From NCBI GenBank assembly GCA_016286445.1, contig JAEESS010000029.1, positions 1 through 32,061 on the forward strand: a DNA stretch of 32,061 nt, read 5' to 3'. Of the stretch, positions 1-32,061 are shown one piece after another (within the stretch, counting starts at the first letter, position 1; every line of letters starts with the position of its first letter). The stretch comes from Bacillota bacterium. Lineage in GTDB: Bacteria > Bacillota > Clostridia > Christensenellales > CAG-138. The notes beneath the pieces are model-generated. The model was not told the DNA's origin. It saw nothing but the letters and a program-made list of their open reading frames with translations, and did no database searches. A program made the translations under genes and the position numbers.

Positions 1-533
1 GCGATCGTCCCGCCGTTTCCGGCGCCGCCGTCCGCCATGCCGCTGAACATGCCGGTCATCGGCAGCACGAAGCAGCTTAAAAAGAACACGCCGTGGATCA
101 TCAGCAGCGCCTTGAGCCACTTGTCCGTCCTGCGTTCCGCCTGCATCGACAGCCCGATGAAGAACGTGGACAGCGCCATCATGCCGTAGCCTAAAAGATC
201 GTAGTTGAACAGCAGCCCGCCGCGCCGGTAATCGAGCACCTTCGCCGCCTGTTCGTTCAGGGCTTCCGTGCGGACGCTTGTCGTCTGCGCAAAATAGACA
301 AGCAGGATCAGCGTCGCATAGATGGCGGCAAGCACGACGCCGACGTTCGCCGCAACGCGCCGGTCCTCTCCGCTCTCGTGCTGAAAGCCCGCCGCCGTCA
401 TGAGATAGCCGAGCGGCAGGAACATGCACACAAGATACGAACCGAACGTGAAATCCACGATCATGCACAGCGCAAACAAAAATACCGAAACCGTCACGAT
501 CGCCGCGCCGATCCTTGCAATCCATCTGTTCAT
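1..533 (-). CDS. Multi-pass membrane protein, 3' end outside the window
   Basis: An open frame runs on the minus strand from an ATG at 531-533 to the window edge without a stop (177 residues seen). GGAGG lies 8 bases upstream of the ATG, which fixes the start. The protein has about five hydrophobic segments (near residues 8-30, 32-47, 61-82, 114-130 and 145-163), separated by a charged loop (HESGEDRR) and a loop ending in YRRGG. No catalytic motif is visible and I do not recognise the family. It starts 18 bases after the four-helix-bundle gene with no terminator between, so the two may be co-transcribed. Certain as a gene, unknown in function. Confidence 0.8.
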   Translation of the reverse strand, partial: MNRWIARIGAAIVTVSVFLFALCMIVDFTFGSYLVCMFLPLGYLMTAAGFQHESGEDRRVAANVGVVLAAIYATLILLVYFAQTTSVRTEALNEQAAKVLDYRRGGLLFNYDLLGYGMMALSTFFIGLSMQAERRTDKWLKALLMIHGVFFLSCFVLPMTGMFSGMADGGAGNGGTI

Positions 534-551
534 TCGTGTACCTCCGAGATG

Positions 552-923
552 TCAGTCCTCTTTGCTTTTCTCTTGATTTCCCTTTGTGGTGTTGATGGAT
601 GAGATCAGTATCCGTTTGATTTCCAGGCAATCATTCAAAACAGAAGCTGCCATATTCTCATCCAGATAATCAGACTTTTTCAACAGATTCAGCCAATACT
701 CTGTTTCTGCCGTTTCTTTAAGGGCAATATGAAACTTGGCAATAAAATCCGCCTTGCTGTTGCCATACTGCGCCTCATTGACGTTCGCGCCGATAGAAGT
801 ACCGCTGCGTAAAATCTGCTTGGACAAGACTGCTTCATGTTTCGTTTGGACAAGATAACGGTGCAGCTTAACGATCCGTGCGCCGAAATCAATGGATTTA
901 TCGATCAAAATGTTTTCCTTCAT
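552..923 (-). CDS. Four-helix bundle protein (23S rRNA intervening-sequence protein family)
   Basis: The 123-residue protein shows the hallmarks of the small four-helix-bundle/S23 family: SIDFGARIVKLHRYL at the N-terminus, then LSKQILRSGTSIGANVNEA, then FIAKFHIALKETAETEYWL. These helices resemble proteins encoded in 23S rRNA intervening sequences and Avd-like accessory proteins of diversity-generating retroelements. No reverse transcriptase or variable repeat is visible here, so a retroelement role is not supported. The gene is visibly more AT-rich than its neighbours, which suggests acquisition. The ribosome binding site is weak (GGTGATGG just before the ATG). A good vegetative promoter lies directly upstream. 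Family call is firm; cellular function is unknown. Confidence 0.88.
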   Translation of the reverse strand: MKENILIDKSIDFGARIVKLHRYLVQTKHEAVLSKQILRSGTSIGANVNEAQYGNSKADFIAKFHIALKETAETEYWLNLLKKSDYLDENMAASVLNDCLEIKRILISSINTTKGNQEKSKED

Positions 924-938
924 ACCATCACCAATTGC

Positions 939-967
939 ATTATATCGAAAAAAGCCGCTTTTCGCAA
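939..967 (-). promoter_or_regulatory. Vegetative promoter of the four-helix-bundle gene
   Basis: Read on the minus strand: TTGCGA at 962-967, a 17-base spacer, and a perfect TATAAT at 939-944. Transcription would begin near 932, leaving a leader of about 10 bases before the ATG at 923. Confidence 0.75.
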
Positions 968-979
968 CAGATATTCATT

Positions 980-1042
980 TTTCAGTTTTCAGTATTCATT
1001 TAGAAAATCCTGTCACGGTATAATGAATACTTAAAACTGAAA
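980..1042. repeat. Long AT-rich inverted repeat
   Basis: Arms of 21 bases at 980-1000 and 1022-1042 are complementary at 20 of 21 positions, with a 21-base loop. The arms are built of short units such as TTTTCAGT and TATTCATT, and similar units continue outward (972-979 and 1043-1060). The AT-rich composition contrasts sharply with the GC-rich surroundings. It lies just upstream of the four-helix-bundle promoter and may belong to the same acquired segment. Confidence 0.7.
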
Positions 1043-1107
1043 ACTTAAGAATGAAAAATACAAAACAAAAATCCTACCGCCGATGCGACAGGATTTTCGC
1101 TTTTTTC
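1004..1107. repeat. Overlapping alternative hairpins (AAAATCCT/AGGATTTT)
   Basis: AAAATCCTGTC at 1004-1014 is perfectly complementary to GACAGGATTTT at 1087-1097. A second AAAATCCT at 1068-1075 can pair with the same right arm, giving a compact hairpin followed by CGCTTTTTT. The two pairings exclude each other, and the longer one encloses the right arm of the 980-1042 repeat. The compact hairpin could act as a plus-strand terminator; no plus-strand gene is seen upstream. Confidence 0.5.
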
Positions 1108-1137
1108 TTCATTAGCCCTTATCGGGCGACTTCATTG

Positions 1138-1169
1138 AAAAAAGCACTTGCTTTTGCAAGTGCTTTTTT
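1138..1169 (-). terminator. Intrinsic terminator after the tRNA pair
   Basis: AGCACTTGC and GCAAGTGCT form a perfect stem with a TTTT loop, flanked by A and T tracts on both sides, so it can work in either direction. It begins 2 bases after the CCA end of tRNA-Lys and most likely ends the tRNA transcript. Confidence 0.85.
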
Positions 1170-1170
1170 C

Positions 1171-1247
1171 TGGTACCCCCTCAGGGATTCGAACCCTGGA
1201 CACCCTGATTAAGAGTCAGGTGCTCTAGCCAGCTGAGCTAAGGAGGC
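1171..1247 (-). tRNA. tRNA-Lys (anticodon CTT)
   Basis: The reverse complement folds as a 77-base cloverleaf. The acceptor stem GCCTCCT pairs with AGGGGGT (one terminal G-U), the anticodon arm is CCTGA-CTCTTAA-TCAGG with anticodon CTT, and the T arm contains GGTTCGAATCC. The CCA end is encoded. It lies 4 bases downstream of tRNA-Gly and shares its promoter. Confidence 0.96.
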
Positions 1248-1251
1248 ATAT

Positions 1252-1327
1252 TGGAGCGGGAAACGGGGCTCGAACCCGCCACCTCAGCCTTGGCAAGGCT
1301 GCGCTCTACCAAATGAGCTATTCCCGC
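1252..1327 (-). tRNA. tRNA-Gly (anticodon GCC)
   Basis: The reverse complement folds as a 76-base cloverleaf with acceptor stem GCGGGAA/TTCCCGC, anticodon arm CAGCC-TTGCCAA-GGCTG with anticodon GCC, and a GGTTCGAGCC T arm. CCA is encoded. It is the first gene of a two-tRNA transcript from a consensus promoter. Confidence 0.96.
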
Positions 1328-1338
1328 GAACAGATGAT

Positions 1339-1367
1339 ATTATAGCGTCTCATCTGTTATTTGTCAA
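1339..1367 (-). promoter_or_regulatory. Consensus promoter of the tRNA-Gly/tRNA-Lys unit
   Basis: On the minus strand, TTGACA (1362-1367), a 17-base spacer and TATAAT (1339-1344): a perfect match to the housekeeping sigma consensus, ending 11 bases before the first tRNA base. Confidence 0.93.
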
Positions 1368-1398
1368 CAATAATTTTTTGTATTCCAAAAATATACGA

Positions 1399-3186
1399 TC
1401 AGTCGCCGTCGACCGGCTGTGCGCCCCATCCCGCCATGCGATCCATGACCGCATACAGTGCAAGATACTTTTCATCGATCATGCCGGTCGTTTCCCCAAA
1501 CTCCATGAGCCGGGTCGAATCCGTGTTGTTCTCCCACGCGGGCAGTCCCGCGCCGTTCGGATCGCCGGTTTTCACAAAGTTCAGAACATAGCCGGTCATG
1601 GCTTTCTGAAGCGCGTAATCCGCATCGTTGAACAATCCGGAGTTTGCCGGCAGATTGCCGTACACATAGATCATTTCCCCGCTGTGCCACGGTCCGAGCC
1701 TGCCGTTGTGCTTGCTGAAGTAATACTCCCAGACCGGAATGCCGTTCTCCGCCGCAAGGCGGTTCAGGCAATAATGCGGATAGTTGAAGAAGATCGCGCC
1801 GTAGATCTGCGCCCACATGTCCTTCGCCTCCGCGTCGGTTTTCGGGCTGTAGATCTTCAGCACGTCGTCCGCACTGTCCTTGAAGAACGCGCGGATGCGC
1901 TTCTCGTAATCTTTCATGCTTGCATGTCCGAGGATCAAAAACGGTCCGCTTTCCTCGGAGTTATACCCGTGCAGGATCGCCTGCTCGTTGTGCACGCCCT
2001 TCCGGTACGATTCATACGGCGTCTCGGTGAGCGCATAGCCGTCGACCGTCATGAAGTGCTGGGTATACGCCTCATTCACGATCGTCTTTGCATCGAGCGC
2101 GCGAAGCTCCTCCGGCGTGTTCACACGGTACCGTTCCTTCAGCTCTTTGCCGGAAGCGATCGCGTCGTCGAACGTGCGGAACGAATGCGGCGGTTCGATC
2201 GACGCTACGGTCGAGCTTTCGAGGAGGACATTTTTGAACAGCCCCTTCGCAAGCGGAGAGGTGCAGATGGCGCTGACGCTTGCGGAGCCTGCGGACTCGC
2301 CCGCAAGCGTGATGTTTTGAGGATCGCCGCCGAACGCCGCAATATTGTCGCGCACCCATTCAAGCGCCTTGATCTGATCCAGCAGTCCGTAGTTGCCGGT
2401 CGTGCCGTTCGGAGATTCCGCCCTCAAGCCCTCATCCGCAAGATAGCCGAACACGCCGAGCCGGTAACCGAGGTTCACCACGACGACGCCTTCGCGCGCA
2501 AGTCCCGTTCCGGCATAATCGCCGTACCACGGCTGACCGGTCTGCAGCGTGCCGCCGTGGATATAGACCAGCACGGGCAATCCTTCGGTCTTGCCCGCGG
2601 GCTTCCATACGTTGACATAGAGCCCGTCCTCGCTGACCGCGGGGCGGTAGTTGTCCGAAAGCGAGATCCGATAATCATGGAATCCGATGATCTGTTTGAG
2701 GCTGCTGACGATCGGCTGCTCCACGGGCTGCATGCACATCGGCGCAAAATGATCCGCGTCGAGCACGCCGTTCCATGCGTCCGGATCCTGCGGCTCGCGC
2801 CAGCGAAGGTCGCCCACCGGCGGCTTTGCGTACGGAATACCGGCATACAGCTCTACCCTGCCTTCGTCGATCAGCACGCCGCGCACGTCGCCCTTTTCCA
2901 GCGAAACGGTCTCGGTATAGGTCGGCGTACGTCCCTCGTATGCCGGAACACGCTTCATCGGCGGCCACGTCAGCAGCAGGATCAGCACGAACGCGCCGAT
3001 CCACCCGAGCCAGCCGAGCGCTTTCCAGTACCACTTGCCGCCGTGCAGCACCTTAACGAACAGCACGGCAAAGCCCGCCGTTACCGCGAGCAGCAGAAGA
3101 AACCCGAAAACGGTGTTCTTGTTGAGCTCCAGCACTGCGAGCATAAGCAGAAACAGCAGTGAACCGACAATTCCGAATCCAACCAT
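1399..3186 (-). CDS. Membrane-anchored type-B carboxylesterase
   Basis: A 595-residue alpha/beta-hydrolase of the carboxylesterase/lipase type-B family, which hydrolyses carboxylic esters. Three hydrophobic segments (about 4-20, 27-46 and 57-73) precede the catalytic domain, which starts near residue 90 and would lie outside the membrane. The oxyanion-hole HGG is at 210-212, the nucleophile Ser298 in GESAG, the likely acid Glu411 or Glu412 in SEESGPF, and the likely His501 in GPWHSGE. The frame stays open to an ATG at 3237, but that codon lies inside the promoter spacer. The ATG at 3184-3186 has GGGGGA 6 bases upstream and is chosen. Family members in Gram-positives usually lack three leading membrane segments. 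The substrate cannot be inferred. Confidence 0.9.
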   Translation of the reverse strand: MVGFGIVGSLLFLLMLAVLELNKNTVFGFLLLLAVTAGFAVLFVKVLHGGKWYWKALGWLGWIGAFVLILLLTWPPMKRVPAYEGRTPTYTETVSLEKGDVRGVLIDEGRVELYAGIPYAKPPVGDLRWREPQDPDAWNGVLDADHFAPMCMQPVEQPIVSSLKQIIGFHDYRISLSDNYRPAVSEDGLYVNVWKPAGKTEGLPVLVYIHGGTLQTGQPWYGDYAGTGLAREGVVVVNLGYRLGVFGYLADEGLRAESPNGTTGNYGLLDQIKALEWVRDNIAAFGGDPQNITLAGESAGSASVSAICTSPLAKGLFKNVLLESSTVASIEPPHSFRTFDDAIASGKELKERYRVNTPEELRALDAKTIVNEAYTQHFMTVDGYALTETPYESYRKGVHNEQAILHGYNSEESGPFLILGHASMKDYEKRIRAFFKDSADDVLKIYSPKTDAEAKDMWAQIYGAIFFNYPHYCLNRLAAENGIPVWEYYFSKHNGRLGPWHSGEMIYVYGNLPANSGLFNDADYALQKAMTGYVLNFVKTGDPNGAGLPAWENNTDSTRLMEFGETTGMIDEKYLALYAVMDRMAGWGAQPVDGD

Positions 3187-3215
3187 AACGATCCCCCAAT
3201 CCTGTACTGTATCTG

Positions 3216-3244
3216 ATTGTAGCGTATCCCGGTTCATCCGTCAA
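3216..3244 (-). promoter_or_regulatory. Promoter of the carboxylesterase gene
   Basis: Minus strand TTGACG (3239-3244), 17-base spacer, TACAAT (3216-3221). The upstream in-frame ATG at 3235-3237 falls within the spacer, which excludes it as the start. Confidence 0.82.
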
Positions 3245-3255
3245 TCGCGGATATC

Positions 3256-3283
3256 AAAAACCCCGCATGAAAGCGGGGTTTTG
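3256..3283 (-). terminator. Intrinsic terminator of the cohesin-like/Ig/FN3 gene
   Basis: AAAACCCCGC and GCGGGGTTTT arms around a short loop, with a T tract on the minus strand, 13 bases after the stop codon at 3296. It separates this gene from the esterase promoter. Confidence 0.88.
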
Positions 3284-3295
3284 AAGGACTGTATG

Positions 3296-4948
3296 TTATT
3301 TAACTTTGCAGTTCTTGGCTTCGGACCAGCCGCCGTAGTAGGTCATGCCGTCGAACTCATGGTACGAACGGATGACGACGTAGTAGGTCTTGCCGGAGGT
3401 CAGGGACTTGATGACCGTCTGCGCCGTTGCCGGATTGGTGATCTTGATCGCCTTGACGTCCTTGGTGAACTTCGCATCGGTTGCGTACTTGATCTGGTAG
3501 CCGGTGAAGTTCTTGGAGGGTTCCCACTTGACCGTCATCTGCTTGCTGCCTGCAGTGACGCTGACCAGCTTGCGGGTGGTGATGCGGACGGTGGTCTTCA
3601 GCGGACCGACCATGCCGAGGTTGAAGTTGCCGGACGGCTCGTTGACATTGCCGCCGATCTCTGCCTGCGCGATCGGATCCGTGCGGCGCGCGAAGTATGC
3701 CTTGACGCCGTACTGATAACGCGTGCCCGCAAAGGTCTTGTGCGCCTCGTCATGACCGTCGAGATACTCAAGCGCGGTCGTGTTGTCCCAGCGTGCGAAC
3801 GCCGTCCAACCATCGGTCGTGGTGCTCCATGCACGGCGGTAAATGACGTAGCCTGCCGCATCCTCAACCGGCGCCCAGGTGACCTTGATGCCGTTTTCGA
3901 CGTTCTCAACATACGTCTCGGTCGTTGCCGGCAGATAGATCTTGAAGGAAAGCATCGCTTCGCCGGAATATGCGCCCTTGAAATAGACGAACAGGTAACC
4001 CGTGCCGGGCATCGTGTTCTCTTTGTACTCGAAGTCGTAATTCTCCGGCGCGATGACGGTCTCGCCGTCCTCTTCGTAGACGGTGAACGCCGGCTCATGC
4101 TTGCCCGCCTCATGGTTCCAGATGACGTACGGCGTTTCGCCCTTATACTCGACTTCGCCCTCGTTGAACTTGACAATGCCGGTGAACTCCGGTCCGAGGA
4201 TCGTGACGTCGAACGTTGCGGTCTTGCCCTCGTACGTTACGGTGAGGGTGCAGACGCCCGCTTTTTCGCTGCTGAAGCCTTCGACCATGTCCGCCGTCAG
4301 ATCAACGGTCTCTTCGGTTCCGTTGCTGTAAACGACCTTGATCTTGCCGCCGGTCAGATCCAGCTCTTCGCCGATCTGATATTCCTTCTTCTCGGGAGGA
4401 ACGATCTCGATGGATTCGACCGTGATCTCCTCTTCGGAAACGGTGTACGGTGCGAAATCCGCAGCGATGTCATGCGCCGTGACGACGGAAGCATTGTCTG
4501 CGTAGGTCTCCGCAACAGCGTCCTTCAGAAGCCCGAGCGCGATCTCGGCGCCGGCTTCCAGATTCTCGGCGACCTTGAAGTACAGCGCTGCGACTGCTGT
4601 TTCCTCGGTAACCTTCACGCCTTCGGAAGTCATTGTAATGCGGAGCGTGCCCGGCGTCACGTCATTAACGACCGCCATGTTGAAGGCGTCATCCTTTTCG
4701 AGATTGACAAAGGTGATCTGTCCGGGATCGTAGGTCAGAGCAAAGGTCAGCGTCAGAAGCGTATCCTCGACCGTTCCGTTCAGAGCAACGTCGACCTTCA
4801 GCAGCTGTTCGCCGTTGACCGGCACCGTATTTTCGTTCACATCGCCGCCCTTGATCACGAGCGTGAAATCCGCATCGTCCGCAGCCGTTACGGACACGAA
4901 CGCAAAGACCATCACGAGAGAAAGGAGCATTGCCAACAGTTTCTTCAT
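3296..4948 (-). CDS. Secreted cohesin-like / Ig-like / fibronectin type III protein
   Basis: A 550-residue exported protein. The signal peptide MKKLLAMLLSLVMVFAFVSVT ends near A22. It is followed by a cohesin-like beta-sandwich (about 27-173, with LTFALTYDPGQITFVNLE), a bacterial Ig-like domain (about 178-251, GGKIKVVYSNGTEETVDL), a beta domain (about 253-340, with YEKENT-like NYDFEYKENT) and two FN3-type domains (343-459 and 461-550). No enzyme motif, LPXTG anchor or dockerin is visible, so an extracellular binding or scaffold role is the likeliest, but this is inference. The frame extends upstream past 4948; GGAGG 10 bases before the ATG at 4946-4948 and the signal peptide fix the start. 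The next gene upstream is a paralog lacking the Ig-like domain. It has its own promoter and terminator. Confidence 0.85.
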   Translation of the reverse strand: MKKLLAMLLSLVMVFAFVSVTAADDADFTLVIKGGDVNENTVPVNGEQLLKVDVALNGTVEDTLLTLTFALTYDPGQITFVNLEKDDAFNMAVVNDVTPGTLRITMTSEGVKVTEETAVAALYFKVAENLEAGAEIALGLLKDAVAETYADNASVVTAHDIAADFAPYTVSEEEITVESIEIVPPEKKEYQIGEELDLTGGKIKVVYSNGTEETVDLTADMVEGFSSEKAGVCTLTVTYEGKTATFDVTILGPEFTGIVKFNEGEVEYKGETPYVIWNHEAGKHEPAFTVYEEDGETVIAPENYDFEYKENTMPGTGYLFVYFKGAYSGEAMLSFKIYLPATTETYVENVENGIKVTWAPVEDAAGYVIYRRAWSTTTDGWTAFARWDNTTALEYLDGHDEAHKTFAGTRYQYGVKAYFARRTDPIAQAEIGGNVNEPSGNFNLGMVGPLKTTVRITTRKLVSVTAGSKQMTVKWEPSKNFTGYQIKYATDAKFTKDVKAIKITNPATAQTVIKSLTSGKTYYVVIRSYHEFDGMTYYGGWSEAKNCKVK

Positions 4949-4993
4949 AGGTTCTTTTCCTCCTGCTAAATGATACGGGCCGCTGAGCCTTCT

Positions 4994-5015
4994 TCCGATC
5001 GGATCGCCGATCGGA
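4994..5015 (-). other. Hairpin in the 5' leader of the cohesin-like gene
   Basis: TCCGATC and GATCGGA arms (7 bp, perfect) around an 8-base loop, inside a leader of about 140 bases between the predicted start of transcription and the ATG at 4948. The sequence is also rich in GATCGG repeats. No known riboswitch motif was recognised. Confidence 0.4.
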
Positions 5016-5094
5016 CGTGCAGCTGTCACGAAACCTCGCAGATGACGGCGCATGAACACAGAATTGTTCACAGTATCGTCATACTTTCTGATAC

Positions 5095-5123
5095 ATCATA
5101 CCATACTCTTTTTGCTTTTGCAA
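5095..5123 (-). promoter_or_regulatory. Promoter of the cohesin-like/Ig/FN3 gene
   Basis: Minus strand TTGCAA (5118-5123), 17-base spacer, TATGAT (5095-5100). It shows that this gene is transcribed separately from its upstream paralog. Confidence 0.7.
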
Positions 5124-5223
5124 GACTTACCGATAAAAAATATACAAATGAAACAAATCCTTCTCCGGCAGTCCGCCGGTCCGCAAATAACGTTCCGAGA
5201 CGGCTCTGTCGACGTCGTTTTTT

Positions 5224-6651
5224 TCAGGTCGTCTTGGTGAAAAGCACGTTCGACCACTGCCCGTAATAATTCATTCCCTCGAAAACCTGATAGGAGCGGA
5301 TCCTCACATAATAGACCTTTCTGGACGACAGACCGTACAAAACGGTCTCATATGTTTTCGGATCGCTGATCTTGATGTCCTTTGCGTTCTCCTTGAAATT
5401 GATATCGGTTGCGTACTGGATCTGATAGCCGGTAAAGTTTTTCGAGCCGGACCACCGGACCGAGATGCAGGCTCTGCCGGGCACAACGTCTTCCAGCGTG
5501 CGTGTGGTGATGCGCACCGTCGTTTTCAGCGGTCCGACGATGCCGAGATTGTAATTGTCCATCGGATCGAACGGATATGCCTTGACGCCGTACTGGTAGC
5601 GGGTCCCCGCATAGACGTTGGTATCGACCCAGGTCGTTCGCGTTGTGTTGTTCCAGCGTTCAAAGGACGTCCATCCCGCGCTTTGCCGATTCCATGCGCG
5701 GCGATAAATGACATATCCCCTTGCGCCGGTAACCGCTTTCCACGTCAGCCTGACGCCGTCCTCCACATTTTCGGCATAGGTCGTTTCGGTTGCGGGCAGG
5801 TAGATCTTGAACGTTCTTGTGACCTTCCCCGCATAGCCGTTCCGGAACGCCGCGATCACATACGCGGTGCCCGCCTCGGTATTGTTCTGATAGCTCAGAC
5901 GGTAATAGGACGAATCCACCGTCTTCCCCGTCTCTTTGTTGCGAACCGTCACGCGCGGCGTCTGCGGCTTGCCCGTTCGGATCACATACGGCATGCTGCC
6001 GAGATAGCTGACCGCGCCGGAGGCGAACACGATCTCCGCGTCGATCTCCTCGCCGACCGTGCTTTCGGAAAGCGTGTAGGGCGTGAGATCCGCGCCGACC
6101 GTGCGTCTGGTATAGTCCGCGTCGCCGGTCTGATCGCTCATGCGGACGGATTCCGCCTCGATTTCGCCGGTGAGCGAAAACGTGAACGTCGTTCCCTCCG
6201 TCTGTCCCGACATCGGATAGAAGTACAGCGAGATCAGCGGCTTGTCCTTCCGGATGCGGCAGCCGTAATCGGAGGCGAGCACAAAGCGCAGACGGCCCTT
6301 TGCCGCATTGTTTGCATTGACGATCAGCGAGCGGTCTCCGACGGTCCTGCCCGACGCGTCCACCGCGTAGATCGAATTGACGCCGAGCGACTGCGAATCG
6401 GTCACATACATCAGCTTTGCCGACGGAAAACCGAGGTCGAACGAAAGCGCCGTCAGCAGTTTGGCGTCCGTAACGCCATCGAAATATACGTCGACGCGCA
6501 GCGCGTCCTCCCCATCGATCTCGGTCATGTACGCGCTCGTTTCGCCGCCCGGGATTCTGACCGTATAATCGGTTCCCGCCGCCTGCGCCGCCGGGATCGC
6601 GGCAAACAGCAGAATCGCCGTCAGAATCGCCGCTATGGTTCGCTTCATCAT
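5224..6651 (-). CDS. Secreted cohesin-like / fibronectin type III protein, paralog of the preceding
   Basis: A 475-residue exported protein. Signal peptide about 1-25 (MKRTIAAILTAILLFAAIP, cleavage after AQA), cohesin-like domain about 27-195, beta domain 203-287 (RLSYQNNTEAGTAYVIAAF) and two FN3-type domains (290-384 and 386-475). The C-terminal half is closely similar to the neighbour: both share AENVEDGV/VENVENGI, GYVIYRRAW, AGTRYQYGVKAY, VGPLKTTVRITTR and SKNFTGYQI. It lacks the Ig-like module found in the neighbour. Two adjacent ATGs (6651 and 6648) both suit the GGAGG 5 or 8 bases upstream. An in-frame ATG further upstream lies in the promoter. No enzymatic residues are visible; an extracellular binding function is inferred. 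Confidence 0.85.
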   Translation of the reverse strand: MMKRTIAAILTAILLFAAIPAAQAAGTDYTVRIPGGETSAYMTEIDGEDALRVDVYFDGVTDAKLLTALSFDLGFPSAKLMYVTDSQSLGVNSIYAVDASGRTVGDRSLIVNANNAAKGRLRFVLASDYGCRIRKDKPLISLYFYPMSGQTEGTTFTFSLTGEIEAESVRMSDQTGDADYTRRTVGADLTPYTLSESTVGEEIDAEIVFASGAVSYLGSMPYVIRTGKPQTPRVTVRNKETGKTVDSSYYRLSYQNNTEAGTAYVIAAFRNGYAGKVTRTFKIYLPATETTYAENVEDGVRLTWKAVTGARGYVIYRRAWNRQSAGWTSFERWNNTTRTTWVDTNVYAGTRYQYGVKAYPFDPMDNYNLGIVGPLKTTVRITTRTLEDVVPGRACISVRWSGSKNFTGYQIQYATDINFKENAKDIKISDPKTYETVLYGLSSRKVYYVRIRSYQVFEGMNYYGQWSNVLFTKTT

Positions 6652-6691
6652 GGTTTCCTCCGTTCGGTGCGTCGTTTGCAGATTTGAATAC

Positions 6692-6720
6692 AGTATAGCA
6701 CGAAACCGCCTTCGCCGCAA
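6692..6720 (-). promoter_or_regulatory. Promoter of the cohesin-like/FN3 gene
   Basis: Minus strand TTGCGG (6715-6720), 17-base spacer, TATACT (6692-6697). The -10 box is good and the -35 box is weak. Confidence 0.6.
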
Positions 6721-6742
6721 GTGGAAGCGATTTCCAAAACGG

Positions 6743-6770
6743 AAAAAGCGCCTTCCGCAGAAGGCGCTTT
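6743..6770 (-). terminator. Intrinsic terminator of the foldase/micropeptide operon
   Basis: AAGCGCCTTC and GAAGGCGCTT stem with a short TGCG loop and a T tract on the minus strand, 5 bases after the stop of the 30-residue gene. Confidence 0.88.
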
Positions 6771-6774
6771 GTGT

Positions 6775-6867
6775 TTAACCGCACATGCCGAAGATCATGA
6801 TGATGACGCCGAACAGCATCAGTCCTGCCATGACCCAGCAAACGATGCGAACCGTACGCTGTTTCAT
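6775..6867 (-). CDS. 30-residue membrane micropeptide, translationally coupled
   Basis: A 30-codon frame (MKQRTVRIVCWVMAGLMLF followed by GVIIMIFGMCG) encodes a basic N-terminus and one hydrophobic segment of about 22 residues. It is supported by AAAGGAG 10 bases upstream, an ATGA overlap with the stop of the foldase gene, and a terminator placed 5 bases after its own stop. It resembles in size and plan the single-span peptides often found in Clostridia, but I cannot name a family. It probably inserts in the cytoplasmic membrane; a link to the foldase is inferred only from coupling. Confidence 0.75.
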   Translation of the reverse strand: MKQRTVRIVCWVMAGLMLFGVIIMIFGMCG

Positions 6868-8099
6868 CCGATCGCTCCTTTATATGCGTAGATCGCATCT
6901 TCAAATTTGAGATCGGACATCCACCGGTCGAGTCTGTACTCCTCCAGCTCGGCTTCACGAACGCCCGGGAACCAATCCATCTTGATCACGCCGTGGTCGC
7001 CGTCGTAGCACATCGTGCCCTCGGCGCGGCGGAACAGATACGCGGTCACGGTCGAGGTTCCGTCGTCCTTTTCAACAGGCTCCGCAATATAGGAATCGAT
7101 CTCGCCGACGTTCAGAGCGGACGCCTTCTGGAACACATCATCCTCCGAGAACAGGGAGGAATGATCGTTTTCCGCGATCGGATACGGCGAGGGAATAAAG
7201 CCCTTGAACGAATCCTTGTTGTCGTCGGATTCCATCAGCTCGTCAAACGACATCTCGCCGGATTTGACCTTTTCGATGATCTCTTCGAGCTCTTCCGCGC
7301 TGTCCTTCTCCAGCTTGATGAAATCGATGTAAATAAAGCCCTCCGGCACATACAGCATCGGACTTGCCGAATAGCCGATCTGGTACATCATCATATAGTT
7401 CCAGAACGTACCGTCGGAATACGTCGGCGTTTCATGGCCGTCCTCATCCGTCGTCGTCATCGTCTTTTCCACGCTCTTGCGGTAGAAGTCGACAAGCGCG
7501 TTCTCGTCAACGCTCTCCTTGTTCTCCTCATAATAAGCGGCGATCGCCTGACGGTAGTATTCGCCTGCCGCATTCTCCTTCAGGAACGCGCGATACGCAG
7601 TCCTGCTCATGCCGAGACGCTGGAAGAAGCTGTCCATCTGCTTCTCGAACGCCGTCTTGGAATAGGAACCGCTCTCGATCATGCTGTCTGCATAGCTCTT
7701 CTCGATCGATGCGATATGATCGTCCGCGCTCTGATTGCATGCCGCGATCTGCTCTTCGGTAAGCGAGAGCCCGAGCGCCTTTGCTTCCTTTGCGTAGATC
7801 TTCTGCTTGACGACCTCGCGTGCGCAGTATTCCTGCAGGTTTTTGATCTGCTCGTCGGAAAGCGTCGTGCTGCCGTAATTGGAGCTGACCGCGTCGAACA
7901 GGACCTTGTATTCGCTGATGCTTGCCTTCATGCCGTCCGCGCTCACCGCGGTCGCGTTTCTCTGGAAGCAGTTCAGACCGGCGCTGTCCTTCTGCAGTGC
8001 GACCGTCAGAAAGATCGCAACAGCGATTACGAGAACCGCGATCACTGCGATCAGGATGTTGCGCGCCGTCTTCTTCTTACCGTAAACATTCTTTGCCAT
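6864..8099 (-). CDS. Membrane-anchored SurA/PrsA-like foldase
   Basis: A 411-residue protein with a basic N-terminus (MAKNVYGKKKTARN), one membrane span (about 15-36) and an extracytoplasmic SurA-N-like helical region (about 45-230: LSDEQIKNLQEYCAREVVKQKIYAKEAKALGLSLTEEQI-like signature). A second part (about 255-380) shows remnants of a parvulin-type PPIase domain (YIDFIKLEKD, VKSGEMSFDELM, FQKASALNVGEI). Such proteins help exported proteins fold at the membrane surface. Whether the PPIase site is active cannot be judged. No lipobox is present, unlike classical PrsA. GAGGAG before the ATG at 8097-8099 fixes the start; the longer open frame begins in the -35 box. It overlaps the micropeptide gene by 4 bases. 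Confidence 0.82.
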   Translation of the reverse strand: MAKNVYGKKKTARNILIAVIAVLVIAVAIFLTVALQKDSAGLNCFQRNATAVSADGMKASISEYKVLFDAVSSNYGSTTLSDEQIKNLQEYCAREVVKQKIYAKEAKALGLSLTEEQIAACNQSADDHIASIEKSYADSMIESGSYSKTAFEKQMDSFFQRLGMSRTAYRAFLKENAAGEYYRQAIAAYYEENKESVDENALVDFYRKSVEKTMTTTDEDGHETPTYSDGTFWNYMMMYQIGYSASPMLYVPEGFIYIDFIKLEKDSAEELEEIIEKVKSGEMSFDELMESDDNKDSFKGFIPSPYPIAENDHSSLFSEDDVFQKASALNVGEIDSYIAEPVEKDDGTSTVTAYLFRRAEGTMCYDGDHGVIKMDWFPGVREAELEEYRLDRWMSDLKFEDAIYAYKGAIG

Positions 8100-8136
8100 A
8101 GTGTATCTCCTCATATTTCGCAATGAAATCTTATGA

Positions 8137-8165
8137 ATTGTACTCTTTTCCCCGCCGCTTGTCAA
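8137..8165 (-). promoter_or_regulatory. Promoter of the foldase operon
   Basis: Minus strand TTGACA (8160-8165), 17-base spacer, TACAAT (8137-8142). Near-consensus. Confidence 0.87.
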
Positions 8166-8207
8166 CCGTCTTGCGGATTTATCTGCGCATAATGCAGTAT
8201 TCTGATC

Positions 8208-8239
8208 AAAAAAAGAAGGCTTTGCGCAGTCAAGCCTTC
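8208..8239 (-). terminator. Intrinsic terminator of nrdR-pgeF
   Basis: GAAGGCTT/AAGCCTTC stem with a 13-base loop and seven T residues on the minus strand, about 25 bases after the pgeF stop. Confidence 0.82.
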
Positions 8240-8264
8240 CGTAATTTCTTTATTCTTTATTCCT

Positions 8265-9119
8265 TCATTTCTGCGGCGTCAGCCGCAGATACGCCGCCAT
8301 GCCGCCGGTCCTGCCCTTGTCGCGCCGATGCGAGTACAGACGCGTATCCTCGAACGTGCAGACGCCCATCAGATGGATGTGCTCCGGCACGACGCCGCAT
8401 TCCAAAAACTGCGCCGTCGCCACCTGCCAAAGATCGACCGTCGCTTTGCCCTTTTCGTTTACGCCGAGCAGATCGCACTGCGGAAACGCCAGATCGAAGC
8501 TTTCCGCGACGTCGTCGCCGACCTCGAAGCACTTCGGACAGATCGAAGGTCCCACGCCGCAGACGATGTCCTTCGGATCCGAACCGCAGGCAGTCTGCAT
8601 CGTTTTGATGACCTCCGCGCCGATGCGTTTCAGCGCGCCGCGCCAGCCCGCATGGCAAAGCCCGATGCCCTTTTTCACGGGATCGTAGAAATAGAACGCC
8701 ATGCAGTCCGCATGTCCGGTGATCAGCGTGACCTCCGGATCGTCGGTCACAAGCCCGTCGCAGAACGGCAGCGGATCACGGTCGTAGCCTCTGCGACAGT
8801 CGAAGCGGTTCACGCACAGCACCGTCGTTCCGTGCTCATAGGTGTCCAGCACGATGCCGTCCAGCGGAATGCCCGCCGCGTCGCAGAAGATGCGGTAGTT
8901 TTCCAGAACATGCTCGCGCTGCTCCGGGCGCGTGAAGCTCAAATTCAGCGAGGAAAAGCAACCGGTCGAAACGCCGCCGGTGCGCGCCGAAAAGCCGTGG
9001 TCGATCTCCGGGTACGCCGAAAACGCCGGGATCGTATAGATACCGACGCCGTTCACCTCCCGGTACGCATGCGCCGGAACGATCGAGCGATAAATCGCGG
9101 TAAACTCTTCGCGCGTCAT
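8265..9119 (-). CDS. pgeF: Peptidoglycan editing factor PgeF / YfiH family (purine nucleoside phosphorylase-like)
   Basis: A 284-residue protein of the DUF152/'laccase domain' family. Members bind a metal through two His and one Cys, and have been linked to removal of wrongly built peptidoglycan precursors and to purine nucleoside phosphorolysis. Visible motifs are TYEHGT (His96), ITGHADC (136-139, Cys139), CHAGWRG (His156) and GPSICPKCFEV near 190-200. Length is normal for the family (about 240-290). Its ATG overlaps the nrdR stop (ATGA), so it is coupled to nrdR, a common neighbourhood in Clostridia. There is no signal peptide; it is cytosolic. Confidence 0.92.
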   Translation of the reverse strand: MTREEFTAIYRSIVPAHAYREVNGVGIYTIPAFSAYPEIDHGFSARTGGVSTGCFSSLNLSFTRPEQREHVLENYRIFCDAAGIPLDGIVLDTYEHGTTVLCVNRFDCRRGYDRDPLPFCDGLVTDDPEVTLITGHADCMAFYFYDPVKKGIGLCHAGWRGALKRIGAEVIKTMQTACGSDPKDIVCGVGPSICPKCFEVGDDVAESFDLAFPQCDLLGVNEKGKATVDLWQVATAQFLECGVVPEHIHLMGVCTFEDTRLYSHRRDKGRTGGMAAYLRLTPQK

Positions 9120-9571
9120 TTTTCGTCCAGAAGCCGCTGCAGTTCCTTGAGGAACGTCTGCGAATCCTTAAACTCGCGATACACGGACGCAAAGCGCACA
9201 TAGGCGACCTCGTCCACGTCCTTGAGCTTCTTCATGACCAGCTCGCCGATCGATTCGGTCGAGACCTCGGAATCGAGCGAGTTGTTGATCTCGCGGCAGA
9301 TCTCGTCGACCAGGCGGTTCTGCACGTCCGCGGGGATCGGGCGCTTCTCACACGCCTTGCGAATGCCGACCGCGACCTTTTCACGCTCGAACGGCTCGCG
9401 CCGCCCGTCACGCTTGACGACCATGACCGGATTCTCCTCGATGCGCTCCCACGTTGTGAACCTGCGTCCGCAGCCGATGCACTCTCTGCGCCGACGGATC
9501 GCACTGCCGTCCTCATTCGGACGCGAGTCGATGACCTTGCTGTCCGTTCCTCCGCAATACCGGCATTTCAT
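9116..9571 (-). CDS. nrdR: Transcriptional repressor NrdR
   Basis: A 151-residue repressor of ribonucleotide reductase genes. The N-terminal zinc ribbon uses Cys3, Cys6, Cys31 and Cys34 (MKCRYCG and RRECIGCGRRF). An ATP-cone follows (about 49-139, VVKRDGRREPFEREKVAVGI), which senses ATP/dATP. Length is typical. AAGGAGGA lies 9 bases before the ATG. It is the first gene of a two-gene operon with pgeF. No ribonucleotide reductase gene or obvious NrdR box is seen in this window, so its targets lie elsewhere. Confidence 0.97.
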   Translation of the reverse strand: MKCRYCGGTDSKVIDSRPNEDGSAIRRRRECIGCGRRFTTWERIEENPVMVVKRDGRREPFEREKVAVGIRKACEKRPIPADVQNRLVDEICREINNSLDSEVSTESIGELVMKKLKDVDEVAYVRFASVYREFKDSQTFLKELQRLLDEK

Positions 9572-9612
9572 AGAGCTTGTCCTCCTTGTTTATATGCCAT
9601 ACTTAATATGAT

Positions 9613-9621
9613 AGTATAGCA
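9613..9621 (-). promoter_or_regulatory. Extended -10 promoter of nrdR-pgeF
   Basis: Minus strand TGCTATACT, an extended -10 element, with no convincing -35 box at the right distance. It precedes the nrdR ribosome binding site by about 30 bases. Confidence 0.55.
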
Positions 9622-9700
9622 CATCGAAACAGGATCCGGTCCCCTCCGAAACCGAGTTTACGGATTGTTCAAGTTTTCGGGCTGTCTGTGCAGAAATTCG

Positions 9701-9729
9701 TTGCGGTTTTCCGCCCGTCGTGAAATAAT
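9701..9729 (+). promoter_or_regulatory. Promoter for the structured RNA leader
   Basis: TTGCGG (9701-9706), 17-base spacer, AATAAT (9724-9729). The -35 box is weak, but the predicted start near 9736 coincides with the first base pair of the long leader helix, which supports it. Confidence 0.5.
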
Positions 9730-9734
9730 TCAAA

Positions 9735-9920
9735 CTGCGGCACAAATCGAATACATATCTCACTCGAACCGAACATAGAATCGGTGTATGTCTTTTGCTA
9801 TTGGCAAAAGCGTACAGCTCCAACAGGGCACGCCGATTCTGTGCGATTGTGTTCGATTTGTGTCGCAGCAAAGGAGCTTGCATTTTTCGTGCGCAGCTCC
9901 GGCTGCGCACTTTTCTTTTT
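9735..9920 (+). ncRNA. Candidate structured RNA leader with attenuator-like 3' end
   Basis: The plus-strand transcript can form a 21-bp outer helix (9735-9755 with 9848-9868). It has no mismatches, only two G-U pairs, which become A-C mismatches on the other strand. Inside it lies a 14-bp helix (9774-9787 with 9830-9843), again closed with G-U pairs, and a hairpin CTTTTGC/GCAAAAG (9792-9810). GGAGCT at 9873-9878 can pair either with AGCTCC in the apical region (9816-9821) or with AGCTCC inside the terminator stem (9895-9900). This is the plan of a terminator/antiterminator switch. The terminator abuts the ribosome binding site of the AMP-binding gene. I recognise no known riboswitch or T-box motif. 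A 6S-like free RNA of about 185 bases is the main alternative. Confidence 0.6.
9889..9920 (+). terminator. Intrinsic terminator at the end of the RNA leader
   Basis: A perfect 9-bp GC-rich stem (GTGCGCAGC with GCTGCGCAC) with a TCCG tetraloop, followed by TTTTCTTTTT. The ribosome binding site GGGAGGGG of the downstream gene starts at the next base, so termination here would silence that gene. Confidence 0.85.
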
Positions 9921-9931
9921 GGGAGGGGCAA

Positions 9932-10785
9932 ATGGAGCAAGCAAAACCGACGGGCTATCCGTCCGTCGACAAGCCGTGGCTGAAATACTATTCCGAGGAA
10001 ATCATCAACGCACCGCTGCCGGATTGCACGATATACGAATATCTTGTCGAGAACAACCGCGCGTATCCGAAGGATATTGCGATCCACTATCTGGGTCGCA
10101 GGATCACCTACGGGGAATTGTTCAAACGGATCGACGAGACCGCCGCCGCGTTTGCCGCTTTGGGCGTACAGCCGGGCGAGATCGTCACCGTTGCGCTGCC
10201 GAGCATTCCGGAGGCGCTGTATGCCGTCTATGCGCTGAATAAAATCGGCGCCGCCACAAACATGATCCATCCGCTTGCGGGCGAGGACGAGATCATCCAC
10301 TATCTCAACGAGGTCGAAAGCCGGGTCGCGATCCTGTTCGACGGAACCTATAAACTGATCGGAAAACGGATCGGCGAGACCTCGCTGAAACACGCGATCG
10401 TCGTTTCCGCGGGCGATTCGCTTCTCTTTGGCTTGAAACAGTTCTATTATTCGAACAATCCGAAGGTCCGGCTTCCGCAGGATTCGGTTTTCCACAGCTG
10501 GACATGGTTTTTGAAAGGCGGAAAAGGCACGGCTGTTCCGACGTTTGCGAAGGATCCCGATACGCTTGCGTTGATCTCCCATACCGTCGGCACGACCGGC
10601 GAGCCGAAGGGCGTTATGTGCTCGGATCGCAACATAAACGCGCTGATTTGGCAGATTGTCTGCAATTTTGAATACAAACGGCAATATACTTGTTTAGCTT
10701 TGTGTTCGTTGACGAGCTGCCGAGGACCTCGCGCGGCAAGATCGACTACCGCGCGCTGGAGGAACAGGCGGTGAAAGAAGCATAA
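9932..10785 (+). pseudogene. AMP-binding (acyl-CoA synthetase-like) gene with internal deletion and frame change
   Basis: The first 250 or so codons encode the N-terminal part of a class I adenylate-forming enzyme: TIYEYLVENN, ITYGELFKRID, VTVALPSIPEALYAVYALNKIGA and the phosphate loop SHTVGTTGEPKGVM (near 10,575-10,620). Homology stops at about 10,680. A second piece in another frame (10,699-10,785) gives FVFVDELPRTSRGKIDYRALE and a stop, the classic C-terminal end of this family with its catalytic lysine (GKID). The middle, around 250 residues with motifs A4-A8, is missing and the ends are out of frame. The product cannot be active. GGGAGGGG precedes the ATG at 9932. An assembly collapse could give the same picture. 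Confidence 0.85.
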
Positions 10786-10802
10786 GCCAAGCGACATAAG
10801 CG

Positions 10803-10833
10803 GCGCACACCTTTTCGGGTGTGCGCTGTTTTT
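10803..10833 (+). terminator. Intrinsic terminator after the AMP-binding pseudogene
   Basis: A 9-bp stem GCGCACACC/GGTGTGCGC, loop TTTTC, then TGTTTTT on the plus strand. It lies 17 bases after the remnant's stop and touches the 3' end of the convergent ylmC-like gene. Confidence 0.82.
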
Positions 10834-11068
10834 ACGGCAGCTCGACCAGGATGACGTCCTCGCCGAGCTTTTTGATCTTCGAGAACGGGATCACCGTTCC
10901 GTCCTTGCCCTTCAGCAATCCGAACAGCCGCGGCGCGCCGGGCACGACGATCGCCAGCACCTCGCTCGTGCACGGATCAAATTCGAGATCGCACACGTTT
11001 CCGTAGCGCTCCCCCGTACAGACATTGATGACCTCCCTGCATTTCAGTTCCGAAAACAGCATGCGCAT
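10832..11068 (-). CDS. ylmC: YlmC/YmxH family PRC-barrel sporulation protein
   Basis: A 78-residue cytosolic protein with a single PRC-barrel: LFSELKCREVINVCTGERYGNVCDLEFD, then GAPRLFGLLKGKDGTVIPFSKIKKLGEDVILVEL. The family is common in spore formers and is associated with sporulation, with no defined biochemical role. GGAGG 8 bases before the ATG at 11066-11068 selects this start; a longer frame and a second ATG two codons later also exist. It is divergent from the cotJ operon. Confidence 0.85.
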   Translation of the reverse strand: MRMLFSELKCREVINVCTGERYGNVCDLEFDPCTSEVLAIVVPGAPRLFGLLKGKDGTVIPFSKIKKLGEDVILVELP

Positions 11069-11187
11069 CCTTCTTTCCTCCCCGATCGTTTGAAGCTCCA
11101 TCGACATTTTGACCGCCGACCTCCGTTTCGTTTGGATAGATTATGCGGACGCGCCGCGAAATAGAATCACGCTTTTTCGACGGATTT

Positions 11188-11195
11188 CATACCAT
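11188..11195 (+). promoter_or_regulatory. Possible sporulation sigma-E type -10 box of cotJ
   Basis: CATACCAT resembles the sigma-E -10 consensus (CATACAnT), about 28 bases before the cotJA start. The -35 region (around AGAATCA at 11163-11169) is not a clear match. cotJ operons are known to be controlled by sigma-E in Bacillus; the site here is only a candidate. Confidence 0.3.
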
Positions 11196-11223
11196 GGCAG
11201 TAAAGAACCAAGGAGGAAAGACC

Positions 11224-11490
11224 ATGCAACAATCCTATGCAAACGGCGGGTGCTGCTTTACGGACCGCATCCCCGCCGTCGATCCCACCGCGGTCGACAA
11301 CGTTGTTCCCGCGGGCTCCGTCTCTGCAGACAGCTCCTGCGGCATGACGGGCGGCTGCGCGCTTGCGACCGTTTATTTCCCGAATCAGGCGTACCGCGCA
11401 GGCTTCTGTCCGTGTGAAGCGCTCGCGCACGGTACGCTTTTCCCGGAGCTTGTCTCCGAATACCCGACCTGCAGAAATAGGGAGGTATGA
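11224..11490 (+). CDS. cotJA: Spore coat associated protein CotJA
   Basis: An 88-residue protein ending in the family signature RAGFCPCEALAHGTLFPELVSEY. AAGGAGGA before the ATG at 11224 fixes the start; an in-frame ATG farther upstream has no ribosome site. CotJ proteins are placed in the inner coat of the spore. It is first of three genes in the conserved order cotJA-cotJB-cotJC; its stop overlaps the ribosome site region of cotJB. Confidence 0.93.
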   Translation: MQQSYANGGCCFTDRIPAVDPTAVDNVVPAGSVSADSSCGMTGGCALATVYFPNQAYRAGFCPCEALAHGTLFPELVSEYPTCRNREV

Positions 11491-11492
11491 AT

Positions 11493-11744
11493 ATGACGAA
11501 CTATACGGAACAGGAGCTTCTGCAGCGGATCGGCGAAGTCCGCTTCGCCTGCGTCGAGCTGCAGCTCTATCTCGATACGCATCCCGATGATATCGACGCC
11601 GTGAACGATTTCAACAGCTACGCCGCGACGCTCGACCGTCTCTGCAATGCGTACACCGAACGCTTCGGTCCGCTCGAAAACTTCGGCAACAGCACGCACG
11701 ACGCCGGAAGCTGGGTCTACCAGAAATGGCCGTGGCAGAATTGA
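11493..11744 (+). CDS. cotJB: Spore coat protein CotJB
   Basis: An 83-residue protein with the family pattern LLQRIGEVRFACVELQLYLDTHPDD, AYTERFGPL and a C-terminal WVYQKWPWQN. Two ATGs are available. The first (11487) overlaps the cotJA stop but sits only one base after GGGAGG; the second (11493) is 7 bases away and is preferred. Middle gene of the cotJ operon. Confidence 0.93.
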   Translation: MTNYTEQELLQRIGEVRFACVELQLYLDTHPDDIDAVNDFNSYAATLDRLCNAYTERFGPLENFGNSTHDAGSWVYQKWPWQN

Positions 11745-11756
11745 GGAGGTAAGCTT

Positions 11757-12356
11757 ATGTGGATCTATGAAAAAAGACTCGAATACCCCGTTCGCATCAC
11801 CAAGCCCGACCCGAAAATGGCAAAGCTTCTGATGGCACAATACGGCGGCCCCGATTCCGAGCTCGGGGCGGGGCTCAGATATCTCACGCAGCGCTACTCG
11901 ATGCCCGACGACCGCATCCGCGCGACGCTCACCGACATCGGCACCGAGGAAATCGCACACTGGGAGATGATCGCGACGATGATCACACAGTGCATGCAGG
12001 GCGCAAGCCTTGAGGAGCTTTCCGCAGCAGGGCTGGATGGCTACTACACGATGCACGGCACCGGCGTCTTCCCCGCCGATCCGAACGGCGTGCCCTTCAC
12101 CTCCGCCTATATCGCCTGCACCGGCGATCCGATCGCAGATCTATCCGAGGACATGGCAGCCGAACAGAAGGCGCGGGCGACCTATGAGCATCTGATGAAC
12201 ATGACGAACAACAGCCAGATCATCGAACCGCTGTACTTTTTGCGCGAGCGCGAGGTCGTACACTATCAGCGCTTCGGCGAGTGCCTCGAGATCATGCAGG
12301 CGATCAAAACCGGCCGCAGCGCACCCTCCTGCCGCTGCACGAGACGGCGCTATTGA
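11757..12356 (+). CDS. cotJC: Spore coat protein CotJC, manganese catalase family
   Basis: A 199-residue protein of the non-haem manganese catalase family, found in the spore coat and thought to decompose peroxide. Metal-ligand patterns of the di-iron/manganese four-helix bundle are present: TDIGTEEIAHWEMIA, EDMAAEQKARATYEHL and EPLYFLREREVVHYQRFGE. The N-terminal MWIYEKRLEYPVRI is typical. The last 20 residues are basic and Cys-rich (SCRCTRRRY), unlike the usual ending, and may reflect a diverged tail. GGAGG lies 7 bases before the ATG. It is last in the operon. Confidence 0.93.
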   Translation: MWIYEKRLEYPVRITKPDPKMAKLLMAQYGGPDSELGAGLRYLTQRYSMPDDRIRATLTDIGTEEIAHWEMIATMITQCMQGASLEELSAAGLDGYYTMHGTGVFPADPNGVPFTSAYIACTGDPIADLSEDMAAEQKARATYEHLMNMTNNSQIIEPLYFLREREVVHYQRFGECLEIMQAIKTGRSAPSCRCTRRRY

Positions 12357-12445
12357 CACAAAAAGGACTGCTCTTTGAAGGTGCTAATTAGGGATATGCA
12401 AAAAACACATTTTTAACTGGCATTCTTCAAGCGGGTGGCAAACAG

Positions 12446-12487
12446 AAAAGGCTCCATGGCAGAAAACAATCTGCTATGGAGCCTTTT
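12446..12487. terminator. Bidirectional terminator between cotJC and the dipeptidase gene
   Basis: A 17-bp arm pair starting AAAAGGCTCCAT and ending ATGGAGCCTTTT, with one G-U on the plus strand and a 7-8 base loop. The A/T runs on both sides allow termination of the convergent cotJ and dipeptidase transcripts. Confidence 0.82.
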
Positions 12488-12643
12488 ACTCTATCTTGAT
12501 GCAACCATATGAAAACGCATCGAACACAAGGGGACGGTTAGCGTGGGATGAATTCGATATTTCGTCCACATGGTGTATATGTGTCCGCTTGCCGGAGCAT
12601 GGTTGTTCTCCTGTGTTGTTATCTCCCTGTGTTGCTGAAATAC
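12488..12643. other. Intergenic stretch with GGGGACGGTT-type motif and short repeats
   Basis: No credible gene. It holds AACACAAGGGGACGGTT (about 12,523-12,539), a partly complementary TTCTCCTGTGTTG at 12,606-12,618 and a second near-copy TCTCCCTGTGTTG soon after. From memory, GGGGACGGTT motifs recur at the ends of REP-associated Y1-transposase units, but no transposase is present here. Confidence 0.35.
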
Positions 12644-14107
12644 TCAGTTATCCGCGCGGTTGTAGCCGTTTCGCATGGTGACGCTGGATTCGTACAGCAC
12701 CGCGGTCAGCGCCTTGTCGGTCTGCTCCTTTGCCATCGTCGCAAGCTTCTCGTTCGCCTCCGCGCAAAGCGATGCGTCGCCGGTCTCCGCGATCTTCCGG
12801 TCGTATGCAAGCACGAGCTTCCTGCCCTCGGTCATGACCGCGTTCTGATAGCGTGTCACGATCTGCACGCACTGATTATAGCTGTGATCCGCCAGCGCAC
12901 CGATCAGACGGCTGCCCCAGTAGAAGTTTTCGGTCGAAGCGTCAAGCGTGACATCACTGAGGTATTTCGGCATTTTCGCCGCATTCGGATACACCGGCAG
13001 CAGCGCGTCGAACGTGGTCGAGCCGAAGCATATCCACTCAAGCCCTTTCGCGCAGTCGGGCGCGTCGGAACGGATCTGACACACGGACGTGACGCCGGTG
13101 CGGTTGATGCCGATCGAGCGGTACTTGCCGCGCATGCCGGTGTCGTGGTTCAGATACGGATCGAACGGCGTTCCCTTATAGTTCGAGGAAAGCAGCTCCT
13201 TGACCTCCTCGACCGCGATCTTGCGGTCCGGGACAAAGCTCCACGGGATATCGTCGCTTTCGGGTGTGAAGTCCGCGTTCGGACCGTCCCAGCGATACTG
13301 TCCCGGCGCAAGATATCTGCCCATATACCACGCGCGGGGTGTGTTGTAAACGTGGTCCTGATCGGAATGTGAGCCGAACACGAGCCGCGGATTGAACGCA
13401 CCGCCTTGGTTGCAGTCGAGATGATAGGTCTCGATAAATTCTTTCAGATCCTTCGAGCACAGATGCGTCTTTTGTTCTCCGAAGGCGTCGTCGAAGTCGA
13501 AGCTGTCCATGCCGAACTGATTTGGCATGATCACCGCGACGTCGTCCGGCACGCGCTTTGCCATCCAGTGATGCCCGCCGATCGTCTCCATCCACCAGAT
13601 CTCGTTTTCATCGTTGAACGCGATCCCGTTGGATTCATAGGTGCCGTACTGTTCCAAGAGCACCGCAAGCCGCAGCACGCCCTCTCTGGCGGTGCGGATA
13701 TACGGCAGCACGAGCACGACGATGTCCTCTTCGCCGATGCCGCCCGGGACGTCCTTTTCTTTCTTCGCCTTTGCCTTTTGATACGTCACCAAAGGATCCG
13801 CCGAAAGCACGCGCGGGTTCGAGGTGATCGTTTCCGTCGCCGTCATGCCGACGTTTGCCGCATTAATGCCGGTCGCCGCCCAGACGCCGTTCTTCGGGTC
13901 GACGCTCGGGCACGCGGTATAGCGCATCGGGTTTTCCGGAAGCGGAACCGTGAGATGCCCGATCACGGAGGTGTATGTTTTCTTCTGATCCTTGGGCTCG
14001 ACGACGATGAGCTTTTTGACGTCGAAGCGTCCGTCGTCGGTCCGCGCGATCATGGTGGAATTGTCATTGGAAGCATGTTTTCCGATCAATACGGTTGTAC
14101 AGGACAT
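12644..14107 (-). CDS. pepD: C69 family dipeptidase (PepD-like)
   Basis: A 487-residue N-terminal-nucleophile hydrolase. The sequence begins MSCTTVLIGKHASNDNSTMI, with Cys3 as the expected nucleophile exposed by processing, followed by the family-typical ARTDDGRF. Other conserved parts are GIGEEDIVVLVLPY, NDENEIWWMETIGGHHW and RGKYRSIGINRTG. Members cleave dipeptides, usually in the cytosol; no signal peptide is present. GAGG lies 8 bases upstream of the ATG at 14107. It is a single-gene unit with its own promoter, convergent with cotJ. The exact substrate is unknown. Confidence 0.92.
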   Translation of the reverse strand: MSCTTVLIGKHASNDNSTMIARTDDGRFDVKKLIVVEPKDQKKTYTSVIGHLTVPLPENPMRYTACPSVDPKNGVWAATGINAANVGMTATETITSNPRVLSADPLVTYQKAKAKKEKDVPGGIGEEDIVVLVLPYIRTAREGVLRLAVLLEQYGTYESNGIAFNDENEIWWMETIGGHHWMAKRVPDDVAVIMPNQFGMDSFDFDDAFGEQKTHLCSKDLKEFIETYHLDCNQGGAFNPRLVFGSHSDQDHVYNTPRAWYMGRYLAPGQYRWDGPNADFTPESDDIPWSFVPDRKIAVEEVKELLSSNYKGTPFDPYLNHDTGMRGKYRSIGINRTGVTSVCQIRSDAPDCAKGLEWICFGSTTFDALLPVYPNAAKMPKYLSDVTLDASTENFYWGSRLIGALADHSYNQCVQIVTRYQNAVMTEGRKLVLAYDRKIAETGDASLCAEANEKLATMAKEQTDKALTAVLYESSVTMRNGYNRADN

Positions 14108-14139
14108 GTGATAACCTCTTTTCCGTTTTTTCTGTTTTC

Positions 14140-14168
14140 ATGATACGCAAAAACGGCACCGATGTCAA
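14140..14168 (-). promoter_or_regulatory. Promoter of the C69 dipeptidase gene
   Basis: Minus strand TTGACA (14163-14168), 17-base spacer, TATCAT (14140-14145). Confidence 0.85.
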
Positions 14169-14202
14169 CCCGTTTCCGCCCTGCCGGACGCCCGCGCGCA
14201 AA

Positions 14203-14232
14203 GCAAAACGGCGCGCAAAAAACTGCGCGCCG
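14203..14232 (-). terminator. Intrinsic terminator of the padR-flavodoxin operon
   Basis: GGCGCGCA/TGCGCGCC stem followed by GTTTTG on the minus strand, 12 bases after the stop of the flavodoxin-SCP2 gene. Confidence 0.8.
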
Positions 14233-14244
14233 CATCGGAAAAGC

Positions 14245-15858
14245 TCAGGTTCGTTTCGCGTACCATGCCGGATACCATTTCTGGAACCACGCGGTAAAGA
14301 CCCCCATCAGAATCGGAAGGATGTTGTTCACGATCGCCGTATAAACCGAGAATCTGCTGCGCATCAGGAAGAAGGTCCAGACCGACGTCAGAACGTACAG
14401 AACGCCCCAAAGCGCGGTCAGGATCCGGTTCGTCCGCATGAACAGCGGGTTGTTCAGCGCTTGCGCGCCGTTGTAATCGTTCATGGAATAATGCGCCGTC
14501 AGCGGGATCTTCGTCAGGCACGACACAAGCCACATCAATCCGAACGCCAGATACGAGAGCGGCACAAGCAGCTGCTTGTTCTCAAACAACAGCAGCAGGA
14601 TCGAAAACGCCGTCACCGCGGCGCAGGAGATCACGTCGTATACGGTCTTGCGGCTGCGGAAAAACACCGACGGGACCAGCGCCGACACCGCGATCGCCGC
14701 AAGGCTTCCGTACAGGGCGTGGATCGGCGCGCCGATCCAGAACGCGATCCACGGGATCAGCATGCAGAGCATATTGCTCTTCTTTTCCTTGGCTTTTTCC
14801 GGAAGCTCCTTCGCCTTCTCCTTTGCCTCGCCCGCGCCGAAATACCGGTCCCAATGGAGCATCAGCTCGAAATCGCCGTCCACGCGATACAGCTTCTTCA
14901 TCATCGCCGCCGCGCCGGAGATCTTTCCCTCGGCGATATCCCGCCAAACGGTATACGGCGTTTCGATCCTTGTGGTATAAGGTACAAATCCGTCCGCGAT
15001 GACCTCGCTGCCATCCTTTTTCAGCAGGATCTGACAGCATCGTCCGAGATCCGTGTAGTCCATTTCCAACACGACGTCCCTGCCGGGATACGATTCCTTG
15101 CGGTACAGCGCCGCCATCTGTCTGGTGAAGATCAGATCGTCCTGTTCTTTTTCTCCGCGCGCCTTATCGACGCCCCAGCTCGCGTCCGCCATCGCCTCGA
15201 ACTGCTCTCTCGGGAACAGCGGCGTTTCCAGCGCTTCACGCGTATTTTCCGTGATCCCGCCCGCAACATACTCTTCGCCTGCGGCGGTCACGGTCCCGAG
15301 GTACCGGTCCGTATGCGCGGACAGCGCCGGCACGCCGAACAGCTCGCCCTGTCCGCAGCAGATCATCTCATACCCGCCCTTGCCGAATATGTGATCGAAC
15401 ATCGTCTCCACCGCGCCGTAGTTGCCCTTTGCGGTATGGAAGCCGCAGGTGGAGATCACAACATTGCGCTTGCCGGACATATCGTACCGCGCCGGATGTC
15501 CGCCCGTTTCACTGTCCGCCTGCATGAACGGCAGCGAGAGCGGCAGCATGCGGTCGATCAGATTCTTGAGCCTGCCCGGCACCGAAAAATAGTACAGTCC
15601 GAAGGACCAGACCGTCAGATCCGCCCACAGGAGCTTCTCCAGAACATCCTTCATGTCGTCGCGGATGACGCATACGCCGGGCGTTTTGTTCCAGCAGGCA
15701 AAGCAGCCGAGGCACGGGCGGATATCCGCCGTGCTCAGCCGGATCTCCTCGACCGTCACGTCCGTTTTCGTTTCGATCCCGGCGATAAACGCGCGGGAAA
15801 GCTTCCGCGTGTTGCTCCGCTCGCCCCGCGGGCTGCCGTTAATCAACAGAATGTTCAT
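14245..15858 (-). CDS. Flavodoxin-like oxidoreductase / SCP2-like / membrane domain fusion
   Basis: A 537-residue three-part protein. Residues 1-200 form a flavodoxin/NADPH-dependent FMN reductase domain: phosphate-binding NILLINGSPRGERSNTRKL, the Cys cluster CLGCFACW (49-56) and the WSFGLYYFSVPGRLKNLIDR loop. Residues 255-341 look like an SCP2 sterol-carrier-type lipid-binding domain (VVLEMDYTDLGRCCQILL, TVWRDIAEGKISGAAAMMKKLYRVDGD). After a charged linker (342-361), five or so membrane spans fill 362-525. It suggests electron transfer or ligand handling at the cytoplasmic membrane, but the substrate is unknown. GGAGG 8 bases before the ATG fixes the start. It overlaps the end of the PadR gene by 20 bases and is very likely under PadR control. 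Confidence 0.85.
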   Translation of the reverse strand: MNILLINGSPRGERSNTRKLSRAFIAGIETKTDVTVEEIRLSTADIRPCLGCFACWNKTPGVCVIRDDMKDVLEKLLWADLTVWSFGLYYFSVPGRLKNLIDRMLPLSLPFMQADSETGGHPARYDMSGKRNVVISTCGFHTAKGNYGAVETMFDHIFGKGGYEMICCGQGELFGVPALSAHTDRYLGTVTAAGEEYVAGGITENTREALETPLFPREQFEAMADASWGVDKARGEKEQDDLIFTRQMAALYRKESYPGRDVVLEMDYTDLGRCCQILLKKDGSEVIADGFVPYTTRIETPYTVWRDIAEGKISGAAAMMKKLYRVDGDFELMLHWDRYFGAGEAKEKAKELPEKAKEKKSNMLCMLIPWIAFWIGAPIHALYGSLAAIAVSALVPSVFFRSRKTVYDVISCAAVTAFSILLLLFENKQLLVPLSYLAFGLMWLVSCLTKIPLTAHYSMNDYNGAQALNNPLFMRTNRILTALWGVLYVLTSVWTFFLMRSRFSVYTAIVNNILPILMGVFTAWFQKWYPAWYAKRT

Positions 15859-16399
15859 TTGCCGTTTCCTCCAGTAATTGCCTGCAGTGATCGATCCATT
15901 CCAGAAGCATCTGCATGTACCGCACGCCGAAATCCACCGTCATTTGCCAATAGAGCGCCTTCTTCGGATCCTCCACCATCGCCGCGTACCGCTCAATGTC
16001 CGGCGGCGCCGTCTGAAGCTGTTTCGCAAAGCGTTCACAACCCTTGCGCAGTCCTTCAAAATACGAGATGTTCTCCGCAGCGCTTCGCTCCCCGCGGAAA
16101 AAGGTCTTCATCAGCAGCCGGTTCCGCATGACCAGCTCCGAGCTGTCCGAGATCAGCCAGCGATTCAGCTCCTGTCTGCCGCTTTCGGTGATGGAAAATA
16201 CCTTCTTGTCCGGCTTCCCCGTCTGCGCGACCGTCTCGTCCGTCGCCCAGCCGTTCTCCTTCAGCGTCTGCAGTTCGCGGTAGATCTGACTGGTCTGCGC
16301 ATTCCAGAAGTAGTGCAGCGAATCCCGGAACGTCCGCGTGATGTCATACCCCGTCATGCTGCCGTAACTCAGCAGCCCGAGTATCCCGTGTTTCAGCAT
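15839..16399 (-). CDS. PadR family transcriptional regulator
   Basis: A 186-residue regulator. The winged-helix domain (1-85) has LLSYGSMTGYDITRTF, the recognition region NAQTSQIYRELQTLKENGWAT and a wing GKPDKKVFSITESGRQEL. The C-terminal helical part (90-180) is the Vir_act_alpha_C-type dimerisation domain. PadR proteins usually repress stress-response or transport genes and respond to small ligands. GGAGG lies 6 bases before the ATG. A perfect 20-bp palindrome at its own promoter suggests autoregulation. It overlaps the flavodoxin-SCP2-membrane gene, the likely target. Confidence 0.94.
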   Translation of the reverse strand: MLKHGILGLLSYGSMTGYDITRTFRDSLHYFWNAQTSQIYRELQTLKENGWATDETVAQTGKPDKKVFSITESGRQELNRWLISDSSELVMRNRLLMKTFFRGERSAAENISYFEGLRKGCERFAKQLQTAPPDIERYAAMVEDPKKALYWQMTVDFGVRYMQMLLEWIDHCRQLLEETANEHSVD

Positions 16400-16410
16400 A
16401 TCTCTCCTCC

Positions 16411-16430
16411 ATATTCCACTTATGGAATAT
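16411..16430. promoter_or_regulatory. Palindromic operator at the PadR promoter
   Basis: ATATTCCA-CTTA-TGGAATAT, a perfect 8+8 dyad. It starts at the edge of the -10 box and covers the expected start of transcription, just before the ribosome binding site. The position fits repression by PadR binding. Confidence 0.75.
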
Positions 16431-16457
16431 TATAGGTTCGCAAACGGAATCTGTCAA
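16429..16457 (-). promoter_or_regulatory. Consensus promoter of the PadR operon
   Basis: Minus strand TTGACA (16452-16457), 17-base spacer, TATAAT (16429-16434). It matches the consensus at all 12 positions, which makes sense only if a repressor holds it down. Confidence 0.92.
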
Positions 16458-16483
16458 GCCCGTTTTTCGGGTCCGTGCATACG

Positions 16484-16508
16484 AAAAAGAGCCTTTTCAG
16501 GCTCTTTT
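16484..16508 (-). terminator. Intrinsic terminator of the 57-residue gene
   Basis: AAAAGAGCCT and AGGCTCTTTTT on the minus strand around a GAAA-type loop, about 27 bases after the stop of the small membrane gene. Confidence 0.82.
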
Positions 16509-16534
16509 CCGATCCGTATATGTGATATCTACCA

Positions 16535-16708
16535 TCAGTTATTTTCTTGGTCCATGTACCGCGCGCGGTTGAAGCGGTCGTTGAGATTGACGACGTTTTC
16601 CGTGTCGTCTCTCGTATTCGCGCCTTTGACCCATTTGATGATCAGGAACGCTGTGATTCCGACCACCACGATCGAACCTACAAACAAAAGAATGGTTCTG
16701 CCCAACAT
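16535..16708 (-). CDS. 57-residue single-span membrane protein
   Basis: A short frame starting MLGRTILLFVGSIVVVGITA contains one membrane span (about 5-24), then a basic turn (IKWVKGANTR) and an acidic/Asn-rich tail (DDTENVVNLNDRFNRARYMDQENN). GGAGG lies 8 bases before the ATG at 16706-16708, and an intrinsic terminator follows the stop. Another frame across the same bases has no ribosome site. No family is recognised. The tail is likely cytosolic. Confidence 0.72.
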   Translation of the reverse strand: MLGRTILLFVGSIVVVGITAFLIIKWVKGANTRDDTENVVNLNDRFNRARYMDQENN

Positions 16709-16859
16709 GTTCAACGCCTCCTTTTACTTTTCTGCCTGACAGGCTTCTTTTGTTGTATTCAGTGTAACATATCCTTCCGATCGGAACCACCTGTTCCGCA
16801 CCGATTTAGACCCGTTTATCGGGGCGATCCGACGCCTTTTGAGGGCTCTATTTTGCCAA

Positions 16860-16885
16860 AGAAAAAGGGAAGGTTTTTCCCTTCC
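16860..16885 (-). terminator. Intrinsic terminator of the small lipoprotein gene
   Basis: GGGAAGG/CCTTCCC stem with a GAAAAA loop and a run of T on the minus strand, 23 bases after the stop at 16908. Confidence 0.82.
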
Positions 16886-16907
16886 CTCCCGCACATACGG
16901 TTATTTA

Positions 16908-17102
16908 TCAGTCTCGGTCGACCTTTTCGTTGCATTCGTCGCAGAGAATGATCCAGTCTTCCGTCACGTTGGAATCGACCGGAAACTCGATTTTCTTGCC
17001 GCAGCCGTCACAAGGAATGATCTTGATCGCCGAGCTGTCCTTTCGGCAGCCGAACAGCGGCAGCATCGCCAGCGCAAGGATGCAGATAAGCAGTTTTTTC
17101 AT
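16908..17102 (-). CDS. Small lipoprotein with CxxC pairs
   Basis: A 64-residue protein. The signal MKKLLICILALAMLPLFGC ends in a lipobox (LFGC, Cys19), so the mature part of about 45 residues would be lipid-anchored outside the membrane. The mature part has CDGC and CDEC pairs spaced like a zinc ribbon (IPCDGCGKKIEF and WIILCDECNEKV). AGGAGG lies 6 bases before the ATG. A zinc-ribbon fold on a lipoprotein is uncommon. The function is unknown. Confidence 0.82.
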   Translation of the reverse strand: MKKLLICILALAMLPLFGCRKDSSAIKIIPCDGCGKKIEFPVDSNVTEDWIILCDECNEKVDRD

Positions 17103-17230
17103 GTAATCCTCCTGTTTTCGCCCGCTGTTTATCAGGCAGCGATGTAAAGTCGATCGCGCCGATATCGACGTGTTTGATCCTTTTCGGACAACTGCGCCGA
17201 TTTCCCTTATCAGAAGGCAGGACGCACGGC

Positions 17231-17482
17231 TTATTTCTTGAACAGCTTCTTATACAGCCACACGACCAGGCAGGAACCGATGATCGAGAAGATGATGCCC
17301 ATCACCCAGCCGCCGCCGATCTTAATCAGGTTGCCGAGCACGCCGCCGACCGCACCGCCGATCACGCCGACGATGATGTAGAACAGCAGGCTCTTGCCGT
17401 TCACTTTCATAAGCTTGCTCGCCGCAAAGCCGCAGATCGCGCCGATGGCGATCTCAACAAGAATGTGCCACAACCAGTCCAT
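17231..17482 (-). CDS. GlsB/YeaQ/YmgE family membrane protein
   Basis: An 83-residue integral membrane protein of the transglycosylase-associated family. It has three hydrophobic segments with the glycine-rich motifs IGAICGFAASKLMK, VGVIGGAVGGVLGN and IFSIIGSCLVVWLYKKL. Members are linked to envelope stress but have no proven reaction. GGGAGAAAGG lies just before the ATG. It is a stand-alone gene on the minus strand; no clear promoter was identified. Confidence 0.88.
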   Translation of the reverse strand: MDWLWHILVEIAIGAICGFAASKLMKVNGKSLLFYIIVGVIGGAVGGVLGNLIKIGGGWVMGIIFSIIGSCLVVWLYKKLFKK

Positions 17483-17566
17483 GATCCTTTCTCCCTTCTA
17501 CCCGATACTGCAGTTCTGTATGCGTTTATTTGAACTATCCCGCCAAGAGATCTTCAGTGCCTTGCC

Positions 17567-17806
17567 TCAATACGTTCTTTCGTATCCGCAGTTGTCACAC
17601 AGGTAACGGTACCTGACCTTGTTCGGGGCTTGCCAGTTCCCCGTGGCTTCATAGAAGGGATCGCGCTGGGAGTCCAGATAAAAGGGATTCCCCATACCGG
17701 CGTTCGCCGCATTGCTCTGCTCCGTGTCGTCCGTCACACAGCGCCAGCCGTCGCTCTTGCCGCATTTCGGGCATTTCGTGGGAGCATTCTTACTGAACGG
17801 ACGCAT
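17567..17806 (-). CDS. Small zinc-ribbon protein, tandem copy 2
   Basis: A 79-residue protein with an N-terminal CPKCGKSDGW and C-terminal CDNCGYERTY, which together could hold one zinc ion. It is the same length as, and plainly paralogous to, the gene just upstream (CPKCGKADGW ... CEHCGFEKTY). In both, a first ATG lies 3 bases after GGAG and a second 9 bases after it; the second is chosen for both. The gap between the two genes is 34 bases, so they form an operon. No signal peptide is present. The function is unknown. Confidence 0.78.
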   Translation of the reverse strand: MRPFSKNAPTKCPKCGKSDGWRCVTDDTEQSNAANAGMGNPFYLDSQRDPFYEATGNWQAPNKVRYRYLCDNCGYERTY

Positions 17807-17840
17807 TCTCATACACTCCTTTTCGTTGGATTCCACAGGG

Positions 17841-18080
17841 TCAATAGGTCTTTTCAAATCCGCAGTGTTCACAACGGAAGCGGGTCTTTTTGCTCTTTCT
17901 GCCCATAGTGCCCGTCAGGTTCTGCCCGAATGTGCCGCGGATCGGCGCGGGCGAAAAGGGGTTCACCGCCCCTGCCTGATTGACATAATCCTGCTGCACC
18001 GATTCCGGCAGTGCGCACCACCCGTCCGCCTTGCCGCACTTGGGACACGCCTTGGGGATTTTCTTGCTGAACAAACTCAT
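17841..18080 (-). CDS. Small zinc-ribbon protein, tandem copy 1
   Basis: A 79-residue protein starting MSLFSKKIPKACPKCGKADGW, with a variable middle (NQAGAVNPFSPAPIRGTFG) and an ending FRCEHCGFEKTY. The two CxxCG pairs are conserved in the downstream copy while the middle has drifted, as expected after an old duplication. AAAGGAG precedes it, and a promoter lies 48 bases farther up. It could be a nucleic-acid or protein-binding module; nothing in the sequence decides this. Confidence 0.78.
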   Translation of the reverse strand: MSLFSKKIPKACPKCGKADGWCALPESVQQDYVNQAGAVNPFSPAPIRGTFGQNLTGTMGRKSKKTRFRCEHCGFEKTY

Positions 18081-18127
18081 TATCATATGCTCCTTTCACG
18101 CGGATGCTTTTCTCACCCTCTGCCTAC

Positions 18128-18156
18128 AGTATAGCGCAAATATCCGGAGATTTCCA
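18128..18156 (-). promoter_or_regulatory. Promoter of the tandem zinc-ribbon genes
   Basis: Minus strand TGGAAA (18151-18156), 17-base spacer, TATACT (18128-18133). Good -10 and moderate -35. Confidence 0.6.
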
Positions 18157-18224
18157 TTGTTTACAGTCGGAAAAAACAAGCGTTAAACCAGTATCATTGC
18201 GCCTTTACACCGTTCTATTTCGTC

Positions 18225-18256
18225 AAAAAAGAGGGAAAAGTTTTCCCTTTCCCTCT
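18225..18256 (-). terminator. Intrinsic terminator of the rubrerythrin gene
   Basis: AGAGGGAAA paired with TTTCCCTCT followed by TTTTT on the minus strand, about 15 bases after the stop at 18271. Confidence 0.82.
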
Positions 18257-18270
18257 GATCCGAACAGTTC

Positions 18271-18816
18271 TTATTTGAAATATCTCTCCAGAAGGCCTTT
18301 CAGCGCCTTGCCGTGTCTTGCTTCGTCACGCGCCATCTCGTGGACGGTGTCGTGGATGGCGTCAAGGTTCAGCGCCTTTGCGCGCTTTGCAAGATCCGTC
18401 TTGCCCGCGGTTGCGCCGTATTCGGCTTCCACGCGCATTTCGAGGTTCTTCTTGGTGGAATCGGTGACGACTTCGCCTAAAAGCTCTGCGAACTTTGCCG
18501 CGTGCTCGGCTTCTTCCCAAGCCGCCTTCTCCCAATAGAGACCGATCTCCGGATAACCCTCGCGGTGCGCGACGCGCGCCATTGCAAGATACATGCCGAC
18601 TTCGGTGCATTCGCCCTGGAAGTTGGCGCGCAGATCGTTCATAATGTCCTCCGGTACGCCCTGTGCGACGCCGACGACATGCTCCGCCGCCCAGACCATT
18701 TCTTCCTTTACCTCGTTGAACTTCGACGCGGGCTGCTTGCAGACCGGGCAGAACTCCGGCGGGGTCGCTCCCTCATGAACGTAACCGCAAACGCTGCAGA
18801 TCCACTTTTTGATCAT
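18271..18816 (-). CDS. rbr: Rubrerythrin, rubredoxin-first ('reverse') type
   Basis: A 181-residue cytosolic peroxidase of anaerobes that reduces hydrogen peroxide with electrons passed to its Fe(Cys)4 centre. The rubredoxin part is at the N-terminus (Cys7, Cys10 in [10 protein letters not shown]; Cys23, Cys26 in EFCPVC). It is followed by the ferritin-like di-iron bundle (about 45-180: [33 protein letters not shown]). This domain order is reversed relative to classical rubrerythrin and is known from Clostridia. GGAGG lies 9 bases before the ATG. It is a single gene with its own promoter and terminator. No clear PerR box was found. Confidence 0.94.
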
Positions 18817-18866
18817 GTGATAAAACCTCCGATATTGATTTTGTAAACTTGCATTTACTGTTGTAT

Positions 18867-18895
18867 ATTGTATCGTATTTTTGCTTCGCCGTCAA
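18867..18895 (-). promoter_or_regulatory. Promoter of the rubrerythrin gene
   Basis: Minus strand TTGACG (18890-18895), 17-base spacer, TACAAT (18867-18872). Confidence 0.85.
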
Positions 18896-18952
18896 TCGGG
18901 GACCGCAACTTTTCTCGATCATTCCAAACTGCGTCGATCCTCCCCCGTCCGC

Positions 18953-18982
18953 TTGACTGATCCGACGGAAAAATGATATAAT
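18953..18982 (+). promoter_or_regulatory. Promoter of the ParB-like/BMP fusion operon
   Basis: TTGACT (18953-18958), 18-base spacer, TATAAT (18977-18982). Divergent from the rubrerythrin promoter, 57 bases away. Confidence 0.83.
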
Positions 18983-19016
18983 AAAATATCATGATGACAG
19001 AAAGGAAGCGGCGGTT

Positions 19017-20957
19017 TTGAGCAGAGCAGAAGCGGTAGAAGCGTTTCGCGCGGCGCATAAAAAGGCGGTCAGGACCTATCGCGAGGACGCGGAGCACGGG
19101 CGCTGGCCGTACCCGCAGGTGCTGGACGATATCTTAGAGGGCAAAAGCGTTGCCGGGCGCATTGAGCTCGGCGTGATGAACATCCCGACAGACCGCGTCA
19201 TCGGCGTCGTCAGCGCGGGACGGCGTTCCGTCTTTTCGCGCGATTTCATGCCGCTTGCGGAGAGCAACACCGAATTTGGTTCCAAGTGGATCTCTCTGTG
19301 CGAGGCGCATCTTTCTGACGAGGGCATCCGCGATCCGATCCGGTGCTATGAGTATTTCGGTGATTTTTATGTGCAGGAGGGCAACAAGCGGCTGTCCGTG
19401 CTGCGCGCTTTCGACGCGCCGACGGTGCCGGCTTCCGTGCTGCGCATCGTCCCCGCCTACGCGGACGACCCCGAAACCCGGCTCTACTACGAGTTTCTTG
19501 CGTTCTATCATGTGAGCCGCACCTACGTCTTCCGCTTCAACAAGCCCGGGCGCTATCAAAAGCTTATCGCTGCGCTCGGCTTCGAGCCGGATGAGATCTG
19601 GTCCGAACAGCAGCGGCGGCGCGTGCTCTCGGCGTTCACGCTGTTCTCCGACGTTTCAAAGCGCGTGAAGTTTCCGGAGGGCGTCAGTCCTTCCGACGCG
19701 TTCCTTGCATGGGCGTCGGTCTACTCGATCGACGATCTCAACAAGCTCTCCCCCGAGACGCTGCTCGCCTCGCTCAACGCGAGCGTGACCGACGCCGAAG
19801 CGGACGTGACCGTTGCGACCGAAGCCGAGCCCGGCGGGAAGACCCTGCTTTCGCGCATCTATGACGCAATGTTCCTGCCGACGCACCTTACGGCGGCGTT
19901 CCTTCACGAATACGCGCCCGAGACCTCGAACTGGGTCCGCGGACACGAGCAGGGGCGGCTGTTTGCCGAGAAAGCGCTCTCGGGCAGGATCACGACGCAG
20001 GCGTATGTCGCCGACGCCGAACATACGCCGGACACGCTCTTTATGCAGGCGGTCAAGGACGGCGCGCAGGTGATCTTTGCCACGACGCCGTCGCTCATCG
20101 ACGCATGCCGCCGCGCCGCAGCCGCGTACCCGAATGTGAAGATCCTGAACTGTTCGGTCGCCATGCCCTACCCCGGCGTGCGCACCTATTACAGCCGTAT
20201 CTATGAGACCAAGTTCCTCGCGGGCGTCATTGCAGGCGCATGCTCGCACAGCGACCGGATCGGCTATGTCGCGTCCGCGCCGATCTTCGGCGTGCCCGCC
20301 AGCATCAACGCGTTTGCGCTCGGCGCTCGGCTCGTGAACCCGCGGGCGGTGGTGAAGCTTCGCTGGACCTGCACGGAAAGCGACCCATTTGCGTCGCTTC
20401 TGAAGGACGGCGTCGACGTCGTCAGCAACCGGGAGTGGTTCGCGCCGGAAGCGCCGCAGCCGCCCTACGGGCTGATCCGCGTTCAGAACGACGGCACGCC
20501 GGAGCCGCTTGCCGCGACGTTCTGGAACTGGGGCGCGTTCTATGAAAAACTGCTTTCCGAGCTGCTTTTGGGACACTGGGAGGACGAAAGCGCGAACCGC
20601 AGCGCCGCTGCGATCAATTACTGGTGGGGCATGCAGAGCGGCGTGATCGGCGTGACGCCGTCCGAAAAGCTGCCGGAGGGCGTCAAGGCGCTCGTCGAAA
20701 CGCTGAAAAACTCGATCGTCGAGGGGCGGCTCGACCCGTTCCGCCGCGTGATGAGCGATCAGGAGGGGCTCGTGCGAAACGACGGCAGCCGCTGGCTGTC
20801 GCCCGACGAGATCCTGCACATGGATTGGCTTTCCGACGCGGTCGAGGGCAGCATTCCCGCGTTTTCGGAGATCCGCCCAATGGCGCAGGGCATCGTACGG
20901 CTTTTGGGCGTCTACCGCGACGAGATCCCGCCCAAGAAGGACGGTCCGATCCTATGA
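19017..20957 (+). CDS. ParB-like / BMP (PnrA-like) substrate-binding domain fusion without signal peptide
   Basis: A 646-residue protein. Residues about 45-145 resemble a ParB/sulfiredoxin-like fold (DPIRCYEYFGDFYVQEGNKRL; the EGNKR motif is at 121-125). Residues about 285-560 resemble the periplasmic-binding BMP/PnrA family of nucleoside-binding lipoproteins (LFMQAVKDGAQVIFATTPSL, YYSRIYETKFLAGVIAGACS, IGYVASAPIFGVPASINAFALGARLVNP). There is no signal peptide or lipobox and no permease gene nearby, so it should act in the cytosol, perhaps as a ligand sensor or enzyme; that is inference. The start is TTG at 19017 with AAAGGAAG upstream; no ATG in this frame fits better. Its stop overlaps the phosphoesterase start (ATGA). 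Confidence 0.8.
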   Translation: MSRAEAVEAFRAAHKKAVRTYREDAEHGRWPYPQVLDDILEGKSVAGRIELGVMNIPTDRVIGVVSAGRRSVFSRDFMPLAESNTEFGSKWISLCEAHLSDEGIRDPIRCYEYFGDFYVQEGNKRLSVLRAFDAPTVPASVLRIVPAYADDPETRLYYEFLAFYHVSRTYVFRFNKPGRYQKLIAALGFEPDEIWSEQQRRRVLSAFTLFSDVSKRVKFPEGVSPSDAFLAWASVYSIDDLNKLSPETLLASLNASVTDAEADVTVATEAEPGGKTLLSRIYDAMFLPTHLTAAFLHEYAPETSNWVRGHEQGRLFAEKALSGRITTQAYVADAEHTPDTLFMQAVKDGAQVIFATTPSLIDACRRAAAAYPNVKILNCSVAMPYPGVRTYYSRIYETKFLAGVIAGACSHSDRIGYVASAPIFGVPASINAFALGARLVNPRAVVKLRWTCTESDPFASLLKDGVDVVSNREWFAPEAPQPPYGLIRVQNDGTPEPLAATFWNWGAFYEKLLSELLLGHWEDESANRSAAAINYWWGMQSGVIGVTPSEKLPEGVKALVETLKNSIVEGRLDPFRRVMSDQEGLVRNDGSRWLSPDEILHMDWLSDAVEGSIPAFSEIRPMAQGIVRLLGVYRDEIPPKKDGPIL

Positions 20958-21574
20958 AGATCCTGCTGGTCTCCGACGTCGAGGATCCCGCGCTTTGGGA
21001 CTATTACCGTCCCGGACGGCTCAACGGATACGATTTCATCCTGTCCGCCGGCGATCTCAAGGCGGAATACCTCTCCTTTCTCGTCACGATGGCGAATATC
21101 CCCGTGCTCTATGTGCACGGCAACCACAACGAGAGCTATGACCGCTTTCCGCCGGAGGGCTGCGAATGCATCGACGACCGGCTCGTGACCGTGAACGGGC
21201 TGCGCATCCTGGGGCTCGGCGGCAGCGCCGTCTACAGCGGCGGAAGCTGCCAGTTCACCGAACGGCAGATGAAACGGCGCATCGCAAGGCTTTCCGGCAA
21301 GGTGCGGCGCGCGGGCGGCGTGGATATCGTGCTGACGCACTGCCCGCCGAAGGGCGTCGGCGACGCGGACGATTACGCGCACCGCGGATTCGAGGCGTTT
21401 CTGCCGATGCTGGACAAATGGCAGCCGCAGGCGCTTGTGCACGGGCATGTGCACCTCTCCTACGGCATCCCGCGCGAACGTCTGTACGGCGCCACGCGCA
21501 TCATCAACGCCTGTCAGCGGTACACGCTGGAGATGGAGCCGAAAATGCATGCTGCGCCCGCCGCGAACAAATGA
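20954..21574 (+). CDS. Calcineurin-like metallophosphoesterase
   Basis: A 206-residue phosphoesterase with most metal-binding motifs of the family: SAGDLK (Asp34), GNHN (56-59), LTHCPP (His129) and HGHVH (163-167). The first motif, normally DxH, reads DVE here (Asp8-Glu10), so one usual histidine ligand is replaced. It starts inside the stop of the BMP fusion gene, which points to coupled translation and a shared pathway. A longer open frame upstream belongs to the fusion gene's territory and is discounted. The substrate is unknown; a phosphodiester or nucleotide is possible given the BMP partner. Confidence 0.87.
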   Translation: MKILLVSDVEDPALWDYYRPGRLNGYDFILSAGDLKAEYLSFLVTMANIPVLYVHGNHNESYDRFPPEGCECIDDRLVTVNGLRILGLGGSAVYSGGSCQFTERQMKRRIARLSGKVRRAGGVDIVLTHCPPKGVGDADDYAHRGFEAFLPMLDKWQPQALVHGHVHLSYGIPRERLYGATRIINACQRYTLEMEPKMHAAPAANK

Positions 21575-21585
21575 ACGCAAAGTGC

Positions 21586-21607
21586 AAGCCCCGGAAGGGG
21601 CTTTTTC
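21586..21607 (+). terminator. Intrinsic terminator of the BMP-phosphoesterase operon
   Basis: AAGCCCC-GGAA-GGGGCTT followed by TTTTC on the plus strand, 12 bases after the stop. Confidence 0.85.
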
Positions 21608-21619
21608 TTTCCCGCTTTC

Positions 21620-21649
21620 TTGACACGCCGCATTCGCGCGGCGTATAAT
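21620..21649 (+). promoter_or_regulatory. Promoter of tcdA with a dyad in its spacer
   Basis: TTGACA (21620-21625), 18-base spacer, TATAAT (21644-21649): both boxes are perfect. The spacer contains ACGCCGC and GCGGCGT (7-bp arms, 6-base centre, 21625-21644), a possible binding site for a regulator. Confidence 0.88.
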
Positions 21650-21678
21650 TATATATATTCTTTTGTGCAGGTACAAAC

Positions 21679-22407
21679 ATGGCGGATCAATTCACAAGAA
21701 CGAGATTGCTCATCGGGGACGATGGCATGGAACGGCTCAAAAAGGCGCGTGTCGCGGTCTTCGGGCTCGGCGGCGTGGGAAGCTACGCCGTCGAAGCGCT
21801 TGCGCGAAGCGGCGCCGGCACGCTCGATATCATCGACGACGACGTGATCGCGCTTTCCAACCTGAACCGGCTCCTATACGCGGTGCGGGACAATGTCGGA
21901 CAGCCGAAAACCGAGGTCGTCAAGGCGCGGATCGCAGCGATCTGCCCGGAGACGGTCGTGCATGCGCACCGCTGCTTCTATCTTCCGGAGACCGCGGACC
22001 GGTTCGATTTTTCGCAGTACGACTATGTCGCCGACGCGATCGACACGGTATCCGGCAAGCTCGCGCTTGCGGTGCAGGCGCACGAGGCGAACGTACCGAT
22101 CATCAGCTGCATGGGCGCGGGCAACAAGCTGGATCCGACGGCTTTCGAGGTCGCGGACATCGCAAAGACGAGCGTGTGTCCCTTGGCGCGGGTCATGCGG
22201 CGCGAGCTCAGAAAGCGCGGGATCGAGCACCTGAAGGTCGTGTACTCAAAGGAACCGCCGATCGAACCCGCCCCCGCCGAACAGGAAGACGGCGCGCACC
22301 AAAAGCGGCAGACGCCGGGCAGCTGTGCCTTTGTACCGTCGGTCGCGGGGCTGATTTTAGCGGGCGAGATCATCCGCGATCTATGCGGGATCAAACGATC
22401 ATTCTGA
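21679..22407 (+). CDS. tcdA: tRNA threonylcarbamoyladenosine dehydratase (TcdA), ThiF/MoeB/E1 family
   Basis: A 242-residue E1-like enzyme that activates t6A in tRNA with ATP and cyclises it to ct6A. The nucleotide-binding GLGGVGSYAVEALARSG (about 29-45), DDDVIALSNLNRLLYA, DAIDTVSGKLAL and MGAGNKLDPTAFEVADI are typical. The C-terminal part includes the family's PGSCAFVPSVAGLILA. No long insert or second domain is present. The ribosome site is modest (GCAGGT). It starts a unit followed 14 bases later by a DIP1984-like gene. Confidence 0.9.
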   Translation: MADQFTRTRLLIGDDGMERLKKARVAVFGLGGVGSYAVEALARSGAGTLDIIDDDVIALSNLNRLLYAVRDNVGQPKTEVVKARIAAICPETVVHAHRCFYLPETADRFDFSQYDYVADAIDTVSGKLALAVQAHEANVPIISCMGAGNKLDPTAFEVADIAKTSVCPLARVMRRELRKRGIEHLKVVYSKEPPIEPAPAEQEDGAHQKRQTPGSCAFVPSVAGLILAGEIIRDLCGIKRSF

Positions 22408-22421
22408 AAGGAGAACGACAT

Positions 22422-22880
22422 ATGAAACTGGCGGAAGCATTGCAGGAGCGTGCGGATCTCAACCGCCGCGTCGAACAGCTGCGCATGCGGATCGGAGCAA
22501 ACGCGCTTGTGCAGGAGGGCGAATCGACCGCCGAGGATCCGAAAGCGCTGCTTGAAGAGCTCACGGCATGCACGGAACGTCTGTGCACACTGATTCGCGC
22601 GATCAACCGAACCAACTGCGAAACTGCGGTCAACGGCGCGACGCTGACCGATCTCATCGCGGAACGCGACACCAAGAAGCTTCTCATCTCCGCGCTGCAT
22701 GACGCCGCCGACGCGGCAAGCCGTGCGGCGAGCCGCGCGACCCGAAGCGAAATCCGCATTCTGCCCGCGCTCGATGTACGCGCGCTTCAAACCCGGGCGG
22801 ACGCGCTCTCGAAGGAACTGCGTCTGCTCGACAATCAGATCCAGGAACTGAACTGGAAAACCGAGCTGATCGGATTGTAA
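22422..22880 (+). CDS. DIP1984 family protein (septicolysin-like)
   Basis: A 152-residue, highly helical protein starting MKLAEALQERADLNRRVEQL, with GATLTDLIAERDTKK in the middle and DALSKELRLLDNQIQELNW near the end. This pattern matches the DIP1984/septicolysin-like family of cytosolic coiled-coil proteins, whose biochemical role is unsettled. AAAGGAG lies 8 bases before the ATG at 22422. It directly follows tcdA and is probably co-transcribed. No terminator was found after it. Confidence 0.82.
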   Translation: MKLAEALQERADLNRRVEQLRMRIGANALVQEGESTAEDPKALLEELTACTERLCTLIRAINRTNCETAVNGATLTDLIAERDTKKLLISALHDAADAASRAASRATRSEIRILPALDVRALQTRADALSKELRLLDNQIQELNWKTELIGL

Positions 22881-23132
22881 GTGCAGGGACGGTATCCGTG
22901 CGGGGCGAATGCATCTCGGCGGCGGAGAATGCAGCCGCTTTACGGAGCGCCGAAGGGCAGGCGCAGGGATGGAAATCCCGCCTGATCGTTACGCCCCGAT
23001 CGCGTACGAACGCATCATGATCCTGCATCGCAACAACCGCGCATTGACCGCACGGAGAGGGCGGGTACGGGGAACCCTGTGCTTTTGATTCATTTTTATT
23101 CACCGCGGCAACGCCGCAGAAAGGAAGGAAGT
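22881..23132. other. Intergenic region before the ABC exporter
   Basis: GC-rich and rich in short repeats such as CGGCGG and GCAGGG, with no gene of any size that I can support. CGGGGCGAATGCAT near 22,910 resembles the unit TGCGGGCGCAATTCAT found near 25,057 and 27,041. GCGGCAACGCCGC at 23,105-23,117 is a small hairpin just before the exporter's ribosome site. Confidence 0.35.
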
Positions 23133-24980
23133 ATGCCGGGACCGATGGGCGGTATGGGACCGCGCGGATTTTTGACCGATGAAGAAAAACAGAACGTGCC
23201 GAAGGTCAGCTGGAAGCTGATCAAACGGATCCTCGGTTATCTGAAGCCGTACTGGCTGCAGTTTCTGCTCGTGTTTGTGACGATCCTCGTCTCCGCGGGC
23301 GTAGGACTTCTGCCGAGCATCATCACCGGGCGGATCGTGAACGAAGCGCTTGTCGGCAAAAACATGAAGCTTTTGATTCAGCTGTTGATTGCGGCGTTTC
23401 TGACGCTGACCGTGTCGCAGGTGATCGGCGTGCTCGAAAGCTACATCAACGCGTGGATCTCGAACAAGATCATTTATGACATGAAGAACCAGATGTACGG
23501 GCACCTTCTTTCCATGCCGCATGCGTTCTTCACCACCGAAAAGCAGGGCGATATCATCACGCGCATGAACAGCGACATCGGCGGTGTTTCGAGCGTGATC
23601 TCCGGCACGCTGACCAGCATTGTCCGCAACATCGTGATCGTCGTGACGACGCTTGTTGCGCTGTTTACGATGAGCTGGCTGCTCGCTTTGGTCGGGATCG
23701 TGGTCATTCCGCTGCTGATCATTCCGACGCGCTCCGCGGGCAAGACGCGCTGGAAGCTGGCAAGCGAGAGCCAGGCGAAGCATGATGAGATGAACCAGCT
23801 TGTGAACGAAACGCTGTCCGTCTCCGGCTCGCTGCTCGTCAAGCTCTTCACACGGGAAAAGCGCGAACAGCAGCGCTTTGAAGCGATCAACGACGAGGTC
23901 ACAAAGCTGTCGATGAAGGAACAGCGCAGCGGCAAGTGGTTCATGGTGCTGATGGGCATGTTCACGGAGATCGGTCCGCTTTTGATCTACTTTGCCGGCG
24001 GCTGGTTCATCATCCAAAAGACCGATCCGACGCTGAACGTCGGCATCATCACCTCGACCGTTATGCTGATCAACCGGCTTTACCGCCCGGTGCAGTCGCT
24101 TTTGAACATCCATGTGGACTTTACGCGCTCGCTTGCGCTGTTCACCCGCATCTTCGATTATTACGACATGGTCCCGGCGATCCGACAGCCGGAGCATGCG
24201 CGCCGTCCGATCACGAGCGGCGCGGACATCCGCTACGAGCACGTTGCGTTTTCATACTCCGCGGACAAGCCGCTGCTGAGCGACATCGACTTTACCGTAC
24301 CCGCCGGAAAGATGTACGCGATCGTGGGTCCTTCCGGCTCCGGCAAGAGCACGATCGTGAACCTGCTCCCCCGTCTCTATGACGTGAATGCGGGCAGCGT
24401 GAAGATCGGCGACACGGACGTGCGCGACTTTGACATTCCGTATCTTCGCAGATGCATCGGCGTGGTCACGCAGGATTCGTATCTCTTTAACGGCACGATC
24501 CGGGACAATCTGCTCTACGCCAAGGAGAACGCGACCGACGCGGAGCTGATGGACGCGATCAAAACGGCAAGCCTCACCGAGTTCATCGAAGGGCAGCCCG
24601 ACGGGCTCGACACGATCGTCGGCAACCGGGGGCTCAAGCTGTCCGGCGGCGAAAAGCAGCGGCTCTCGCTTGCGCGGATCATCCTCAAGAACCCGCGTAT
24701 CCTGATCCTCGACGAGGCGACCTCCGCGCTTGACTCCATCTCGGAGAACGCGATCCAGGACGCTCTGGAACGGCTGATGGAGGGACGTACGTCCATCGTG
24801 ATCGCGCACCGGCTTTCGACGATCCTGAAAGCCGACCGCATCCTGGTCGTTGCGAATGGGACGATCGCCGAGCAGGGCACGCACGACGAGCTTTTGAAGA
24901 AAAACGGCGTCTATCGCGAGCTGTACGAAACGCAGTTCCGCAAGGTCATCACCATGGAGGCGGAAAAAGCCGAAGCATAA
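23133..24980 (+). CDS. ABC exporter, membrane and ATPase domains fused
   Basis: A 615-residue type IV exporter half-transporter. The six-span membrane domain covers about 38-325, and the ATPase domain about 365-600. Motifs: Walker A GPSGSGKST (399-407), Q-loop QDS, signature LSGGEKQ (503-509), Walker B ILILDE (522-528) and H-loop His559. All are intact, so it should hydrolyse ATP. The N-terminus (MPGPMGGMGPRGFLTDEE) is typical of the MsbA/LmrA-like multidrug group in Clostridia. Half-transporters dimerise; no second ABC gene follows, so a homodimer is likely. The start at 23133 has AAGGAAGG upstream. The substrate is unknown. Confidence 0.93.
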   Translation: MPGPMGGMGPRGFLTDEEKQNVPKVSWKLIKRILGYLKPYWLQFLLVFVTILVSAGVGLLPSIITGRIVNEALVGKNMKLLIQLLIAAFLTLTVSQVIGVLESYINAWISNKIIYDMKNQMYGHLLSMPHAFFTTEKQGDIITRMNSDIGGVSSVISGTLTSIVRNIVIVVTTLVALFTMSWLLALVGIVVIPLLIIPTRSAGKTRWKLASESQAKHDEMNQLVNETLSVSGSLLVKLFTREKREQQRFEAINDEVTKLSMKEQRSGKWFMVLMGMFTEIGPLLIYFAGGWFIIQKTDPTLNVGIITSTVMLINRLYRPVQSLLNIHVDFTRSLALFTRIFDYYDMVPAIRQPEHARRPITSGADIRYEHVAFSYSADKPLLSDIDFTVPAGKMYAIVGPSGSGKSTIVNLLPRLYDVNAGSVKIGDTDVRDFDIPYLRRCIGVVTQDSYLFNGTIRDNLLYAKENATDAELMDAIKTASLTEFIEGQPDGLDTIVGNRGLKLSGGEKQRLSLARIILKNPRILILDEATSALDSISENAIQDALERLMEGRTSIVIAHRLSTILKADRILVVANGTIAEQGTHDELLKKNGVYRELYETQFRKVITMEAEKAEA

Positions 24981-25050
24981 CCTTACCGTTTATAACGTCC
25001 CTGCCGCAAAGCATATGCGTGCAGGGGACGTCCTCCTGTACGCCCTGCAC

Positions 25051-25070
25051 GCGCTGCAGGCGCAATTCAT
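25051..25070. repeat. Dispersed intergenic repeat, copy A
   Basis: GCGCTGCAGGCGCAATTCAT, matching 19 of 20 bases with the copy at 27,036-27,055. Both lie just downstream of genes for membrane transporters, about 2 kb apart. Confidence 0.5.
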
Positions 25071-25082
25071 TGATCCGCAAAC

Positions 25083-25104
25083 GGGGCGCCTGGGACGGCG
25101 CCCC
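25083..25104. other. GC-rich hairpin after the ABC exporter
   Basis: GGGGCGCC-TGGGAC-GGCGCCCC, a perfect 8-bp stem without a following T tract. The 349-base gap between the exporter and the Na/Pi gene holds this, one repeat copy and a promoter, but no gene. Confidence 0.5.
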
Positions 25105-25264
25105 CTGCTATTCTCCTCATCCGGCTCACGAATACAGAGGCGTCGCCCGGGACGGAGGTTTTTTGCCGCGCGGACTCCGTCGACGCCGGCGCGATTTTCG
25201 GAAGACTGTTCCGAAAGCGGTCCGTTTTTACGCCGATTTTACGCAGATTATTTGCGGAATCCGG

Positions 25265-25293
25265 TTGCAAACACTTGCCGTTTCTGTTACGAT
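25265..25293 (+). promoter_or_regulatory. Promoter of the Na/Pi cotransporter gene
   Basis: TTGCAA (25265-25270), 17-base spacer, TACGAT (25288-25293). Moderate match. Confidence 0.55.
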
Positions 25294-25329
25294 AAAAACA
25301 GGATGTAAATGTGGGGGGGGAAAGCCATT

Positions 25330-26979
25330 ATGCTATTGGAAAATGTGCCGCTTGAACACATCCCGATTGCAAACCTGCTCGGGATCGTCGGCGGTATTGC
25401 GGTCTTTCTGTTCGGCATCAAAATTATGGGCAACGGCATCGAGCGGCTGGCGGGCGCTAAGCTCAAGTCGATTCTCGAAAAGCTGACAAAGAACCGGTTC
25501 CTGGGGCTTTTGGTCGGCACGCTGATCACCGGTATCATCCAAAGCTCGAACGCCATTTCGGTCATGACCGTCGGCTTCGTCAATGCGGGACTGATGCCGC
25601 TTGACAACGCGATCGGCGTTATCATGGGCGCCAACGTCGGTACGACCATCACCGGTCAATTGATCGCGTTCAACGTGGATATGTACGCGCCGATCATTGC
25701 ATTCGTCGGCGTTATGGCGATGACATTCCTGAAGAAACGCCCGTGGAACGATATTCTGTACGCGCTGACCGGTCTCGGGCTGCTGTTCATGGGCATGACG
25801 CTGATGAAGGACCACATGAAGGTGCTCGCCGACGTGGTCTGGTTCAAGAATCTGATCGCAAACCTCAGAAACCCGATCCTTGCCGTGCTCGTCGGCACTG
25901 CGATGACGATGATTTTGCAGAGCGTTTCCGCTTCGGTCGGCGTGCTGCAGGCAATGGCGGTCGCCATGGCGGGCGCGCTGCCGCTCTCCACCGCGGTCTT
26001 TCTGATCTGCGGGCAGAACATCGGCTGCACAACGGTTTCCGTACTCGCCGCGATCGGCGGCACGAAGGACGCGAAGCGCACCGCCTGCGTCCATGTGCTG
26101 TTCAACGTGTTTGCCTGCATCATCTGCGTCCTGCTCGTCACGATCTTCCCCGGCGTGCTGACGCTGATCGAGAACATCTCCGGCAAGGAGAACTATGCAC
26201 AGCAGCTTGCAAACGCGAATACGTTCCTGAAGCTCGGCGCGACGATCGTCATGTTCCCGTTCTCCGGACTGCTGATCAAGCTCTCGCGGCTCATCGTCCG
26301 CGGACAGGATAAGCTCGAAGGAAGGCGGCTTCTGCACATTGTCGGCGGCAAGGACTTCGGCTCCTCCGTGACCGCAGTCGCATCGGTGGAAAAGGAAACC
26401 GAGCGCATGTTCGACATTGCGCATGAAAACCTCAAAAAGACCTACGCCGCCATGACCGCACCGCGGAAAAACGACCTTGACGGCATCAGCGAAAACGAGG
26501 AAACGCTTGACTGGCTGAACTCCGAGATCTCGAAATACCTCGTGGAGATCAACCGCAACGGTCTCGGCGAAGCCGACGCGCGGAGCATCGACCGGATGCA
26601 TCACGTCATCGTCGACTACGAGCGGATCGGCGACCACGCAGACAACATCGCCGGCTATATCCGGCACATGCGGGACAGCAAGCTCAATTTCTCCGAGGCT
26701 GCGATGGACGAGATCGCGCCGCTGTTCCTGAAGGTGCTGACCATCGTTGAGGACGCGCACACCTGCATGCTGAACCCGAAGGCAATTCCGCTTTCAAACA
26801 TTGCGGAACGCGAGCAGGAGGTTGACGACCTCGTCGATCTCTTTGAGAACAACCACATCAAACGCCTTTCCGAGGGCAAGTGTTCGGCGGAGATCGGTAT
26901 GCTGTACGTCGAGGCGCTGACCGACCTTGAACGAATCTCCGACCACGCGCTGAACATCGCGGAGGCAGGACAGAACTGA
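25330..26979 (+). CDS. Na/Pi cotransporter family protein with C-terminal PhoU domain
   Basis: A 549-residue membrane protein. The N-terminal 330 residues carry the two NptA-type repeats with the family motifs TGIIQSSNAISVMTVGF and MTMILQSVSASVGVLQAMA, plus GANVGTT and GQNIGCTT. The C-terminal part (about 355-545) is a PhoU-like helical domain with two halves, each with an E(R)IGDHA or ERISDHA motif (YERIGDHADNIAGY and LERISDHALNIAEAG). This architecture is common in Firmicutes and is thought to carry sodium-coupled phosphate. A start at 25309 is also in frame, but the G-rich ribosome site lies between it and the ATG at 25330, which is chosen. No pst genes are nearby. Confidence 0.92.
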   Translation: MLLENVPLEHIPIANLLGIVGGIAVFLFGIKIMGNGIERLAGAKLKSILEKLTKNRFLGLLVGTLITGIIQSSNAISVMTVGFVNAGLMPLDNAIGVIMGANVGTTITGQLIAFNVDMYAPIIAFVGVMAMTFLKKRPWNDILYALTGLGLLFMGMTLMKDHMKVLADVVWFKNLIANLRNPILAVLVGTAMTMILQSVSASVGVLQAMAVAMAGALPLSTAVFLICGQNIGCTTVSVLAAIGGTKDAKRTACVHVLFNVFACIICVLLVTIFPGVLTLIENISGKENYAQQLANANTFLKLGATIVMFPFSGLLIKLSRLIVRGQDKLEGRRLLHIVGGKDFGSSVTAVASVEKETERMFDIAHENLKKTYAAMTAPRKNDLDGISENEETLDWLNSEISKYLVEINRNGLGEADARSIDRMHHVIVDYERIGDHADNIAGYIRHMRDSKLNFSEAAMDEIAPLFLKVLTIVEDAHTCMLNPKAIPLSNIAEREQEVDDLVDLFENNHIKRLSEGKCSAEIGMLYVEALTDLERISDHALNIAEAGQN

Positions 26980-26985
26980 GCTTTG

Positions 26986-27012
26986 AGGGCGTCCGAACGG
27001 GGCGCCCTTTTT
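26986..27012 (+). terminator. Intrinsic terminator of the Na/Pi cotransporter gene
   Basis: AGGGCG and CGCCCT arms with a loop of about 11 bases that can pair partly (TCC/GGG), then TTTT. It starts 7 bases after the stop. Confidence 0.75.
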
Positions 27013-27035
27013 GTGCGCCTGCAGCGACGGATGTT

Positions 27036-27055
27036 GCGCTGCGGGCGCAATTCAT
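27036..27055. repeat. Dispersed intergenic repeat, copy B
   Basis: GCGCTGCGGGCGCAATTCAT, matching 19 of 20 bases with the copy at 25,051-25,070. It lies between the Na/Pi terminator and the MscS promoter. Confidence 0.5.
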
Positions 27056-27127
27056 GTCCTTCGGATCATTCATGCTGCTTTGCGGCGATTCTCTTCCAAA
27101 AATGATATATGAATTTCATATTTACTC

Positions 27128-27156
27128 TTAACAAAACGCGCGGGATCTGCTATACT
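27128..27156 (+). promoter_or_regulatory. Promoter of the MscS-type channel gene
   Basis: TTAACA (27128-27133), 17-base spacer, TATACT (27151-27156), 33 bases before the start codon. Confidence 0.82.
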
Positions 27157-27189
27157 GTATATGAATCCAAATGAAACGGAGGAAAGGAT

Positions 27190-28035
27190 ATGGAAGATAT
27201 GGAAGAGAAACTCAGTTGGTCACAGAGACTCGCAAACGCGATCTCGGAGAAGTTCGGCGACGGCATCGGCGCATTCGCCATGCAGCTGATCGCGGCGCTG
27301 GTGATCCTGGTCGTCGGACTGCTGATCGTGAAGCTGATCATCAAGCTCATCAAAAAGACCAAGTGGTATCAGAACCTCGCATCCGAGGTACAGACCGTTG
27401 CGGTCAGCGCGGTCAAGGTGCTCGGCTATGTGCTGGTTATCCTGCTCGCGGTAGCGACCGTCGGCGTGCCGACCGCTTCGATCATCGCGGTGCTCGGCTC
27501 CTGCGGTCTGGCGATCGGTCTTGCGCTGCAGGGCTCGCTGGCGAACTTTGCAGGCGGCATCATGCTGCTGGTGTTCCGTCCGTTCCACGTCGGCGACTTT
27601 ATCAGCGACGGCACGCATGAAGGCACGGTCCGCGAGGTCACGCTGTTCTACACAACGCTCGACACGCTGGACAATCTCCGCATCACCCTGCCGAACGGCG
27701 CGCTTGCCAATTCCGCGATCAAGAACCTCAACACGAATGAGCTGCGCCGTCTCGACATCGATATCACGCTGAGCCCCGCTGCGGATCGCGACAAGGTACA
27801 GGCGCTGATGCTCGAATGTGCAAAGGACCACGAGCTGGTGCTCGAGGATCCCGCGCCCGAGACCTTCGTCACCGTGACCGAGGGCGGCTTGCCGACGTTC
27901 AAGCTCCGCACCTGGTTCAAGTCCGGCGACTACTGGACCGTCTACTTCGCGCTGAACAAGGCGGTACAGGCAAAGCTGATCGAGAACAACATTCCGCTCG
28001 CGCATCAGCAGGTCGATATCCACACCGACAAGTAA
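27190..28035 (+). CDS. Small-conductance mechanosensitive channel, MscS family
   Basis: A 281-residue channel protein that opens under membrane tension to release solutes after osmotic downshock. Three membrane spans: about 28-50, 71-92 and the pore helix region 96-126. The pore segment shows the conserved Gly/Ala pattern (GLAIGLALQGSLANFAGGIMLLVFRPF split over the turn). The cytosolic beta domain follows with GDFISDGTHEGTVREVTLFYTTL, and the alpha/beta domain to the end. Length and layout equal classical MscS. GGAGG lies 6 bases before the ATG; a second ATG four codons later is less well placed. Single-gene unit. Confidence 0.94.
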   Translation: MEDMEEKLSWSQRLANAISEKFGDGIGAFAMQLIAALVILVVGLLIVKLIIKLIKKTKWYQNLASEVQTVAVSAVKVLGYVLVILLAVATVGVPTASIIAVLGSCGLAIGLALQGSLANFAGGIMLLVFRPFHVGDFISDGTHEGTVREVTLFYTTLDTLDNLRITLPNGALANSAIKNLNTNELRRLDIDITLSPAADRDKVQALMLECAKDHELVLEDPAPETFVTVTEGGLPTFKLRTWFKSGDYWTVYFALNKAVQAKLIENNIPLAHQQVDIHTDK

Positions 28036-28045
28036 AATCCGTGTA

Positions 28046-28076
28046 CAAAAAAACGGCGGGACCGATCCGGTCCCGC
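28046..28076. terminator. Hairpin terminator, strongest on the minus strand
   Basis: GCGGGACC and GGTCCCGC (8-bp perfect stem), with seven consecutive A residues on the left, which give a T run on the minus strand. It follows the MscS stop by 10 bases and can also end transcription arriving from the CotH-like gene. Confidence 0.75.
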
Positions 28077-28083
28077 TGTTGCT

Positions 28084-28259
28084 ATACGCATCTCTGATCG
28101 AAAGCGGACGAGCCGACAAGCGGAATTTTCGTTGGTCCCATGAGGCGGATCGCAGGTTGACCGGCGGTCAATCAAGATTCGTCGAAGCCGAACCGGCAAA
28201 AAGACGCCGCCCGATTGTTCATTTTTAGTCAGAGAGCAGTATTGTATCTTGAGGTGCGT
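28084..28259. other. Gap between the convergent MscS and CotH-like genes
   Basis: No gene seen. One short perfect dyad, TTGACC-GGC-GGTCAA at 28,157-28,171, is present; otherwise nothing is recognisable. Confidence 0.35.
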
Positions 28260-31200
28260 TTACGGCAGCAGTCCGCCGAAATAGGTCTGCATCTCCTCAT
28301 TGGAAAGACCGATTTCTTTTTGGATGCTTTTGATCATCATCGGGACGGTCTTGTCTGCAAATTCCTTGATCGCGTCGACCATGCTTTCCCAGTTTTTCGG
28401 TCCGCCCCAGCGCTTCACTTCATTCGGGATCTCGCTGCGGATCTCCGCCGCCATCGCGTCGATCGTGTTCGTGACGTTCTCCTTCGATAGCCCCGTGGAC
28501 AGCAATTCCGCCATGCGGGTCAAAAACTGCTGCCGGAAGGTCTCGTTTTTCAGCATTGCGCGCAGCATGGGACCGATCTGTTCCGCCTTGAACACGGTAA
28601 GGAAAGCGTTCAGCGTGCACATGCCGAGATCGACGTCCACCAGCCCGCAGCGCCATTTCCCGTCGACGGAGCTGCAGAGGTATCGCATGTTTCCGTCGAT
28701 GTCGAAGTTGCCGCAGTACGCCTGAAAGATCGCCCAATCGATAAAGCTCATGACGTCGATCCGTTCGGCAACATAGGCATAATCCTCCTCGGAGGCCATC
28801 CTGTGGTTCATCACATAGCGCTCTGCCTCGGAAAGCGTCGTCCCGCCGCGAATGTAGTTCTTGGATATCGTCACGGTATCCTCGGGAACGCCCATGTTGG
28901 ACGCATAAAAAAACGGCGTGTACTGCTCGCGGATCGCGTAGATTCCCCAGTACCGTCCGTTCAGATACAAAACGGCATACCTGGTATTCTGGGAAAGCAT
29001 GGCGGAACTGTATTCCTTTGCGATGCGGTGCATCAGATTGTCCCGCAGAAACGATGCGTAAACGCTCTCTGCATCGGCGCGCAGAATGACCGATTTGAAC
29101 ACCGTGACCGCGCCGTCGCCGTAGATATCGTAGTGCAGCGGACCGTCGTAGACGCCGCCGAACTTCAGCGTAAAGGATTTTTTCGGCTGCTTCATCAGCG
29201 ACGTGAGCCCGTGCATCTTGATCCCGCACGCGGTCTCCCAGCTGCCGTCGGGACCGAAATACGCGGCGGCGGCGGGATATTCGATCTCCTTCCGACTGAG
29301 CCCGTCGATATAAATGCCGGTCGAAGAGTTCCAAAGATGGTCCGGATCGGTCACAAGGCTCACGATCGGAAGATCGTGCTCCTCGTTGATGAGGTAGCTG
29401 CAGGTCAGAATGCGGCTCTCCTTCTTCTCAGGCTCATACGAAACGGACCGCAGCACCGTCGTATGATCCAAATGGATCGGTCCCGTATACACGTTTGCGT
29501 TCCGGTCCGGGTCGCTGCAGTCCGTTGTGTAATAGATCGTTCCTTCGGCTTCGAGCGTCACGTCGATGCCGGTCACGCCGTTATAGACGCCGGAAGCTAC
29601 CGACGCCGTCGGCTCGCCGCTGATCATCCGAACGCCCGACTCGTTTTCCTTCCCCGGCGTCGGCTTCATATAGAAGAACCCGCCTTCGTCTCCCGTTCGC
29701 CCGCAGGTGCAGTGATAGGGCAGCTCGAAAAGATGCACATAATCGATCAGCGTTCCGTTCTCGAACAGGAAGAGATCGTCCTCCTGCGCGTTCAGCGCAA
29801 AGCTTGCATGCCAGTACCGTTCGGTGGAATACTCCGGATGTCCGGACAGGATCAGCACATAGAGCTCGCCGGGCGCAAGCGTCACCTCCGGAAGCACGAA
29901 GCGGTCCGCACGCTTCACATCGTCCGAAATGCTGTATGCCGACAGGTCGATCGGCTCGGACGAAATGTTCTTTAGCTCCAGCCAGTCATAGTATTCGCCG
30001 GATTGACTGAGATACGCGTCGTTCGCGGTCATGACCTCCCAGACGGCAAGCGCGCCTTTGGACTTCAGCCGCTTTGAAAACGCCTCATAGCCCTCTGTGG
30101 TGTTCGGATACCCCGGCGTCGGATAGACGCAGACGCGCTGTTCGCCGGTCGCGGGGTCGATCACAAGGGAGCGATTTTCGTCCATCGGTCCGAAGGATAC
30201 CGTCTCCCGGAGCTCGCCGACCGGGTCCGTAAGGTACACCGCCTCGCCCGCCGCCGAAAGCGACATCGGCGCGAACAGTTCGCCGCCGATCTCCCCGTCG
30301 CGGTTGCCCGCAAAGAACACAGCGACGGATTCTCCCGCCTTGAGCGTATAATCCGGGATCTTCCACTGCGTCGGATCGTTTTCGTCGTCCGAAAGGAACC
30401 AGCCGGAGATGCTGCACGCGGTTTCCCCGACGTTGGTCAGCTCGACCCAGTCGTGGAACAGCCCGGTCGCGTCCGCATAGATCGACTTGTTGTCCGCCAT
30501 GATCTCCGTGATGCGGATCTCGGCATTGATCGGCTCTGCGGATCGGACGTATGCCTCACGCCCTTCCGGCGTATTTGCAAAGCCCGGTGTCGCGTCGAAC
30601 GTCAGCTTCCAGCTTCCGTCCTCCATGCGCGCGTAGGACTGATTCTGCTCCGCAGGCACGGTCCGTACCATATCGGCAACGGTCCCGTCCGCGCGGAACA
30701 GCGTGACGTTCTCGCTGCCCATCCTGCTGAGTCCGAAGCGCATCGCGGTCTCCCCCGTCTGCGCGCACGGAACAACCAGGTATTCGCCCGCCTCCAGCAC
30801 CGTATCCTCCGGGAAAATCCCGATCGCTTCGCTGTCGCTGTCGGACAGTCCGTACCCGTCAAGCCGGACCGGCGCGTCGGACGTGTTGTGCAGTTCGATC
30901 CAGTCCGTGCATTCGCCGCCGAGGACCCGGTAGATCGAATTGGACGTCATGATCTCGTTGATCACCACGTCGGACGTATACGTTACGGTGTGGTACTTCG
31001 CCCAGGTCCGGTACCCTTCCTGCGTGTTGGGATATCCCGGCGTGCCGTACGGCAGCAGATCCCAATTGCCCGCTTCGTCCCGTCCTTGCGCCGTGTTCTT
31101 ATCCGCCGCGAGCGTGCGGACAGTTTCGATCACCATGGATTGCGGATCCAGAAACCGAAGATCCTCCCCGCCGTTCTTGGACAGCCCGAATGGCGCGTAA

Positions 31201-31568
31201 AACGGTCCTTCCGTCTCCTTGCTGCAGCTGACGACCAGATATCCGTGCGGCTCGATCGCCGTATTTTCGGGAAACACATAGCGATCCCCGCTCTTCTTGT
31301 CGCCGAGCTGATACCCGTCCAGCACGACCTTGCGGTCCGAATCGTTGTACAGCTCGATATAGTCGCAGCGGACGCCGTCGGCGTTCGGGAACGCGTCGTT
31401 GGAGACCATGACCTCGTTGATGCGCACCGGGAACCTTCCGTCGCTTTCCGCACGCTTCTTCCCTGCAATCCGGACCGCGGCAAAGATCGCAAAAAAGAGG
31501 ATCACCGCGGCGGCGGTCCCGATGAGAACGATCCCGTAATGCTGTTTGATCCATCCTTTGATGCGCAA
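28260..31568 (-). CDS. CotH kinase-like protein with four lamin-tail domains and membrane anchor
   Basis: About 1,102 residues if started at the TTG at 31566-31568, which has GGAGG 9 bases upstream. An ATG at 31598 has no ribosome site, and one at 31637 lies in the promoter. One membrane span (about 12-34). Four lamin-tail-domain repeats begin at the cores RINEVMVSND (49), VINEIMTSN (202), RITEIMADN (352) and VWEVMTAND (509). Each has a DW/YIELxN strand and a tail TPGYPNTxEG. A chitobiase C-terminal-like domain follows (about 645-727, TIYYTTDCSDPDRN), then a CotH domain (about 732-1077, with MHGLTSLMKQPKKSFTLKF and LVDVDLGM). CotH in Bacillus is a coat protein kinase; here the exterior-facing repeats suggest surface attachment. 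Kinase activity is unproven. Confidence 0.88.
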   Translation of the reverse strand: MRIKGWIKQHYGIVLIGTAAAVILFFAIFAAVRIAGKKRAESDGRFPVRINEVMVSNDAFPNADGVRCDYIELYNDSDRKVVLDGYQLGDKKSGDRYVFPENTAIEPHGYLVVSCSKETEGPFYAPFGLSKNGGEDLRFLDPQSMVIETVRTLAADKNTAQGRDEAGNWDLLPYGTPGYPNTQEGYRTWAKYHTVTYTSDVVINEIMTSNSIYRVLGGECTDWIELHNTSDAPVRLDGYGLSDSDSEAIGIFPEDTVLEAGEYLVVPCAQTGETAMRFGLSRMGSENVTLFRADGTVADMVRTVPAEQNQSYARMEDGSWKLTFDATPGFANTPEGREAYVRSAEPINAEIRITEIMADNKSIYADATGLFHDWVELTNVGETACSISGWFLSDDENDPTQWKIPDYTLKAGESVAVFFAGNRDGEIGGELFAPMSLSAAGEAVYLTDPVGELRETVSFGPMDENRSLVIDPATGEQRVCVYPTPGYPNTTEGYEAFSKRLKSKGALAVWEVMTANDAYLSQSGEYYDWLELKNISSEPIDLSAYSISDDVKRADRFVLPEVTLAPGELYVLILSGHPEYSTERYWHASFALNAQEDDLFLFENGTLIDYVHLFELPYHCTCGRTGDEGGFFYMKPTPGKENESGVRMISGEPTASVASGVYNGVTGIDVTLEAEGTIYYTTDCSDPDRNANVYTGPIHLDHTTVLRSVSYEPEKKESRILTCSYLINEEHDLPIVSLVTDPDHLWNSSTGIYIDGLSRKEIEYPAAAAYFGPDGSWETACGIKMHGLTSLMKQPKKSFTLKFGGVYDGPLHYDIYGDGAVTVFKSVILRADAESVYASFLRDNLMHRIAKEYSSAMLSQNTRYAVLYLNGRYWGIYAIREQYTPFFYASNMGVPEDTVTISKNYIRGGTTLSEAERYVMNHRMASEEDYAYVAERIDVMSFIDWAIFQAYCGNFDIDGNMRYLCSSVDGKWRCGLVDVDLGMCTLNAFLTVFKAEQIGPMLRAMLKNETFRQQFLTRMAELLSTGLSKENVTNTIDAMAAEIRSEIPNEVKRWGGPKNWESMVDAIKEFADKTVPMMIKSIQKEIGLSNEEMQTYFGGLLP

Positions 31569-31618
31569 GCGCGGTCTCCTCCGTATCCGTAACGACATGT
31601 ATTTATAGAGATAGGTAC

Positions 31619-31647
31619 AATATACCACGTTCCGCAAATATCGTCAA
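31619..31647 (-). promoter_or_regulatory. Promoter of the CotH-like gene
   Basis: Minus strand TTGACG (31642-31647), 17-base spacer, TATATT (31619-31624). The -10/-35 placement rules out the in-frame ATG at 31637 as the start. A vegetative-type promoter is notable for a protein of a spore-coat family. Confidence 0.8.
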
Positions 31648-31679
31648 CAATTGCCGCAGATCGATCGGCGTCTCTTTTC

Positions 31680-31757
31680 CGGCGTCCGCGCCGACGCCGT
31701 CCCCGCAGACACGATATACTGCCGCGATACGGCACTTGCGCAAGCGCGATATGCGGC
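31680..31757. repeat. GC-rich inverted repeats between gdhA and the CotH-like gene
   Basis: Two hairpins: CGGCGTC-CGCGCC-GACGCCG at 31,680-31,699, and an imperfect one spanning 31,721-31,757 centred on the palindrome CTTGCGCAAG (31,735-31,744). There is no T tract after either. No gene is credible in this gap of about 280 bases. Confidence 0.45.
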
Positions 31758-31791
31758 TGACGCCGCGCAAAACAAAGCGGTACGCAGCATG

Positions 31792-31823
31792 AAAAAAGGA
31801 CTCCCCCGAAGGAAGTCCTTTTT
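31792..31823 (-). terminator. Intrinsic terminator of gdhA
   Basis: AAGGACT and AGTCCTT arms closed by a TTCG-type loop, then TTTT on the minus strand, 27 bases after the gdhA stop. Confidence 0.87.
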
Positions 31824-31849
31824 GATTGGGAGATTATCGGATTTCGGGA

Positions 31850-32061
31850 TCAGACGATGCCCTGTGCCAGCATGGCGTCCGCAACCTTCTTGAAGCCCGC
31901 GATGTTCGCGCCCGCAACCAGGTTGTAGCCGAGACCGCACTCTTCCGCCGCTTCCATGGAAGCCTTGTGGATGTTGATCATGATGTTGTGGAGCTTCGTG
32001 TCAACTTCCTCTGCGCTCCAGGAGAGACGCTCGGAGTTCTGGCTCATTTCGAGACCGGAGA
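31850..32061 (-). CDS. gdhA: Glutamate dehydrogenase, C-terminal end (5' part outside the window)
   Basis: The last 70 residues of a Glu/Leu/Phe/Val dehydrogenase are seen, beginning SGLEMSQNSERLSWSAEEVD and ending YNLVAGANIAGFKKVADAM plus LAQGIV. This matches the C-terminus of hexameric NADP-type GdhA, which makes glutamate from 2-oxoglutarate and ammonium. Catalytic and nucleotide-binding residues lie outside the window, so coenzyme preference is inferred from the family. The frame is open to the edge. Confidence 0.93.
   Translation of the reverse strand, partial: SGLEMSQNSERLSWSAEEVDTKLHNIMINIHKASMEAAEECGLGYNLVAGANIAGFKKVADAMLAQGIV

Follow-up and report, generated by a model that had tools for sequence, protein, structure and literature searches.

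Introduction

In transcription attenuators, antiterminator and terminator are mutually exclusive. T-box riboswitches combine a long leader with a choice between terminator and antiterminator and occur in several copies per genome, and antitermination systems of the LoaP/NusG-paralog type rely on a hairpin in the leader RNA. As a class of mechanism, attenuation through competing strands is already known. The region described here lies on the plus strand of a 32,061-nt stretch of contig JAEESS010000029.1 (assembly GCA_016286445.1, a Bacillota bacterium; this whole stretch is called the window) and is, with a probability of roughly 80% judged from sequence, a cis-acting transcription attenuator that would work through competing strands, whatever its signal. 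As in other attenuators, one strand has two competing partners and the gene is immediately preceded by an intrinsic terminator; unlike in those, the sequestering strand lies in the apex of a long hairpin that P1, the outer helix, closes, so that its pairing gives a pseudoknot, and a conserved platform is combined with a mostly variable interior. With T-box leaders the element shares its length, the terminator/antiterminator choice and the presence of several copies per genome, but it gave no Rfam T-box match in the window, at 40 loci carrying the element or in one clean member (L217), and none of the 25 downstream protein families listed belongs by name to an amino-acid pathway.

The family, the capture of the linker by an apical strand, the abundance and the loose ties to genes appear to be undescribed in the literature searched, as judged from listings and the opening parts of abstracts. 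Candidate structured RNAs of the human microbiome (Fremin and Bhatt, 2021; PMC8040213) are large-scale predictions and may already include anonymous alignments of the element; the main-text passages of that paper that were consulted contain no description of such a switch.

Architecture of the leader

Positions 9701–9920 comprise, on the plus strand, a promoter, a long hairpin (P1, P2 and P3), a linker and an intrinsic terminator, with a gene directly 3′ of the terminator and an nrdR-like gene (ATP-cone plus NrdR zinc ribbon) divergent from the element. All pieces named in a first-pass annotation of the window were found where it had placed them. The outer helix P1 (inverted repeat I1, with covariation) pairs 9735–9755 with 9848–9868 in 19 Watson-Crick and 2 G-U pairs (21 in total), and the middle helix P2 (inverted repeat I2) pairs 9774–9787 with 9830–9843 in 12 Watson-Crick and 2 G-U pairs (14 in total), so that the deviations from Watson-Crick pairing in the two helices number four, each of them G-U. 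The last bases of the P2 5′ strand overlap the apical hairpin P3 (9786–9815), in which the minimum free energy fold pairs 9786–9790 with 9811–9815 and 9792–9799 with 9803–9810.

The 3′ arm of P3 together with AGCTCC makes up the apical switch strand AAAAGCGTACAGCTCC (9806–9821), an alternative partner of the linker. The linker, or switch strand, GGAGCTTGCATTTTT (9873–9887) can pair either with this apical strand or with 9889–9900. When the terminator 3′ arm is left out of the fold, an antiterminator hairpin forms at 9873–9900, in which 9873–9883 pair with 9889–9900 and 9894 is bulged. The intrinsic terminator stem-loop (9889–9910, with covariation) and its T tract (9911–9920), which is approximately the 3′ limit of leader homology between loci, were recovered by a terminator scan. 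The first-pass annotation had proposed that GGAGCT at 9873–9878 chooses between AGCTCC at 9816–9821 and AGCTCC at 9895–9900; all three motifs are present and both partners exist, but both pairings are longer than the 6 nt given there.

The proposed promoter (9701–9729) consists of a −35 hexamer TTGCGG (9701–9706), a 17-nt spacer and a −10 hexamer AATAAT (9724–9729) preceded by TGA. A strict sigma-70 scan made no call here, but an exact TATAAT was present in 7 of the 12 homologs of the first alignment. The best hexamer in the 26 nt before P1 matched TATAAT at 5 or 6 of 6 positions in 167 of 206 elements, versus 51 of 206 for control windows 70–96 nt upstream, and an exact TATAAT was found in 41 elements before P1 versus 1 in the control windows (206 each). 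The putative promoter is thus supported by −10 matches across the family.

The T tract is followed by the Shine-Dalgarno-like sequence GGGAGGGG (9921–9928) and by a gene for an AMP-binding (adenylate-forming) enzyme (9932–10774, ATG at 9932), in the order first reported, although the gene is decayed. It matches Pfam AMP-binding with an E value of 3.6e-34 over 200 of 384 positions and is 91% identical to a relative at locus L015, the likeness ending at about codon 241; sequence in another frame after the gene reads like what we take to be the C-terminus of such an enzyme. The leader itself is intact by pairing. Barring a fault in the assembly (completeness 82%, contamination 5.6%), the gene that the window copy drives may therefore be a decayed one.

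Comparison with Rfam

The whole window was compared with Rfam 15 (4227 models) at the gathering threshold, which returned two tRNAs and no match to the element. The same comparison at 40 loci carrying the element, two of which (L027 and L037) are weak element matches, returned tRNA, RNase P and THF matches only, none of them over the element. With E values up to 10, the window and L217 gave only chance matches to eukaryotic or archaeal-type small RNAs, such as miRNA. Infernal with Rfam thus matched the element to no known family, and the earlier view that it belongs to no recognised class holds for the window, the 40 loci and L217, among which no credible Rfam family was found.

Distribution and copy number

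Homologs were collected by nucleotide search in 61 genomes, including the window's own, followed by inspection, and a model (R1) was built from 13 elements, the window and 12 homologs. R1 matched, at E values up to 0.01, in 8 of 23 genomes from the genus and 89 of 297 from the order. A second, broader model (R2), built from 43 elements, matched at E values up to 0.001 in 100 of 391 genomes of the class; across 398 genomes drawn from the phylum, the window's own genome was the sole match. In searches of this size only a few candidates are scored for each genome (six class-wide), and counts of six are to be read as at least six. A deep search of five hand-picked genomes, four of them chosen because six copies had already been reached, gave 30, 18, 16, 7 and 1 copies, the three highest in G968 (30), G894 (18) and G772 (16). 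The window's genome holds two copies in total; the second (L031, G000:C31:45558-45740) lies before a lipoprotein-like gene.

A pattern scan of named genomes returned 104 stretches, and nearly all of the 80 listed are titled gut or rumen Clostridia. R1 matched 77 of 80 loci, of which 78 came from the pattern-scan list and two from IMG/VR; the three loci with no R1 match are titled Dechloromonas, Burkholderia and Verrucomicrobiales. Alignment A2 includes a few weak or opposite-strand matches. The element is a copy of an apparently undescribed RNA switch family in gut Clostridia. If so, uncultured gut Clostridia harbour a common switch RNA, present in 16–30 copies in three of five closely examined genomes, that had gone undescribed.

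Covariation of the helices and of the competing pairings

Covariation was measured in an alignment of 101 elements (101 matches from 100 hand-chosen loci). Since the alignment was fitted to P1, P3 and the terminator, the counts for those helices lean their way. In P1, P3 and the terminator together, 92.8% of 2810 cells were paired, and 289 double-changed cells were counted versus 76 in shuffles (0/500 as high) and at most 51 when the strands were slid; an earlier alignment of 88 matches agrees. Changes on both sides were seen in 10 of the 11 modelled pairs of P1 (94.9% of cells paired, 101 homologs), 5 of the 8 pairs of P3 (columns 82.6% paired) and 9 of 9 modelled pairs of the terminator (99.1% paired). 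Compensatory changes are thus abundant among the homologs in these helices, in keeping with the structure first drawn from the single sequence.

Both pairings of the switch strand were left out of the fitting. The linker-apical helix (15 pairs) was 90.7% paired with 46 double-changed cells versus 22.7 in shuffles, and 0/500 shuffles were as high on four of five measures (14/500 on the fifth). Pairing of the linker with the terminator arm (10 pairs) gave 90.8% paired cells and 25 double-changed cells versus 8.8 in shuffles, with 0/500 shuffles as high on four measures and 1/500 on the fifth. The shuffles were already 88% (linker-apical) and 87% (linker-terminator arm) paired because the switch strands are conserved, and the covariation there is small. 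When the antiterminator was slid by −1, 32 double-changed cells were counted versus 25 for the true pairing, yet only 38% of cells were paired; the apical helix slid by −3 gave 9 double-changed pairs, equal to the true pairing. A mutually exclusive terminator and antiterminator that both covary, as expected of an attenuator, were therefore found, with one slid control exceeding the true pairing on one measure.

Specificity of each linker for its own element was also compared. When pairing was scored over the entire interior, an element's own linker outdid the average of the swapped linkers in 113 of 142 elements, and it outdid all 60 interior shuffles in 59 of 142 (142 of 144 elements were used; L027 and L081 were dropped for odd segmentation). 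For rare linkers against their own terminator arm, the own pairing beat the average swapped one in 22 of 25 cases (L078, L085 and L100 were worse) and fell within the best tenth in only 9 of 25; the rare-linker tests drew on 138 of 142 elements, with L122, L145, L026 and L036 dropped. The apical part of that comparison is biased, the segment having been picked using the own linker, and is not relied on. Joint changes of the switch strand and both partners were seen in L019 (GAAGC/GCTTC/GCTTC), L070 (GGGAA/TTCCC/TTCCC) and L092 (GAGAG/CTCTC/CTCTC), and likewise in L099. Covariation above shuffles of both competing pairings of the GGAGCT strand is supported by these alignments; as the pairings are backed on 101 distinct copies, the mechanism is directly testable with compensatory mutants.

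Folding energies

The plus strand at 9725–9925 folds at −89.4 kcal/mol (z −7.9; 0/200 shuffles as good) and the minus strand at −75.5 kcal/mol (z −5.8). For the window, the antiterminator (11 bp) was computed at −14.9 kcal/mol, the terminator at −16.8 kcal/mol, and the apical pairing of 9806–9821 with 9873–9887 (14 pairs, one mismatch, one bulge) at −12.1 kcal/mol. Over 206 elements the medians are −12.1 kcal/mol for the antiterminator and −14.3 kcal/mol for the terminator, with a gap of at most 4 kcal/mol in 142 of 206. The terminator is the stabler of the two in 161 of 206 elements, so read-through hinges on the order of folding. A crude estimate gives medians of −16.7 for the linker-apical duplex and −8.3 for the P3 hairpin, the duplex being the stronger in 186 of 206 elements; the window is an exception, its apical duplex being weaker than P3 on the same crude estimate (−15.2 vs −17.3).

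GGAG stands 5 nt past the modelled P1 in 81 of 101 homologs, and the spacing from P1 to the T tract is 42–45 nt in 76 of 101 elements. Since the linker begins about 5 nt after P1, the apical pairing requires that P2 bend back alongside P1. The lengths between P1 and the apical strand are spread evenly and lend no support to helical phasing.

Proposed mechanism and alternatives

RNA polymerase would start at the foot of P1 and make the long hairpin, then the linker (9873–9887), then the terminator. Two partners, both supported by covariation, would be open to the linker: the apical strand (9806–9821), giving a pseudoknot that spans P1, and the terminator 5′ arm, giving the antiterminator; the 5′ arm could alternatively form the terminator itself. 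In the OFF state, the apical strand would take the emerging linker, the antiterminator would not form and transcription would stop at 9911–9920, leaving a free RNA of about 185 nt. In the ON state, with the apical strand kept within P3 or occupied by a factor, the antiterminator would form first and polymerase would read through into the gene. As the linker would emerge first, apical capture would decide between the two states. A trans-acting factor, either an RNA-binding protein or an RNA, might stabilise or open P3 and the apical region.

The attenuator reading, already put forward in the first-pass annotation, is favoured because P1, P3 and the terminator are kept, both switch pairings covary and a start codon lies near the T tract. 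With start codons picked by a Shine-Dalgarno-like rule, the distance from T tract to start codon is at most 60 nt in 150 of 206 elements, with a median of 26 nt among the 177 of 206 elements that have an ORF start within 160 nt (29 of 206 have no suitable ORF, 5 of these at contig ends). A start codon so near the T tract leaves little room for a further promoter, and the dependence of the gene on read-through is read from its position after the T tract.

A special case of attenuation would be a true riboswitch, in which a metabolite binds a core made of the apical-linker pseudoknot and the AAUA after P1. The architecture is riboswitch-like, and high conservation is seen at a few unpaired positions: AAUA following the P1 5′ strand (alignment columns 26–29; 70/97, 99/101, 94/101 and 85/100), GG before the apical strand (82/84 and 74/83) and CA after P1 (98/101 and 91/100). 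This conserved unpaired core is small, however, and most interior positions are nearly without information. Downstream ORFs were compared with Pfam (121 of 176 distinct ORFs were scanned), and the 121 proteins together match 68 families, 25 of them listed, with no evident common pathway; BspA-type leucine-rich repeats are the commonest (16), followed by zinc ribbons and Listeria-Bacteroides repeats, and some copies precede BspA-like surface, lipoprotein-like and zinc-ribbon proteins. Similar genes can also follow unrelated interiors, and a riboswitch is on balance unlikely. A trans-acting factor at P3 or the apical strand seems likelier than a metabolite of one pathway, since similar apical and linker cores precede very different genes. 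In the window the AAUA lies inside an extended P1; it may make a tertiary contact or act as a −10-like pause element.

In processive antitermination of the LoaP/NusG-paralog type, a factor loaded at the leader hairpin would carry polymerase past the terminator. The element, like those leaders, is a hairpin upstream of a terminator, and a second NusG-domain protein is encoded in the window's own genome (G000) and in G006. It differs in having a local antiterminator, which covaries, and in that the three most copy-rich genomes (G968, G894 and G772) have a single NusG-domain gene, as do G884, G852 and G003. A NusG paralog is not required for use of the leader, and such a mechanism is highly improbable. 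Links of the element to LoaP and to Y1 transposases were unsupported in the eight genomes searched.

The fallback of the first-pass annotation was a free 6S-like RNA of about 185 nt. In this reading, or in that of another trans-acting RNA, the terminator would be just the 3′ end and the downstream gene incidental. The element carries a promoter and a terminator of its own, RNA would still be made from tandem leaders and from leaders in front of gene fragments, and the length and the long rod with an internal loop recall 6S RNA (RF00013). The window has no covariance-model similarity to RF00013, however, and the 6S RNA of the genome is elsewhere (G000:C54, 60.9 bits). The element also differs from 6S RNA in its leader position, with the ORF distances given above, and in its many copies per genome, and a mere 3′ end would not need an antiterminator pairing that covaries; there is little probability left for a free RNA.

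A mobile DNA repeat (MITE or REP-like), with the inverted repeats as DNA ends lacking RNA function, would fit dispersed copies with unrelated flanks, but it is very nearly discounted by compensatory changes of RNA type, including G-U, by the lack of a Y1 transposase in G968 and G894 (G772 and G884 each have one) and by flanks in which no target-site duplications were seen (longest shared word averaging 5.49 vs 5.41 in swapped flanks, and 7 or longer in 19% vs 16%).

Possible exchange of leaders between genes

Leaders and the genes behind them are only loosely tied. Among the 206 elements, similarity over at least 90 nt joined 484 pairs of leaders and 68 pairs of genes, and 14 pairs were similar in both. 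Where leader identity reached 85% or more across 90% of the leader, 18 pairs showed no gene similarity in the up to 220 nt compared after the terminator and 7 pairs did. In those 18 pairs, identity was 0.29–0.40 at 40–90 nt upstream (0.24–0.29 in unrelated pairs), intermediate in the −35/−10 spacer (0.52 vs 0.31) and 0.37–0.39 at +10 to +25 past the T tract (background 0.31–0.32), falling to background thereafter. In all 17 leader-similar pairs inspected, the match began in the stretch from the −35 to the leader start and ended no more than about 26 nt from the end of the leader (20 compared pairs were hand-chosen, and four loci had 200 nt upstream only). Leaders up to 94% identical precede unrelated genes, with homology spanning promoter to terminator. 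A clean case is L112/L133 (93.6% over 156 nt, unrelated genes); in L150/L180 the leaders are 95.7% identical, with about 100 nt downstream compared for the first locus.

The converse was also seen. The window gene and the L015 gene are 93% identical over 217 nt, yet a leader-to-leader match is absent, and in a longer comparison the similarity sets in within the leaders, close to the apical strand. Similar genes with unlike leaders are likewise found at L231 and its divergent neighbour from the same genome. At L003 and L004, whose leaders are like that of the window, a window-like AMP-binding gene start follows as the second gene, and here the leader may have stayed in place, rather than moved, while a gene behind it was gained or lost. 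Of the 14 pairs similar in both parts, the leader was the more identical in 5 and the gene in 9; with the leader ahead in only 5 of 14, rapid divergence of the interior and exchange may both occur. The L137 array, which suggests fast divergence of the leader interior, has four leaders (the first truncated where the locus ends), each before a copy of one gene start; the flanks are nearly identical while the leaders are only 71–74% alike where compared.

On these comparisons the leader may be an exchangeable module. A broader reading, offered tentatively and with somewhat less than even odds, is a plug-in cassette of promoter, leader and terminator (about 220–250 bp) that would be swapped whole between unrelated accessory genes of gut Clostridia, in which lineages with different interiors would share the three-strand switch core and tandem leaders or arrays would give combinatorial control. 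Leader lineages with different interiors would then possibly have different specificities. Whole-leader exchange, if true, would show how newly acquired genes come under RNA control.

Phages and plasmids were considered as a general vehicle and rejected: no plasmid matched, and the ORFs of phage-labelled L270 look bacterial by eye. Two phage-labelled records match in part and hold whole elements, and two IMG/VR contigs (L209 and L210) carry the element. By eye, the ORFs of L209 presumably encode a reverse transcriptase, an endolysin, a phage protein and an IS30-type transposase, so some copies may ride prophages.

Tandem leaders and arrays

Two leaders in series, 34–86 nt apart, were noted at seven loci (L250, L252, L256, L212, L255, L233 and L241), and in 5 of the 7 an ORF starts within 160 nt after the second leader. 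Tandem arrays of diverged leaders with the same gene start occupy L137 1–1735 and L154 1137–1851; the gene repeated in these arrays is, by eye, presumably SLOG-like, and its copies in L137 are truncated except for the last, which is full length. Some interiors, such as those of L053, L055, L059 and the L137 array, contain by eye a small GGG-(AU-rich)-CCC hairpin followed by a T run, which is terminator- or pause-like.
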